A program made the translations under genes and the position numbers. Of a stretch of DNA of 64,000 nucleotides, positions 1 to 64,000 are shown piece by piece. The stretch's first letter is position 1. Every line of letters starts with the position of its first letter. This DNA is from Pseudomonas lalucatii (lineage in GTDB: Bacteria; Pseudomonadota; Gammaproteobacteria; Pseudomonadales; Pseudomonadaceae). Under the pieces are notes generated by a model that worked only from the letters and a program-made list of their open reading frames with translations, searched no databases and had not been told where the DNA came from. The stretch is taken from positions 806,001 through 870,000 of the forward strand of contig NZ_JADPMV010000002.1 of assembly GCF_018398425.1 (NCBI RefSeq), given 5' to 3'.

Positions 1-199
1 GGGGGTCCGCATTGACCAGTTCGGCGACCTGGCGGCGGGCGTTCTCCACCGCTTCTTCGGCCTTCCAGCCGAACACGTGGGAGCGCGACGCCGGGTTACC
101 GAAGTTGCCATCGACCAGCAGGCACTCACTCATCTTCTGGGCGACACGCGGGTCGACCGGCGTGGTGGCGGAATAATCGAGGTAAATCGGCAATTTCAT
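1..199 (-). CDS. iscS: Cysteine desulfurase IscS, N-terminal part (cut by window edge)
   Basis: Only the first 66 codons are present; the gene reads leftward out of the window. The start [19 protein letters not shown] is the usual IscS N-terminus. The family is a PLP enzyme that takes sulfur from L-cysteine (leaving alanine) and passes it as a persulfide to IscU for Fe-S cluster assembly and to tRNA thiolation enzymes. The catalytic lysine and cysteine lie outside the window. The ATG is 49 nt after the iscR stop, so it is the second gene of the isc operon, transcribed from the iscR promoter. Confidence 0.95.
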
Positions 200-248
200 T
201 GACTCTCTCCTATCAGGTCACAGGCCTCGCAGCCCGGCGCCCTTGCAT

Positions 249-743
249 TCAATCGACGGTGGACGCTTCAATCTTGTCCAGATGCGGCATCAAGCCACTG
301 CTGCAGCGACGCTGATCCTGACGCTGAGCGACTTCCTGCACCTCGCGGCGCGCCACCAGGTCGGCGAGGCTGATGCCACTGAGGAATTCGTGAATTTGCT
401 GACTGAGGTCGCACCACAGGTGATGGGTCAGGCAGGTATCACCCGCATGACAGTCGCCCTGCCCCTGACAACGGGTGGCGTCGACCGATTCGTTGACCGC
501 GTCGATCACCTGGGCCACCTGGATGCCGCGCATGTCGCGCGACAGCTGATAGCCGCCGCCCGGACCGCGCACGCTCGAGACCAGGTTGCCGCGCCGCAAC
601 TTGGCGAACAACTGCTCCAGATAGGACAGGGAGATACCCTGCCGCTCGGAGATGTCGGCAAGCGACACCGGACCATGCTGCGCATGGAGCGCGAGGTCGA
701 GCATCGCCGTGACGGCGTAGCGGCCTTTGGTGGTCAGTCGCAT
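249..743 (-). CDS. iscR: Fe-S cluster-sensing transcriptional regulator IscR
   Basis: A 164-residue Rrf2-family winged-helix regulator that senses [2Fe-2S] status and represses its own isc operon when loaded. The recognition helix region is at about residues 28-65 ([19 protein letters not shown] start, GPGGGYQL wing). The three cluster ligands C92, C98 and C104 plus H107 are all present with the family spacing, so the sensor should be functional. It is the first gene of the operon, followed by iscS. A matching type 1 IscR operator and promoter sit just upstream, which supports autoregulation. Confidence 0.97.
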
Positions 744-775
744 GGAGGGTTACCACGGGATCACTGTGTGCCGCG

Positions 776-808
776 AGTATGCAATTCCCGAGTATTTAAG
801 TCAACTAT
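776..808 (-). promoter_or_regulatory. iscR promoter with overlapping type 1 IscR operator
   Basis: On the minus strand, -35 TTGACT (799-804) and -10 CATACT (776-781) are 17 bp apart. Overlapping the -35 is a 25-bp partial palindrome at 784-808 that matches the known type 1 IscR consensus at 22 of 25 positions by my count. Holo-IscR bound here would block RNA polymerase, the known isc feedback loop. The site is inferred from the motif only. Confidence 0.75.
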
Positions 809-881
809 AAGACCTATGGATTCACTCGGAATTGAACGAGGCGAAGGGCGCGCAGCATAGCAAAATGCCGCGCGCCACGCA

Positions 882-1661
882 TCAGGCGACCGGCTTGCCG
901 TCCTGATCCTTGCAGACGCCGGCGAAATCCTCGTCGCGCAGCGCCGGCAACTCCTTCGCGCAGTAGTCGCTACCCAGGGCGGTGAGCGCACTGCACATGC
1001 CCTCCAGCCGGCCATCGACCGCCTGCAGATGATCGAGCAGCTGACCGATGGCACGCGCCACCGGATCGGGCATGTCCTGACCGACCCCGTAGGCATCGAA
1101 GCCGAGCTTCTCCGCCATGGCCTGACGCTTGGCCTCCTGCTCGCCATCGACCTTGACGATGATCCGCCCCGGGATACCCACGGCCGTCGCGCCGGCCGGC
1201 ACCGCCTTGGTCACCACGGCATTGGAGCCGATCTTCGCGCCGGCGCCGACCGTGAAGGGGCCCAGCACCTTGGCGCCCGCCCCGACCACCACGCCATCCT
1301 CCAGGGTCGGATGGCGCTTGCCCTTGTTCCAGCTGGTGCCGCCCAGGGTCACCCCCTGATACAGGGTGACATCATTGCCGATCTCGGCCGTCTCGCCGAT
1401 GACGATGCCCATGCCATGGTCGATGAAGAAGCGCCGACCGATCTTCGCTCCGGGGTGAATCTCGATGCCGGTCAGCCAGCGCCCGAAGTTGGAGACCATG
1501 CGCGCCAGCCACTTCCAACCCGCGCCCCACAAGGCATGCGCCGCGCGATGCAGCCAGACCGCATGCAGACCCGGGTAGCAGGTGACCACCTCCAGTGCAT
1601 TACGCGCCGCCGGATCACGATGGAATACACTCTGGATATCTTCCCGCATGCGCTCAAACAT
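882..1661 (-). CDS. cysE: Serine O-acetyltransferase
   Basis: CysE transfers acetyl from acetyl-CoA to L-serine, giving O-acetylserine, the first committed step of cysteine synthesis. The 259-residue protein has the helical N-terminal domain ([20 protein letters not shown]) followed by the left-handed beta-helix of hexapeptide repeats (about residues 80-180), with [12 protein letters not shown] and [16 protein letters not shown] as active-site stretches. I chose the ATG at 1661, which has a GGGGA-type ribosome binding site and matches family length; a start 10 codons upstream is possible. It overlaps the trmJ stop by 8 nt, so the two are co-transcribed. Its position before iscR-iscS fits a cysteine supply role for Fe-S assembly. 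Confidence 0.95.
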
Positions 1662-2433
1662 CAGATTTCCCCTGCCTATGGTGCTCACCACGCGCAGCCT
1701 TGACGGTCTCCGTCAGAATGCCGCGCAAGATATTCATTTCCAGCTTGCTGATGCCACTGCGCCCATATAACCGACGCAGACGACTCATCAGGTGCCGCGG
1801 CTTGGCCGGATCGAGAAAGCCGATCTCCACCAAGGACAACTCCAGGTGCGCATAGAAGGACTCCAGCTCGTCCGCCGTCACCGGCTGCATGTCCAGCATG
1901 GCGGTGGTCTCCTGCTTGGCCACCTTGGTCGGCCGATCCTGGGCCGCCAGCCAGGCCATGCGCACCTCGTAGGCCAGCACCTGCACCGCCGCCGCCAGAT
2001 TCAGCGAGCTGAACTGCGGGTCGGACGGAATATGCACATGAAACTGACAGCGCTGCAGCTCTTCATTGGTCAGGCCGGCGTATTCGCGCCCGAACACCAG
2101 CGCCACCTCGCCGCCCTGCGCGGCCTGCTCGCAGCTCGCCACCCCGCACTCGCGCGGGTCGAGCAGCGGCCAGGGGATGCGCCGATCCCGCGCACTGGTA
2201 CCCAGCACCAGGCTGCAGCCGACCAGCGCCTCCTCCAGCGTGCCGACCACCTGGGCGGCGTCGAGAATATCCGTGGCGCCGGAGGCCCGCGCCACCGCGT
2301 CGCCACTGGGAAAATCGACCGGATCGACCAGCACCAGGCGCGACAGCCCCATGTTCTTCATGGCACGCGCCGCACCGCCGATATTGCCCGGATGACTGGT
2401 GTTGACCAAAACCACGCGAATATTCTGCAGCAA
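1654..2433 (-). CDS. trmJ: tRNA (cytidine/uridine-2'-O-)-methyltransferase TrmJ
   Basis: A 259-residue SPOUT-class methyltransferase that 2'-O-methylates position 32 in the anticodon loop of several tRNAs with S-adenosylmethionine. The N-terminal SpoU domain shows [18 protein letters not shown], then [11 protein letters not shown] and [17 protein letters not shown], the three conserved SPOUT motifs forming the trefoil knot. The C-terminal third is the TrmJ-specific extension. It overlaps cysE and is divergent from suhB across a 145-bp gap. Confidence 0.95.
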
Positions 2434-2538
2434 CTCGAGCGCTCACATTGCAAATACAAGGGGAGGAAATCTTACAGAACCCCCCCCATTAATGCCATGC
2501 GCAGCGCAGGCGGCACTTCAACCAACGGGCTTTTCTGC

Positions 2539-2544
2539 TAGAAT
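2539..2544 (+). promoter_or_regulatory. Possible -10 element of the suhB promoter
   Basis: TAGAAT preceded by TGC (extended -10 form) lies 35 nt upstream of the suhB ATG. No good -35 is visible at the expected distance (CTTCAA at 2516-2521), so this is a weak call based on one hexamer. Confidence 0.35.
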
Positions 2545-2578
2545 GGCCGGCTTTCTTTAACGACCCAGGTGAACATCC

Positions 2579-3394
2579 ATGCAGCCCATGCTGAATATCG
2601 CGCTGCGCGCAGCCCGTAGCGCCGGTGAAATGATCTTCCGCTCGATCGAACGCTTGGACGTCATCTCGGTCGACGAGAAGGATGCCAAAGATTACGTGAC
2701 GGAGATCGACCGCTCCGCCGAGCAGTTGATCATCCAGGCGCTGCGCAAGGCCTACCCGAACCACGGCTTCCTCGGCGAAGAAGGCGCCGCGATCGAAGGC
2801 AGCGGCGAGGGCGCCGACTACCAGTGGATCATCGACCCGCTGGACGGCACCACCAACTTCATCCGCGGCGTCCCCCACTTCGCCGTCAGCGTGGCCTGCA
2901 AGTACCGTGGCCGCCTGGAGCACGCGGTGATCATCGATCCGGTGCGCCAGGAGGAGTTCACCGCCAGCCGCGGCCGCGGCGCCGCCCTCAACGGCCGCCG
3001 CCTGCGCGTCAGCACGCGCAAGAGCCTGGACGGCGCCCTGCTCGGCACCGGCTTCCCGTTCCGCGACAGCCAACTGGACAACCTGGAAAACTACCTCGGG
3101 ATGTTCCGCAGCCTGGTCGGCCAGACCGCCGGCGTACGCCGCGCGGGTGCCGCCAGCCTGGACCTGGCCTACGTCGCCGCCGGGCGCTTCGACGCCTTCT
3201 GGGAATTCGGCCTGTCGGAGTGGGACATGGCGGCCGGCGCCCTGCTGATCCAGGAAGCAGGCGGCCTGGTCAGCGACTTCAGCGGCGGCCATGAATTCCT
3301 CGAGAAGGGCCAGATCGTCGCCGGCAACACCAAGTGCTTCAAGGCCGTGCTGACCGCCATCCAGCCGCACCTGTCGGCGAGCCTGAAACGCTAA
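2579..3394 (+). CDS. suhB: Inositol-1-monophosphatase family protein SuhB
   Basis: A 271-residue Mg2+-dependent phosphatase of the inositol monophosphatase superfamily. Metal-binding motifs are intact: GEEG (66-69), DPLDGTTNF (86-94) and the late WD (215-216). SuhB homologues also act in ribosomal RNA transcription antitermination in E. coli and in virulence regulation in P. aeruginosa, so the physiological role may be regulatory rather than metabolic. The ATG has AGGTGA at a suitable distance. It is monocistronic: divergent from trmJ and followed by a terminator. Confidence 0.95.
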   Translation: MQPMLNIALRAARSAGEMIFRSIERLDVISVDEKDAKDYVTEIDRSAEQLIIQALRKAYPNHGFLGEEGAAIEGSGEGADYQWIIDPLDGTTNFIRGVPHFAVSVACKYRGRLEHAVIIDPVRQEEFTASRGRGAALNGRRLRVSTRKSLDGALLGTGFPFRDSQLDNLENYLGMFRSLVGQTAGVRRAGAASLDLAYVAAGRFDAFWEFGLSEWDMAAGALLIQEAGGLVSDFSGGHEFLEKGQIVAGNTKCFKAVLTAIQPHLSASLKR

Positions 3395-3416
3395 GCGGCG
3401 CCAGACGAACACAAGA

Positions 3417-3440
3417 AACCGGCCTCGCGCCGGTTTTTTA
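3417..3440 (+). terminator. Intrinsic terminator of suhB
   Basis: A perfect 7-bp stem AACCGGC/GCCGGTT (3417-3423 and 3429-3435) with a CTCGC loop, followed by a run of Ts to 3439. Confidence 0.85.
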
Positions 3441-3451
3441 TCGCCCACGAA

Positions 3452-3473
3452 AAAGCGCCCCGCGGGGCGCTTT
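3452..3473 (-). terminator. Palindromic terminator at the end of the glycine-zipper gene
   Basis: A 22-bp perfect palindrome with arms AAAGCGCCCCG/CGGGGCGCTTT between the convergent suhB and glycine-zipper genes. It has short T runs on both sides and could act in both directions. Confidence 0.65.
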
Positions 3474-3496
3474 CTACGAACCAGAGTGGCGGCGCA

Positions 3497-4036
3497 TCAC
3501 TGCACGGACTGCGTCAGCACCAACTGGCCATCATCGTCGAGCGGAATCTGCCGACCCGGATCATGATCCATGCGCACCTGCCCGACCTTGCCGTCGAGCT
3601 GGTACTTCACGTCGTAGCCGACCAGCTTCTCGCTGGTATCGGTCACCGTGCTGCAGCGCGTCTCGGTGGTGGTATAGGTATCACCGGCCTGCATGTTCTC
3701 CTGCACCTTGTTGCCGGCATAGCCGCCACCGACCGCACCGGCGACGGTCGCGATCTTCTTGCCGGTGCCGCCACCCACCTGATTGCCGAGCAAGCCACCG
3801 ACCACCGCCCCGATGGCCGTGCCGGCGATGCGATGCTGATCCTGCACCGGCTTCTGCCGGGTCACGGCCACCTCGCGGCATTCCTGACGCGGCGTCTTGA
3901 TGGTCTCCTTGACCGGCTGCACGGCCAGCACCTCCGCGTACTCCGGCGCACTGACCAGCTTGTAGGTCGCCACCGCACCGCCGGCAGTGACCCCCACGGC
4001 ACCCAACACCACACCCACGAGCATCGACTTGTTCAT
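3497..4036 (-). CDS. Glycine zipper 2TM domain envelope protein
   Basis: A 179-residue protein with one N-terminal hydrophobic segment (about residues 5-30), then a basic stretch and a glycine-rich zipper (residues about 72-110, with GTAIGAVVGGLLGNQVGGG and VAGAVGGGYAGNKVQ) typical of Rickettsia 17-kDa/SlyB-like proteins. The C-terminal part (CSTVTDTSEKLVGYDVKYQLD) is a conserved periplasmic tail. I see no lipobox, so it is probably anchored by the N-terminal helix. In P. aeruginosa a similar gene sits in the same place between suhB and secF. Function is unknown; a role in envelope integrity is a guess from the domain. Confidence 0.8.
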   Translation of the reverse strand: MNKSMLVGVVLGAVGVTAGGAVATYKLVSAPEYAEVLAVQPVKETIKTPRQECREVAVTRQKPVQDQHRIAGTAIGAVVGGLLGNQVGGGTGKKIATVAGAVGGGYAGNKVQENMQAGDTYTTTETRCSTVTDTSEKLVGYDVKYQLDGKVGQVRMDHDPGRQIPLDDDGQLVLTQSVQ

Positions 4037-4160
4037 GGCCCTCTCCCGATTTCCAGTCCATCCGGCGCATCCCGCCTCATTCGCAGGGTTTGACCGGACG
4101 GCCTCGCGGCAAGTTCCGCGACGCTCACGCCGAAAACCGTGCGCGACCGGGCGCAGGCAC

Positions 4161-5066
4161 TCAGGGACGCTCGTCGACCTCTTCGGTCACCACCGGCGGG
4201 ATCAGGTCCTCGACCGCCAGGTCGAGCCATATCAGCACCACGTTGGCGATATAGACCGACGAGTAGGTACCGACCAGCACTCCGACGAACAGCGCAATGG
4301 CGAAACCGAACAGGTTGTCGCCGGCGAACAGCAGCAGCGCGCCGACGGCCAGCAAGGTGGAGATCGAGGTCGCCAAGGTACGCAGCAGGGTCTGGGTGGT
4401 GGAGATGTTGATGTTGTCGACCAGGCTGGTCTTGCGCAGCACGCGGAAGTTCTCGCGCACCCGGTCGAACACCACGATGGTGTCGTTCAGCGAGTAGCCG
4501 ATGATCGCCAGCAGGGCCGCCAACACCGTCAGGTCGAAGGTGATCTGGAAGAACGACAGGATGCCCAGGGTGACGATGACGTCATGCACCAGGGAGACGA
4601 TGGCGCCCAGGGAGAACTTCCACTGGAAGCGGAAGGCCAGGTACAGCATGATCCCGCCGAGCGCCAGGAGCATGCCGAGGCCGCCCTGATCACGCAGCTC
4701 CTCGCCCACCTGCGGACCGACGAACTCGACCTTCTTTACCTCCAGCGCATCGCCGGACTGGCGCAAGGCCGTGGCCACCTTATTGCCCAGGTCGGGGTCG
4801 TCGCCCTGCATGCGCACCACCACATCGGTGGTGGCACCGAAGCTCTGCACCACCGCATCGGCGAACCCGGCACCGGCCAGTTGCGCGCGCACCTTGCCGA
4901 GATCGGCCGGCTGCTCGTAGCCCAGCTCGATCTGGGTGCCGCCGGTGAAGTCCAGCCCCAGGTTCAGGCCCTTGATAAACAGGCTGCCCAACGACAGGAG
5001 CGTCAGCACCAGCGTGAGGGCGAACGCGAGATTGCGCACGCCCATGAAGTTGATCGTACGATTCAT
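4161..5066 (-). CDS. secF: Protein translocase subunit SecF
   Basis: A 301-residue RND-fold inner-membrane protein. With SecD and YajC it uses the proton gradient to pull secreted proteins through SecYEG. Visible features: first TM near residues 8-28, a short periplasmic domain beginning GLDFTGGTQIELGYEQPAD, then five further TM segments; the TM motif YSLNDTIVVFDRVREN is the SecF signature. It begins 9 nt after the secD stop, so it is translated from the same message. Length is normal. Confidence 0.98.
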   Translation of the reverse strand: MNRTINFMGVRNLAFALTLVLTLLSLGSLFIKGLNLGLDFTGGTQIELGYEQPADLGKVRAQLAGAGFADAVVQSFGATTDVVVRMQGDDPDLGNKVATALRQSGDALEVKKVEFVGPQVGEELRDQGGLGMLLALGGIMLYLAFRFQWKFSLGAIVSLVHDVIVTLGILSFFQITFDLTVLAALLAIIGYSLNDTIVVFDRVRENFRVLRKTSLVDNINISTTQTLLRTLATSISTLLAVGALLLFAGDNLFGFAIALFVGVLVGTYSSVYIANVVLIWLDLAVEDLIPPVVTEEVDERP

Positions 5067-5075
5067 CTCGACCCC

Positions 5076-6944
5076 TTAGATCCACAGCTTCTTGAAGTCA
5101 CGCCCACCGACACTCAGGTTGACCAAGGCGCGCGTCACCAGAATGGCGGTGAACATCGAGGTCAGGATCCCCAGCGACAGGGTCACGGCGAAGCCCTTGA
5201 CCGGACCGGTGCCCATGGCGAAGAGAATGCCGCCGACCAGCAAGGTGGTCAGGTTGGCATCGACGATGGCCGTGAAGGCGCGATCGAAGCCTTCGTGCAC
5301 GGCCCGCTGAATCGACATGCCGTTGGCGATCTCCTCGCGAATGCGCGAGAAGATCAGCACGTTGGCATCCACCGCCATGCCCATGGTCAGGACGATGCCG
5401 GCGATGCCCGGCAGGGTCAGGGTGGCGCTGAGCAGCGACATCAACGCCAGCAGCAGGACCATGTTCAAACCCAGCGCCAGGGTCGCCAGCACGCCGAAGT
5501 AGCGGTAGATGGCGACGATGAACAGCGAGACGAACAGCATGCCCCACAGCGACGCATCGACGCCCTTGGCGATGTTGTCGGCCCCCAGGCTCGGACCGAT
5601 GGTGCGCTCTTCGGCGAAGTACATCGGCGCCGCCAGGCCACCGGCACGCAGCAGCAGGGCCAGCTCGGAAGACTCGCCCTGGCCGTCCAGGCCGGTGATG
5701 CGGAACTGGCTGCCGAGCGGCGACTGGATGGTCGCCAGGCTGATGATCTTCTTCTCCTCGACGAAGCCGGGGATCGCCACTTCCTGCTCGACGCCATCGA
5801 CCACCTGGCGTGCGTAGCGGGTCACCGGCTTCTGTTCGATGAAGATCACCGCCATGCTGCGGCCGACATTGTTACGCGTGGCCCGGTTCATCAGGTCGCC
5901 GCCGTGGCCATCCAGGCGGATATTCACCTGCGGCCGGCCGTTCTCGTCGAAGCTGGCCTGAGCATCGGTGACCTGGTCACCGGTAATGATCAGCTCGCGC
6001 TCGAGCTGTACCGGCGGCCGGCCCTCTTCGCGAAACTCGAAGGTCTCGGTGGAGGCTCGCGACGCATCCAACTCGGCCTGCAGGCGGAACTCGAGGTTGG
6101 CGGTCTTGCCGAGAATGCGCTTGGCCTCGGCGGTATCCTGCACGCCCGGCAGTTCCACCACGATGCGGTTGGCGCCCTGGCGCTGGACCAGCGGCTCGGC
6201 CACGCCGAGTTCGTTGACCCGGTTGCGCACCGTGGTCAGGTTCTGCTTGATCGAATACTCGCGAATCTCGGCGAGCTTGGCCGGAGTCAGAGTCAGGCGC
6301 AGCACCTGCATCTCGTTACGCTCGACGGCGGTCAGCTCGAAATCGGTGAAATCTTTGCGGATCAGGCGCTGCGCCTGCTCCAGCGTCGCCTCGTCGGCGA
6401 AGCCCAGCTGAATGGCGCCGGCGGCCTCGGGCAGGCTGCGGTAGCGTACCCGCTCCTTGCGCAGCAGGCTCTTGACCTCGCCCTCATAGACCTTGCGCCG
6501 GGCATCCAGGGCCTTGTCCATGTCCACTTCCAGCAGGAAGTGCACACCACCGGACAGGTCCAGACCCAGCTTCATCGGCCCGGCGCCCAGGTTGCGCAGC
6601 CAGTCCGGGGTGGTCTGCGCCAGGTTCAGGGCGACCACGAAGTCGCCACCCAGGACCCGACGCACCACGTCCTTGGCCGGCAGCTGATCTTCCTGGCTGG
6701 CCAGACGCAGCAAGCCGCCGCGGCCCTGCTCGGCCAGGCTCATTGCCTTGACCTCGATGCCCGCCTCACGCAGCGCACGGCCGGCACGCTCCAGGTCGGC
6801 CTGCTCGACGCGCATCGCCGTGCTGTTGCCGCTGATCTGGATCGCCGGATCGTCCGGGTAGAGGTTGGGTGCCGAATAAATGAAGCCGATCGCCAGCACA
6901 GCCACGATCAGCAGGTACTTCCACAGAGGAAACTTATTGAGCAT
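5076..6944 (-). CDS. secD: Protein translocase subunit SecD
   Basis: A 622-residue partner of SecF with an N-terminal TM (MLNKFPLWKYLLIVAVLAI), a large periplasmic region (P1 head plus base, about residues 30-445) containing LGLDLSGGVHFLLEVDMD, and five C-terminal TM helices including GIVLTMGMAVDANVLIFSRI, where the conserved Asp contributes to proton coupling. Length and motifs are those of a complete SecD. It lies 62 nt downstream of yajC and 9 nt upstream of secF, giving the conserved yajC-secD-secF operon. Confidence 0.98.
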   Translation of the reverse strand: MLNKFPLWKYLLIVAVLAIGFIYSAPNLYPDDPAIQISGNSTAMRVEQADLERAGRALREAGIEVKAMSLAEQGRGGLLRLASQEDQLPAKDVVRRVLGGDFVVALNLAQTTPDWLRNLGAGPMKLGLDLSGGVHFLLEVDMDKALDARRKVYEGEVKSLLRKERVRYRSLPEAAGAIQLGFADEATLEQAQRLIRKDFTDFELTAVERNEMQVLRLTLTPAKLAEIREYSIKQNLTTVRNRVNELGVAEPLVQRQGANRIVVELPGVQDTAEAKRILGKTANLEFRLQAELDASRASTETFEFREEGRPPVQLERELIITGDQVTDAQASFDENGRPQVNIRLDGHGGDLMNRATRNNVGRSMAVIFIEQKPVTRYARQVVDGVEQEVAIPGFVEEKKIISLATIQSPLGSQFRITGLDGQGESSELALLLRAGGLAAPMYFAEERTIGPSLGADNIAKGVDASLWGMLFVSLFIVAIYRYFGVLATLALGLNMVLLLALMSLLSATLTLPGIAGIVLTMGMAVDANVLIFSRIREEIANGMSIQRAVHEGFDRAFTAIVDANLTTLLVGGILFAMGTGPVKGFAVTLSLGILTSMFTAILVTRALVNLSVGGRDFKKLWI

Positions 6945-7006
6945 GACGCCGCCCGTTATGACGCGGGGCGCATTTAGCGCCCCGTCGAATGGTGATGATG
7001 TGGAGC

Positions 7007-7342
7007 TCAGATGGCTTTCAGCGTGCCCTTGGGCAGGGTCGCGGCGATGGCCACCTTCTGGATCTTCAGCTCGACGGTGTCGGACGCCTCGATGACCACG
7101 AAGTCGTCGCTGACCTTGGTGACCTTGCCGGCGATGCCGCCGCTGGTCACCACCTCGTCACCCTTCTGCAGGTTGCCGATCAGGTTCTTGTGCTCCTTGG
7201 CCCGCTTGGCCTGAGGACGCCAGATCATCAGGTAGAAGATGACCAGGAAACCGACCAGGAACACCCACTCGAAACCGGTGCCGGCAGGACCGGCGGCCGG
7301 GGCAGCCGCTTCGGCGTATGCAGCGGGAATCAAAAAGCTCAT
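7007..7342 (-). CDS. yajC: Preprotein translocase subunit YajC
   Basis: A 111-residue single-pass membrane protein associated with SecDF. The TM is at about residues 24-42 (FEWVFLVGFLVIFYLMIW), followed by a basic stretch and a small beta-rich cytoplasmic domain (GDEVVTSGGIAGKVTKVSDD). The reading frame is open much further upstream, but the ATG at 7342 has a strong AGGAG site 6 nt before it and matches the family N-terminus (MSFLIPAAYAEA), so I use it. First gene of yajC-secD-secF and 41 nt after the tgt stop. Confidence 0.97.
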   Translation of the reverse strand: MSFLIPAAYAEAAAPAAGPAGTGFEWVFLVGFLVIFYLMIWRPQAKRAKEHKNLIGNLQKGDEVVTSGGIAGKVTKVSDDFVVIEASDTVELKIQKVAIAATLPKGTLKAI

Positions 7343-7383
7343 GTAACACTCCTGTTGGAAAGGTCTTTTAGAACAGCGATAGA

Positions 7384-9563
<2,180 letters not shown>

Positions 9564-9635
9564 GGCGGGAAAGGGAGTCGAATTTCAGGGCGGCAAAGCT
9601 TACCGGAATTCCCCCATGCTGGCCACGCAAGTGGA

Positions 9636-9664
9636 TTGACCGGGCGCAACCGCCTCCCTATACT
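9636..9664 (+). promoter_or_regulatory. Sigma-70 promoter of tRNA-Leu
   Basis: TTGACC (9636-9641) and TATACT (9659-9664) with an exact 17-bp spacer and a GC-rich discriminator. The tRNA 5' end is 14 nt downstream of the -10. This is the clearest consensus promoter in the window and typical of stable RNA genes. Confidence 0.85.
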
Positions 9665-9677
9665 GCGCCGCCATTGT

Positions 9678-9762
9678 GCCCCGGTGGCGGAACCGGTAGA
9701 CGCGGCGGATTCAAAATCCGTTTCCGAAAGGAGTGGGAGTTCGAGTCTCCCCCGGGGCACCA
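9678..9762 (+). tRNA. tRNA-Leu (anticodon CAA)
   Basis: An 85-nt class II tRNA with encoded CCA. The acceptor stem GCCCCGG pairs with CCGGGGC, there is a TTCAAAA anticodon loop closed by a GCGGA/TCCGT stem, a long variable arm and the T-arm GTTCGAGTC. It reads UUG codons. No direct repeat of its 3' end was seen nearby, so there is no sign that an integrative element uses it. Confidence 0.97.
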
Positions 9763-10102
9763 ATGATCCTTCCTGCCGCCTTACCCCTGCGTAAAGTGGC
9801 GCCGCGCAGTCGACCGGACTGCGACTCCCGCACCCCGAGTCCAGCTGGCACAGGCATCTCCGACAGCCTGCAAACAGCCTCGATCGACCGCGATTCTCGG
9901 GCCGCGCCGGGGTTGGCATTTGCCCAAAAGTTAGCGTAGAGTGATTGAACTGTGTTTGCATGGGTCGCCGTGAATCGTGACCTGATGCAGTAGATCCTCC
10001 AGATCCGCTACATCCCGCTCGACTTCTATTACTCTTTGCAACCAGTCTCAGTCCTCTATTATTTAGGGGCTGTCATCAACTCTAGTTTCAAGGAAATAAG
10101 AC
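9763..10102 (+). other. Gene-free interval: tRNA to cold-shock gene, probable csp leader
   Basis: 340 bp without a convincing gene. The right half is less GC-rich than the surroundings and leads into the cold-shock gene; a long untranslated leader is normal for CspA-family genes. A possible promoter is TTGCAA (10036-10041) with TATTAT (10057-10062), but the 15-bp spacer is short. No obvious terminator follows the tRNA. Confidence 0.4.
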
Positions 10103-10315
10103 ATGTCGAATCGTCAGAACGGTACCGTCAAGTGGTTTAACGACGAGAAAGGTTTTGGTTTTATCACTCCCGAAAGCGGTCCGGATCTGTTCGTGCACTT
10201 CCGCGCGATCGAAGGCAACGGCTTCAAGAGCCTGAAAGAAGGCCAGAAAGTCAGCTTCGTAGCTGTGCAAGGTCAAAAAGGCATGCAGGCTGACCAGGTT
10301 CAAGTCCTGGGCTAA
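10103..10315 (+). CDS. Cold-shock protein, CspA family
   Basis: A 70-residue single cold-shock domain protein that binds single-stranded RNA or DNA and acts as an RNA chaperone. RNA-binding motifs RNP1 (KGFGFI) and RNP2 (LFVHF) are intact. The ATG follows AAGGAAATAAG. It is monocistronic, ending in a strong terminator. Which csp paralogue it is (cold-inducible or constitutive) cannot be told from the sequence alone. Confidence 0.95.
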
Positions 10316-10331
10316 ACCTGCCGCCTTGAAG

Positions 10332-10362
10332 AACCCCTGATGGCAGCATCAGGGGTTTTTTT
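10332..10362 (+). terminator. Intrinsic terminator of the cold-shock gene
   Basis: A perfect 11-bp stem AACCCCTGATG/CATCAGGGGTT with a GCAG loop, followed by seven Ts. Confidence 0.92.
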
Positions 10363-10427
10363 ATGCCTGAAAGTACATAAAAGCACACACGAAAGACTCC
10401 TCAGTACTATTGCCCGACGAGCCCTCC

Positions 10428-10922
10428 ATGCCGAAACACCTGCTGCGCCCGCACGGTGACTTCCCCGCCGCCGGCCTGAGCCGCCGCCTCGCGGCACTGT
10501 TCTACGATTTCCTGCTGTGCATCGCCCTGCTCATAGTCGTGACCTTCATCTACAAGCTGGCGCTCATGGGCTTCTATGGCGAAGCGCAGCTCAAGCGGCT
10601 GTCCGACGCCGGCGCCCTGGACGGCGACCCCCTGCTGTCGACCCTGCTGCTGCTGAGCCTGTTCGGCTTCTTCGCCAAGTTCTGGACCCACAACGGCCAG
10701 ACCCTGGGCATGCAGGTCTGGGGCCTCCGCATCCAGAATCCGGACGGCAGCGCCATCGACCTGTGGCAGGCACTGCTGCGCTTCCTGGTCGCCATCGCCT
10801 CCTGGCTGTGCCTCGGCCTGGGTTTCCTGTGGGTCCTCTGGGACAAGGAAAAACGCAGCTGGCATGACATCTATTCCGCCAGCCGTACCGTGCAGCTGCC
10901 GAAGAACATCCACAAGAAGTAG
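10428..10922 (+). CDS. RDD family membrane protein
   Basis: A 164-residue inner-membrane protein with the RDD signature: the RRLAALFYD segment opens TM1 (about 20-45), with further hydrophobic helices near 70-90 and 115-140, and FWTHNGQTLGMQVWGLRI between them. It ends with the conserved DKEKRSWHD. RDD proteins are of mixed or unknown function; some have been linked to ion transport. The frame extends to a TTG at 10410, but the ATG at 10428 matches the Pseudomonas homologue at this locus. It shares a terminator with the convergent lptG. Confidence 0.85.
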   Translation: MPKHLLRPHGDFPAAGLSRRLAALFYDFLLCIALLIVVTFIYKLALMGFYGEAQLKRLSDAGALDGDPLLSTLLLLSLFGFFAKFWTHNGQTLGMQVWGLRIQNPDGSAIDLWQALLRFLVAIASWLCLGLGFLWVLWDKEKRSWHDIYSASRTVQLPKNIHKK

Positions 10923-10934
10923 CCATGCGAAATA

Positions 10935-10964
10935 GAAAAGCCGGCAGCGAGCCGGCTTTTCTTT
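10935..10964. terminator. Bidirectional terminator between the RDD gene and lptG
   Basis: A perfect 11-bp stem GAAAAGCCGGC/GCCGGCTTTTC with an AGCGA loop, flanked by T-rich sequence to the right and A-rich sequence to the left, so it can serve both convergent genes. Confidence 0.85.
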
Positions 10965-10976
10965 GACCGCGGCCGG

Positions 10977-12038
10977 CTACCCGGCTCGCCGCAGCAACCC
11001 AAGGCCGGCCAGGGCACAGACGCCCGCCGGCGCCAGCACGGCCAGCAGCGGCGAGAAGCCGAACACCAGGCTCGACGGCCCCAGCAGATCCTGGGCGATG
11101 CTGAACACGAAGCCGACCAGCACCCCGGTGAACACCCGCTGCCCCAGGGTCACCGAACGCAGCGGACCGAAGATGAAGGAGATCGCCATCAGCACCAGGG
11201 CGGCCGTCACCAGCGGCTGCAGCATCTTGGTCCAGAACGCCAGCCAGTAGCGGCCGTTGTTCAGGCCCTGCTCGGCCAGATACTGGATGTAGCGCCACAA
11301 CCCGGTCACCGACAACGCCTCGGGCTCCAGCACCACGGTGCCGAGCAGCTGCGGATTGAGCTCGACCTCCCAGCGCTCGCGCGGCACCTCGACCACTTCC
11401 GTGCTGCGTCCGCGGAAATGCGTGGTGACGACGCTTTCCAGCTGCCAGTGATCGCCCTGATACAACGCGCGCCGGGCGAAGCTGGACGACAGCAGGTTTC
11501 GCTGCTCATCGAATCGGTAGCGGGTCACGCCATACAGCACACCATCGGGCTGCACCGCGTTGATATGCACGAACTCCTGGCCCTGGCGATGCCACAGACC
11601 GCGCTTGGCGCTCTGCGCCTCGCCGCCGCCCTGGGCCATGGCGCGATTGGCCTGGGCCAGGTTCTCGCTCCAGGGCGCCAGGTACTCGCCGATCAGGATG
11701 CCGGCCAGCATCAGCACCAGCATCGGCTTCATCACCGCCCAGACGATCCGCCCGATCGACACGCCGGCGGCGCGCATCACGGTCAGCTCGCTGCTGCTGG
11801 CCAGACTGCCCAGGCCGATCAGGCAGCCGATCAGGGCCGCCATCGGCAGCATCTCGTACACCCGCCGCGGCAGGGTCAGCACGACATACCAGGCGGCCGC
11901 GCCCAGGCTGTAATTGCCCTCGACATCGCCCAGCTCATCGATGAAGGCGAACAGCAGGGCCAGCCCGACGATGATCCCCAGCACCGCGAGAATCGCGACG
12001 AACACCTGAATGCCGATGTACCTATCCAGCCTAACCAC
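10977..12038 (-). CDS. lptG: LPS export ABC transporter permease LptG
   Basis: A 353-residue inner-membrane permease. With LptF and the ATPase LptB it extracts lipopolysaccharide from the inner membrane for transport across the periplasm. Six TM helices flank a periplasmic beta-jellyroll (about residues 130-265). I place the start at GTG 12038 (VVRLDRYIGIQVF), which has GGGAGGTG upstream and gives the family length; an ATG 7 codons upstream lacks such a site. The start lies 8 nt inside the end of lptF, so the genes are translationally coupled. Confidence 0.96.
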   Translation of the reverse strand: MVRLDRYIGIQVFVAILAVLGIIVGLALLFAFIDELGDVEGNYSLGAAAWYVVLTLPRRVYEMLPMAALIGCLIGLGSLASSSELTVMRAAGVSIGRIVWAVMKPMLVLMLAGILIGEYLAPWSENLAQANRAMAQGGGEAQSAKRGLWHRQGQEFVHINAVQPDGVLYGVTRYRFDEQRNLLSSSFARRALYQGDHWQLESVVTTHFRGRSTEVVEVPRERWEVELNPQLLGTVVLEPEALSVTGLWRYIQYLAEQGLNNGRYWLAFWTKMLQPLVTAALVLMAISFIFGPLRSVTLGQRVFTGVLVGFVFSIAQDLLGPSSLVFGFSPLLAVLAPAGVCALAGLGLLRRAG

Positions 12039-13152
12039 GAGCCACCTCCCGCGCAGCACGACGACTCGCCCACTTCAGCCGCAGCGGCTCCCAATAGAGC
12101 AGCCCGAGACCTATCGCCACGAACACCCCATGCACCCACCACAACCCCAGCTCCAGGGGAATCTTCCCCTTATCCAGGGCGCCGCGCGCGGCGATCAGCA
12201 ACGCCAGGTAGGCCATGTACAGCAAGACCGCCGGCAACAGCTTGAGGAATCGCCCCTGGCGCGGGTTGACCCGGGACAGCGGCACGGCCAGCAGGGTGAC
12301 GACGAACACCAGCAAGGGGATGGACAGGCGCCACTGCAGCTCGGACTGCAGCCGCGCATTGTCGCTGCCGATCAGCTCCCGGGTCGGCACCGCCTCGCGC
12401 TCGCTGACCTCGCCGCTGACCGAGGGCTTGGGCAGCAGCACGCCGTAGGTGTCGTACTGGATCGCCCGGTAGTCCGCCTGGCCGGGATTGCCGTCGTAGC
12501 GATAGCCGTTCTCCAGGATCAGGTAGCGGCTGCCGTCGGCCTGCAGCTCCTGGCGCCCGCTTTCGGCCACCAGCACGGTGATGCCGCGCTCCTTGCCGCC
12601 GTCGCGGGAGAAGCGCTTCTCGGAAATGAAGATGCCGCCCAGCTGGCCGCGGTCCTCCGACAGTTCCTGGGTGTAGGTCACCCGTGAGCCGTCCTTCATG
12701 GCCTGAAAGCGTCCCGGCACCAGGGTGTCGAACTCGGTCAGGGCGTCCTGCTCGTTGAGGATGCGCATCTGCCCCGCCACGCCCTGCGGCGCCAGCCCCA
12801 GGCTCAGCCAGGCCACCAGCAGCGCCACCAGCAGTGCCGGCGCCAGGCTGTAGACCAGCAGGCGCTGCTGACTCATGCCGGTGGCCGACAGCACGGTCAT
12901 CTCGCTGTCCAGGTAGAGCCGCCCGTAGGCCAGCAGGATGCCGAGGAACAGGCCCAGGGGCAGGATCAACTGGAGGAACCCCGGCAGGCGAAAGCCCATG
13001 ATCAGGAACAGCACCCCCGGGTCCAGCAGGCCCTGTGCGGCCTGCGCCAGGTACTTGATGAAGCGGCCACTCATGATGATCACCAGCAGCACGGCGCTCA
13101 CCGCACTCAGGGTGACCAGGACCTCACGGGACAGATAACGGAAGACAATCAA
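12031..13152 (-). CDS. lptF: LPS export ABC transporter permease LptF
   Basis: A 373-residue partner of LptG: N-terminal IVFRYLSREVLVTLSAVSAV leads into TM1, with three N-terminal and three C-terminal TM helices around a periplasmic jellyroll. The cytoplasmic coupling-helix region carries LDSEMTVLSATGMSQ. The start is ambiguous: a GTG at 13161 adds three residues, while the TTG at 13152 gives the usual N-terminus and sits 8 nt after GGAG. It is divergent from pepA, as in other pseudomonads. Confidence 0.96.
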   Translation of the reverse strand: MIVFRYLSREVLVTLSAVSAVLLVIIMSGRFIKYLAQAAQGLLDPGVLFLIMGFRLPGFLQLILPLGLFLGILLAYGRLYLDSEMTVLSATGMSQQRLLVYSLAPALLVALLVAWLSLGLAPQGVAGQMRILNEQDALTEFDTLVPGRFQAMKDGSRVTYTQELSEDRGQLGGIFISEKRFSRDGGKERGITVLVAESGRQELQADGSRYLILENGYRYDGNPGQADYRAIQYDTYGVLLPKPSVSGEVSEREAVPTRELIGSDNARLQSELQWRLSIPLLVFVVTLLAVPLSRVNPRQGRFLKLLPAVLLYMAYLALLIAARGALDKGKIPLELGLWWVHGVFVAIGLGLLYWEPLRLKWASRRAAREVARG

Positions 13153-13161
13153 ACCAGACAC

Positions 13162-14787
<1,626 letters not shown>

Positions 14788-14793
14788 CCCACG

Positions 14794-14815
14794 CCGGGGC
14801 GCTCGCCCGCCCCGG
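14794..14815 (+). other. GC hairpin between pepA and holC
   Basis: Perfect 8-bp stem CCGGGGCG/CGCCCCGG with a 6-nt loop just after the pepA stop. No T run follows, so it is more likely an mRNA-stability or attenuation structure than a full terminator. Confidence 0.35.
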
Positions 14816-14842
14816 ACTCCCCAGCCCATCGCCGAAGTCGCC

Positions 14843-15262
14843 ATGCCCCGAATCGAGTTCTATGTGCTCTCCTCCGCCACCCCGGCCGAGCGCCTGCGCG
14901 CCGCCTGCCAGCTGGCGATGAAGGCCTGGCGCGCCGGCCTGCCGGTGTTCCTGCGCGGCGCCGATGCCCAGCAATGCGCGGAGCTGGACGAGCTGCTGTG
15001 GCGCTTCAAGGCGGAAGCCTTCGTGCCCCACGACCTGCACCAGGACGACCCGCACGCCCCGGTGGTGATCGGCCTGGACGAACAGCCGGTCGCCGAACAG
15101 GGCGTGCTGATCAACCTCAGCCCGAGCCTCTCACCCTTTATCGAGCGCTTCAGCCGGATCATCGAGATCGTCAACCAGGAGCCAGACCTGCTGACCGCCT
15201 GCCGGGAGAATTTCCGCAGCTACCGCCAGCGCGGCTATGATCCGCAACGAGTCGAGCTCTAA
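14843..15262 (+). CDS. holC: DNA polymerase III subunit chi
   Basis: A 139-residue chi subunit of the clamp-loader complex; it links single-strand binding protein to the replicase. The N-terminus PRIEFYVLSS and the LMKAW-like helix followed by LDELLWRFKAEAFVPHDL match the family. It is 55 nt downstream of pepA and 12 nt upstream of the next gene, the conserved pepA-holC-valS order. Confidence 0.94.
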   Translation: MPRIEFYVLSSATPAERLRAACQLAMKAWRAGLPVFLRGADAQQCAELDELLWRFKAEAFVPHDLHQDDPHAPVVIGLDEQPVAEQGVLINLSPSLSPFIERFSRIIEIVNQEPDLLTACRENFRSYRQRGYDPQRVEL

Positions 15263-15274
15263 GCGCCGCATACC

Positions 15275-15703
15275 ATGGACACACCGAAGCCACCGCAGAA
15301 ACCCGCGCAACTGCTGAACGACCTGGAGTCGATCCGCGAGCTGCTGGGCGACCAGGACCTGGAGCCGCCGCTGCTGGTCGACGCCCTCGACCCGGACGCC
15401 ATCCCCGTGCTCTCCGATATCGTCGCCGCAGCACCGCCCGGCGCGCCGCCCCCGGCGCCCAGCCACCGCCCCGAGGCCACCGCATCGCCTGCCCAGTCCG
15501 ACGCGGGCCTGCGCGGCACCCTGGAGCAAGCCGTGCTGCGCGACAGCGCCGCCGAGCTGAAGAAACTGGACAACGAACTGCGCGCCGCCGCCCAGCTGAT
15601 CCTGCAGGACGTCATCGACGACTTCGTGCCGCAGATCGAGGCCGAGCTGAAGCGCCGCCTGGAGGCGCGCCTGACCCGCCTGCTGCCGCCGCGCCGCGGC
15701 TGA
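15275..15703 (+). CDS. Conserved hypothetical protein between holC and valS
   Basis: A 142-residue acidic protein with a low-complexity Pro/Ala middle (about residues 50-75) and a helical, charged C-terminus (LKKLDNELRAAAQLILQDVIDDFVPQIEAELKRRLEARL in part) likely to be a coiled coil. A gene occupies this position in other pseudomonads. I recognise no functional domain. Its place between holC and valS suggests co-transcription but no specific role. Confidence 0.8.
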   Translation: MDTPKPPQKPAQLLNDLESIRELLGDQDLEPPLLVDALDPDAIPVLSDIVAAAPPGAPPPAPSHRPEATASPAQSDAGLRGTLEQAVLRDSAAELKKLDNELRAAAQLILQDVIDDFVPQIEAELKRRLEARLTRLLPPRRG

Positions 15704-15769
15704 GCCCGCGCCGCGCCCCGGCAGTCAGCTTCCCGGTGCGCGCCCTTACGCCTGGCGCGGCTTCCCCGT

Positions 15770-15775
15770 TATACT
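15770..15775 (+). promoter_or_regulatory. Possible -10 element upstream of valS
   Basis: TATACT lies 42 nt before the valS ATG in a 114-bp gap. No clear -35 is seen, so valS may have its own weak or activator-dependent promoter as well as read-through from pepA-holC. Confidence 0.35.
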
Positions 15776-15817
15776 TGTCGGCTTTTCCGATCAGCCGTCA
15801 TAAGGGTCCCGCCGCGC

Positions 15818-18667
15818 ATGGACAAGACCTACCAGCCGCACGCCATTGAAACCGCCCTGTACGAGAACTGGGAGGCGAACAACTACTTCGCCCCCCAGGG
15901 TTCGGGCGAGCCGTACACCATCATGATCCCGCCGCCGAACGTCACCGGCAGCCTGCACATGGGTCACGGCTTCAACAACTCGATCATGGACGCGCTGATC
16001 CGTTTCCGTCGCATGCAGGGCCGCAACACCCTGTGGCAACCGGGCACCGACCATGCCGGCATCGCCACCCAGATGGTGGTGGAGCGCCAGCTGGCCGCCG
16101 ACGGCATCAGCCGCCACGACCTGGGCCGGGAGAAGTTCCTGGAGAAGGTCTGGGAGTGGAAGGAGCAGTCCGGCGGCACCATCACCCGGCAGATCCGCCG
16201 CCTGGGCAGCTCGGTGGACTGGTCGCGCGAGCGCTTCACCATGGACGACGGCCTGTCGGAAGCCGTCAAGGAAGCCTTCGTGCGCCTGCACGAGGACGGC
16301 CTGATCTACCGCGGCAAGCGCCTGGTCAACTGGGACACCAAGTTCCACACCGCCATCTCCGACCTCGAGGTGGAGAGCCACGACGAGAAAGGCAACCTGT
16401 GGCACCTGCGCTACCCGCTGGCCGACGGCCAGCGCACCGCCGACGGCAAGGACCACCTGATCGTCGCCACCACCCGCCCGGAAACCATGCTGGGCGACGC
16501 CGCCGTCGCCGTGCACCCGGAAGACGAACGCTACAAGGCGCTGATCGGCCACTTCGTCGAACTGCCCCTGGTGGGTCGACGCATCCCCATCGTCGGCGAC
16601 GACTACTGCGATCCCGAGTTCGGTACCGGCTGCGTGAAGATCACCCCGGCCCACGACTTCAACGACTACGAAGTCGGCAAGCGCCACAACCTGCCGCTGC
16701 TCAACATCTTCGACAAGAACGCCGCCGTGCTGGCCAGCGCCCAGGTGTTCAACATCGACGGCAGCGTCAACGACAGCATCGACGGCCGCCTGCCGGCCGA
16801 CTACGCCGGCCTCGACCGCTTCGCGGCGCGCAAGCAGATAGTCGCCGCCTTCGAGGCCGCCGGGCTGCTGGAGAAGATCGACGAACACGCGCTGAAGGTG
16901 CCCAAGGGCGACCGCTCCGGCACCGTCATCGAGCCCTGGCTGACCGACCAGTGGTACGTCTCCACCAAGCCCCTGGCGGAGCCGGCCATCAAGGCCGTGG
17001 AAGACGGCCAGATCCAGTTCGTGCCCAAGCAGTACGAGAACATGTATTTCTCCTGGATGCGCGACATCCAGGACTGGTGCATCAGCCGCCAGCTGTGGTG
17101 GGGCCACCGCATCCCGGCCTGGTACGACGAGGCCGGCAACGTCTATGTCGGCCGCGACGAGGCCGAAGTGCGGGCCAAGCACGATCTGGGCGACATCGCC
17201 CTGCGCCAGGACGAGGACGTGCTCGACACCTGGTTCAGCTCCGGCCTGTGGACCTTCTCCACCCTCGGCTGGCCGCAGCAGACCGAGGCGCTGAAGACCT
17301 TCCACCCCACCGACGTGCTGGTCACCGGCTTCGACATCATCTTCTTCTGGGTCGCGCGCATGGTCATGCTGACCCTGCACCTGGTGAAGAACGCCGACGG
17401 CAGCGCCCAGGTGCCGTTCAAGACCGTCTACGTGCACGGCCTGGTACGCGACAGCCAGGGCCACAAGATGTCCAAGTCCAAGGGCAACGTGCTCGACCCG
17501 CTGGACATAGTCGACGGCATCGACCTGGAAGCCCTGGTGGCCAAGCGCACCAGCGGCATGATGCAGCCCAAGCTGGCGGAGAAGATCGCCAAGCAGACCC
17601 GCGCCGAGTTCCCCGAGGGCATCGCCGCCTACGGCACCGACGCCCTGCGCTTCACCAACCTGGCCCTGGCCTCCACCGGCCGCGACATCAAGTTCGACAT
17701 GGGCCGGGTCGAGGGCTACCGCAACTTCTGCAACAAGATCTGGAACGCCGCCAACTTCGTCATCGAGAACACCGATGGCCAGGACACCGGGGTGAACGGC
17801 GAGCCGGTCGAGCTGTCCGCGGTGGACCGCTGGATCATCTCCGCCCTGCAGCGCACCGAGGCGGAAGTGACCCGCCAGCTCGACGCCTTCCGCTTCGACC
17901 TGGCCGCCCAGGCGCTGTACGAGTTCATCTGGGACGAGTACTGCGCCTGGTACCTGGAGCTGGTCAAGCCGGTGCTGTGGGACGAGCAGGCGCCGATCGA
18001 GCGCCAGCGCGGCACCCGCCGCACCCTGATCCGGGTGCTGGAAGTGGCGCTGCGCCTGGCCCATCCATTCATGCCCTTCATCACCGAGGCCATCTGGCAA
18101 CGCATCAAGGCCCAGGCCGGTGCCAGCGGCGACACCCTGATGCTGCAGCCCTGGCCGGTGGCCAACGAGAGCCGCATCGACGCGGCCGCCGAGGGCGACA
18201 TCGAGTGGGTCAAGGCGCTGATGCTCGGCCTGCGGCAGATCCGCGGCGAGATGAAGATCTCCATGGCCAAGCGCATCGACGTGGTGCTGAACAACGCCAG
18301 CCAACTGGACCAGCGCCGCCTGGCCGACAACCTGCCGTTGCTCAACAAGCTGGCCAAGCTGGAATCGGTACGGGTGCTGGCCGCCGGCGAGGAGGCGCCG
18401 CTGTCCGCCACCGCCCTGGTCGGCGAGATGGAAGTGCTGGTGCCGATGGCCGGGCTGATCGACAAGGACGCCGAACTGGCGCGCCTGGACAAGGAGATCG
18501 CCCGCCTGGACGGCGAGGTCAAGCGCGTCGGCGGCAAGCTGGCCAACCAGGGCTTCGTCGCCAAGGCCCCGGCCGAGGTGCTGGACAAGGAGCGCGCCAA
18601 GCTGGCCGAGGCCGAACAGGCCCTGGGCAAGCTGGCCGAGCACCGCGCCCGCATCGCCAGCCTCTAA
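15818..18667 (+). CDS. valS: Valine--tRNA ligase
   Basis: A 949-residue class I aminoacyl-tRNA synthetase charging tRNA-Val. The HIGH motif is HMGH (47-50) inside [13 protein letters not shown], and KMSKS is at 550-554. Between them is the editing (CP1) domain that removes mischarged threonine (about 190-330, with [17 protein letters not shown]). The anticodon-binding domain follows, and the C-terminus is the ValS coiled-coil arm ([20 protein letters not shown]). Complete and normal. Confidence 0.98.
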
Positions 18668-18685
18668 CCCTTCCGCAAGACCCCC

Positions 18686-18720
18686 ACGGGGCCCGCTGCC
18701 AGCATCGGCACGGGCCCCGT
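18686..18720 (+). terminator. Hairpin after valS
   Basis: A 10-bp stem ACGGGGCCCG/CGGGCCCCGT extended inward by TGCC/GGCA with one bulged C, then CCTGTTT. Stem strength is high but the T tract is poor, so termination may be partial. Confidence 0.55.
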
Positions 18721-18739
18721 CCTGTTTATCGGTACCGCC

Positions 18740-20191
18740 ATGACCGCCCCACGCTCCCCGTCCCTGCTCGACGCCCTGCTGCCGATTGGCGTGCTGATGG
18801 TGCTGCTGAGCCTGTCCGTCTACCTCTATGGCGACGCCTCCTCCAGCGGGCCGAACCAGATCGCCCTGATGAGCGCCGCCTTCGTCGCCGGGCTGATCGG
18901 CCTGAAGAACGGCCTGCGCTGGGCGCAGATCGAGGACGGCATACTGGCCGGCATCCAGATGGCGATGAAGGCCAACCTGATCCTGCTGGCGGTCGGCGCC
19001 CTGATCGGCACCTGGATTCTCGCCGGCACCGTGCCGACCATGATCTGGCTCGGCCTCAAGCTGATCTCGGCCGAGTACTTCTACGCCACCAGCTGCCTGA
19101 TCTGCGCCCTCACCGCCCTGTCGATCGGCAGTTCCTGGACGGTGGCCGGCACCCTCGGCATCGGCCTGATGGGCGTCGCCGCCGGCCTCGGCCTGGACCC
19201 GGCGATCACCGCCGGGGCGATCATCTCCGGCGCCTATTTCGGCGACAAGCTGTCGCCCCTGTCGGACACCACCAACCTGGCGCCGGCCGCCGCCGGCGCC
19301 GAGCTGTTCGCCCATATCCGCCTGATGGCGCGCACCTCGGTGCCGGCGCTGCTGCTGGCCCTGGGCCTGTTCTTCGGCCTCGGCCAGCAGGCCGGCGGCG
19401 AGCAGGACACCGCGCGCATCGCCGCGGTGCTGCAGGCCCTGGAGGGCCAGTTCGAGCTGGGCTGGCACCTGCTGCTGCCGGTGGCCCTGCTGCTGTTCCT
19501 GGCGGTACGCCAATGGGCGGCCTTCCCCGCGGTATTCCTCGGCGCCCTGGTCGGCGCGCTGTTCGCGCTGCTGTTCCAGCCGGAAGTGATGCATCGCCTG
19601 GCCGATCCCGCCGCCGGCGCCCTGGCGCCGCTGAAGACGCTGTGGAGCGCGCTGTTCGCCGGCTACCAGTCGAGCAGCGGCAACGAGGCCCTGGACGGCC
19701 TGCTGTCCAAGGGCGGCATGGCCAGCATGCTCACCACCATCTGGCTGATCATCTGCGCCATGTGCTTCGGCGGCGTGCTGGAGCGCCTCGGCCTGCTGCA
19801 GCGCCTGCTGCACAGTACCCTGCACCTGGCCAGGAGCACCAGCAGCCTGATCGCCTGCACCATCACCACCAGCATCGGCACCAACCTCATCACCGCCGAC
19901 CAGTACATCGCCCTGGTCCTGCCCGGGCGCATGTACCGCGCGGAATACGACAAGCGCGGCCTGGCTCCGGTGACCCTGTCCCGTGCCCTGGAAGACGGCG
20001 GCACCCTGACCTCGGTGCTGATCCCCTGGAACACCTGCGGCGCCTACATGGCGGCGACGCTCGGGGTGGCGACCCTGAGCTACCTGCCGTTCTGCTTCTT
20101 CAACCTGATCATGCCGCTGCTGGCCCTGGGCCTGGCCTTCATCGCCCCGCCGCAACCGCTGCGCGTCGCTGCGCCGCAAACCGCCGCCTGA
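18740..20191 (+). CDS. Na+/H+ antiporter, NhaC family
   Basis: A 483-residue polytopic membrane protein of the ion-transporter superfamily with about 11-12 TM helices. NhaC signatures include GAIISGAYFGDKLSPLSDTT (residues about 163-182) and the C-terminal LEDGGTLTSVLIPWNTCG, which hold conserved polar membrane residues. The family exchanges Na+ for H+; some members exchange organic ions (malate/lactate, tyrosine), so the substrate is not proven. It lies between valS and nhaD with hairpins on both sides, suggesting a separate transcript. Confidence 0.85.
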   Translation: MTAPRSPSLLDALLPIGVLMVLLSLSVYLYGDASSSGPNQIALMSAAFVAGLIGLKNGLRWAQIEDGILAGIQMAMKANLILLAVGALIGTWILAGTVPTMIWLGLKLISAEYFYATSCLICALTALSIGSSWTVAGTLGIGLMGVAAGLGLDPAITAGAIISGAYFGDKLSPLSDTTNLAPAAAGAELFAHIRLMARTSVPALLLALGLFFGLGQQAGGEQDTARIAAVLQALEGQFELGWHLLLPVALLLFLAVRQWAAFPAVFLGALVGALFALLFQPEVMHRLADPAAGALAPLKTLWSALFAGYQSSSGNEALDGLLSKGGMASMLTTIWLIICAMCFGGVLERLGLLQRLLHSTLHLARSTSSLIACTITTSIGTNLITADQYIALVLPGRMYRAEYDKRGLAPVTLSRALEDGGTLTSVLIPWNTCGAYMAATLGVATLSYLPFCFFNLIMPLLALGLAFIAPPQPLRVAAPQTAA

Positions 20192-20196
20192 TCTCC

Positions 20197-20237
20197 TGCG
20201 CAGCCCCCGAAAAGCCGCACGCCACGGGGGCTGCGCA
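20197..20237 (+). terminator. Strong hairpin after the NhaC gene
   Basis: A perfect 13-bp stem TGCGCAGCCCCCG/CGGGGGCTGCGCA (20197-20209 and 20225-20237) around a 15-nt loop, starting 6 nt after the stop. There is no T run, so it may be a Rho-assisted terminator or a 3' stability hairpin. Between it and the next gene are 178 bp without a recognisable gene. Confidence 0.5.
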
Positions 20238-20415
20238 CGGACCTGCAAGTCACAAATCGTCTAAAAACAGCGTGCGAAAGCACCTTTAACCCGCAATTGC
20301 CCTCCCAATTCCCGGCCAAATCAGGCATCTTCTGCGGCGCATCAAGAGCCTCCGGCATTTTTCCTCCCGGAAAGAGCACTCCCAATAAGAAAAGCCCTGA
20401 ACTGGAATTCTGATC

Positions 20416-21792
20416 ATGTATGCGTTAATGGCGTTGATATTCGTCCTCGGTTACCTGTGTATCGCCCTCGAACACCCGCTGAAGATCGACAAGGCCGCCT
20501 CGGCCATCCTCACCGCGGTGCTCTGCTGGACGCTGCTGGTGCTCGGCGCCGACGCCATCCTGCCGCTGATCGGCCACGGCACCGCGGGTGCGCCGGACAA
20601 CGGCCAGCATGTGGTCGAGGAGCTGCGCCACCATCTCGGCGAGATCTCCGAAATCCTGTTCTTCCTCATGGGCGCCATGACCATAGTCGAGCTGATCGAC
20701 GCCCACGAAGGCTTCAAGGTCATCACCGACCGCATCCGCACCAACAAGCGCGTGACCCTGCTGTGGATGGTGGCGCTGATCACCTTCTTCCTCTCCGCCG
20801 CCCTGGACAACCTGACCACCACCATCGTCATGGTCTCGCTGCTGCGCAAGCTGATCGCCGAGCAGAAGGAGCGCTGGTTCTACGCCGGCATCGTGGTGAT
20901 CGCCGCCAACGCCGGCGGCGCCTGGTCGCCGATCGGCGACGTGACCACCACCATGCTGTGGATCGGCAACCAGATCACCGCCAGCGGCATCGTGGTCAAG
21001 CTGATCGTGCCGAGCCTGGTGTGCCTGCTGGTGCCGCTGCTGATCCTGAGCTTCACCCTGAAGGGCGAGATCCACCGGCCGCAGCTGACGGTGCTGGAGG
21101 AAGAGCGCCGCGACCCGACCACCCCGTTCGAGCGCAACCTGGTGTTCATCCTCGGCATCTGCGCCCTGGTGTTCGTGCCGATCTTCAAGACCGTCACCCA
21201 CCTGCCGCCCTACATGGGCATCCTGCTCGGCCTGGGCGTGCTCTGGGTGGTCACCGAGATCATCCACCGCGGCAAGAACGACGAGGACAAGCACCCGCTC
21301 TCGGTGGTCGGCGTACTGCGCCGCATCGACACCACCAGCGTGCTGTTCTTCCTCGGCATCCTCCTGGCGGTCTCCAGCCTGGCCAGCGCCGGCCACCTGA
21401 CCCAGGTCGCGCTGCTGCTGCGCGAAGGCTTCGGCGACATCTACGCGATCAACATCGCCATCGGCCTGCTGTCGGCCGTGGTCGACAACGTGCCGCTGGT
21501 GGCCGGCGCCATGAAGATGTACCCGCTGATCAGCCCCGCGGAACTGGCGGTCGCCACTACCGACGCCGGCTGGCTGAGCAACTTCCAGGTCGACGGCACC
21601 TTCTGGGAAATGCTCGCCTACTGCGCCGGCACCGGCGGCAGCTGCCTGATCATCGGCTCGGCCGCCGGCGTGGCGGCCATGGGCATGGAGAAGATCAACT
21701 TCGTCTGGTACCTGAAGAAGATCAGCTGGCTGGCCTTCATCGGCTACATGGCCGGCGCGGCCACCTATATCGGCATCGCCAGCCTCGGCTGA
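20416..21792 (+). CDS. nhaD: Na+/H+ antiporter NhaD
   Basis: A 458-residue membrane protein of the NhaD type (arsenite-permease-like fold in the ion-transporter superfamily), with about 12 TM helices. It shows the paired signatures LDNLTTTIVMVSLLRKL, NAGGAWSPIGDVTTTMLW and, in the second half, VVDNVPLVAGAMKMYP with AYCAGTGGSCLIIGSAAGVA. NhaD exports Na+ or Li+ in exchange for protons and is associated with salt and alkaline tolerance. Preceded by a 178-nt leader after the hairpin; a short HTH gene follows 66 nt downstream. Confidence 0.93.
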   Translation: MYALMALIFVLGYLCIALEHPLKIDKAASAILTAVLCWTLLVLGADAILPLIGHGTAGAPDNGQHVVEELRHHLGEISEILFFLMGAMTIVELIDAHEGFKVITDRIRTNKRVTLLWMVALITFFLSAALDNLTTTIVMVSLLRKLIAEQKERWFYAGIVVIAANAGGAWSPIGDVTTTMLWIGNQITASGIVVKLIVPSLVCLLVPLLILSFTLKGEIHRPQLTVLEEERRDPTTPFERNLVFILGICALVFVPIFKTVTHLPPYMGILLGLGVLWVVTEIIHRGKNDEDKHPLSVVGVLRRIDTTSVLFFLGILLAVSSLASAGHLTQVALLLREGFGDIYAINIAIGLLSAVVDNVPLVAGAMKMYPLISPAELAVATTDAGWLSNFQVDGTFWEMLAYCAGTGGSCLIIGSAAGVAAMGMEKINFVWYLKKISWLAFIGYMAGAATYIGIASLG

Positions 21793-21858
21793 GACCGGTC
21801 CGGACCGCGCTGCACCCGCCACGCGGCGCACCGCCCTAAACGCCAGGAGCACGACGCG

Positions 21859-22155
21859 ATGGACGTGAGTAAGACCAAGAGCAGCTTCTACCGCCGCCTC
21901 TATGTGGCCTGGCTGATCGACAGCGGCGCCGCCCGCAGCGTGCCGGATCTGATGGCCGTCACCGGCATGCCGCGGCGCACCGCCCAGGACACCCTGGCAG
22001 CCCTGGCCGACCTGGACATCGACTGCGCCTTCGTCCAGGAGCCGGGCGAGCGCAACAACGCCGGTCACTACGCAATCCGCGACTGGGGCGCCATCGATCC
22101 CGCCTGGATCGCCCGCCACCAGGCGCGGATCAAGGCCATACTGGGTTACCCCTGA
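21859..22155 (+). CDS. Small winged helix-turn-helix protein
   Basis: A 98-residue basic protein. Residues about 10-70 form a predicted winged-helix fold (SVPDLMAVTGMPRRTAQDTL as helix-turn-helix), with a conserved GHYAIRDWGAIDP after it. Similar small proteins are found in pseudomonads, without an established function that I know of. It sits 66 nt after nhaD and 14 nt before the VTT gene, so it may regulate its neighbours, but that is only position-based. Confidence 0.75.
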   Translation: MDVSKTKSSFYRRLYVAWLIDSGAARSVPDLMAVTGMPRRTAQDTLAALADLDIDCAFVQEPGERNNAGHYAIRDWGAIDPAWIARHQARIKAILGYP

Positions 22156-22169
22156 AGCGGAGACCCGCC

Positions 22170-22754
22170 ATGCGCAGCTCCCGTCGCCTGCTGCTGGTGA
22201 TCCTGTTCCTCCTGGCGCTGTTCCTGCTGTTCGAGTTCTCGGGCATTCGTGGGCAGTTCAGCCTGCAGATGCTCCAGGAGCTGATCCTGATGCACCCGGT
22301 CGCCGGCCTGCTGCTGTTCGTCCTGCTGTTCGCCCTGGGCAACCTGATCCAGATTCCCGGCTGGCTGTTCCTCGCCGCCGCGGTGCTGGCCCTGGGCCGC
22401 CTGTACGGCGGCCTGGCCACCTACCTGGCCGCCTGCGCCTCCTGCGTGTTCACCTTCTTCACCATTCGCTACCTGGGCGGCAACGCCCTGCACGAGCTGG
22501 ACAACCGCCTGGCGCAACGCCTGCTGGCCGGTCTCCACCGCCGCCCGCTGGCCAGCATCGTCACCCTGCGCATACTGTTCCAGACCGTCCCGGCGCTGAA
22601 CTACAGCCTCGCCCTGTCCGGTGTGCGCTTTCGCCATTACCTGCTCGGCACCCTGCTCGGCCTGCCGCTGCCGATCGCCCTGTACTGCCTGTTCTTCGAC
22701 TACCTGGCGACGTGGCTGAATATCGCGCCCCTAGCCAGCAACGCGTCGTTGTGA
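22170..22754 (+). CDS. TVP38/TMEM64 (VTT domain) membrane protein
   Basis: A 194-residue inner-membrane protein of the DedA/VTT superfamily with an N-terminal TM, a core with GNLIQIPGWLFLAAAVLALG and further helices. Members of the superfamily act in lipid scrambling or undecaprenyl phosphate recycling; the substrate of this bacterial branch is not known. It has a probable ribosome site (GAAGCGGAG) and is only 14 nt after the HTH gene, so the two likely form an operon. Confidence 0.83.
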   Translation: MRSSRRLLLVILFLLALFLLFEFSGIRGQFSLQMLQELILMHPVAGLLLFVLLFALGNLIQIPGWLFLAAAVLALGRLYGGLATYLAACASCVFTFFTIRYLGGNALHELDNRLAQRLLAGLHRRPLASIVTLRILFQTVPALNYSLALSGVRFRHYLLGTLLGLPLPIALYCLFFDYLATWLNIAPLASNASL

Positions 22755-22791
22755 ATAATGCCCGGTCCTGCACTCGCCCAAGCGGAATGCC

Positions 22792-23772
22792 ATGTCTCGC
22801 CGAACGCCACGCCCCACCCCGCCCAAGCCGGCCGCCAAGGGCCAGTTGCACCCGCGCAACCGCCACCAGGGGCGCTACGACTTTCCCGCGCTGATCGCCA
22901 GCAGCCCGGAACTGGCGGCGTTCGTGATCATCAACCCCTACGGCAAGCAGAGCATCGACTTCGCCAACCCGGCGGCGGTCAAGGTGTTCAATCGCGCCCT
23001 GCTCAAGCAGCACTACGGCATCGCCCACTGGGACATCCCCGCGGACTACCTGTGCCCGCCGATTCCCGGCCGCGCCGACTACCTGCACTACCTGGCCGAC
23101 CTGCTCGCCGCCGGTAACGGCGGCGCGATCCCCCGCGGCCCGCGGGTACGCGCCCTGGATATCGGCGTCGGTGCCAACTGCATCTACCCGCTGCTGGGCC
23201 AGCATGAGTACGGCTGGCGCTTCCTCGGCGCCGACATCGCCGCCAGCGCCATCGCCTCGGCCCAGGCCATAGTCCAGGCCAACCGCCTGGGCGACGCGAT
23301 CGAACTGCGCCAGCAGGGCGATGCCGGGCACATCTTCCAGGGCCTGCTGCAGGCCGGCGAGCGCTTCGACCTGAGCCTGTGCAACCCGCCCTTCCACGCC
23401 TCGGCGGCCGAGGCGGCCAGCGGCAGCAAGCGCAAGTGGCGCAACCTGGGCAAGCTCGACCCCAAGCGCAAGTTGCCGCTGCTGAACTTCGGCGGCCAGG
23501 CCGCCGAGCTCTGGTGCCAGGGCGGCGAGGCGGCCTTCGTCGCGCGCCTGATCGGGGAGAGCGCGCAACACGCCGAGCAGGTGCTGTGGTTCAGCACCCT
23601 GGTGTCCAAGGCCGGCAATCTGCCCGGCGTCCACGCCGCGCTGCAGCGGGCCGGCGCGTTGCAGGTCCACACCGTGGAAATGGCCCAGGGGCAGAAGCAG
23701 AGCCGCTTCGTCGCCTGGACCTTCCTCGACCCCGAGCAGCAGCGAGACTGGCGCAACAGCCGCTGGCAGTAG
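22792..23772 (+). CDS. rlmF: 23S rRNA (adenine(1618)-N(6))-methyltransferase RlmF
   Basis: A 326-residue SAM-dependent enzyme that N6-methylates A1618 of 23S rRNA. The N-terminus is basic ([16 protein letters not shown]), the SAM site is near residues 120-150 ([16 protein letters not shown]), and the amino-methyltransferase catalytic motif NPPF is at about residue 199 ([14 protein letters not shown]). Length fits the family. Probably transcribed with the gene before it or from its own promoter in the 37-nt gap. Confidence 0.94.
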
Positions 23773-23798
23773 CCAGCGCCTGCGTCCAGGGACGCCGT

Positions 23799-24224
23799 CT
23801 AGCGGGCGCCCCAGTAGCGCTGCATTTCCACGAACAGGAAGGACGCCGTCCAGGTGATCAGCACCAGGCCGGTCAGCGCCTCGATGCCGGTCAGGTAGCG
23901 CACCACCCCGTAGGGCTGGATATCGCCGAAGCCCAGGGTGGTGAAGGTGGTGAAGGAAAAATACACGCAGTCCAGCAGGCTGCCGTCGAAGCTGCCCGCC
24001 AGCCACCCCCAACCCTCGGCGTTGTGCATGAAGAAGTAGGCGAAGGCGAACAGCCACACCTCCACCGCATGGGCCACCAGCGCGCCGCAGACGCCCAGCA
24101 CGATGCGCAGGCGCTGGCGGATGCGCAGCCGCGGCAGCAGCACGGTCAGGCGCGAGAGGAACTCGTAATGGATGACCACCGCGGCGACCACCACCAGGCT
24201 GTTGACGAAAATGACGCTGACCAC
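23799..24224 (-). CDS. Two-TM ion channel (potassium channel family)
   Basis: A 141-residue membrane protein with the Ion_trans_2 pore: selectivity filter TTLGFGD inside FTTFTTLGFGDIQPYG (about residues 93-108), preceded by two hydrophobic helices and followed by a final TM (TGIEALTGLVLITWTASFLF). No cytoplasmic RCK domain, so it should form a simple tetrameric K+-type pore. I place the start at GTG 24224, which has GGAG 5 nt upstream; a TTG 7 codons further upstream lacks a site. Convergent with rlmF. Confidence 0.83.
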   Translation of the reverse strand: MVSVIFVNSLVVVAAVVIHYEFLSRLTVLLPRLRIRQRLRIVLGVCGALVAHAVEVWLFAFAYFFMHNAEGWGWLAGSFDGSLLDCVYFSFTTFTTLGFGDIQPYGVVRYLTGIEALTGLVLITWTASFLFVEMQRYWGAR

Positions 24225-24405
24225 GGCGGCTCCAGTTGTGCGCAAGGAGGGCGTGCGCCGGACGAGCGCGCATCGCCCCCAGTATGGCGTTGCCCGGGCC
24301 GGCAGGCCATGGGCAAGCCCGGGCGGCGAGCGGCGCCGCCGCTGATGGCAGGGTATTCATGGACCGCGCCACGCTGTTCAGCCGCGGCCCTCGGTTCCAG
24401 GCTGA

Positions 24406-25340
<935 letters not shown>

Positions 25341-25627
25341 CCGCGCCCAGCGCCGGCCACCGTCCGACGCCTGGCCGGCGCCCCGCAAACAGGCCACCTC
25401 AGGCCTACCGGCAGCGGCTGTGCCGGAACAGCGGACTGCCGGCCAGCGCCGCAGCGCACCGTTCATACCCCAGGCGCGCCACTCCAGCGGTATCTAAGCT
25501 ATAAGTTCTGATGGCCAGATGCCGCCATCATGGCGACCTCGCGTCGAAAGCAGTGCCGCCGACAGACCCCGTACGCGGCTCGGAGCGTTTCCATTTAGCC
25601 TTACAGGTACAAGGAGTGGCTGGGTCT

Positions 25628-28255
25628 ATGAGCAGTAAGCCCGCTCGCCCAAAACCGGCAGCCCACCCGCAGCGCCGTCTGCACGAATGGCGCAAGTACT
25701 CGATCAGTGCGGGCTTCGTGCTGCTCTGGCTGCTCGGCCTGCTGGTGATCTACCGCGATGCCCAGCAGATGGCGGCCAGCACCGAAACGAAGATCCGCAA
25801 GGAAATGGGCATCGAAACCCGGGCCATGGCCGACACGCTGGCCGGCATGCTCGAGCGTACCTACCTGACCATCAAGACCATCTCGCTGTTGCCCGCGGTG
25901 CGTGCCACGGCTCCGCACAATCGCGCCAGCGCCGAGGAAGACGTCGTCGAGCAGGGCTACTTCAGCGGCGATGACGCCACCATCATCCAGCAGCTGTACA
26001 ACCACATCGCCTCCGATATCGAAGTCTCGGAGATCTACCTGGTCTACGACGGCTTCGCGCCGGAGCAGGGCCAGGTGCCCTTCCTGATGTACGACGAGGT
26101 CCTGCTCGAGCGCATCGATCTTGCCAAGGAGGCGCACCCCACCCACGAGGCCGACGAGCCCGAGGAATACGAGGCCGCCGAGTATGCCGAGTACGTGCGC
26201 CAGCTCGACCACCTGCGCCGGCATGCGCCGCTGCTGCCGGCCGAGGCGCCGCAGGGCATAGCCGCGGTGACCTCGGCCCTGCTGCGCACCTGCGACAACT
26301 CCCAGTACACCTCCCTGGCCGAGGGCGACGAACGCGACAGCCATGGCCTGCTGCTGTCCGTGCCCATCTACGACCAGTCCAGCAAGGCGTTCAAGGGGCT
26401 GGTCACCGCCGTACTCCGGGCCAACGTGCTGGAGGCTGCGCTGCTGGGCTGGCCGCGCCTGCCCATCACCGCTCTCGACCGGGCCATCCTGGCCCGGCAC
26501 CGCACCGACCTGCAGAGTCCGGCGGCCGAATACGTGCTGGAGAACCGCACCACCGGCGACCGCATCATGGACAGGCGCAGCACCAGCCTGCCGCGTCTGC
26601 TCGCCGGCCAGGAGCAGGCCGCCATCCATCTGGAACAGAGCGTCAGCCTGCCCTATGCCTCGGACTGGCGCCTGCACCGCTACAAGACCGCGGCCGACCT
26701 CGACCGGGCCATCGCCCCCATCCAGCGGGAAATGTGGCAACGCCTGGGGCTGCTGAGCCTGCTGCTGGCCGCCCTGGGCCTGGCGGTGGAACGGGTCTTC
26801 GCGGTGCAGCGGCGCTCGACCCGCACCCTCACCCAGATGGCCAACTACGACGCCCTGACCGGCCTGCCCAACCGCCGCCTGGTCGCCGAGCACCTGGCCA
26901 ACGCCCTCGACCGCCAGCCCTCGGCCAGCAGCCAGTACGCCGTGCTGATGATCGACCTGGACGACTTCAAGGAGGTCAACGACAGCCTCGGCCACCAGGT
27001 CGGCGACCGCCTGCTGATCGAGGTGGCGCAGCGCTTCGTCGAGAGTCTGCGCGCCTCCGACTGGCTGCTGCAGCTGCACACGGGGGCCGAGCCGCTGGAG
27101 GCCAACGCCTCTATGGTCGGCCGCCTGGGCGGCGACGAGTTCCTCGTGCTGCTGCCGGAGCAACCCTGCCTGGAGCAGGTCCTGGGCATCGCCGAGCGCC
27201 TGCAGGCCAGCCTGCGCGCCCCCATAGTGCTGGGCCAGGAGCAGATCTACGTACACGCCAGCATCGGCATCGCCCTCTACCCGGAGCACGGCCGCGACGG
27301 CCCGCTGCTGCTGCGCAGCGCCGACGCGGCGATGTACCTGGCCAAGCGCCAGGGGCGCGGGCAGACGGTGGTGTTCCAGCAGGACCTCGACGACACCTCG
27401 CGCCAGCGCCTGCAGCTGCTCACCGACCTGCATTCGGCCCTGGCACTGCATCAGTTCACCCTGCACTACCAGCCGGAGCTGAACCTGGCCAACGGCCAGA
27501 TCGACTGCGTCGAGGCACTGCTGCGCTGGCAGCACCCGACCCTGGGGCTGATCTACCCGGCGCACTTCATCGCCCTGCTGGAACAGTCCGGGCTGGTCCT
27601 GGAGGTCGGCCAGTGGGTCCTGGAGAGTGCCTGCCGGCAACTCAAGGCCTGGCAGGACAGCCACTCGCCGATCAAGCAGCTGTGCGTCAACGTCTCGGTC
27701 AAACAGCTGGCCCAGGCGGGGTTCGTCGAGTCGCTGCAGAACACCATCCGCGATGCCGGCATCGCCCCCGAGGCGCTGACCCTGGAGCTGACCGAGTCGA
27801 TGCTGATGCAGCACCCGGAGGCCAACGTCCGCCTGCTGCAGGAGATGCGCAAGACCGGGGTCAAGGTGGCCCTGGACGACTTCGGCACCGGCTATTCCTC
27901 GCTCAGCTACCTGCGCCAGTTGCCGCTGGACGTGCTGAAGATCGACCGCAGCTTCGTCATCGACACCGGCACCCCGCAGGGCCTGGCCATCTGCCATACG
28001 ATCACCGCACTGGCGCAACGCCTCGGCCTCAAGGTCATCGCCGAGGGCATCGAGTCGGCCGAGCAGTTCTGCAACATGCACGCGGTCGGCAGCGACTGGA
28101 TGCAGGGCTACCTGATCGCCCGCCCGCTGCCGGCGGAGCAGATCGCCCCCTTCGCCCGGAGCTTCGACTGGCACGCCTTCAAGGTCGACAACGACCTGCT
28201 GGAGCACAGCCCGGAGTGGCTGCCGCGGCCGCGCTGCACGCCCTCCCCCTCCTAG
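25628..28255 (+). CDS. Membrane-anchored GGDEF-EAL cyclic-di-GMP protein
   Basis: An 875-residue bifunctional signalling protein. The N-terminal TM (about 23-43), a periplasmic sensory region (about 44-365, with a dCache-like look but no named domain I can assign) and a second TM are followed by a GGDEF domain with an intact GGDEF at 501-505 and an EAL domain with EAL at 629-631 and DDFGTGYSSLSYL later. It can therefore potentially both make and degrade c-di-GMP. The GGDEF domain has a roughly 15-residue insertion before the active site (LQLHTGAEPLEANA). The start ATG at 25628 has AAGGAG upstream at a long spacing. Confidence 0.92.
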   Translation: MSSKPARPKPAAHPQRRLHEWRKYSISAGFVLLWLLGLLVIYRDAQQMAASTETKIRKEMGIETRAMADTLAGMLERTYLTIKTISLLPAVRATAPHNRASAEEDVVEQGYFSGDDATIIQQLYNHIASDIEVSEIYLVYDGFAPEQGQVPFLMYDEVLLERIDLAKEAHPTHEADEPEEYEAAEYAEYVRQLDHLRRHAPLLPAEAPQGIAAVTSALLRTCDNSQYTSLAEGDERDSHGLLLSVPIYDQSSKAFKGLVTAVLRANVLEAALLGWPRLPITALDRAILARHRTDLQSPAAEYVLENRTTGDRIMDRRSTSLPRLLAGQEQAAIHLEQSVSLPYASDWRLHRYKTAADLDRAIAPIQREMWQRLGLLSLLLAALGLAVERVFAVQRRSTRTLTQMANYDALTGLPNRRLVAEHLANALDRQPSASSQYAVLMIDLDDFKEVNDSLGHQVGDRLLIEVAQRFVESLRASDWLLQLHTGAEPLEANASMVGRLGGDEFLVLLPEQPCLEQVLGIAERLQASLRAPIVLGQEQIYVHASIGIALYPEHGRDGPLLLRSADAAMYLAKRQGRGQTVVFQQDLDDTSRQRLQLLTDLHSALALHQFTLHYQPELNLANGQIDCVEALLRWQHPTLGLIYPAHFIALLEQSGLVLEVGQWVLESACRQLKAWQDSHSPIKQLCVNVSVKQLAQAGFVESLQNTIRDAGIAPEALTLELTESMLMQHPEANVRLLQEMRKTGVKVALDDFGTGYSSLSYLRQLPLDVLKIDRSFVIDTGTPQGLAICHTITALAQRLGLKVIAEGIESAEQFCNMHAVGSDWMQGYLIARPLPAEQIAPFARSFDWHAFKVDNDLLEHSPEWLPRPRCTPSPS

Positions 28256-28279
28256 GCCCGCGTTCGCCCGGGCCGCGGC

Positions 28280-31200
28280 CTACCGGGCGAAGCGCCGCTC
28301 CAGGCCGCTGTAGCCCATGCCCACGGCCTTGTACACCTTGAGCTGCACCGGGATGCGCTCCTTCAGCGCCTCGACGTGGCTGATCACGCCGATCATCTTG
28401 CCGCTGGCGTTGAGGCTGTCGAGGGCGTCCAGGGCCACCTCCAGGGTCTCGCCGTCGAGGGTACCGAAGCCCTCGTCGAGGAACAGCGAGTCGATGCTGG
28501 TCTTGTGGCTGACCAGGTCGGACAGCGCCAGGGCCAGGGCCAGGCTGACCAGGAAGCTCTCGCCGCCGGACAGGGTGCGGGTGTCGCGGGCCACATCGGC
28601 CTGCCAGGTGTCGATCACCGCCAGCTCCAGCTCGCCGTCGCCCTTGCGCGCCAGCTGGTAGCGCCCGTGCAGGCGCTGCAGCTGCTGGTTGGCCAGGTAG
28701 ACCAGGTGATCGAGGGTCAGGCCCTGGGCGAAGCGGCGGTACTTGGCGCCGTCCGCCGAGCCGATCAGGCCGTTGAGCTGCTGCCACAGGTCGTAGTCGG
28801 CTCGCTTGTCGGCGATCGCCGCGAACAGCGCCTGCTGGCCCTGGCGGCGCGCATCGTCGCCCTGCAGCTGGGCGCGGATCTCGCCCCGGCGCTCGTTCAG
28901 GCGCTTCAGCTGCGCCGCCAGGGCCTGCAGCTGCTCGTCCAGCTCGCGCAACGCCAGGCTGCCGAGTGGCTCGGCGCACAGGCGCTGCAGCTGCTGCTCG
29001 GCGGCCAGGCGCAGGGCGGCGGCCTCGGTCAGCGCGGTGTCCAGACGGCGCTTGAGTTCGCCCAGGCGCTGGCGCTCCTGGTCGTCCAGCAGGGCAGCGC
29101 GGAACGCCTCGAGGTCGGCGAAGGGGCTGGCCTGCAGCGCACGGGACCAGGCATCTGCGCTCTCGGCCAGGCGCCGCTGCGCCTGCTCCAGTTGCGTGGC
29201 CTGGCCCTGCGCCTGGCCGTGCAGGGCATCGGCCTGACGCTGCCCCTGGGCCAGCGCCGCCTCGGCCGCCTGCAGGGCCTGCAGCGGGTGTTCGGCGTCA
29301 TCCGGCGGCGCCTGCTGCGGCGCACCGCTGGCCTGCCAGCGCGCCCGCCACTGCGCGGCCAGGGCCTCGGCCTCCTGCTGCAGGCGACGGGCTTCGCGCT
29401 CCTCGTCCTGCAGCTGCTGGTCACGCTGCTGGTCCTGCTGCCATTGCTGCCACTGCCGCTCGTGCTCGGCCAGCCAGGCTTCGCCGTCCTCCGGCAGCAC
29501 CGCGGCAAAGCCGGCGAGGCTGGCCAACAGCGCGGCGGCCTGGGCCGCGGCCTGTTGCCCCAGCTGCTGCAGACGCTGCTGCTGCTCGAGTCGGCGCTGG
29601 CCGGCATTGTCCAGGTCGCGCTGCACCAGGGCCTGCTGCCCCTCGGCCGCGGCCCAGGCCTTTTCGCAGGACTCACGCAGACGGGCAGCCCGCTGCACCT
29701 CGGCCTGGCAGGCCTCGACGGCGGACAAGCGCTCCTGCAATTCGCCGAGCGCCTGCTCATGGGCGCGCAGCTCCGCCGGCAACTCCGCGGCAGCGCTCAG
29801 CGCCAAGCCCTGCTCGGCCACCTGGCGCTGCCAGTCGGCGTCCAGCTGCCGGCCCTGGGCCTCGGCCTCGGCGCAGCGCGTACTCGCCTGTTCGGCCTGG
29901 GCCACGAGGCGGGCCAGTTCGTCACGCAAGGCCACGCCGTTCGCCTCCAGCAGCGCCAGGGCCTCGCGCCGCTCGGTCAACTGCTGTTGCGTGACGGAAA
30001 CGTCCAGCGCCTGGTAGCTGGCGATCGCCGGATGCTCGACGGCGCCGCACAGGGGGCAGGCCTCGCCGGGCTGCAGCTGGGCGCGATAGGCCTCCAGGGC
30101 CTGGATGCGCTGCTCCTGCAGCAGCAGCCGCTCCTTGTCGGCGACCTGCTGCTTGAGGTCCTTGTAGCGCTCGCGCAGCGCCCCTAGCTCGGCATCCTTG
30201 GCCGCCCGGCGCTGGCCCAGCTCGGCCAGTTGCGGTTGCAGCGCGGCGAGCTGGCTCTGCACCTGTTCCTGGGCACGCGCCAGCTGTTCCAGGCGGTCGA
30301 GGGCCCGCCCCTGCTGCTGCAAGCGTTGCCACTGATCCCGCAAGCCCGCCTCACTGGCGCCCCGCAGCAGCGCCTGCAGGGCAGCCTGCTGCTGGGTTTC
30401 AGCCTCGCGGGCGGCCTGCAGCTCGCGCTGGGCCTGGGCGAGCCGTTCGCCTTGCTGGCTCAGCTGGCCCCTCAAGGCCTCGCCAGCGGCGGCGGCGTCC
30501 TGCACCTGCCGCTGCGCCGCCGCCGTCTGCTCCGCCAGTTGCCGGCGCTGGGCGAACTCGGCGCGCCAGCCGCCGAGCAACTCGCCCAGGCGCCCACGCT
30601 GCGGTTGCCGGCCCAGGCGCGCCTGCACCTGGTGGCGCTGCTCGGCCAGCGCCGCCGCGCCGGCCTGTCGCCGGCCGGCGAGCTGGGCGGCATACTGGCT
30701 GGCCTGCCACAGGTTGCGGCTGGTCAGCACGACGCAGTCCTGCTGCTGGCGGTGGATGTCTTCCAGGCGCAGCTGAGCCTGCTGCAGATCCTCGCGAGCC
30801 TGTTGCCAGGCCCGATGCAGCGGTTGCAGGCGCGTCGCCGGCTCGCTCGCCACCAGGCGCTGCACCTGCGGCGCGGCATCGTCCAGGGCTTGGCGCGCCT
30901 GCTGCTCGCGCTCGACACTGTGGCGCTGCTGCTGCTCGGCACGGGCCAGCTCTTCGCGCCAGCGGCGTTGCGCCTGCAGCTGCTGCTGGCGCTCGCCGAG
31001 CGTCGCCTCCTCGGCCTGCAGCCGCGCGGCTTCGGCATCGAGCGCCGCGCGCTGCTCCTCGCCGAGCAGCTCGACGCCCTTGGCGCGACTCTCCAGCATC
31101 TCCAGTTCGTTGGCCGCGGCCCTGGTGCGCTCGTAGACCCGCTGGGAGATCTGCCCGTAGATATCGGTGCCGGTGAGTTCCTCCAGCAGCTCGGCGCGCT

Positions 31201-31699
31201 GGTTGGCACTGGCCTCGAGGAACGCGGCGAAGCCGCCCTGGGCCAGCAGCATGGACTTGGTGAAGCGCTCGAAATCCAGGCCGGTGAGGCGCTCGGTCTC
31301 GCGCAACTTCTCGTTGATCTTGTCGGTGAGGATCTGCCCGTCGGCCGCGGCCAGCTCCACCTTGGGCGCCTGCAGCGCGCCATCGGTCTTGTCGCGGGCG
31401 CGGCGCTGGCTCCAGAACGCGCGGTAGCCGACGCCCCTGACCTCGAACTCGACCTCGGCCAGACAGTCGGCGGTGTGCCGGGTCATCAGCTCGTTGCCGC
31501 CGGCCGACAGGCTGCTCATCCGCGGGGTGCGGTGGTACAGGGCCAGGCAGATGGCATCGAGCAGGGTGGTCTTGCCGGCCCCCGTCGGCCCGGTGATGGC
31601 GAACAGGCCGTTGCCGGCGAAGGGCTCGGCGGTGAAGTCCACCTTCCACTCGCCCTTGAGCGAATTGAGGTTCTTCAGGCGCAGGCTGAGGATTTTCAT
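28280..31699 (-). CDS. sbcC: Exonuclease subunit SbcC
   Basis: A 1139-residue SMC-like ATPase that with SbcD cleaves hairpins and protein-blocked DNA ends. Walker A GPTGAGKT is at 37-44; two long coiled coils flank the zinc-hook CPLC (Cys548, Cys551); the C-terminal ABC signature LSGGESFLVSLALALALSD and LDEGFGTLD complete the ATPase. I chose the ATG at 31699 (MKILSLRLKNLNSLKGEW), the family N-terminus, over upstream in-frame starts. Unusually, sbcD is not directly upstream: about 4 kb of foreign-looking DNA separates them, so sbcC now needs its own or a borrowed promoter. Confidence 0.97.
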   Translation of the reverse strand: MKILSLRLKNLNSLKGEWKVDFTAEPFAGNGLFAITGPTGAGKTTLLDAICLALYHRTPRMSSLSAGGNELMTRHTADCLAEVEFEVRGVGYRAFWSQRRARDKTDGALQAPKVELAAADGQILTDKINEKLRETERLTGLDFERFTKSMLLAQGGFAAFLEASANQRAELLEELTGTDIYGQISQRVYERTRAAANELEMLESRAKGVELLGEEQRAALDAEAARLQAEEATLGERQQQLQAQRRWREELARAEQQQRHSVEREQQARQALDDAAPQVQRLVASEPATRLQPLHRAWQQAREDLQQAQLRLEDIHRQQQDCVVLTSRNLWQASQYAAQLAGRRQAGAAALAEQRHQVQARLGRQPQRGRLGELLGGWRAEFAQRRQLAEQTAAAQRQVQDAAAAGEALRGQLSQQGERLAQAQRELQAAREAETQQQAALQALLRGASEAGLRDQWQRLQQQGRALDRLEQLARAQEQVQSQLAALQPQLAELGQRRAAKDAELGALRERYKDLKQQVADKERLLLQEQRIQALEAYRAQLQPGEACPLCGAVEHPAIASYQALDVSVTQQQLTERREALALLEANGVALRDELARLVAQAEQASTRCAEAEAQGRQLDADWQRQVAEQGLALSAAAELPAELRAHEQALGELQERLSAVEACQAEVQRAARLRESCEKAWAAAEGQQALVQRDLDNAGQRRLEQQQRLQQLGQQAAAQAAALLASLAGFAAVLPEDGEAWLAEHERQWQQWQQDQQRDQQLQDEEREARRLQQEAEALAAQWRARWQASGAPQQAPPDDAEHPLQALQAAEAALAQGQRQADALHGQAQGQATQLEQAQRRLAESADAWSRALQASPFADLEAFRAALLDDQERQRLGELKRRLDTALTEAAALRLAAEQQLQRLCAEPLGSLALRELDEQLQALAAQLKRLNERRGEIRAQLQGDDARRQGQQALFAAIADKRADYDLWQQLNGLIGSADGAKYRRFAQGLTLDHLVYLANQQLQRLHGRYQLARKGDGELELAVIDTWQADVARDTRTLSGGESFLVSLALALALSDLVSHKTSIDSLFLDEGFGTLDGETLEVALDALDSLNASGKMIGVISHVEALKERIPVQLKVYKAVGMGYSGLERRFAR

Positions 31700-31950
31700 G
31701 TCAGGGGGCGATGACCGTCGGGAAACGGCCATTCTGACATTGTTGCCGGGACCGCGCAGACCCCTCATGCGCCGAGCGATTGGCCAGGGCGATAAGGCCC
31801 ACAACAGGCCGGATAGACGAATGCAACCGCACTGACGGCAAGCTTGAGAAGCGATTCCTCACTGCTTGTGGGGAGCGTCCATATACCAGGCGGTTGCACT
31901 CAGCTCCTGCAACCGCCCAGCTATATTCTTTTCCGGGGGCAGATTGAATA
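31700..31950. other. Gene-free, inverted-repeat-rich interval upstream of sbcC
   Basis: 251 bp between the sbcC ATG and the LysR stop. It has no convincing gene. It holds a perfect 10-bp inverted repeat GGCGGTTGCA/TGCAACCGCC (31889-31898, 31908-31917), a further TGCAACCGC copy near 31820, and the left arm of a second repeat. It must supply any new sbcC promoter, but I could not identify one. Confidence 0.45.
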
Positions 31951-31971
31951 TTAAATAATTGATCTGCCCCC
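31935..31971. repeat. Inverted repeat across the LysR gene end
   Basis: Arms GGGGGCAGAT (31935-31944) and ATCTGCCCCC (31962-31971) enclose an AT-rich 17-nt loop that contains the LysR stop codon (31951-31953). The last LysR codons therefore lie in the repeat. It could be a terminator hairpin, although no T run follows on the minus strand, or a junction of the inserted segment. Confidence 0.55.
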
Positions 31972-32925
31972 TTTCCCCAAAGCCGGCACCCAGCTTTCCG
32001 CCCAGGTGTGGTTGGCACTTTCGCCCCGTTCAGCCAGGGCGCCGCTGAGAAAGTCGATGAACACACGGACCTTGGCGGGCAGGTAGTCGCGTTTGGGGTA
32101 GATGGCGAACACGCCGCTGCCTGGTTCCGGCGGGCGGAAGTATGGGTAGAGCGACACCAGGGTGCCACTGTCCAGTCCCTCTTTAGCAAGGAAGTGGGGC
32201 AGCTGGGCAAATCCCAGCCCGTCCGCGCACATGTATGCCATTGCCTCACCATCATCAGTTAAGTAACGGCGTTCCAGGTCATAGGGCAAGTACGCCCCCG
32301 TCTCATCTGGCAGGAAGATCGGCTGTAACTGCTGGGTTTCCTTGATGCGAAAGCCAATCCATGAATGCGCGTGAAAGTCTTCCCGGCAACCGGGCGCACC
32401 GTGCTCCTCCAGGTACCGGGGCGAGGCGCAGACCAGGAAATCCATTGGGCTGAGGCGTCGTGCCACCAGACGGCTGTCCTTCACGTAGCCGGTGCGCAGC
32501 GCCACATCAATGTCGTTGTCGATGATATCCACATGCAGGTCATTGATCTCAAGCTCCAGCCGGATCTCCGGGTACTGCAGGCAGAACGCCCGCAACAACG
32601 GGCGCAGATAGAGGTGACCGTAACAGACGGCAGAACTGATACGCAGGGTGCCGCCGGGTGAGCGGTTGATCTGCTTGAGTTCCTCCTCGCAGCCGTAAAG
32701 GTCCTGCAGCATCTTCCGTACCGTGTCAGCGTAGCGCTCGCCGGCTGCGGTAATCCGCAACTGCCGGGTTGAGCGCTGGAAGAGCGTCAGCCCCAACTGG
32801 GCCTCCAGGCGGCCAATGGCCTTGCTGACGGTGGACGGATCACTGCCACACGCCCTTGCCGCCGCCGCGAAACTGCCGCCATCACAGGTGGCGATAAAGA
32901 TTTCCAGTGACCGTAACTTATCCAT
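31951..32925 (-). CDS. LysR-family transcriptional regulator
   Basis: A 324-residue regulator: N-terminal winged helix-turn-helix (MDKLRSLEIFIATCDGGSFA, then AARACGSDPSTVSKAIGRLE) and a periplasmic-binding-like effector domain (about 90-300, GTLRISSAVCYGHLYLRPLL). It belongs to the CrgA/YafC-like group by general pattern. An in-frame ATG 11 codons upstream lies inside a palindrome, so I use 32925. It is divergent from the MFS-AhpD-like-membrane operon with a perfect LysR-type palindrome between, the classic arrangement for control of the neighbouring operon. The last residues (KGGRSII) come from the flanking repeat, suggesting a 3' end altered by insertion. Confidence 0.9.
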   Translation of the reverse strand: MDKLRSLEIFIATCDGGSFAAAARACGSDPSTVSKAIGRLEAQLGLTLFQRSTRQLRITAAGERYADTVRKMLQDLYGCEEELKQINRSPGGTLRISSAVCYGHLYLRPLLRAFCLQYPEIRLELEINDLHVDIIDNDIDVALRTGYVKDSRLVARRLSPMDFLVCASPRYLEEHGAPGCREDFHAHSWIGFRIKETQQLQPIFLPDETGAYLPYDLERRYLTDDGEAMAYMCADGLGFAQLPHFLAKEGLDSGTLVSLYPYFRPPEPGSGVFAIYPKRDYLPAKVRVFIDFLSGALAERGESANHTWAESWVPALGKGGRSII

Positions 32926-32948
32926 CGGCCGAGTGTAGCAACAAAGAA

Positions 32949-32967
32949 TCGTGAACATTATTCACGA
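32949..32967. promoter_or_regulatory. Perfect palindromic LysR-type operator
   Basis: TCGTGAA-CATTA-TTCACGA is a 19-bp perfect inverted repeat containing the T-N11-A pattern of LysR-type sites. It lies 24 bp before the LysR start and 101 bp before the MFS start in their shared divergent gap, so it is the likely recognition site of this regulator. Confidence 0.7.
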
Positions 32968-33067
32968 CTCTTTGGGACGGCAGGCCAATTCTCCCGGTTT
33001 TTCAGGCACCTAGAATTCAAGGCGCGTCTGATTAGCGACCGACCGCCAACCTATCTGGGAGAAACCG

Positions 33068-34279
33068 TTGAAAGACCGTCTGTTAAAGCAAATACCCGCC
33101 ACCAGCACCCTGGCCTATTGCCTTCTGGCATTTATTGCCATGGCAGGCCTTGCCTATATCAACTTCCTGCCCGGTGTCGTTAACGCGCTGGCAGGGGGTA
33201 TCGGATTCAGTGACGCCCAGGCCGGGCAGATAGTCGCACTCAACGGGTACGGCGGTCTGCTTGGCAGTGCCGTTGCGATCCTCCTGATACGTCGAGTGCA
33301 ATGGCGTTACGCCATGATGATATTTCTGGCGCTACTGACCATCGTTGACCTGAGCACGGCCTGGGTCGAAAACTACCCAATACTGCTTGGCTGGCGTTTT
33401 GGCGCCGGCGTGCTGGGCGGGCTCTGTGTCGGTATCGGGTTTGCAGTGCTGGCGCGTTTGAACAACCCCGACCGGGCGTTCGGCCTTCTGCTGTTCGTGC
33501 AGTTCAGCCTGGGGTCCGTTGTTGTCTATCTGTTGCCCGGTCTGGAAACCTCCTTAGGCACCCACGCTGTGTTCTATGTGATGGCCACCCTGGCCTTCCT
33601 GAGCCTGGTTTTTCTGCCGTTCTTGCCCGCCCTGCCCGCAAACAGCACCTCAGCTGCACCAGCCGGCCCACTGCCCGCCAACGCGGTGTTGCTGCTGTCG
33701 GCAATCCTCGGCTATCAGGCTGCCGCCAGTGGGATCTGGGCCTACGTGGGACTGATCGGCCGCGATGCGGGTCTGGCCGCCGAACCGGTCAGCCAATACA
33801 TAGCCGCCACCGGATTGCTGGGTCTGCTGGGCGCCATGCTGCCGGTGATCAGGAGCAATCGTTCTGGCCGGCTGTACTGGGTGATCGCCGGTATGGCCAT
33901 GTCGATCGCTGGCGCAGTCTTGTTGAGCTACGCCCGGTATACCGCTCTCTACGTGGTGGCGATGGCGCTGCTGTTCTTCGCCTGGCCAGCGGTGCAGTCC
34001 TTCCTGCTGGCGGTCAGCGCGGACATGGACAACACCGGGCGACTGTCTGCCGTTGCCGGCCTGGCCGCCTATGCCGGGTTGGCCTCCGGCCCCCTGTTCG
34101 CCGCCAGCCTGCTCGATAGCGGTAGCTTTGCAGTGGTGCTCTACAACTGTGCAGCGACCTTCTTCGTGAGCTTCCTTCTGCTGTTTCGCCCCGTTCAGGC
34201 CAAGGAATCCCTGCTGGGCGCGGTATCGCTCTCGCAACAGCTGGCCACAAGCCAAAGCGCCGATTCGTCTAACGCCTAA
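33068..34279 (+). CDS. MFS transporter (YbfB/YjiJ-like)
   Basis: A 403-residue, 12-TM major facilitator superfamily protein; the overall look (AYCLLAFIAMAGLAYINFLPG in TM1, GQIVALNGYGGLLGSA in TM2) resembles YbfB/YjiJ-type transporters. The substrate is unknown. It starts with TTG at 33068, preceded by GGGAG at 7 nt; no better start exists. First gene of a three-gene operon opposite the LysR gene. Base composition and codon use are less GC-rich than in the flanking sbc genes, in keeping with transfer. A GTCTAAC near its end resembles half of an integron attC site, but no partner is seen. Confidence 0.85.
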   Translation: MKDRLLKQIPATSTLAYCLLAFIAMAGLAYINFLPGVVNALAGGIGFSDAQAGQIVALNGYGGLLGSAVAILLIRRVQWRYAMMIFLALLTIVDLSTAWVENYPILLGWRFGAGVLGGLCVGIGFAVLARLNNPDRAFGLLLFVQFSLGSVVVYLLPGLETSLGTHAVFYVMATLAFLSLVFLPFLPALPANSTSAAPAGPLPANAVLLLSAILGYQAAASGIWAYVGLIGRDAGLAAEPVSQYIAATGLLGLLGAMLPVIRSNRSGRLYWVIAGMAMSIAGAVLLSYARYTALYVVAMALLFFAWPAVQSFLLAVSADMDNTGRLSAVAGLAAYAGLASGPLFAASLLDSGSFAVVLYNCAATFFVSFLLLFRPVQAKESLLGAVSLSQQLATSQSADSSNA

Positions 34280-34305
34280 ACCCTCCATCAAAGAAGGCTA
34301 CCAAC

Positions 34306-34863
34306 ATGATCCGATATCTCTTCAACAGGATGCTGATGGCCATGCACCGGCGATACGACTACGACGTTCGCTACCTGCAGGAAATCCTGCAAACCGACCT
34401 GCCGGCCTTCATGAAATACCTGGGCTTTCAGGTGATGGCCGCGCATTCCGCGAAGATGCCCGCGGAGCCGCTGTTTGCCGCCCGGATACGCGCAATCATC
34501 TGGGACGATTGCGGGCCCTGCACCCAACTGGTGGTGAACATGGCGCTGGAAGCCAAGGTGAGCCCGGATCGAGTCCGCGCCATGGTGAATATGGACTTGA
34601 ACAGCCTGCCCGAGCACACCGCCCTGGTGGTCCGCTTTGCCGAACTGGTGCTGGCCCACAACCCGGAAGCGGACGAGCTGCGGGAACAGATCCGCGCCCT
34701 GTGGGGCACCAAAGGGCTGATCGCCATCGCCTACAGCATCAGCGCCTCCCGGGTCTACCCGGCATTGAAATACACCTTGGGGTACGGACATGCCTGCAGC
34801 CGTGTCCAGATCCACGATCACACTCTGGTACCCAGCCGGTCGACGGAGGCACAGCATGGTTAA
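34306..34863 (+). CDS. AhpD-like/carboxymuconolactone decarboxylase-fold protein (putative)
   Basis: A 185-residue, mostly helical soluble protein. The stretch IWDDCGPCTQLVVNMAL (about residues 65-81) contains a CxxC preceded by acidic residues, as in the redox site of AhpD-like proteins, but the usual His after the second Cys is not in place. The assignment to this fold is therefore tentative. It starts 26 nt after the MFS gene and overlaps the next gene by 8 nt, so the three are an operon. If it is a redox protein, the operon could handle a reactive or aromatic compound exported or imported by the MFS protein. Confidence 0.6.
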   Translation: MIRYLFNRMLMAMHRRYDYDVRYLQEILQTDLPAFMKYLGFQVMAAHSAKMPAEPLFAARIRAIIWDDCGPCTQLVVNMALEAKVSPDRVRAMVNMDLNSLPEHTALVVRFAELVLAHNPEADELREQIRALWGTKGLIAIAYSISASRVYPALKYTLGYGHACSRVQIHDHTLVPSRSTEAQHG

Positions 34864-35281
34864 GCAACTGATTACCGGGACGGCTGTGGTACTTGGACTG
34901 GCCTCGCTTGCGAACGGCCTGTTTATGCTGGTCGCGCCCGAATCCTGGTATTGGAGCGTGCCCGGCGTGCCGGTGAGGGGATTGTTCAATCAGCACTTTC
35001 TACGGGACATCGGAATCCAGTACCTGCTGATGGGCGTGGCTTTTGTCTATGGCGCCGTGGACAGCCGGTATCGACTATTGCTGTGGTGGCTACCCACCGC
35101 CTGGCTGGTCGGCCACGCGATCTTCCACGTATGGGAAGTCGCGGTGGGCCTGTGCGGCCCCCAATACCTGATCGTGGACTTTGCCGGGGTGACTTTGCCA
35201 GCGCTGATAAGTCTTGGTTTGGTTTATGGTCACTACCGAGTACGGGGCAAGAGTAACCAGCCTTCCCCAGTCGCGCCTTGA
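34856..35281 (+). CDS. Four-TM membrane protein of unknown function
   Basis: A 141-residue membrane protein with four hydrophobic segments (about 5-25, 48-66, 70-92, 105-125) and the stretch [19 protein letters not shown] between the first two. The topology resembles DoxX-like or DUF-type small membrane proteins, but I do not recognise a named family. The ATG at 34856 has GGAGG 7 nt upstream and overlaps the preceding gene. It ends right where the integrase fragment begins, so its last residues ([10 protein letters not shown]) may be altered by the junction. Confidence 0.75.
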
Positions 35282-35754
35282 TTGCGAGCCAGAAGGATCG
35301 CACCACCTTGCTGCCGTCCTCGCTGATGACTCCTCTGCTGGAGCGCAGGCAGCGCATGTTCGAGGCCTGGAAGCAGCAGGACAGTTTCTATCAGCCCCCT
35401 GTCAGCCTGCCCTTTGCGCTGCCGCGCAAGTACCCGAATGCGGCCCGCTCGTTCGAGTGGCAGTGGCTGTTCCCCGCCACCGGCCTGTGCATGGATGAGG
35501 ACGGCACGCTGGTGCGCCATCACATCCATGTCAGCTCCCAGAAGGCGGTAAAACAGGCGGTGCGGCGTTCCGGCCTGCATAAGCCGGCCGGCTGCCGCAC
35601 CTTCCGCCATAGCTCTGCCACCGAGCTGCTGCGCCGCGGCAGCGATATCCGCACGGTGCAAACCTTGCTGGGCCACGCCGACGTGCGCACTACACAGATC
35701 TATACCCATGTGTTGGGCCAGGCCTTTGCAGGCGTGCAGAGCCCGTTGGGCTAG
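35281..35754 (+). pseudogene. intI: Integron integrase IntI, C-terminal fragment
   Basis: About 157 residues matching the C-terminal half of integron integrases, a tyrosine recombinase subfamily that moves gene cassettes between attI and attC sites. Diagnostic is the IntI-specific insert, here [20 protein letters not shown], absent from other tyrosine recombinases. Homology begins abruptly at KDRTTLLP; the N-terminal DNA-binding domain and first catalytic Arg are missing and replaced by the unrelated membrane-protein gene. The remaining catalytic region reads [13 protein letters not shown] (box II His changed to Arg) and TTQIYTHVL with the nucleophile Tyr. Not functional. Its stop is 3 bp from the convergent sbcD stop. 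Confidence 0.88.
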
Positions 35755-35757
35755 GGC

Positions 35758-36978
35758 TCAATCACGCTCGCTCTGCACCGTTTCCAATACCTCGCGATAA
35801 AGTCCCTGCAGCCGCTGCGCGTCAGCTTCGTCCAGTTGCTCGTGCTGCAGGCGCCGGGCGAACACCTCCTCGACGCTGAGCTCGTCCAGGGTCTCGCGGG
35901 CCTGGACGCGCAGGCCCGGGCCGGCCGAACCGCGCTCGCGGCGGATGCGCAGCACCTCCACCGGCAGGCCCTCGCACAGGGCGGCGACCCGCTGCTGCAG
36001 GTCGCTCAGGTAGTCGTCACCGCTGACCCGCACCTCCAGCCACACCGGCCGCTCGACGCTGCCCTGGGCGGCCGCCTCGGCGATCCCCTGCTCCAGTTCC
36101 TTGAGCGAGCCGGCCACCGACAGCAGCGCCTGGAAGCGCGGCACCGGCAGCGCCCGTACCGCACCCAGGCCGTCGCCGTCCAGCTCGACCAGCAGCACTT
36201 CCTTCTGCTGGCGGGCCTCGTCGAAGCTCAAGGGAATCGGCGAGCCGCAGTAGCGGATATGCTCCAGGCCGCCGACCTTCTGCGGCCGGTGGATGTGGCC
36301 CAGGGCGATATAGGCGGCCGGCGGGAAGGCGCTGGTGGGGAAGGCCTCCAGGCTGCCGACGTAGATCTCGCGAACCGACTCGCTGGCGCTGGCGCCGACC
36401 GTGGTCAGATGGCCGGTGGCGATGATCGGCAGCGCGCCGCCCAGCTCCTCGCGCCTGGTCTCGGCCAGGGCGTGGAGGTCGCGGTAGTGCGCCTGGATCG
36501 CCTGCTGCAGGGCGCCCTGCTTGTCCGCCGCGCTCTGCCCGGCCTGGCTCAGCAGCACGTCCCGCGGACGAATGAAGGGGATGCCGCAGAGAATGGCGCC
36601 GGGCCGGCCATCGCGGCGCTCGAGCACCAGCAGCTGCTCGCCGAGGTCCGTGCATACGCCGGGGATCACCCGGGTACCCAGGCGCTCCAGCAGGGTCTTG
36701 CTCTCGCCGAGCATGGCCACCGAGTCGTGGTTGCCGCCGAGCACCACCAGCGCGCAGCCGGTCCCGCTCAACTCGACGACGAAGCGGTTGTACTGCTCGC
36801 GGGCATAGCTGGGCGGCGCACCGGTGTCGAACACGTCGCCGGCGATCAGCAGCGCGTCGACGCCGTGCTCGCGCACCTGCTCGACCAGCCAGGCACAGAA
36901 GGCCGCATGCTCGGCCTGGCGGGTCTTGCCCATGAAATGCTGGCCGAGGTGCCAGTCGGAGGTGTGGAGGATGCGCAT
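35758..36978 (-). CDS. sbcD: Exonuclease subunit SbcD
   Basis: A 406-residue Mre11-like metallophosphoesterase: nuclease half of SbcCD, which opens hairpins and trims blocked ends. Metal motifs are present in order: MRILHTSDWHLG, AGDVFDTGAPP, LGGNHDS, ATGHLTT and ALGHIH. The C-terminal capping region is complete. I chose the ATG at 36978, which begins the family sequence, 9 nt after the Lrp gene stop. The gene that should follow it, sbcC, is displaced about 4 kb by the intI-containing insert. Confidence 0.96.
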   Translation of the reverse strand: MRILHTSDWHLGQHFMGKTRQAEHAAFCAWLVEQVREHGVDALLIAGDVFDTGAPPSYAREQYNRFVVELSGTGCALVVLGGNHDSVAMLGESKTLLERLGTRVIPGVCTDLGEQLLVLERRDGRPGAILCGIPFIRPRDVLLSQAGQSAADKQGALQQAIQAHYRDLHALAETRREELGGALPIIATGHLTTVGASASESVREIYVGSLEAFPTSAFPPAAYIALGHIHRPQKVGGLEHIRYCGSPIPLSFDEARQQKEVLLVELDGDGLGAVRALPVPRFQALLSVAGSLKELEQGIAEAAAQGSVERPVWLEVRVSGDDYLSDLQQRVAALCEGLPVEVLRIRRERGSAGPGLRVQARETLDELSVEEVFARRLQHEQLDEADAQRLQGLYREVLETVQSERD

Positions 36979-36986
36979 GGAGCCGC

Positions 36987-37406
36987 TCACATCGGCCAAT
37001 CCGTGACCACCATGTGGGTCTTGACCTTGTGCATGCCGGGGAAGTTTTCGATCTGCCCGCGGATCTCGCTGAGCCGCTCCATGGACGGCGCCTCGATATA
37101 CACCAGCATGTCGGTCTCGCCGCTGATGCCGCTGCAGCGGCGCACCTCGCTGAAGCTGCGCATGCGCGCCACGTAGTGCTCGCAGCGCCCGCCCTGGTAG
37201 AACAGCTCCAGATAGGCCTTGACCGCCGCGCCCGCCGGCTCGGCGACCCGGGCGTGGTAGCCCTTGATCACCCCGGCCTGTTCCAGATGACGAATGCGCT
37301 CGCTCACCGCCGAGCGCGACAGGTTGACGTCGCGGGCGATCTGGCTCACGGCCAGACGGGCGTCGGCGCGCAGCAGGGCGAGGATCTGTTGATCGAACTT
37401 GTCCAC
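36987..37406 (-). CDS. Lrp/AsnC-family transcriptional regulator
   Basis: A 139-residue regulator: helix-turn-helix at about residues 1-50 (VDKFDQQILALLRADARLAV, ARDVNLSRSAVSERIRHLE) and the RAM effector domain (about 60-135, ending VKTHMVVTDWPM). Lrp-type proteins sense amino acids. The start is uncertain: GTG 37406 matches the family N-terminus, and TTG 37424 adds six residues. It is divergent from a YjeH-like amino-acid exporter, a frequent pairing in which the regulator induces export when the amino acid accumulates. sbcD follows 8 nt downstream, probably by read-through. Confidence 0.9.
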   Translation of the reverse strand: MDKFDQQILALLRADARLAVSQIARDVNLSRSAVSERIRHLEQAGVIKGYHARVAEPAGAAVKAYLELFYQGGRCEHYVARMRSFSEVRRCSGISGETDMLVYIEAPSMERLSEIRGQIENFPGMHKVKTHMVVTDWPM

Positions 37407-37545
37407 TCGGAGGGTCTCACGCAAAGAACGGATTGACGGGCAATACCGCCATTTTGCCGGTCAACGCCGACGCTTCGCCAGCCGTCGCGGGGCGCGAGGC
37501 GGCGTAACATGGCGGGGCCAGAAAAGGATCGCACGAGCATACATC

Positions 37546-38823
37546 ATGAGCCGCCTCAACCAAGAACTGGGTCTGCTGCAAGGCATCGGCCTGCTGAGTA
37601 CATCGCTGCTCGGCACCGGCATCTTCGTCGTGCCGGCCCTGGCCGCCACCGCCGCCGGCGAGGCGTCGCTGTGGGCCTGGCTGCTGCTCATCGGCCTGGT
37701 GCTGCCGGTGGCCTTCACCTTCGCCCAGCTGGGCCGGCGCTTTCCCCATGCCGGCGGGGCGCCGCACCTGATCGGCCGCGCCTTCGGCCCGCGCCTGGAG
37801 CGCCTCAGCGCCTGGCTGTTCCTCGCCGTGCTGCCGGTCGGCCTGCCGGCGGCGCTGAATATCGCCAGCGGTTTCTGGCAGGCGCTGTTCGACCTCAACC
37901 CGGCCCAGGCGCTGACCATCCAGCTTGCCACCCTTGGCGCCATCCTGCTGCTCGGCCAGCGCCCGGCCAGGGCCTCGGGCCTGGTTCAGGGCGCCATCGC
38001 CCTGGCGATCATGGCCACGGTCGGGCTGATCTGGTGGGTCGGCGAGCTGCCGCTGGCCGGCCAGCCACTGCTGCCGCCCATCGCCGGCAGCTGGCACCTG
38101 CTCCCCGCCGCGCTGGGGGTGATGTTCTGGTGCTTCGTCGGCATCGAGGCCTTCACCCACCTGGGCGAGGAGTTCAAGCGCCCCGAGCGCGACTTCCCCC
38201 TGGCCCTGCTGCTCGGCGTGCTGCTGGCCGGCCTGGTGTACTGGGCCTGCTCGGTCGCCGTACTGAGTTTCCGGGCCTACGGCGACCTGGCCGCCGACGC
38301 TGCCTCGCTGCCGCGCCTGCTCGACCTGCTGCTGGGCAGCGAAGCCCGCTGGCTCAGCGCGCTGGTCGGCTACCTGGCCTGTTTCGCCTCGATGAATGTG
38401 TATATCCAGGGCTTCGCCCGGCTGATCTGGAGCCTGGCCGACGAGAGCAAGCTGCCGGCCGGCCTGGCCCGCCGCAACCGCCACGGCATGCCCGGCCGCG
38501 CCCTGCTGCTGGTGGTGCTGAGCTGCGCCCTGTGCGCGATCCTGGCCTGGAGCCTGGCGTTGTCGCTGGACCAGTTGATCCGCTACGCCAACGGCAACTT
38601 CGTGCTGATCTACCTGCTGAGCATGGCCGCCGGCTGGCTGCTGCTCGAGGGGCCGTGGCGCTGGCTGGCCGCCTTCAGCACCCTGCTCTGCACCCTGGTG
38701 CTGGCGATGCTCGGCCTCGACGCCTGGTATGCCCTGGGCCTGCTGGCGTTTCTCGCGGCAGTGGACAGCGCGCGCAACCTGCGCCCGCGCAAAGGCCTGG
38801 GTGAGACGCCGCCGCAGCCCTAG
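37546..38823 (+). CDS. yjeH: YjeH-like amino-acid exporter (APC superfamily)
   Basis: A 425-residue membrane protein with about 11-12 TM helices. The N-terminus LGTGIFVVPALAATAAGEAS is the conserved APC TM1 substrate-binding loop, and FWCFVGIEAFTHLGEEFKRP is typical of YjeH, which exports L-methionine and branched-chain amino acids in E. coli. It is divergent from an Lrp-type regulator across about 140 bp, which supports amino-acid-dependent expression. The precise substrate is inferred from the family. Confidence 0.86.
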   Translation: MSRLNQELGLLQGIGLLSTSLLGTGIFVVPALAATAAGEASLWAWLLLIGLVLPVAFTFAQLGRRFPHAGGAPHLIGRAFGPRLERLSAWLFLAVLPVGLPAALNIASGFWQALFDLNPAQALTIQLATLGAILLLGQRPARASGLVQGAIALAIMATVGLIWWVGELPLAGQPLLPPIAGSWHLLPAALGVMFWCFVGIEAFTHLGEEFKRPERDFPLALLLGVLLAGLVYWACSVAVLSFRAYGDLAADAASLPRLLDLLLGSEARWLSALVGYLACFASMNVYIQGFARLIWSLADESKLPAGLARRNRHGMPGRALLLVVLSCALCAILAWSLALSLDQLIRYANGNFVLIYLLSMAAGWLLLEGPWRWLAAFSTLLCTLVLAMLGLDAWYALGLLAFLAAVDSARNLRPRKGLGETPPQP

Positions 38824-38908
38824 GCCACGGCCGTGTGCGGGCCGCGCGGGGTGACCGCGGGGGCCGCCTGGCTCTATGCTTGGGGCGACCCCGCCGAAAG
38901 GAAGCCCC

Positions 38909-40252
38909 ATGCGCCGCGTACTCAAAGACCTGAAGATCATGCTGCTGGCCAACCTGTGGCTGGTCCCGGTGATCGCCGCGCTGGTCGGCGCCGTGTTCTA
39001 TTTCGTCGCGCCGCCGCCGCCGATGCACGCCAGCATGGCCACGGGCGCAGCGGGGGGCAACTACCGGCTGTTCGCCGAAAAGCTGAAGGCCGAGCTGGCC
39101 AAGCAGGGCTTCGAGCTGAGCCTGGTGCCCAGCGCCGGCTCCAGGGACAACCTCGAGCGCCTGCTGGCCGCGCGTCCCGAGGTGCAGATCGCCCTGGTGC
39201 AGAGCGGCCTGGAGCACCAGCTCGACGCCGTCGAGCGCGGCCGCCTGCAGAGCCTGGGCGCGGTCTACCAGGAGCCCCTGTGGCTGTTCTACCGCGAGGG
39301 CATCGCCCTCGACCGCATCGCCGACCTGCGGCCGCTGCGCCTGGCCCTGGGCCGGCCCGGCAGCGGCACCCGCGCGGCCAGCGAGGCGATCCTCGCGGCC
39401 AACGCCATCGTCGCGCCAGACTACCCCGCCGGCTGGCAGAGCCTGGGCGGCAACCAGGCCGCCAGCGCGCTGATCGCCGGCGAACTGGACGCCGCGTTCT
39501 TCGTCGGCCCGGCCGAGAACCCGCGGGTGCAGCGCCTGGCCGCCGAGCCGCACCTGCGCCTGGCCAACTTCCGCCGCGCCGCCGCCTACGAGGCGCGCCT
39601 GCCCTTCTTCAAGCGCGTGACCATCGACGAGGGCCTGCTCAACCTGGCGCGCAACAGCCCGCCGCAGACCACCATCACCCTCTCCCCGATGGCCACCCTG
39701 GTGGTCAACCAGGACTTCCACCCCGGCCTGGTACCCTTGCTGCTCGAGGCCAGCCGCGAGGTGATGAAGAACGGCAGCCTGCTCGACCCGGCCGGCACCT
39801 TCCCCAGCGCCGCTCCGCGCACCTTCGAACTGTCCGCAGACGCCGCCCACTACTACAGCAACGGCCTGCCGCTGCTGCAGCGCTTCCTGCCCTTTCGCAT
39901 CGCCTCCCTGGCCGATCGCTACATCATCCTGCTGATCCCGCTGATCGTGGTGCTGGTGCCGCTGCTCAAGGCGGTCGGCCCGCTCTATCGCTGGCGCATC
40001 CGCGCGCGCATCTACCGCTGGTACAAGTACCTGCGCGAGATCGACCGGCAGCTGGACGCCGGCACCCTGCCCGAACGCCTGGGCAGCGAGATCGAGCGCC
40101 TGGAACAGCTGCAGGACGAGCTGGCCAAGGTCGAGGTGCCGCTGTCCTACTCCAACGAGCTGTACGAGCTGCACATGCACCTGCGCTACGTGATCGAGCG
40201 CCTGCAGACCTTGCAGCGGCGACGGGCGACCCAGGCCGGGACACTCGGGTAA
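38909..40252 (+). CDS. TAXI-family TRAP solute-binding protein with C-terminal TM
   Basis: A 447-residue protein. An N-terminal hydrophobic helix (about 15-38) acts as anchor or signal, the TAXI ligand-binding domain follows (about 45-330; [40 protein letters not shown]), then a second TM (about 345-367, [20 protein letters not shown]) and a cytoplasmic coiled coil (about 375-440). No TRAP permease is nearby, so this is an orphan. The membrane-spanning layout suggests sensing or partnering rather than classic uptake. The ATG at 38909 has AAGGAA 6 nt upstream. Confidence 0.85.
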
Positions 40253-40334
40253 ACTGCGCGGCACCCGTGCGCCGCCGCCACCCGCGGCGCCCCCCTGTAC
40301 CCGTTCACCGCCGAGGCTTGCCAAGAGTACCGCC

Positions 40335-41342
40335 ATGCCGATCCGTCACTGCATCGTCCACCTGATCGACAAGAAGCCCGATGGCTCCCCCGCCGTGCTG
40401 CATGCCCGCGACACCGAGCTGGGCGCCTCCCAGGCCATCGAGAACCTGCTCGCCGACCTCAACGAGAGCTACAACGCCAAGCAGGGCAAGGCCTGGGGCC
40501 TGTTCCACGAGGAATCCGGCGCCTTTCCGTTCAGCGGCTGGCTGAAGGCCTACCTAGACGACAGCCAGGACTTCACCGCCTTCAGCCGCCAGGCCGTCGA
40601 GCACCTGCAGAAGCTGATGGAGGAGTCCAACCTGTCGGTCGGCGGCCACGTGCTGTTCGCCCACTACCAGCAGGGCATGACCGACTACCTGGCCATCGCC
40701 CTGCTGCACCACAGCGAGGGCGTGGCGGTGACCGAGGCGCTGGACGTGACCCCGGCCAAGCACCTGGACCTCGGCCAGCTGCACCTGGCGGCGCGCATCA
40801 ACCTCTCCGAGTGGCGCAACAATGCCCACTCCAAGCAGTACATCTCCTTCATCAAGGGCAAGAACGGCAAGAAGGTCTCGGAGTACTTCCGCGATTTCAT
40901 CGGCTGCCAGGAAGGCGTCGACGGCCCGGGGGAGACCCGCACCCTGCTCAAGGCCTTCAGCGACTTCGTGGAGAGCGAGGACCTGCCGGAGGAGTCGGCC
41001 CGGGAAAAGACCAAGACCCTGGTCGACTACGCCAGCAGCCAGGCCAAGCAGGGCGAGCCGATGACCCTGCAGGAGCTGTCCGGGCTGATCGACGAGCAGC
41101 GCCCGCAGGCCTTCTACGAGCATATCCGCAACAAGGACTACGGCCTGTCGCCGGAGATCCCGCCGGACAAGCGCACCCTGAACCAGTTCCGCCGCTTCAC
41201 CGGGCGTGCCGAAGGCCTGTCGATCAGCTTCGAGTCGCACCTGCTCGGCTCGAAGATCGAGTACGACGAGGCCCAGGACACCCTGATCATCCGCAACCTG
41301 CCGACCCAGCTGACCGATCAGCTCAAGCGCCGCAAGGACTGA
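40335..41342 (+). CDS. ndpA: Nucleoid-associated protein NdpA (YejK family)
   Basis: A 335-residue cytoplasmic protein of the NA37/YejK family, found on the nucleoid. N-terminus [18 protein letters not shown] and the central [20 protein letters not shown] are family signatures; the C-terminus ([21 protein letters not shown]) is complete. No catalytic function is known. It is 82 nt after the TAXI gene and appears to be monocistronic. Confidence 0.95.
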
Positions 41343-41482
41343 GGGCCCGCGCCGGCGGCCCTTCGCCCGCCAGCTGCTAAAGTCAAACAGGCACCAGCGC
41401 AGTTTCCGAGGTGCCGATATGCGTGAATCCGACCGGCCCGGCGCCTCCCGCCCGGGCCTCCACCCCCTCCGGCCCCGGTACC

Positions 41483-42337
41483 ATGGGCGCCTGGCCTGAG
41501 GCGCGGGCCCTGTGCCTGTGCGCACTGGTGCTGCTGGCCGACGGCAGTCCGGCGCAGAGCACGCCCCCCGCCGCGGCCCTGCACTCGAACGAGGCCCGCT
41601 TCGTCACCGCCAACGCCGAGTTCACCCTGCTGCACGAGATGGGCCATCTGCTGATCGCCGAGCTCCAGCTGCCGGTACTCGGCCGCGAGGAGGACGCCGC
41701 CGACCAGCTGGGCTTCATCAGCCTGTTCCTCTCCTACGACCGCCACCGCGACGCCGGCTTCTACGCCAAGCTGCTGGATGTCGCCGACTACTGGCGCCTG
41801 GAGTGGCAGCGGCCGAAGCCGGACAACGAGGAGGTGCATCCCTGGGACAGCCACGGCCTGGACGCCCAGCGCTTCTACAACCTGGCCTGTCTGATCTACG
41901 GCAGCGACCCGGATGAGCTGGAATGGGTGCCGCACCTCACCGGCCTGCCGGTGGAGCGGGCACTGTACTGCGATCAGGAGTACGCCCAGGTGCGCCGGGC
42001 GCTGGCCTGGGTCGAGGCGCAGCACGGACGGCCGCCCGGCACGCCGCCCGAGCATCGCCTGCGGGTGCTCTACGACCCGCCCAGCACGCGCCTCAAGGAC
42101 GGCCCCCGGCTGCTCGAGTGGGTGCGCGGGTCCGGGCTGGTGGAGGCCATCGCCGAGCGCGTCAGCCAGGCCTACCGACTGCCCCGGCCACTGACCCTGC
42201 GCCTGAGCAACTGCGGGGCGGCAGACGCCTGGTACAGCCGCAACGGCGCCGAGGTCGTGCTCTGCTACGAGAGCCTGGCGCATTTCCGCAACCTGGCCAG
42301 GCAGCTGCCGCGCCTGCGCCAGGCCGAGCCGGACTGA
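41483..42337 (+). CDS. DUF4344 metallopeptidase-like exported protein
   Basis: A 284-residue protein with a zinc-metallopeptidase motif HEMGH in AEFTLLHEMGHLLIAELQLP, followed by acidic EEDAADQLGFI that could supply the third ligand. The ATG at 41483 gives a signal peptide (MGAWPEARALCLCALVLLA, cleavage likely after SPAQ), so I prefer it to a GTG 24 codons upstream. The C-terminal half has paired cysteines (ALYCDQEY, LSNCGAAD, VVLCYESL) that could form disulfides in the periplasm. Substrate unknown. Convergent with the GST gene, 4 bp apart. Confidence 0.8.
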   Translation: MGAWPEARALCLCALVLLADGSPAQSTPPAAALHSNEARFVTANAEFTLLHEMGHLLIAELQLPVLGREEDAADQLGFISLFLSYDRHRDAGFYAKLLDVADYWRLEWQRPKPDNEEVHPWDSHGLDAQRFYNLACLIYGSDPDELEWVPHLTGLPVERALYCDQEYAQVRRALAWVEAQHGRPPGTPPEHRLRVLYDPPSTRLKDGPRLLEWVRGSGLVEAIAERVSQAYRLPRPLTLRLSNCGAADAWYSRNGAEVVLCYESLAHFRNLARQLPRLRQAEPD

Positions 42338-42341
42338 CTTG

Positions 42342-43277
42342 CTAGCGCGCCTCGATACGGAAGCCCAGACGGGGGAAGTGCACATGCACACAGCCGGCGC
42401 GCGGATCCTCGCGGCGCAGGATCAGCTCCTCGCCGCCGCAGAACAGCAGCTCGCCCTCGACCGGGTCGACGCCGTAGTCGACCGCGGCGATCGCCACCCG
42501 CTGTCCAGCCTGGAAGCCATTGGGATCGACGAAGTCCTCCTCCGGCAATGCCGCAGGCGCCGCCTCGCGCGCCACCGCGATGGCCGCCTCGCCACTCAAT
42601 TCGCTGAGCGAGCCGTGGCCGAAGCCCAGCACTCGCGCCAGCCAGGCGGCGATCTCCGGATAGTCGTCGACCAGCGGGGCGGTCACCGGCGTGCCGCGCA
42701 GGAACCACAGCGGATGGGCCACGGCGAAGTCGGCCAGCGAGGGCTCGCCGAACAGGAAGTCGCCCTGTTCCCGGGCCAGCTGCTGCTGCAGGCGCGCCAT
42801 CAGGGCCGGCCACTGGTGCTTGGCCTGCTCCAGCGGCAGGCGGGTGGCCTGGCCGCCGCTGAACAGGGCGGTACGGTCGGCGACGAAGGTCTTGAGAAAC
42901 TCCGGCGGCAGGCTGGCGAAGCGCACGGCGATGGACTCGGGCTGGAACACCAGGCTCACCGCATGCTGGAACAGCACCGAGTCGGCCCACTGGGCGAGGG
43001 TCGCGACATTGAACTCCTGGCCCTCGGGGAACAGCGCCGGGGTCGCCTTCTCCGCCTCCAGGCGCCGGGCGATCAGCGCCGTATCGCAGTAGATATCGGC
43101 ACCGACCTGCAGCACCGGGGTCTTGCGGTAGCCGCCGGTCAGCGCGGTCAGGTCCGGCTTGGGCATCAGCGGTGGAATCATCACCGAACGCCAGGACAGC
43201 TGCTTGAAGCCCAGCATCAGGCGGGCCTTCTCGGCGAACGGCGAGGTCGGGTAATGGTGCAGGATCAACTCGTGCAT
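42342..43277 (-). CDS. Glutathione S-transferase family protein with C-terminal extension
   Basis: A 311-residue protein. The N-terminal thioredoxin-like domain (1-80, HHYPTSPFAEKARLML and the GYRKTPVLQVGADIYCDT glutathione site) and an all-helical domain (about 90-225) are GST-like. The last roughly 80 residues (VDPNGFQAGQRVAIAAVDYG to FPRLGFRIEAR) are an additional beta-rich domain not in ordinary GSTs. Substrate unknown; probable detoxification or maintenance role from the family. Confidence 0.83.
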   Translation of the reverse strand: MHELILHHYPTSPFAEKARLMLGFKQLSWRSVMIPPLMPKPDLTALTGGYRKTPVLQVGADIYCDTALIARRLEAEKATPALFPEGQEFNVATLAQWADSVLFQHAVSLVFQPESIAVRFASLPPEFLKTFVADRTALFSGGQATRLPLEQAKHQWPALMARLQQQLAREQGDFLFGEPSLADFAVAHPLWFLRGTPVTAPLVDDYPEIAAWLARVLGFGHGSLSELSGEAAIAVAREAAPAALPEEDFVDPNGFQAGQRVAIAAVDYGVDPVEGELLFCGGEELILRREDPRAGCVHVHFPRLGFRIEAR

Positions 43278-43342
43278 GACTGGCTCCGTGTCGCGTGGGG
43301 AAAGCTCAAGCTTACCCGGCTGGCCGGCAACGGCCTACCCGC

Positions 43343-43642
43343 CTAGCCTGATAGCGCGCCATCAGCTGCGCCGATAAGGCCGCCGGCGGCGACCAGGGCC
43401 TCCTTGGCCGCCTTGCCCAGCCCCTTGATCGCCCGCTCGCGGCGCAGGGCCGCGCCTTTGCCGGCACAAGCCTCGGTGTAGACCAGGGCCACCGCCGGGC
43501 TGGAATGAAAGAAGCGCGCGCCCTTGCCGCTGCGGTGCTGGGCGAAGCGCCGCTGCGGGTCGTCGCTGATGCCGCAGTACAGGGCGCCGTTGCCGGCGCG
43601 CACCAGGTAGACGAACCAGGCCTTTTCGGCCACCTCACTCAT
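43343..43642 (-). CDS. GIY-YIG nuclease-fold protein
   Basis: A 99-residue UPF0213/YhbQ-like protein. The GIY-YIG core is visible as [20 protein letters not shown] with R after it ([17 protein letters not shown]), and the catalytic Glu lies in the [19 protein letters not shown] segment. Proteins of this small family are putative DNA-processing nucleases of unclear function. It overlaps the end of the phosphatidylcholine synthase gene by 8 nt, so it is in that operon. Confidence 0.86.
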
Positions 43643-44354
43643 CGGCGGAAAACCATTCCCGGGCCGAGCGCCACAGGCAGATGGCGACGAAATAGACCGA
43701 CGCCGCCAGCCAGATCGCCAGGAGCCAGGTCGGCTGGCCGGGGTAGCGCAGAATCAGCATGAGGCAGGCGAGCATCCACACCAGGGTCACGGCGATGTTG
43801 AGCGGCATGAACTGGCGGACGCGGAACGGGTGGAGGAACTTCATCCGCGTCAGGGTCAGCCCCGCCAGCAGGAGGATGGTGGCGAAGCTCAGCCAGGGGG
43901 CGAAATCCAGCAGGTAGAGATAGACCACCACCACGTTCCAGGCGGCCGGGAAGCCGACGAAGTAGTTGTCCTTGCTCTTCATGTTGACGTTGCAGAAGCA
44001 GAACAGCGACGACAGCAGGATCAGCCCGACCGCCGGCAGCAGGGTGTAGTCGGGCAGGGGCACGAAGCGATAGACGAAGATGGCCGGAATGAACACGTAG
44101 GTGAGGTAATCGATCACCAGGTCCAGGGTCACCCCGTCGAAATGCGGCAGCACGCCCTTGACGTCGAACTTGCGCGCCAGGGTGCCATCCAGGCCGTCCA
44201 CCAGCAGCGCCAGGCCGAGCCACAGCAGGCAGGTCTGCGGCCGCCCGTCGAGCACCGCCAGCAGCGCCAGCAGCGCGAGTATCACCCCGCTGGCGGTCAC
44301 CGCGTGAACGGTCCAGGCCTTGGCCTTGTCTAGCGATAGCAACAGTTCGTTCAC
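43635..44354 (-). CDS. pcs: Phosphatidylcholine synthase
   Basis: A 239-residue inner-membrane CDP-alcohol phosphatidyltransferase that makes phosphatidylcholine from CDP-diacylglycerol and choline. The catalytic motif is in [20 protein letters not shown] followed by [11 protein letters not shown]. About eight TM helices follow. The start at GTG 44354 ([19 protein letters not shown]) has AGGAAG upstream and fits the family. Pcs is scattered among pseudomonads and requires exogenous choline. Co-transcribed with a GIY-YIG gene. Confidence 0.92.
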
Positions 44355-44470
44355 GGTCGGGCTTCCTGAGGGGCGGCGCTCATGCTCATCGGACAGCGCA
44401 ACCTTGCCTGCTGCGCCTATCTTGGATGAAAGCACGAGGCACAGAGATTACCACTGCCCCCGCCGCACAC

Positions 44471-44956
44471 CTAGGCAGGCCGGCCCTCGCGGCCCGCCCT
44501 GAACTGCGCCAGCCCCTGCAGCGCCTGGCGGCGGATGGCCTGCTGCACCGGCGGCGCCCAGCCCAGCAGCAGGCCCTTGACCCCCAGGGCCTGACGGGAC
44601 CAGCGCCACAGGTCGAAGCTGTCGTGGTGCTCGATGATCCGCCCGTCGCGGAACAGGAAGCGCGCCTCGATCCGGTTGACCACATGCCTGCCGGTCTGGC
44701 TGAACAGGTAGCGGGCGACCCAGCGCGCACGGCCCTCACTCTCGTCCGCCTGCACCTGGTCGAAGGTCAGGGAGAACTCCTGCGCCCGCGCCGCGAGCAT
44801 GCGCCACATGTCGGCCGTCGCGGCGCCGCGCAGGTCGACGAACACCGGGTCGCTGAAGCGCACCTGCTCGGCGTAGCAGGCCGCCATGGCCTCGGCATCC
44901 AGCTGCTGGAAGGCCCGATAGAAGTGCGAGATCAGTTCGGCATTGGCATGGTTCAT
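44471..44956 (-). CDS. SnoaL/NTF2-like protein
   Basis: A 161-residue cone-shaped alpha+beta barrel protein of the NTF2 superfamily: MNHANAELISHFYRAFQQLD with AEAMAACYAEQVRFSDPVF is the usual opening, and IIEHHDSFDLWRWSRQALG the typical end. Members bind or transform small ligands; function here is unknown. The frame is open far upstream, but the ATG at 44956 has CCGGAG upstream and matches the domain start. Confidence 0.83.
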   Translation of the reverse strand: MNHANAELISHFYRAFQQLDAEAMAACYAEQVRFSDPVFVDLRGAATADMWRMLAARAQEFSLTFDQVQADESEGRARWVARYLFSQTGRHVVNRIEARFLFRDGRIIEHHDSFDLWRWSRQALGVKGLLLGWAPPVQQAIRRQALQGLAQFRAGREGRPA

Positions 44957-45074
44957 CGGCCTGGCTCCGGAAATGGCGTGCCCCCGAGTATGGGCACAAG
45001 GCGGCCGTGCCGCGATTGGCGAATCCGACAACATTGTGGCGATAATCGCCAAACTTGTGCCAAGGATCGTCGCG

Positions 45075-45410
45075 ATGCTCGAGATCGCCTCGCACGTCGG
45101 CCCGCAGACGCTGTGCGCCAGCCAGAGCATGGCGCACGATACCTTCGCCCTGGCCAACTGCTCGCCTCGCACCCTGCTGCGGCGCTTCAAGGCCGGCACC
45201 GGTCTGCCCCCAACGAGACTACCCGCAGCGCCGGCGCAGCGCCGCCGCACAGCGCGTCCTCGGCAACTCGCCACGCACCCGGGAGGTCGCCGAGCAGGTC
45301 GGCTATGCCGACCGCGTGTCCTTCGCCAAGCGCTGCAAGCAGCTCTGTGGGGAGCCCCGGGCGCCTTCCGCCGACGCCTGCATCAGACGCAATGGGGCGG
45401 GGGCTCGGCA
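45075..45410 (+). pseudogene. Decayed AraC/GlxA-type regulator, HTH remnant
   Basis: Remains of an AraC-type C-terminal DNA-binding domain. One frame encodes NCSPRTLLRRFKAGTGLPP (first helix-turn-helix), then the match moves to another frame near 45210 (AQRVLGNSPRTREVAEQVGY, VSFAKRCKQLCGE) and back near 45350 (GAPGAFRRR). At least two frameshifts and loss of the N-terminal domain make it non-functional. It is read on the plus strand, opposite the SnoaL-like gene and convergent with aapP. The roughly 500-bp interval 44957-45468 otherwise holds no gene. Confidence 0.65.
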
Positions 45411-45426
45411 GCGCCGCGGGCACAAA

Positions 45427-45452
45427 AAAGGGGAGCCCTGAGGCTCCCCTTT
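45427..45452. terminator. Strong terminator after aapP
   Basis: A perfect 11-bp stem AAAGGGGAGCC/GGCTCCCCTTT with a CTGA loop, followed on the minus strand by a run of six Ts and on the plus strand by TTTTC. It ends the aap operon and can work in both directions. Confidence 0.9.
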
Positions 45453-45468
45453 TCTTGCTGCGAGTCGA

Positions 45469-46236
45469 TCAGTGCAGGATCTGACTGAGGAACAGCTGGG
45501 TCCGCTCGTTCTTCGGATTGGTGAAGAAGGTGTCCGGGTCCGCCTCCTCGACGATCTCGCCCTTGTCGAGGAACAGTACGCGGTTGGCCACGGTACGGGC
45601 GAAGCCCATCTCGTGGGTCACGCAGAGCATGGTCATGCCGTCCTCGGCCAGCCCCACCATGGTGTCGAGCACCTCCTTGACCATCTCCGGGTCGAGGGCC
45701 GAGGTCGGCTCGTCGAACAGCATGATCTTCGGCTTCATGCACAGGGCGCGGGCGATCGCCACGCGCTGCTGCTGGCCGCCGGACAGCTGCCCCGGGTACT
45801 TGAGCGCCTGCTCGGGAATGCGCACCCGCTCCAGGTAGTGCATCGCCACTTCCTCGGCCTCGCGCTTGGGCATCTTGCGTACCCACATCGGCGCCAGGGT
45901 GCAGTTCTGCAGCACGGTGAGGTGGGGAAACAGGTTGAAGTGCTGGAACACCATGCCGACCTCGCGGCGCACCGCCTCGATGTGCTTGAGGTCGTGGGTC
46001 AGTTCGGTGCCATCGATGACGATGCGCCCCTGCTGGTGCTCCTCCAGGCGGTTGAGGCAGCGGATGGCGGTGGACTTGCCCGAGCCCGAGGGACCGCAGA
46101 GGACGATGCGCTCGCCCTGCTGCACGTTCAGGTTGATGTCCTTGAGCACATGGAACTGGCCGTACCACTTGTGCACGCCGTCCATCTGGATGATCCCCGG
46201 CGCGGCGCTGATCGACTGCTTGATAGCTTCACTCAT
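45469..46236 (-). CDS. aapP: General L-amino acid ABC transporter ATP-binding protein AapP
   Basis: A 255-residue ABC ATPase: Walker [10 protein letters not shown] (about 49-57), Q-loop [11 protein letters not shown], signature [15 protein letters not shown], Walker [13 protein letters not shown] and the H-loop CVTHEMGFA. It powers the AapQM permease for uptake of a broad range of L-amino acids. Last gene of the aapJQMP operon, 10 nt downstream of aapM, followed by a terminator. Confidence 0.95.
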
Positions 46237-46246
46237 GACAAAACTC

Positions 46247-47344
46247 CTAACGCTTGTGGCCGGTGTCCAGCTTGCGCTCCAGATTCATGGAGTAGCGGGA
46301 CATGCCAAAACAGAAAATCCAGAAAATCAGCGCGGCGAACACATAGCCCTCGGTGGCCATGCCGAGCCAAGCCGGGTCGGTGGTCGCCTGCTTGATGCTG
46401 TTGAGCAGGTCGAACAGGCCGATGATGATCACCAGGCTGGTGTCCTTGAACAGGGCGATGAAGGTGTTGACGATGCCGGGGATCACCAGTTTCAGCGCCT
46501 GCGGCAGGATCACCAGGCCCATCATCCGCCAGTAACCCAGGCCCATGGCCGCGGCCGCCTCGTACTGCCCCTTGGGAATGGCCTGCAGACCACCGCGCAC
46601 CACCTCGGCGATATAGGCCGACTGGAACAGGATGACCCCGAGCAGGGCGCGCATCAGCTTGTCGAAGTGCATGCCTTCAGGCAGGAACAGCGGCAGCATC
46701 ACCGAGGACATGAACAGCACGGTGATCAAGGGCACACCGCGCCAGAACTCGATGAAGGTCACACAGATGACGCGGATCGCCGGCATGTCCGAGCGCCGGC
46801 CGAGGGCCAGCACTATGCCCAGTGGCAAGGCGCCGACAATGCCGACCGCGGCGATCACCAGGGTCAGCATCAGGCCGCCCCACTGGCTGGTTTCCACCTC
46901 GCTCAGGCCGAAGAAGCCGCCGTGCAGCAACCAGAAGGCCAGCAGCGGATACACCACCAGAAAGCTCAGGCCATAAACGGCCTTGCGCGGCATCTGCGGG
47001 ATGAACAGGGGGGCCGCGCCTATCACCGCCATCCACAGGGTCAGGTCGACACGCCAACGCAGGGTTTCCGGATAGAAGCCGTACATGAACTGACCGAAGC
47101 GTTGCTGCACGAATACCCAGCAGGCGCCCTCCTTGGTGCAGTCCGCCCGGGTGGTACCGACCCAGTTGGCGTCGATGAGCGCCCACTGAATCATCGGCGG
47201 CACGATCAGCCAGACCAGATAGATGGCGACGAAGGTCAGCAGCGTGTTGAACCAGTTGGAGAACAGGTTCGCGCGCAACCAGCCGAGCACGCCGACGCTC
47301 AGCACCGGTGGCGGCATGTCGGGTTTGAAAGTATGAGTCTGCAT
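46247..47344 (-). CDS. aapM: General L-amino acid ABC transporter permease AapM
   Basis: A 365-residue inner-membrane permease of the HisMQ family. Several TM helices in an extended N-terminal half precede the conserved permease core with the EAA-loop sequence [20 protein letters not shown]. The long N-terminal extension ([20 protein letters not shown] onward) is typical of AapM and larger than in glutamine or histidine systems. It starts 10 nt after aapQ. Confidence 0.95.
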
Positions 47345-47354
47345 GGGCTGCTCC

Positions 47355-48539
47355 TTACCGCTCGATCAGCGCGATGCGCTTGTTGTACCAGTTCATCAAC
47401 ATGGAGATGCTGATGCTGATCGCCAGGTACACGCTCATGGTGATGGCAATGACCTCGATCGCCTGGCCGGTCTGATTGAGCACGGTGCCGGCGAACAGCG
47501 AGACCATGTCCGGATAGCCGATGCCGGCCGCCAGGGAGGAGTTCTTCGCCAGGTTGAGGTACTGACTGGTCAGCGGCGGAATGATCACGCGCAGCGCCTG
47601 GGGGATCACCACGAAACGCAGCGTCAGTCCGCGACTCAAGCCCAGGGAGTGGGCCGCCTCGGTCTGGCCATGGCTGACCGCCATGATCCCGGAGCGCACG
47701 TTTTCGGCGATGAAGGCCGCCGTGTAGATGGTCAACGCCAGGGTCAGGGCGATCAGTTCGGGGATCATCACCCAGCCGCCGCGGAAGTTGAAGCCGGCCA
47801 GTTCGGGCATGCTCCATTGCAGCGGATTACCCGCGACCGCGACAGACAGGCCCGGAAGCCCGATGATCAGCACCGCCGCCGCGATCGACACATGGAAGAC
47901 CTTGCCGGTCGCTTCCCGGCGGGCCTTGGCCCAGCGCCCGATCAGCACGGTAGCGACGATGGCGATCAGCACCGCGCCGATAAAGGTGCCGAAGGCGTCC
48001 GATGCGCTTGGCGCCGGCATATACAGGCCGCGACTGTTGAGGAAGAAGGACTGGCCGACCTCAAGGCTCTGCCGAGGCCCTGGCAGGGCCAGCATGACCG
48101 CGAAATACCAGAAGAAGATCTGCAGCAGCGGCGGTATGTTGCGGAACGTCTCGATGTAGACAGTGGCCAGCCGGCTGATCAGCCAGTTGTGCGACAGCCG
48201 CGCGACGCCGAGGATGAAGCCCAGGATGGTCGCCAGCACGATGCCGATGACCGACACCAGCAGGGTATTGAGCAGGCCGATGACGAACACCCGTCCGTAG
48301 GTGTCGCTCTCGCTGTAGTCGATCAGGTGCTGGGCGATGCCGAAGCCGGCGCTGTTGTTGAGGAAGGAGAAGCCGGAGGTGATGCCGCGTTTCTCAAGGT
48401 TGGTCTGGGTGTTGTCGAACAAGTACCAGCCGATCGCCATGACGGCGATGACGGCGAGAATCTGGAATATCCATGCGCGTACCTTGGGATCGGTCCAGAC
48501 CGAGCCCTTGGGGTGCGAGGTATCTGCGGTGTTTTGCAT
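47355..48539 (-). CDS. aapQ: General L-amino acid ABC transporter permease AapQ
   Basis: A 394-residue second permease subunit, with an N-terminal TM (WIFQILAVIAVMAIGWYLF), a first TM block with ISRLATVYIETFRNIPPLLQ and, after a variable middle, the EAA-loop region TEAAHSLGLSRGLTLRFVVIP. It pairs with AapM to form the channel. It is 99 nt after aapJ; two hairpins in that gap may set the ratio of binding protein to permease. Confidence 0.95.
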   Translation of the reverse strand: MQNTADTSHPKGSVWTDPKVRAWIFQILAVIAVMAIGWYLFDNTQTNLEKRGITSGFSFLNNSAGFGIAQHLIDYSESDTYGRVFVIGLLNTLLVSVIGIVLATILGFILGVARLSHNWLISRLATVYIETFRNIPPLLQIFFWYFAVMLALPGPRQSLEVGQSFFLNSRGLYMPAPSASDAFGTFIGAVLIAIVATVLIGRWAKARREATGKVFHVSIAAAVLIIGLPGLSVAVAGNPLQWSMPELAGFNFRGGWVMIPELIALTLALTIYTAAFIAENVRSGIMAVSHGQTEAAHSLGLSRGLTLRFVVIPQALRVIIPPLTSQYLNLAKNSSLAAGIGYPDMVSLFAGTVLNQTGQAIEVIAITMSVYLAISISISMLMNWYNKRIALIER

Positions 48540-48562
48540 AGGAGCCCTCTTGGAACGCCCTC

Positions 48563-48630
48563 GCCCGCATCGGCGGGCCAGGGGTTCACGTCATCAGAAC
48601 CATGCCGGCGACCCAGGACGGGACGCCGGC
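48563..48630 (-). promoter_or_regulatory. Two hairpins between aapJ and aapQ
   Basis: A 6-bp stem GCCCGC/GCGGGC with an ATCG loop (48563-48578) and a larger hairpin (48604-48630; 11-bp arms with one mismatch, starting GCCGGCG). Such structures after a binding-protein gene commonly protect its mRNA or reduce read-through, giving more binding protein than permease. Neither has a T run. Confidence 0.5.
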
Positions 48631-48638
48631 AAAGACGG

Positions 48639-49667
48639 TCAGCGCACCGGCGGTGCGTACTGCAGACCACCTTTGTTCCACAGGGCGTTGAGGCCACGTT
48701 CGATCTTCAGTTCGCTGCCGGCACCGACGTTGCGATCGAAGCTCTCGCCGTAGTTACCCACTTGCTTGACGATCTTCACCGCCCAGTCTTTCGGCAGCTT
48801 GAGGTCCTTGCCGAACTCACCCTCGGCGCCCAGCAGGCGGGCGATGTCCGGGTTCTTGGTCGACTTGGCCATCTCCTCGACGTTCTTCGAGTCGATGCCC
48901 AGCTCTTCGGCGTTGACCATGGCGTACAGCGACCAGCGCACGATGTCGAACCACTCCTCGTCGCCCTGGCGCACGACCGGCCCCAGCGGTTCCTTGGAGA
49001 TCACTTCCGGCAGCACCACGTACTCTTCCGGGGCGGCCAGCTTGATGCGCTGGGCGTACAGCTGCGACTGGTCGGAGGTCAGCACGTCGCAACGGCCGGC
49101 TTCCACCGACTTGGCGCTCTCGTCGGAGGTATCGTAGGTGATCGGGGTGTACTTCATGCCATTGGCACGGAAGTAGTCGGAGAGGTTCAGTTCGGTGGTG
49201 GTACCGGCCTGGATGCAGACGGTGGCGCCATCGAGTTCCTTGGCGCTGGAAACGCCGAGCTTCTTGTTCACCAGGAAGCCCTGTCCGTCGTAGTAGTTGA
49301 CACCGGCGAAGTTCAGGCCCAGGCCGGAGTCGCGCGAACTGGTCCAGGTGGTGTTGCGGGAGAGGATGTCGACTTCGCCGGACTGCAGCGCGGTGAAGCG
49401 CTCCTTGGCGGTCAACGGGCTGTACTTGACCTTGGTTGCGTCGCCGAACACGGCGGCTGCCACGGCACGGCACACATCGACGTCGAGACCCAGGTAGTTG
49501 CCCTTCTCATCCGCGTAGGAGAAGCCAGGCAGACCATCACTGATACCGCACTGCACGAAGCCTTTCTTCTGCACTGCATCCAGGGTAGCGCCCGCCTGGG
49601 CGAAGCTGCTGACCCCGAGTACGGCTGCGGTAGTCAGTACCGCCAGGGTGGATTTCACCATCTTCAT
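48639..49667 (-). CDS. aapJ: General L-amino acid ABC transporter substrate-binding protein AapJ
   Basis: A 342-residue periplasmic protein. Signal peptide about 1-25 (MVKSTLAVLTTAAVLGVSSFAQA), then the type II binding fold with CGISDGLPGFSYADEKGNYL and LGLDVDVCRAVAAAVFGDA. Start at ATG 49667, with GGAGG 5 nt upstream; the in-frame TTG just before it is unlikely. It is the first and probably the most abundant product of the aap operon. Confidence 0.95.
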   Translation of the reverse strand: MKMVKSTLAVLTTAAVLGVSSFAQAGATLDAVQKKGFVQCGISDGLPGFSYADEKGNYLGLDVDVCRAVAAAVFGDATKVKYSPLTAKERFTALQSGEVDILSRNTTWTSSRDSGLGLNFAGVNYYDGQGFLVNKKLGVSSAKELDGATVCIQAGTTTELNLSDYFRANGMKYTPITYDTSDESAKSVEAGRCDVLTSDQSQLYAQRIKLAAPEEYVVLPEVISKEPLGPVVRQGDEEWFDIVRWSLYAMVNAEELGIDSKNVEEMAKSTKNPDIARLLGAEGEFGKDLKLPKDWAVKIVKQVGNYGESFDRNVGAGSELKIERGLNALWNKGGLQYAPPVR

Positions 49668-50819
<1,152 letters not shown>

Positions 50820-51004
50820 CCCAGCCGTCCGCGGCATGGATGCCCTCATGAGCCGGCCCAGCGCGCCTGGCGCCGCCGAAACGTGACGGGCTAGTCAGAT
50901 TCCTCTGCCGCCGGTCGCACAGCGTCCGCCGAAGGATTGCCAGTCCCGGCCTGCCGGCATACTGTCGGGCTTGGAAATCGCCTTAAAAACAGGGAGTGTT
51001 TGCG

Positions 51005-51049
51005 ATGCCCGCCGCCCGTCACCGCCAACCCCGTCCGCCCTCGCGATGA
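51005..51049 (+). CDS. Possible leader peptide coupled to the diguanylate cyclase gene
   Basis: A 14-codon frame (MPAARHRQPRPPSR) with GGGAG upstream. Its TGA overlaps the ATG of the following gene as ATGA. That gene has no ribosome site of its own, so translation could depend on this small frame. The peptide is Arg/Pro-rich, which might slow ribosomes. It could also be chance. Confidence 0.35.
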   Translation: MPAARHRQPRPPSR

Positions 51050-51984
51050 AAGAGGCGCATTGGCAACCCGACCCGCAGCACATCCGCCAGTTGCGACTGT
51101 TCAACAACGTCGCCGCCAGTTGCATGAACCAGGTGCTGAAATCCTTCCGCGCCTGCGAGCTGGAGGCCGGCGAGGTATTGCTGTCGCCCTTCAAGCGCAA
51201 CCAGCACCTCTACCTGCTGGTCAGGGGCCAGCTCAAGGTCTACCTGGGCTCGCCGGACAACCAGCCGGTGAACACCCTGAACGTCGGCGACTGCGCCGGG
51301 GAAATCAGCTTCATCGACAACCAGGCGCCATCGGCCTACGTGGTGGCGAGCGCCCCCAGCAGCGTGCTGCGCCTGCACCGCGAGGCGCTGATCAAGCTGT
51401 TCCAGCAATCGCCGCAGCTGATGCACAACCTGCTGAGCCTGCTCTGCGAGCGGGTGCGTACCGGCAACCGCATCCTCCTGAACAGCGAACAAAGCGCCAA
51501 TATCGACACCCTCACCGGGGCATTCAACCGCCGCTGGCTGGAACATGTGTTCGAACGGGAAAGCACCCGCTGTGCGTTCAATGGCCAGCCGCTGTGCATG
51601 CTGATGCTGGATGTCGACCACTTCAAGGCCTACAACGACCGACACGGACACCTGGCCGGGGACTATGCGTTGTGCCTGGTCGCCCATACCCTGCGCGAAC
51701 AGTTGCGGCCCAAGGACAGCCTGATCCGCTACGGCGGCGAGGAGTTCGTCATCCTGTTGCCGGAGATCGGCGAGGACGGCGGCCGGAGCATCGGCGAACG
51801 CCTGCGCCTGGCCCTGCAGCAGATCCCCTCCTTCTATGCGCCGAGCGGCGTGCTGCCGGGGGTGACCGTCTCCATCGGCATGGCCCTGATGCGCCAGCAG
51901 GACAGTCTCCCGGACCTGATCGCCCGGGCCGACAGCGCGCTGTACCGAGCCAAGCAGCAGGGCCGCAACTGCCTCTGCGGCTAG
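51046..51984 (+). CDS. Cyclic nucleotide-binding diguanylate cyclase
   Basis: A 312-residue soluble protein: an N-terminal Crp-like cNMP-binding domain (about 20-130, YLLVRGQLKVYLGSPDNQP and GDCAGEISFIDNQAPSAYV) and a C-terminal GGDEF domain with the active GGEEF at 230-234. Together they suggest that a nucleotide or another ligand controls c-di-GMP synthesis. The cNMP pocket looks degenerate, so the ligand may not be cAMP. The ATG at 51046 has no clear ribosome site; it overlaps a short upstream frame. Confidence 0.9.
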   Translation: MKEAHWQPDPQHIRQLRLFNNVAASCMNQVLKSFRACELEAGEVLLSPFKRNQHLYLLVRGQLKVYLGSPDNQPVNTLNVGDCAGEISFIDNQAPSAYVVASAPSSVLRLHREALIKLFQQSPQLMHNLLSLLCERVRTGNRILLNSEQSANIDTLTGAFNRRWLEHVFERESTRCAFNGQPLCMLMLDVDHFKAYNDRHGHLAGDYALCLVAHTLREQLRPKDSLIRYGGEEFVILLPEIGEDGGRSIGERLRLALQQIPSFYAPSGVLPGVTVSIGMALMRQQDSLPDLIARADSALYRAKQQGRNCLCG

Positions 51985-52100
51985 CGCCACGCCCCGCTGA
52001 CAGCTGCCGCATGTGCAGCCGCCGACTAGGCTGAGGCAAACGCCCCCTGTGACCGCCCGAGGCTGCCCTCGCGGCTACGGGGCCTTCGCCCGGAGCCTCC

Positions 52101-53264
52101 ATGCGCAAGCCCCTGCTCACCCTGCTGCTCCTGGCCCTCGGCGCCGCCGGGCTGTTCTTCAGCCTGCCGACCCTGCTCGACCGCCTGCTCAACGGCGTCG
52201 CCGCCGCCCCGCCCTATGCCGTCGGCGAGCCGGCACGGCGGCTGCATGCCGGGCTGTTCATCGCCGACCTGCACGACGATGCGCTGCTCTGGCAGCGCGA
52301 CCTGCTCGAGCGCCACGCCTATGGGCATTCCGACCTGCCGCGCCTGCTCGAAGCCGGCGTGGCGCTGCAGGTGTTCGCCAGCGTGACCAAGACTCCGCGC
52401 GGCCTCAACTACCAGCGCAACGCCGCCGACAGCGACAACATCACCCTGCTGGCGCTGGCCCAGCGCTGGCCACCGGCGACCTGGAGCAGCCTGCTGCAGC
52501 GCGCGCTGTACCACGCCGAAAAACTGCGGCAGGCCGCCGCCGACAGCCAGGGTCGCCTGCAGCTGATCAGGACCCGTGGCGAACTCGCCACCTTTATCCA
52601 GGCCTGGCGACAAGACCCGCGGCGGGTCGCCGCGCTGCTCGCCACCGAGGGCCTGCACCCGCTGGAGGGCCGCCTGGAGCATCTCGACCTGCTGTATGAC
52701 GCCGGCTACCGCATCGCCGGCCTGACCCATTTCTTCGACAACGAGGTCGGCGGCTCCGCCCACGGCCTGCACCAGGGCGGCCTGACCCCGCTGGGGCGTC
52801 AGGTGATAGCGCGCCTGGAGGAAAAAGCCATGCTGATCGACCTGGCCCACGCGTCCGCCGCCCTGATCGACGAGGTGCTGGCCGTGGCCAGGCGGCCATT
52901 GCTGGTATCCCATACCGGCGTCGAAGGCACCTGCCCGGGGCCGCGCAACCTCAGCGACCGGCAACTGCGTGGCATCGCCGCCAGCGGCGGGGTGGTCGGC
53001 ATCGGCTACTGGGAGGGGGCCGTCTGCGCCACCTCGGTGGAGGCCATAGTCCGGGCGATCCGCTACACCAGCACGCTGATCGGCGTCGAGCATGTGGCCC
53101 TCGGCTCGGACTTCAACGGCACCGTGCACACGCCCTTCGATGTCACCGGCCTGCCACGGCTGACCGCAGGCCTGCTGGCGGCCGGTTTCAGCCAGGCCGA
53201 GATCGCCGCGATCATGGGCGGCAACGTCCGGCGCCTGCTGCTCGCCAGCCTGCCCCAGGACTGA
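52101..53264 (+). CDS. Membrane dipeptidase (M19 family)
   Basis: A 387-residue protein with an N-terminal signal or anchor helix (MRKPLLTLLLLALGAAGLFF), then the renal dipeptidase-like TIM barrel with metal motifs DLHDDALLW, the bridging Glu in LLATEGLHPLEG, VSHTG and GSDFNG. M19 enzymes cleave dipeptides, often with D-residues at the C side. It ends shortly before rhlB and seems to have its own promoter. Confidence 0.92.
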   Translation: MRKPLLTLLLLALGAAGLFFSLPTLLDRLLNGVAAAPPYAVGEPARRLHAGLFIADLHDDALLWQRDLLERHAYGHSDLPRLLEAGVALQVFASVTKTPRGLNYQRNAADSDNITLLALAQRWPPATWSSLLQRALYHAEKLRQAAADSQGRLQLIRTRGELATFIQAWRQDPRRVAALLATEGLHPLEGRLEHLDLLYDAGYRIAGLTHFFDNEVGGSAHGLHQGGLTPLGRQVIARLEEKAMLIDLAHASAALIDEVLAVARRPLLVSHTGVEGTCPGPRNLSDRQLRGIAASGGVVGIGYWEGAVCATSVEAIVRAIRYTSTLIGVEHVALGSDFNGTVHTPFDVTGLPRLTAGLLAAGFSQAEIAAIMGGNVRRLLLASLPQD

Positions 53265-53396
53265 ACGAGCGGTCCAGCAGGGACCCAGCCGACTCAGGCC
53301 GCACTGGGGATTGACAACGCCCCCCGGCATGGTACTTCGCCGCGCCGGCTTCTTGCTTTACACTGGCCGCCGTTCACTCCTTAACCAATTGATGAG

Positions 53397-54845
53397 ATGA
53401 CCGTGCTCAAAGCACTCAAGAAGATGTTCGGCAAAGCCGAAGGCGAGCAGCCCAGCACGCCCGCCACACCCGCAACGCCTCGTGGCAACGACGCCTCGCA
53501 CGAAACAGCCAGCCGCCCCGCCAAGCCCAAACGCACCGACGACGCGACGCCGTCCGCCGCGGCCGCTACCGAGCCTGCGGCCAGGCCCGCCAAGCCGCCG
53601 CGCCGCGAGCGCCCGGCCAAGCCGGTCGACACCTGGAAGCTGGAAGACTTCAAGGTCGAGCCGGCCGAAGGCAAGACCCGCTTCCACGACTTCAAGCTCG
53701 CCCCCGAGCTGATGCACGCCATCCACGACCTCGGTTTCCCCTACTGCACGCCGATCCAGGCCGGCGTACTGGGTTACACCCTCAAGGGCCAGGACGCCAT
53801 CGGCCGCGCCCAGACCGGCACCGGCAAGACCGCGGCCTTCCTCATCTCGATCATCACCCAGCTGCTGCAGACCCCGCCGCCGAGAGAACGCTACATGGGC
53901 GAGCCACGGGCGCTGATCATCGCCCCGACCCGCGAGCTGGTGGTGCAGATCGCCAACGATGCCATCGGCCTGACCAAGTACAGCGGCCTGAACGTCATGC
54001 AGTTCGTGGGCGGCATGGACTTCGACAAGCAGCTCAAGCAACTGGAATCGCGCTTCTGCGACATCCTGGTGGCCACCCCGGGCCGCCTGCTGGACTTCAA
54101 CCAGCGCGGCGAGGTGCACCTGGACATGGTCGAGGTGATGGTGCTGGACGAGGCCGACCGCATGCTCGACATGGGTTTCATCCCCCAGGTGCGGCAGATC
54201 ATCCGCCAAACCCCGATGAAGGGCGAGCGCCAGACCCTGCTGTTCTCCGCCACCTTCACCGACGACGTGATGAACCTGGCCAAGCAGTGGACGGTCGACC
54301 CGGCCATCGTCGAGATCGAGCCGGAGAACGTCGCCAGCGACACCGTCGAGCAGCACGTCTACGCCGTCGCCAGCGCCGACAAGTACAAGCTGCTGTACAA
54401 CCTGATCACCCAGAACGACTGGAACCGGGTGATGGTCTTCGCCAACCGCAAGGACGAGGTACGGCGCATCGAGGAGCGCCTGACCCGCGACGGCATCAGC
54501 GCCGTGCAGATGTCCGGCGACGTGCCGCAGCACAAGCGCATCCGCGCCCTGGAAGGCTTCCGCGAAGGCAAGATCAAGGTGATGGTGGCCACCGACGTGG
54601 CCGGCCGCGGCATCCACGTCGAAGGCATCAGCCACGTGATCAACTTCACCCTGCCGGAAGACCCGGACGACTACGTGCACCGCATCGGCCGCACCGGCCG
54701 CGCCGGCAGCAGCGGCACCTCGATCAGCTTCGCCGGCGAGGACGACGCCTTCGCCCTGCCGCCGATCGAGGAGTTGCTCGGGCGCAAGATCAACTGCGAG
54801 ATGCCGCCGGACGAGTTGCTCAAGCCGGTGCCGCGCAAGCACTGA
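53397..54845 (+). CDS. rhlB: ATP-dependent RNA helicase RhlB
   Basis: A 482-residue DEAD-box helicase of the RNA degradosome. After a low-complexity, basic N-terminal tail (about 10-80, rich in Ala, Pro and Lys) come the Q motif ([13 protein letters not shown]), Walker A AQTGTGKT, the DEAD motif [16 protein letters not shown] and HRIGRTGR. The Pseudomonas N-terminal extension is longer than in E. coli. It ends in a strong terminator and is convergent with the LysR gene. Confidence 0.95.
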
Positions 54846-54862
54846 CGCAACGCTGCGCTAGC

Positions 54863-54894
54863 AAGAAGGCGAAGCCCGCGGGCTTCGCCTTCTT
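54863..54894 (+). terminator. Terminator after rhlB
   Basis: A 32-bp perfect palindrome with arms starting AAGAAGGCGAAGCCCG, placed 17 nt after the rhlB stop; it ends in TTCTT. It probably acts in both directions between convergent genes. Confidence 0.82.
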
Positions 54895-54901
54895 CGTTGC
54901 T

Positions 54902-54959
54902 GCAGGGTGCGCCATGCGCACCAATACCGCGGAAGGCCGCTGCGCGCGGCGCACCCTAC
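54902..54959. repeat. Palindromic intergenic repeat, copy A
   Basis: About 58 bp with ends GCAGGGTGCGCC (left) and GGCGCACCCTAC (right) in inverted orientation, inner sequence variable. The right end supplies the TAG stop of the LysR gene. Two more copies are at 55993-56054 and 57547-57615. Confidence 0.7.
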
Positions 54960-55906
54960 CTGAAATAGCGCGCCCTGACCGCCGCCGCCGTCGCTTCGCG
55001 CAGCAGGCCGATAAACAGCTGCTCCACCTCCGTCAGCAGCTGGTTTTCCGGGGTGACCAGGTACACCTCGTTGACCGGCAGGTCGTCATGGGGCGGCAGC
55101 TGGAACAGCAGCTTCTGCGCCACGAAGGGCCTGGCCCCTTCCACGGTCAGGGCGCCGAAGCCGAGGCCGGCGAGAATCAGCCGGCGCACCTCCTCCTCGT
55201 TGGGCGACACCGCCACCAGGCGGCCCCAGAACTGCTGCCCGGTGCGCACCGAGTTGACCGCGCTGAGGCCCTCGCCGGGCTGGTCGCTCTCGAAGGAGAC
55301 ATAGGCCAGGCCACGCAGGTCCGCGGCAGTCAGATTGTCGCGGCCGAACAGCGGGTGGCGTGGCCCGCAGTAGAAGGCCATCTGCTCGTAGCCGAGCAGG
55401 TCGAAGTGCAGGCCGGTCCGGGCGGTCTTCTTGTTGCTGATGCCGATATGCAGGCTGCCCCGGGCCACCGCGTCGACTATGTCGGCGCTGGGCTGGGAGC
55501 TGAGGCTGATCAGCACGTTGGGATAGCGCTGGTGGAACAGCGCCAGGCTGTCGTCGAAGGGCTGGCAGCTGACATGGCTGGCGACCTGGATATGCAGCTC
55601 GCCGAGCACCGCGCCGGCCTCACCGGCGTACTGCTCGGCCATCTTGCCGATGATGCTGCCGGCCGAGGAAATATACTCGTAGACCCGCAGGCCCTGCTCG
55701 GTCAGGCAGAACATGCCCTTCTTGCGCTGGATCAGGCGCATGCCCAGGTGTTCTTCCAGGCGCTTGAGGGCATTGCTTACGCTGGGCTGGCTGAGCGACA
55801 GCTTGCGCGCCGCGCCGGTGATGCTGCTTTCCTCGACTATCACCAGGAAGGTGTACAGCAGGTTCCAGTCCAGGTTGCGCAGCAGACGCTCGCGGGGCGA
55901 CAGCAT
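54956..55906 (-). CDS. LysR-family regulator of the decarboxylase/ABC module
   Basis: A 316-residue regulator: winged helix-turn-helix (LDWNLLYTFLVIVEESSITG, AARKLSLSQPSVSNALKRLE) and the usual effector-binding domain (about 95-300). I place the start at ATG 55906; another at 55936 adds 10 residues and has GGAG 8 nt before it. It lies downstream of the decarboxylase gene on the same strand, and I infer that it controls the decarboxylase and perhaps the ABC genes. Its stop codon lies inside repeat copy A. Confidence 0.9.
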   Translation of the reverse strand: MLSPRERLLRNLDWNLLYTFLVIVEESSITGAARKLSLSQPSVSNALKRLEEHLGMRLIQRKKGMFCLTEQGLRVYEYISSAGSIIGKMAEQYAGEAGAVLGELHIQVASHVSCQPFDDSLALFHQRYPNVLISLSSQPSADIVDAVARGSLHIGISNKKTARTGLHFDLLGYEQMAFYCGPRHPLFGRDNLTAADLRGLAYVSFESDQPGEGLSAVNSVRTGQQFWGRLVAVSPNEEEVRRLILAGLGFGALTVEGARPFVAQKLLFQLPPHDDLPVNEVYLVTPENQLLTEVEQLFIGLLREATAAAVRARYFR

Positions 55907-55992
55907 GATCGGTGGTTCTCCCAGGCAGGCCGTCATATCGGCCACTCCGGGGGCAACAGTGCACCGCTCGGCGCACCAAGCGCAAGGCTTGC

Positions 55993-56054
55993 GGCGGGGG
56001 CGCCATGCGCCTCTGCAAGCCACACAGCGGAGGGATGCGCGTGGCGCCCCCTAG
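55993..56054. repeat. Palindromic intergenic repeat, copy B
   Basis: About 62 bp: GGGGGCGCCATGCGC (55996-56010) and GCGCGTGGCGCCCCCT (56037-56052) are inverted arms, similar to copies A and C. A separate small palindrome CGCAAG-G-CTTGCG abuts its left side. It lies between the decarboxylase stop and the LysR start. Confidence 0.65.
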
Positions 56055-56071
56055 AGCCCCCTGCCCGCCGC

Positions 56072-57523
56072 TCAATCCAGATCATGGGCCAGCAGGTCGC
56101 GGTATTCGCCACGGCGACGGATCAGCCGGCTACCCTGCCGCAGGTCCACCAGCACCGCGGCGGCGGATTGCCGGCCGCAGTACTGGCTCATCATCTCCAG
56201 GGCGTAGGCCCCCACGTCCAGCAGGGCGATCACATCGCCCATGGCGGTGGCCGCCGGCAGCTCGCGCAGGTTGGGCTGGTGTACCAGCACCCGCTCCAGC
56301 ACGGCGCGATGCTCGGCCAGCCTGGGCTCCTCGGCGATCAGGTCCGCCACTGCGCCCTCCCCCTCGATGTCGTAGTAGGTGTCGCTGCTGTCGCACAGCG
56401 GCCCGGCCATGCGGCAGTGGCGGGTGTCGTGGTCATCGGCGCGGGAGGCGTTGAGCATATGGAAGTACCAGCCGTTGTACAGGTCGAACAGCACGCTGTA
56501 GCCGGCGTCCAGGTAGAACACCGGGCGGCCCTGGCGCTCCTTGTGCGCCTCGATGCGGCTCAGCAGGATCGCGCCGTCGCTGACCATGCTGCGCCCCGGC
56601 TCGACGATCAGCTCGATCTGCTCGCCCAGGGCCTGGGCCATGGGTTTGATCAGGTGCTCGGCGAGCCGGGCGAAGTCGATCTCGGTGCGGTAGTTGGCGC
56701 AGTAGTGCGGCGCCACCGAGGCGAAGTTCTCCTCGGCGCTGCTGTAGTTCTTCGGGAAGCCGCCGCCCAGGTTCACATGCTCCAGCGGGTAAGGCAGGCG
56801 CTCGGCCACCTGACGCACGTAGTCGATCAGGAAGTTGGCCTCGGCCTGGTACACCCCGATATCGGTGATCTGGGTGCCGATATGGGCATGCACCCCCACC
56901 AGCTTCAGCGCGCCGGGCTGGGCCAGGATCAGCTCGATGGCCTCGACCTGCTCGGCGGCGGTCATGCCGAACTTGGAGGTCGAGGTGCCGGTCTGCCAGC
57001 CGGCGGCGGCGCCGCCCTGGATCTCCGGGATGATGCGCAGGCTGACCCGCGCCTGGCGGCCCAGCTCGCCGGCCACCGCGAGGATGCGCGCCAGCTCCGA
57101 CAGCGAGTCGACATTGATCGCCTTGATCCCGGCGCCTATCACCTCGCGCAGCTCTCCGACCTGCTTGGCCACGCCGTTGAACACCATCTGCGCCGGGGCG
57201 AAACCGGCGAGCTGCGCCTTGTAGAACTCGCCGCCGGAGTTGACCTCCAGATCCAGGCCGCAATCCTTGAACAGCTTGAGCACCGCCAGGTTGGCGCAGG
57301 CCTTGCTGGCGAAGCAGACCCGGGTTCTGCCGTGTACCCGGCGGAAGTTGTTCAGGATATCCCGGGCGTTATCCCGCAGCTTGGCTGCCGAATAGACGAA
57401 CAGCGGCGAGCCGTAGCGTTCGACCAGGTCGATGGCGTTGACTCCATCGATCAGCAGCTGGTTGTTGGCACTGTCGAGATGCTGCGGTCTTTTCCAGGGG
57501 TGCAGGGAGACGACTTGGCTCAT
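56072..57523 (-). CDS. Fold-type III PLP-dependent decarboxylase (DAP/D-ornithine/lysine decarboxylase family)
   Basis: A 483-residue alanine racemase-fold decarboxylase. The PLP lysine is K74 in CFASKACANLAVL, the phosphate loop is LGGGFPKNY with EPGRSMVSDGA, and the catalytic Cys is in GPLCDSSDTYY. The FASK, YFHMLNASR, GPLCD and C-terminal SRLIRRRGEYRDLL pattern resembles, from memory, bacterial D-ornithine/D-lysine decarboxylase (DokD) more than biosynthetic LysA. About 25 extra residues follow the Cys motif. It lies between a LysR gene and a polar amino-acid ABC transporter, so a catabolic role on an imported basic amino acid is likely but unproven. Confidence 0.85.
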   Translation of the reverse strand: MSQVVSLHPWKRPQHLDSANNQLLIDGVNAIDLVERYGSPLFVYSAAKLRDNARDILNNFRRVHGRTRVCFASKACANLAVLKLFKDCGLDLEVNSGGEFYKAQLAGFAPAQMVFNGVAKQVGELREVIGAGIKAINVDSLSELARILAVAGELGRQARVSLRIIPEIQGGAAAGWQTGTSTSKFGMTAAEQVEAIELILAQPGALKLVGVHAHIGTQITDIGVYQAEANFLIDYVRQVAERLPYPLEHVNLGGGFPKNYSSAEENFASVAPHYCANYRTEIDFARLAEHLIKPMAQALGEQIELIVEPGRSMVSDGAILLSRIEAHKERQGRPVFYLDAGYSVLFDLYNGWYFHMLNASRADDHDTRHCRMAGPLCDSSDTYYDIEGEGAVADLIAEEPRLAEHRAVLERVLVHQPNLRELPAATAMGDVIALLDVGAYALEMMSQYCGRQSAAAVLVDLRQGSRLIRRRGEYRDLLAHDLD

Positions 57524-57546
57524 GGGTATGGCTCACTCAATCAAAG

Positions 57547-57615
57547 GTAGGGGGCGCCGTGCGCACCATCGCGTTATCGCGGCGCCATTGCCGTGGTGCG
57601 CGCAGCGCACCCTGC
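57547..57615. repeat. Palindromic intergenic repeat, copy C
   Basis: About 69 bp with left arm GTAGGGGGCGCCGTGCGCAC (57547-57566) and right arm GGTGCGCGCAGCGCACCCTG (57595-57614). It sits between the decarboxylase start and the ABC ATPase stop, within a 139-bp gap. Same family as copies A and B. Confidence 0.7.
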
Positions 57616-57662
57616 AAAGGCAGCGTCGCCAACCGATGCGATCGACGACATCAGCGGTTCCA

Positions 57663-58445
57663 TCAGTACTGGGTCGCCAGCAGGCGGCGCAGGTTGTCCG
57701 ATTGCGGGGCGTTGAACAGCTGCTCGGGGCTGCCTTGCTCCTCGATGCGGCCCTGGTGCAGGTACACCAGCCTGGACGACACCTCGCGGGCGAAGCGCAT
57801 CTCGTGGGTGACCATGATCATGGTGCGACCCTCCTCGGCCAGCTCGCGGATCACCAGCAGCACCTCGCCCACCAGCTCCGGGTCCAGGGCCGAGGTGGGC
57901 TCGTCGAACAGCATCACCTCGGGGTCCATGGCCAGGGCGCGGGCAATGGCCACCCGCTGCTTCTGTCCGCCGGACAGGCAGTCGGGATACACCTGGCACT
58001 TGTCCAGCATGCCGACCCGGGCCAGCAGCTTCTTCGCCAGGGCCTCCACGTCATGCCGATTGCGCCCCAGCACCAGGCAGGGACCGAGCATCACGTTCTC
58101 CAGCACGGTCATGTGCGACCACAGGTTGAACGACTGGAAGACCATGGCCAGGCGCGCGCGCACCCGCTCGATCTGCCGCTGGCAGCGCCGCGAGCGGCCG
58201 CCATGGCGGTTGGCGGTCAGCTCCAGCTCCTCGCCGTGCACGCGCAGGTGGCCACTGTCGGGGAACTCCAGCAGGTTCATGCAGCGCAGCAAGGTGCTCT
58301 TGCCCGAGCCGCTGGAGCCGATGATGCTGATCACGTCATGCTTCTCGGCGGTCAGCGAGACGCCCTTGAGCACCTCGATGCCGGCGAAGGACTTGTGCAG
58401 GTTCTCCACCTGCAGGGCGGCGGTCTGGGGGATGCATGCAGTCAT
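57663..58445 (-). CDS. Polar amino-acid ABC transporter ATP-binding protein
   Basis: A 260-residue ATPase of the HisP/GlnQ group: Walker A GSSGSGKST, Q-loop FQSFNLWSHMT, signature [15 protein letters not shown], Walker [13 protein letters not shown] and the H-loop MVTHEMRFA. The region ELTANRHGGRSRRCQRQIER is a family insertion seen in HisP-like proteins of lysine/arginine/ornithine/histidine systems. It overlaps the permease gene by 4 nt (ATGA). Confidence 0.93.
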   Translation of the reverse strand: MTACIPQTAALQVENLHKSFAGIEVLKGVSLTAEKHDVISIIGSSGSGKSTLLRCMNLLEFPDSGHLRVHGEELELTANRHGGRSRRCQRQIERVRARLAMVFQSFNLWSHMTVLENVMLGPCLVLGRNRHDVEALAKKLLARVGMLDKCQVYPDCLSGGQKQRVAIARALAMDPEVMLFDEPTSALDPELVGEVLLVIRELAEEGRTMIMVTHEMRFAREVSSRLVYLHQGRIEEQGSPEQLFNAPQSDNLRRLLATQY

Positions 58446-59179
58446 GGCGACACTCCGGCGGAAACCTGCGCCGCAGCGGGCGCGGTGGATGGGGCCCGAC
58501 GTAGCCGCTGGTGGCGGGTCAGGCACAGTTCCAGGCGGCGCCAGCACCAGACGAAGGCGCTGGTCATCAACAGGTAGAGCAGCGCCGCCCAGAGGTACAC
58601 GGACAGGTCGAAGGTCTGCGAGAAGATGCGCCGGGTCTGGCCCATCACATCGAACAGGGTGATGACGCTGACCACCGCGCTGCCCTTGAGCAGCAGGATG
58701 ATCTCGTTGCCCAGGGCCGGAAAGGCGATGCGGTAGGCATTGGGCAGGATGATCTTGCGATACTGGCTGAAGCGCGACAGGCCCATGGCCACACCCGCCT
58801 CGATCTGCCCGTAGGGCACGGCGCGCAGGCCGCCCCGGAGGATTTCCACCTGGTAGGCCGTGGAGTTGAGGACGAAGGTCAGCAGCGCGCAGTAGTAGGG
58901 ATCGCGGAAGAACCACCACAGCCCCAGCTGGCTCAGCTCGGCACGGAACTGCCCCGAGCCGTAGTACACCAGAAACAGCTGGGCCAGCAGCGGCGTGCCA
59001 CGCAAGAACGAGACGTACAGGCGAATCGGCCAGCGCAGCAGCCCGCGTTCGCTGCAGCGGGCGATGGCCAGGGGCAAGGCCAGGGCGCAGGCCAGCAGCG
59101 CGGCGATGGCGGTGAGCTGCAGGGTCAGGCCGGCGCCGGCCAGCAGCTGGGCGGAGAAGCGCGTGAGAATATCCATCAT
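58442..59179 (-). CDS. Polar amino-acid ABC transporter permease (HisM-like)
   Basis: A 245-residue inner-membrane permease with about five TM helices and the EAA loop EAGVAMGLSRFSQYRKIILP. I start it at the ATG 59179, which overlaps the preceding permease stop as ATGA; the longer frame is not needed. It forms the channel with the next permease; substrate inferred as a basic or polar amino acid from the family. Confidence 0.92.
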   Translation of the reverse strand: MMDILTRFSAQLLAGAGLTLQLTAIAALLACALALPLAIARCSERGLLRWPIRLYVSFLRGTPLLAQLFLVYYGSGQFRAELSQLGLWWFFRDPYYCALLTFVLNSTAYQVEILRGGLRAVPYGQIEAGVAMGLSRFSQYRKIILPNAYRIAFPALGNEIILLLKGSAVVSVITLFDVMGQTRRIFSQTFDLSVYLWAALLYLLMTSAFVWCWRRLELCLTRHQRLRRAPSTAPAAAQVSAGVSP

Positions 59180-59901
59180 GCCGCGGCCCCTCCCGTGCGC
59201 TGGCCGCGGTTGGCGCGGCGCTCCAGGCGTGCCAGCAGGCACTCGCAGAGCAGGCACACCGCCCAATAGGCCAGGCACACCACGAGGAAGAACAGAAAGG
59301 GCTTCTTGGTGGTGCCCACGGCGATATTGGCCATGCGCATCAGGTCACTGAGGGCGATCACCGAGACCAGGGCGGTGTCCTTGAGCAGGTTGACCCACAG
59401 GTTGCCCAGCCCCGGCAGGGCCAGGCGCAGCAGCTGCGGCAGCTCGAGCACCCGGAAGATGGTCAGCCGGCGCAGGCCCATGGCCTGCCCCGCCTCGCGC
59501 TGGCCAGCGTCCAGGGCCTGCCAGGCACCGCGCCAGACTTCGCTGGAATAGGCGGCGAAGACCAGGCCCAGGGCCAGCACCCCGGCGATAAAGGGGCTCA
59601 GTTCGAGATAGCCGGCCGCCGGGTCGTAGCAGCGCAGCAGGGCGTTCAGGCCCATGCCCACGCCGTGGTAGATGATAAACAGGGTGAGCAGCTCGGGCAG
59701 GCCGCGCAATGTGGTGCTGAAGGCCAGGGCCAGGGCGCGCGCCGGGCGCCCGCCGAACAGCGCCAGCGCCGCCACCAAAAGGCCCAGCAGCAGGCCGACC
59801 GGCAGGGTGGCCAGCGCCAGGGCCAGGGTTACCCCGAGGCCCTGCAGCAACTCGTCGCCCCAGCCGGCGTCACCGAAGCTCAGGTAGGTGAGCCAGTCCA
59901 T
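59176..59901 (-). CDS. Polar amino-acid ABC transporter permease (HisQ-like)
   Basis: A 241-residue partner permease: TM helices with GLGVTLALALATLPVGLLLG at the N-terminus and the EAA loop REAGQAMGLRRLTIFRVLEL. The gene is 41 nt after the binding-protein stop and overlaps the second permease by 4 nt. Together with the SBP and ATPase it gives a complete importer. Confidence 0.92.
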   Translation of the reverse strand: MDWLTYLSFGDAGWGDELLQGLGVTLALALATLPVGLLLGLLVAALALFGGRPARALALAFSTTLRGLPELLTLFIIYHGVGMGLNALLRCYDPAAGYLELSPFIAGVLALGLVFAAYSSEVWRGAWQALDAGQREAGQAMGLRRLTIFRVLELPQLLRLALPGLGNLWVNLLKDTALVSVIALSDLMRMANIAVGTTKKPFLFFLVVCLAYWAVCLLCECLLARLERRANRGQRTGGAAA

Positions 59902-59942
59902 AACAGATCCTCTTCTCGCTCAGCAGGTCAGCGGCGCTTGGC

Positions 59943-60734
59943 TCACTGCTCCAGGGTCAGCAGATTGACCGAGAAGAACTTGTCGTTGATGGCCTGGTAG
60001 GTGCCGTCGGCGATGATCGACGCCAGGGCCTGGTTGAGCGCCAGACGCAGCTGCTCGTCTTCCTTGCGCAGCGCCATGCCGACGCCCTCGCCGACATATT
60101 TCGGGTCGCTGATCGGTGCGCCGGCCAGGCGGCAGCAGCTGCCATCGGTGGATTTCCGGGTCCAGTCGAGCATCGGGATCATGTCGCCGACCTGGGCATC
60201 CAGGCGCCCGGACACCAGGTCCAGGTTCACCGCATCCTGGGTCGGGTACAGGCGCACGTCGGCGTCGGGGAACATGGCCATCAGGTAATCGGCCTGGGTG
60301 GTCGCGCCCTGGGCGCCGATGGTCTTGCCCGCCATGGCGGCCGGGCTGAAGTCCTCGAGTTCGGAGTCCTTGGGCACCACGAAGGTCATCGCCGATTTCT
60401 GGTAGGGATCGCTGAAGGCGACCTTCTGCCGGCGCTCCTCGGTGATAAACATGGAGGCGATGATCACGTCGTACTTGCGCGCCAGCAGCGCGGGGATGAT
60501 GCCGTCCCAATCCTGGGCCACCAGGCTGCACTCGACCTGCATGCGCGCGCACAGCGCCTTGCCGATCTCGATGTCGAAGCCGGCCAGCTGGCCGTCGGCG
60601 GTGTAGTAGTTGAACGGCGGGTAGGCGCCTTCGGTGGCGAGGCGCAGGGTCTGGCCTTCGGCGGCCTGGGCGGCCGCGAATGGCAGGGCACCGAGGCTGG
60701 CGCAGAGCAACAGGGAGCGGAGAGTCTTATTCAT
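59943..60734 (-). CDS. Polar amino-acid ABC transporter substrate-binding protein
   Basis: A 263-residue periplasmic binding protein. Signal peptide about 1-24 (MNKTLRSLLLCASLGALPFA, then AAQA), and the type II fold opening ATEGAYPPFNYYTADGQLAG. The FDIEIGKALCARMQVEC and GATTQADYLMAM stretches resemble lysine/arginine/ornithine-binding proteins, but specificity cannot be read from the sequence. The ATG follows AGAGGAAAACAAG. First gene of this operon; its 257-bp upstream gap contains three spaced ATGCAT motifs. Confidence 0.92.
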   Translation of the reverse strand: MNKTLRSLLLCASLGALPFAAAQAAEGQTLRLATEGAYPPFNYYTADGQLAGFDIEIGKALCARMQVECSLVAQDWDGIIPALLARKYDVIIASMFITEERRQKVAFSDPYQKSAMTFVVPKDSELEDFSPAAMAGKTIGAQGATTQADYLMAMFPDADVRLYPTQDAVNLDLVSGRLDAQVGDMIPMLDWTRKSTDGSCCRLAGAPISDPKYVGEGVGMALRKEDEQLRLALNQALASIIADGTYQAINDKFFSVNLLTLEQ

Positions 60735-60864
60735 CTTGTTTTCCTCTGGAGTCGTGATTCGCTGTGAAGCCGGCCGTCACCCACAAGCCCGCCTCACATC
60801 GCACTGGATGACCGCTAGGTCACCGCCGCGAAGCAAGAATCCGCCCGCACCTCGCATTTATCAA

Positions 60865-60905
60865 ATGCATATTTATTATGTTATGCATAGCTCACGAATA
60901 TGCAT
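60865..60905. promoter_or_regulatory. Three ATGCAT palindromes in the SBP/haemoglobin gap
   Basis: ATGCAT at 60865-60870, 60883-60888 and 60900-60905, so spaced 18 and 17 bp, in a short AT-rich tract of the divergent gap. The even spacing suggests a regulator binding site on several helical turns, perhaps for the LysR protein at 54956, but nothing ties them together directly. Confidence 0.45.
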
Positions 60906-60991
60906 TGCCCTGCTACCACCCCACCGGGCAGCCGGGTGATGCCCACGGGGCCGCGGCCCTCTACAATGGCGTCTTTGCCCGGGAGCCTGCC

Positions 60992-61417
60992 ATGACCCCT
61001 ACCCCCGCCTACGGCGTCGGCGACGCCTCGTATCGGGCCGCGGGCGGCATCGACGGCCTGCGCCGCCTGGTCGACGACTTCTACCGGCTGATGGACCAGC
61101 AGCCCGCGATGGCCGACCTGCGCCGCCTGCACCCCGCGGACCTGGCGCCGGCGCGTGACAAGCTGGGCTGCTTTCTCAGCGGCTGGCTGGGCGGCCCCAA
61201 GCTGTTCGCCGAGCGCTACGGGGCCATCGCGATTCCCGCCTTCCACGCCCAGTGGCCCATCGACGAGCGTCTCGCTGCACTCTGGCTGAGCTGCATGGAG
61301 CAGGCCATCGCCCTGCAGCCGTACTCGCCGGCGTTCGCCGAGTACCTGCTCAGCCAGCTGCGGGTACCGGCCCAGCGCATCGTCCAGGCCAGCCGCAACC
61401 GTCACGCAGCGGTATAG
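60992..61417 (+). CDS. Group II truncated haemoglobin
   Basis: A 141-residue haem protein of the trHbO type. FYRLMDQQP gives the B helix with Tyr31, the proximal His is probably H85 in IPAFHAQWPID, and Trp98 (ALWLSCM) is the conserved G8 tryptophan of the group. Such proteins bind O2, NO or related ligands and are linked with redox or nitrosative stress. The ATG at 60992 is the domain start; the frame is open upstream. Confidence 0.9.
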   Translation: MTPTPAYGVGDASYRAAGGIDGLRRLVDDFYRLMDQQPAMADLRRLHPADLAPARDKLGCFLSGWLGGPKLFAERYGAIAIPAFHAQWPIDERLAALWLSCMEQAIALQPYSPAFAEYLLSQLRVPAQRIVQASRNRHAAV

Positions 61418-61551
61418 AAAACCGGCAGCAGGGAATCGCCAAGGACGAAGCCAGGCCATCCGCCGGTTGCCGGCAACACTCGCTCTCCAGGGGGCCTGGC
61501 GCCCACTGGCAGGGCCTGCGCGGCCAGTTTCGGGGGGACGAGCGCCGGCGG

Positions 61552-62007
61552 CTAGGCCTTGTGCCAGCGCTCGGCGGCGGCCTGGTCGCTGCTGCGCCCC
61601 TCGACCCAGCGCGGGCCGTCGCTGGTGTCTTCCTTCTTCCAGAACGGCGCACGGGTCTTGAGGTAGTCCATGACGAAGGCGCAGGCGTCGAACGCCGCCT
61701 GGCGGTGGGCGCTGCTGGTGCCGACGAAGACGATCGGCTCGCCCGGCTCCAGGCGGCCGATGCGGTGGATGATCTGGATGTTCAGCAGCGGCCAGCGCTG
61801 CTCCGCCTCTGCGGCGATCTTGCCCAGGGCCTTCTCGGTCATGCCGGGGAAATGCTCGAGGAACATGCCGCCGACCTCGCGGCCCTCGTTGAAGTCGCGC
61901 ACGTAGCCGACGAAGCTGACCGCCGCGCCGACGCCGACATTGGCCGCATGCAGCGCATTGGTCTCGGCCCCCGGATCGAACGGTTCGAGCTGAACCCGAA
62001 TGCTCAT
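61552..62007 (-). CDS. moaE: Molybdopterin synthase catalytic subunit MoaE
   Basis: A 151-residue subunit that with MoaD inserts two sulfurs into cyclic pyranopterin monophosphate to give molybdopterin. AVSFVGYVRDFNEGREVGGM, LEHFPGMTEKAL and the C-terminal LKTRAPFWKKEDTSDGPRWV are family signatures, including the catalytic lysines. ATG 62007 is 2 nt after the moaD stop. Confidence 0.96.
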   Translation of the reverse strand: MSIRVQLEPFDPGAETNALHAANVGVGAAVSFVGYVRDFNEGREVGGMFLEHFPGMTEKALGKIAAEAEQRWPLLNIQIIHRIGRLEPGEPIVFVGTSSAHRQAAFDACAFVMDYLKTRAPFWKKEDTSDGPRWVEGRSSDQAAAERWHKA

Positions 62008-62009
62008 GC

Positions 62010-62258
62010 TCAGCCTCCGGTCACGGTGGGGAAGAAGGCCACCTCGTCGCCCTCCTCCAGGGGCTCGTCGAGGCTGCACAGCTCCTGGTTGCGCGCGCAC
62101 ATCAGGTTCTGCTCGGCGAGCACCTCCCATACCCCGCCACGGGCCAGCAGGTGGCGGCGCAGGTCGTCGAGGGTGGCGAAGCCCTGGCTGTCGCGCAACT
62201 GTTCGCCATCCAGGCCCAGGGCCTCGCGGTAGCGGGCGAAGTACTGTACGCGGATCAT
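62010..62258 (-). CDS. moaD: Molybdopterin synthase sulfur carrier subunit MoaD
   Basis: An 82-residue ubiquitin-like sulfur carrier ending in the required Gly-Gly (FFPTVTGG), which is thiocarboxylated by MoeB. N-terminus [16 protein letters not shown] is typical. The ATG at 62258 overlaps the moaC stop by 4 nt, so moaC-moaD-moaE are translationally coupled. Confidence 0.95.
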
Positions 62259-62731
62259 TGCTCGTCCCCGGCCTTGTAGTGGCCGCTCTTGCCGCCGAGC
62301 TTCTCCAGCAGGCGCACGCTCTCGATGACCATGCCGCGGTCCACCGCCTTGCACATGTCGTAGATCGTCAGGGCGGCGACGCTGGCGGCGGTCAGCGCCT
62401 CCATCTCCACGCCGGTCTGCCCGGAGAGCTTGCAGCGCGCGCTGATGCGCACCGCATCGCTGCCCTCGGCGGCCAGCTCGACCTTGACGCTGCTGAGCAT
62501 CAGCGGATGGCACAGGGGGATCAGGTCGGCGGTCTTCTTCGCCGCCTGGATGCCGGCGATGCGCGCCACGGCGAACACGTCGCCCTTGGGGTGCTCGCCC
62601 TCGACGATCATCTGCAGGGTCTGCGGGCGCATGCGCACCAGGGCTTCTGCCACGGCCTCACGGACGGTCAGGGCTTTGTCGCTGACGTCGACCATATTGG
62701 CGCGACCTTGGGAATCGAGATGGGTCAACAC
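62255..62731 (-). CDS. moaC: Cyclic pyranopterin monophosphate synthase MoaC
   Basis: A 158-residue enzyme that completes conversion of GTP (with MoaA) to cyclic pyranopterin. [58 protein letters not shown] and [17 protein letters not shown] are present, including the active-site lysine. It starts with GTG at 62731 with GGAG 10 nt upstream; a TTG follows directly and is an alternative. First gene of the moaCDE operon. Confidence 0.95.
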
Positions 62732-62878
62732 GGGTTCTGCTCCAGGCGGGTATCGGCCGATTGTAAACCCGTGGGTCAGCTTTCGGCACCTGCGAATGCC
62801 CTGGAGGTGGCTCGGGCGTCTGCCGTCCGGCGCCGCCGCACCGGGGCTGGCCCGGCGCGGCGATGAGCGGGGGGAGGG

Positions 62879-64000
62879 TTACATGTGGCTCTCGGCGAAC
62901 TCGGCGAGGATCGAGCGCGGCACCCCTTGCAGGGTGATGTGCACGCCATGTTCGAAGTCCTTGAAGCGCTCGGTGAGGTAGGTCAGGCCGGAGCTCGGCG
63001 CCGACAGGTAGGGCGTGTCGATCTGCGCCAGGTTACCCAGGCAGACCACCTTGGAGCCGCTGCCGGCACGGGTGATGATGGTCTTCATCTGGTGCGGGGT
63101 GAGGTTCTGGCACTCGTCGATGAGGATCAGGCTCTGCTGGAAGCTGCGCCCGCGGATGTAGTTCAGCGATTTGAACTGCAGCGGCACCTTCTGCAGGATG
63201 TAGTCGACGCTGCCGTGGGTGTTCTCGTCCTCCATGTGCAGCGCTTCCAGGTTGTCGGTGATGGCGCCGAGCCAGGGTTCCATCTTCTCCGCCTCGGTGC
63301 CGGGCAGAAAGCCGATCTCCTGGTCCAGACCCTGCACGCTGCGGGTGGCGATGATGCGCCGGTAGCGCTTGCTGACCATGGTCTGCTCGATGGCCGCGGC
63401 CAGGGCCAGGATGGTCTTGCCCGACCCGGCGGCGCCGGACAGGTTGACCAGGTGGATGTCCGGGTCGAGCAGCGCGTACAGCGCCAGGGCCTGGTAGATG
63501 TCCCGCGGGCGCAGGCCCCAGGCCTCCTGGTGCATCAAGGGTTCCTGGTGCAGGTCGAGGATCACCAGCTCATTGGCCTCGATGCCCTTGATCCAGCCGA
63601 CGAAGCCCTGCCCGTCGACGATGAACTCGTTGACGTGCACCGCCGGCAGGTTGTCGATCAGCTGCACCCGGTGCCAGGTGCGGCCGTGATCCTGACGGGT
63701 CTCCACGGTGCTGACGCGGTCCCAGAACGAGCCCTCCATGCTGTGGTAGCCCTGGGACAGCAAGGACACATCGTCGACCAGCTGGTCGGTGTGGTAGTCC
63801 TCCGAATCGATGCCGCAGGCCCGCGCCTTCAGGCGCATGTTGATGTCCTTGGTCACCAGCACCACGGCCATGCCGGGACGGCGCGACTTGAGTTCGACCA
63901 GCTGGTTGATGATCTTGTTGTCGTTGAGGTCCTCGGGCAGCCAGGTGATCGGCGAAGCGCTCTTGCTCATGAGGATCGACAGGAACCCGCAGGGCCCGCT
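62879..64000 (-). CDS. PhoH-family ATPase with PIN-like N-terminus (cut by window edge)
   Basis: The C-terminal 370 or so residues of a YlaK/PhoH2-type protein; the frame stays open to the right window edge (GPCGFLSIL precedes the internal Met at 63970), so that Met is not the start. The PIN-domain end with TKDINMRLKARACGI is visible, followed by the PhoH ATPase with Walker A SGAAGSGKT and Walker B SLILIDECQN. PhoH2 proteins are RNA helicase/RNase-type enzymes; whether this one has an active PIN site cannot be seen here. Confidence 0.93.
   Translation of the reverse strand, partial: SGPCGFLSILMSKSASPITWLPEDLNDNKIINQLVELKSRRPGMAVVLVTKDINMRLKARACGIDSEDYHTDQLVDDVSLLSQGYHSMEGSFWDRVSTVETRQDHGRTWHRVQLIDNLPAVHVNEFIVDGQGFVGWIKGIEANELVILDLHQEPLMHQEAWGLRPRDIYQALALYALLDPDIHLVNLSGAAGSGKTILALAAAIEQTMVSKRYRRIIATRSVQGLDQEIGFLPGTEAEKMEPWLGAITDNLEALHMEDENTHGSVDYILQKVPLQFKSLNYIRGRSFQQSLILIDECQNLTPHQMKTIITRAGSGSKVVCLGNLAQIDTPYLSAPSSGLTYLTERFKDFEHGVHITLQGVPRSILAEFAESHM

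Follow-up and report, generated by a model that had tools for sequence, protein, structure and literature searches.

Organisation of the sbcD–sbcC locus

The DNA-repair genes sbcD and sbcC are contiguous in 26 of the 34 congeners that can be judged, while in the analysed window (the whole 64-kb stretch of DNA) they are separated by 4.06 kb (positions 31700–35757), which raises the question of how this interval originated and what in it still functions. The reading that we favour, with a probability of about 0.85, is that the locus is what decay has left of a sedentary chromosomal integron once located between the two genes. Both flanking genes are whole-protein matches above curated cut-offs.

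28280–31699, minus strand: sbcC (NCBIfam PRK10246, E 5e-281; ATG at 31697–31699)
35758–36978, minus strand: sbcD (NCBIfam PRK10966, E 1.5e-186; stop codon at 35758–35760)

The original prediction described normally adjacent genes split by an insert of about 4 kb, less GC-rich than its surroundings and holding a LysR gene, a three-gene operon, and the C-terminal half of an integron integrase; the open reading frames, profile matches, and composition agree with it on each of these points. In 500-bp windows, the GC content of the insert is 0.58–0.64 versus 0.65–0.76 across the remaining 26–42 kb, and the window spanning the join of the IntI piece and sbcD has a value of 0.68. The GC3 is 0.70–0.81 in the four block genes, 0.83 in the IntI piece, and 0.92 in sbcC and sbcD. 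The sole Rfam match was weak and unrelated (E 0.066).

The integrase remnant

35293–35754, plus strand: intI remnant, residues 168–321 of an ortholog minus one codon, N-terminal half absent
35282–35292, no strand: junction between the putatively imported block and intI, placed by alignment with four intI genes

The open reading frame at 35278–35754 matches the integron integrase profile TIGR02249 with an E-value of 4.1e-53 (profile positions 158–312 of 315), and its best match among solved structures is IntI4 (2a3v, E 2.8e-33), the predicted KYPNA stretch lying within the alignment. The piece is 77–90% identical to IntI genes, many of which adjoin attC arrays, and its stop codon (35752–35754) is located 3 bp from that of sbcD, as had been noted before. 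Homology to the integrase of the congener G159 begins at residue 168 of 321 (window position 35293); no earlier part of that protein was found by tblastn in the 64-kb window, and no matching repeat was seen by eye at the right junction.

The remnant carries a histidine to arginine replacement at residue 270, in the HxxRH box, each catalytic residue being read here in its customary role. Both a complete catalytic set and the N-terminal domain are missing, and the encoded product is therefore predicted to be unable to act as a recombinase. No stop codon interrupts the remnant, and its lineage-specific changes are few (3 nonsynonymous and 11 synonymous), counts that fit a recent truncation and by themselves are no sign of decay. 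A second intI of the same genome is also broken.

Integrons at the sbcD–sbcC junction of related genomes

Six of the 12 congeners with an IntI of the same clade have intI adjoining sbcD (G159, G290, G223, G198, G085, and G347); sbcC is in reach in four of them (G159, G223, G085, and G347), and there an attC array occupies the gap. Likewise, P. mendocina FFL34 has intI by sbcD and sbcC on the far side. In this layout, presumably ancestral, intI points at sbcD and stops close to it, attI lies upstream of intI, and the cassettes run toward sbcC on the strand opposite to intI. The closest relative by SbcD, G159 (91%), possesses a whole integron with a similar spacing between intI and sbcD. Since relatives hold intI and attC arrays at the same place, the locus studied here appears to be a decaying integron site; the alignment with related pseudomonads proposed as a check recovered both contiguous sbcDC and an intact intI with an attC array.

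The attC sites of relatives are about 75 bp long. A strict scan requiring 7-base attC ends missed even genuine arrays; a covariance model took its place, for which a looser scan supplied 28 candidates, 23 of them used and five being duplicates of one contig. Across 27 other loci, the model produced 99 matches at E<=0.1 (76 outside the model-building set, with a few antisense or near-duplicate matches), and it produced none at E<=10 in the 64-kb window. Between the sequence upstream of intI in G159 and the insert, the only match spans 11 bases (E 0.6). Of the parts of a complete integron, attI and attC were thus not found, while the site is that of the relatives' integrons.

The LysR/MFS module

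31951–32958, minus strand: LysR-family regulator (Pfam LysR_substrate 2.5e-35, HTH_1 5.7e-20)
33068–34279, plus strand: MFS transporter (Pfam MFS_1 2e-15)
34306–34863, plus strand: AhpD/carboxymuconolactone decarboxylase (CMD)-like protein with an invariant CGPC (Pfam CMD E 0.034, below the cut-off)
34856–35281, plus strand: 141-aa protein from the final gene of the block, with orthologs at the equivalent place
31935–31971, no strand: near-perfect inverted repeat over the lysR stop codon, a possible terminator, from the fold of 31890–31985 (z -5.7, two hairpins)

Five further genomes of the order contain the block, whole or in part, and the gene order is the same in other families. The lysR gene is 70–81% identical to relatives adjoining the same MFS gene in L190, L191, L192, and L194, and the MFS protein is 84% identical to that of Marinobacter salexigens. 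The 141-aa protein lacks any Pfam match up to E 10, and its orthologs (56–67%) occupy the equivalent position in L190, L191, and L193. In the CMD-like protein, CGPC is invariant across an alignment of 21 sequences; CMD/AhpD proteins or putative antioxidant-defence proteins make up the best ten PDB matches of its AlphaFold model (pLDDT 83), with E-values of 0.07–0.4. Among 398 congeners (own genome included), only three others have an MFS protein passing E 1e-30, at 31–33%, and 369 genomes of the class yielded one distant match besides its own at E 1e-40. Plasmid searches revealed no close copy of the MFS (best 34%) or the CMD-like protein (best 33%).

The block occupies the cassette position of the relatives, with lysR in cassette orientation, and could accordingly have been captured by the integron as a group of gene cassettes, with attC sites decayed past recognition. 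We regard this as very improbable: three of the four block genes point the opposite way to cassettes, a divergent regulator plus operon is not cassette anatomy, the attC model found no match at E 0.1 in the block loci L190–L194 either, and cassette capture would leave the loss of intI codons 1–167 unexplained. Because no attC was found in the window and other members of the order carry the block as a unit, its genes are best regarded, on sequence grounds, as a module of other Pseudomonadales and not a cassette. The earlier proposal of an integron at this locus therefore holds for a resident integron that lost the 5' half of intI, attI, and the cassettes; it does not extend to the LysR block, for which the proposed attC search provided no support. 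The module probably works now as a regulated efflux or detoxification-type operon.

Mobile-element scraps next to sbcC

Two remnants near sbcC had been missed in the earlier inventory of the insert.

31778–31889, plus strand: IS1111-attC-type right-end remnant, 112 bp of noncoding region, recognised from relatives' copies
31893–31918, plus strand: IS30-family (ISPa59-like) right terminal-repeat remnant, 26 bp, identical to copies elsewhere

The 112-bp remnant is 92% identical to sequence that follows an IS110-family transposase in L079, where a longer relic lies next to sbcC (L079:8706–8910); in G159, a longer relic is located at the same place by sbcC, after similar sbcC upstream sequence. 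This noncoding region follows an IS110/IS1111-type transposase in L079, L039, L085, L098, and L108 (the family was scored for the L079 protein only), and not in the window. In an alignment of 12 copies, the right end abuts an attC end (TTGTTAGG) in relatives, reading TTGTTA in 8 of the 11 other copies and near variants in three, whereas in the window this end is followed by the IS30 scrap.

The interval 31778–31889 was also considered as an attC site itself, given plasmid matches directly after cassette genes, and rejected: its fold does not exceed that of shuffled sequences (z 0.3 and 0.7 for the two strands), and in the alignments the attC end stops at the start of the repeat. A reading of solo copies of the noncoding region as non-autonomous elements was not supported, their left ends varying between copies in a search biased to right ends.

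The 26-bp IS30 end is identical to the sequence right after the transposase stop codon in two copies in L209, and it also lies beside a transposase fragment in L040. Positions 31889–31892 may be the left tip of the same element. No IS30 transposase was found in the window, nor in the genome, the latter in a search without a positive control.

Uncoupling of sbcC

31730–31739, minus strand: -10-like motif TGTCAGAATG, beginning 40 bp before the sbcC ATG; putative sbcC promoter

The 3' end of sbcD is unlike that of contiguous relatives; in all six of these, sbcD and sbcC overlap at ATGA, an arrangement that is lost here. All nine aligned split loci have TGnCA(G/C)AAT(G/A) 38–46 bp upstream of sbcC; in the six contiguous loci, the corresponding stretch is sbcD coding sequence. 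A strict sigma-70 scan of the region found no promoter. It had been proposed that the insert cuts sbcC off from the sbcD promoter; the uncoupling is real, but sbcC being left promoterless is unlikely because the -10-like motif is common to all split loci aligned. Separate transcription of sbcC thus seems likelier than loss of expression.

Evolutionary reconstruction

The decay of a resident integron could have proceeded as follows. An IS1111-attC-type element would have inserted into an attC beside sbcC, and its transposase would have been lost before the present genome split from G159. An IS30-family element would then have inserted against the right end of the IS1111-attC element and shrunk to a terminal scrap; that this piece is only 26 bp long weighs against the firmness of the scenario. 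Finally, the LysR/MFS/AhpD-like/141-aa-protein module would have arrived from another gammaproteobacterium, replacing attI, all cassettes, and intI codons 1–167. The module and a separately transcribed sbcC are probably what functions now. As no other genome with the module at sbcDC was seen, we infer both the succession of these events and the vehicle.

It is also conceivable, albeit improbable to a similar degree as cassette capture, that the integron fragment and the LysR block came together on one mobile element and that no resident integron ever existed in this lineage. The genomes next after G159 in SbcD similarity (G103, G201, G308, and G401) have contiguous sbcDC and intI elsewhere, and the IntI genes located at sbcDC fail to group as a single clade: their tree requires two changes, forced by well-supported branches, with 0% of bootstrap trees having one. 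However, G159 has the whole integron here, with the similar intI–sbcD spacing and the IS relic at the same place by sbcC. The IntI tree implies that the integron moved into or out of the site at least once more. On the SbcD tree, the split likewise takes two changes, but 34% of bootstrap trees have one, which is compatible with one or more origins.

An ordinary XerC/D-type fragment in a split unrelated to integrons can be practically dismissed by the far weaker scores against XerD (9e-20) and XerC (7e-19) and by the KYPNA stretch, even though the C-terminal boxes are common to tyrosine recombinases and some splits (G001 and G185) hold other genes between sbcD and sbcC, so that a split marks an integron here but not universally.

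SbcCD and attC hairpins

According to a review (PMC8946536), DNA structures that are over-stable, folded attC among them, could be deleted by the SbcCD nuclease. Given that attC sites act as hairpins and that SbcCD is a hairpin-cleaving nuclease, one could speculate, as a long shot, that sbcD–sbcC is a favoured integron home, where uncoupling could alter the dose of a nuclease able to erase attC. If so, once the integrase and array are dead, as here and in G012, the benefit would be gone, and the split and separate sbcC promoter would persist as a scar. An integron interrupting the operon of a hairpin nuclease would make it possible to ask, in a natural setting, whether integrons are limited by SbcCD. 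A search by title and abstract, with most of the subscription literature outside its reach, found no report of integrons at sbcD–sbcC. Integron decay is already common in print, and the present locus is a local example of it; because decayed integrons are common, the window itself is ordinary.

Comparison with known systems

Chromosomal integrons are known from Pseudomonas. The species P. stutzeri, P. alcaligenes, and P. mendocina are named in the accessible part of PMC3108266. The present remnant shares its IntI clade with contigs of P. mendocina, P. alcaliphila, and P. oleovorans, but only the 3' half of intI is left.

The IS1111-attC elements ISPst6 and ISKpn4, as outlined in the available text of PMC11187229, resemble the relatives' copies in the IS110-family transposase, the noncoding region downstream, and the right end abutting an attC end; here, in contrast, 112 bp of the right end remain, and the transposase and target attC are gone. 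With ISPa59 (IS30 family; name from a plasmid annotation), the locus shares 26 identical right terminal-repeat bases, but it has no transposase between terminal repeats, only this end.

The sedentary chromosomal integron of Xanthomonas, located downstream of ilvD, is described in the accessible part of PMC12444791 as mostly vertically inherited, with attC clusters stranded elsewhere and with many integrases that a frameshift, a stop, or a large deletion has inactivated. The two cases are alike in the decay of an integron at a conserved housekeeping site; unlike in Xanthomonas, the site here is the pseudomonad sbcD–sbcC junction, no part of the array is left, and its space has been taken up by an unrelated operon.

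Structure of the Split sbcD–sbcC Locus

In the P. lalucatii genome, the sbcD and sbcC genes, both on the minus strand, are separated by 4.06 kb of DNA with reduced GC content, in agreement with the original prediction of about 4 kb of lower GC, and the predicted distance of 3 bp between the IntI and sbcD stop codons was read here as well. From sbcC to sbcD, the locus is arranged as follows:

31699, minus strand: start of sbcC; its brief upstream stretch contains a -10-like motif
31778–31889: 112-bp repeat, sbcC side of the insert
31893–31918: 26-bp repeat, between the 112-bp repeat and lysR
lysR, minus strand: first of four block genes from the sbcC side
MFS, CMD-like (AhpD/carboxymuconolactone-decarboxylase-like) and 141-aa genes, plus strand, after lysR
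11-bp junction: between the 141-aa gene and the intI 3' half
intI 3' half: followed by 3 bp and the sbcD stop

A near-perfect inverted repeat at 31935–31971, which occurs only once in the genome, spans the lysR stop.

The ORF at 35278–35754 matches positions 158–312 of the 315 positions of the integron-integrase model (E 4e-53), which scores far ahead of XerD and XerC, so that its assignment to IntI was upheld; the closest structure is IntI4. At its 5' end, the ORF shares bases with the stop codon of the gene before it, and integrase homology begins only at 35293. In the nearest relative by SbcD, G159, which carries a whole integron between sbcD and sbcC, this position corresponds to residue 168 of the ortholog (321 aa). 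Relative to this ortholog, the remnant lacks one codon, and Arg replaces His at residue 270 in the HxxRH box (His 267 in IntI4). The first catalytic Arg of the integrase falls in the N-terminal half. Since this half, including that residue, is missing, the remnant should not be a recombinase, judging by its sequence.

The attI region of G159 has no counterpart in the insert, consistent with the predicted loss of attI. The attC sites, for which a search had been suggested, were not recovered: a covariance model built from 23 candidate sites of relatives left the 64-kb window without a match, also at a cut-off of E 10. At E 0.1, the same model yielded 99 matches elsewhere (27 loci), of which 76 were outside the building set; the loci with matches include four others of the P. 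lalucatii genome (L042, L091, L092, and L094). The last three also contain scraps of IS1111-attC elements, insertion sequences targeting attC ends, and no IntI match was found within them.

Insertion Sequence Remnants and the sbcC Upstream Region

In G159, an IS110-family transposase is followed by a noncoding region whose right end shares 92% identity with the 112-bp repeat. Of the 11 other copies in the alignment, eight have TTGTTA, the attC end, directly next to the end of the element, and three have near variants of it there. The relatives of the repeat thus share the anatomy of IS1111-attC elements, with the right end against an attC end; the noncoding region of such elements is described as yielding a target-finding RNA (PMC11187229). 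The window copy has no attC at this end; after it come 26 bases that agree perfectly with the right terminal repeat of an IS30-family element. On a P. rhodesiae plasmid, this repeat is located just past the transposase stop in two copies. Because a longer relic occupies the same place beside sbcC in G159, after similar upstream sequence, we infer that the insertion predates the separation of the two lineages. In the P. lalucatii genome, IS1111-attC transposase was seen only as fragments at three places and as one distant relative, and a search of this genome for the IS30 transposase, run without a positive control, found none.

The motif TGnCA(G/C)AAT(G/A) begins 38–46 bp upstream of the sbcC ATG in all nine split loci aligned. 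A strict promoter scan found no promoter, so that a separate promoter for sbcC is only putative.

The lysR/MFS/CMD-like/141-aa Block

Carriers of the block, which was probably imported, come from a search across the order (390 genomes), in which 10 genomes, P. lalucatii included, pass E 1e-60 for MFS. G041 and G994 have all four genes, arranged and oriented as in P. lalucatii; three of the four were detected in both G829 and G844, and two in G1111. In Marinobacter salexigens, MFS is 84% and the CMD-like protein 88% identical. For MFS, the E 1e-30 cut-off is passed by just three of the 398 congeners besides P. lalucatii, with 31–33% identity; two further sequences named Pseudomonas (P0081 and P0109) reach 56–58%, and therefore more distant MFS homologs exist within the genus. 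CGPC is invariant across 21 CMD-like sequences. The CMD-like model has a pLDDT of 83, and its top ten structural matches are CMD/AhpD or putative antioxidant-defence proteins, at E 0.07–0.4 and TM of about 0.5, none being under E 0.001. The block may represent a regulated efflux or oxidant-detoxification operon.

Distribution of Integrons at sbcD–sbcC

A search of 398 congeners (P. lalucatii included), a sample of the genus, revealed IntI of the same clade in 12 others, with 77–90% identity to the fragment. The comparison with other pseudomonads proposed along with the original prediction places intI next to sbcD in six of these 12 (G159, G290, G223, G198, G085, and G347), with sbcC on the far side of intI in all four that have both genes in reach; in G290 and G198, sbcC lies on a separate contig from sbcD and intI. 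The gene is full-length and stop-free in five of the six, and in G085 (L086, 3672–4772) it is interrupted by about 144 extra bp with stops in all frames. In P. mendocina FFL34 (L108, 10001–11097), which has both sbcD and sbcC, the intI match consists of two blocks 143 bp apart. intI also adjoins sbcD in P. alcaliphila and P. oleovorans contigs. In the other six congeners, intI is located elsewhere: G103, G201, G308, and G401 have one flank in common, the G008 flank is common to P. sp. P818, P. composti and a second copy in G198, and in G185 intI adjoins the gene following sbcD, and the distance to sbcD is about 16 kb.

The state of the locus was assessed in 47 genomes (P. lalucatii, the 12 IntI-clade congeners and 34 further congeners). 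At E 1e-60, sbcD was matched in 37, all of which have sbcC, and 10 had no match. The two matches are at most 50 bp apart in 26 of the 37. In each of six contiguous relatives examined, the start codon of sbcC and the stop codon of sbcD share bases in the sequence ATGA. Eight genomes (P. lalucatii, G159, G223, G012, G347, G085, G001, and G185) have both genes on one contig but split, and in G198, G008, and G290 the genes are on different contigs, so that these three count as neither split nor contiguous. In G012 (L201, ~9740–10135), the attI region and about 11 intI codons match, no further intI match was found, and an IS110-type ORF lies nearby; by sequence, intI is apparently lost here as well, a parallel decay at sbcD–sbcC. 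The gaps of G001 and G185 are filled by other genes and contain no attC match, so that a split alone does not prove an integron. At L202 and L203, sbcD and sbcC are about 8.5 and 12.3 kb apart, with other genes and no IntI or attC match in the gap.

On the IntI tree (20 rows; G085, FFL34, and G401 left out), the sbcD–sbcC group requires two changes, forced by well-supported branches; residence at this site is therefore not one unbroken IntI lineage. On the SbcD tree, P. lalucatii is sister to G159 (94/99), and the split requires two changes, one change being allowed in 34% of bootstrap trees. On Aeromonas molluscorum and A. tecta contigs (L100 and L101), IntI has 84% identity to that of G159 and is placed among Pseudomonas rows on the midpoint-rooted tree, which suggests IntI transfer between the two genera; the A. 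tecta copy has two stops.

Integron Decay

Genome-wide, 11 integrase matches were found in P. lalucatii, and only the window fragment and the two halves of a second intI (C2:610531–611616; L042, 10029–11222) are of integron strength. The second gene is interrupted by about 135 inserted bp that include an in-frame TAA; both matched halves are stop-free and the stop sits between them. Since this gene is broken and the window fragment is a 3' half only, no working integrase was seen in the genome. The extra 143–144 bases in the G085 and FFL34 genes are similar in size to this insertion, and the second integron also has two attC matches and another IS1111-attC relic.

A review proposes that SbcCD could delete over-stable structures (PMC8946536); a functional link between integron residence and sbcD–sbcC seems very improbable. 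Our literature search found no publication on integron residence at this site, and the location is thus the part not found in print, integron decay itself being already known. About one third of intI genes were pseudogenes in an early survey (PMC2426708), and the same history of decay is described for the Xanthomonas integron at ilvD (PMC12444791), which the P. lalucatii case appears to resemble as the decay of a resident integron, here at sbcD–sbcC.
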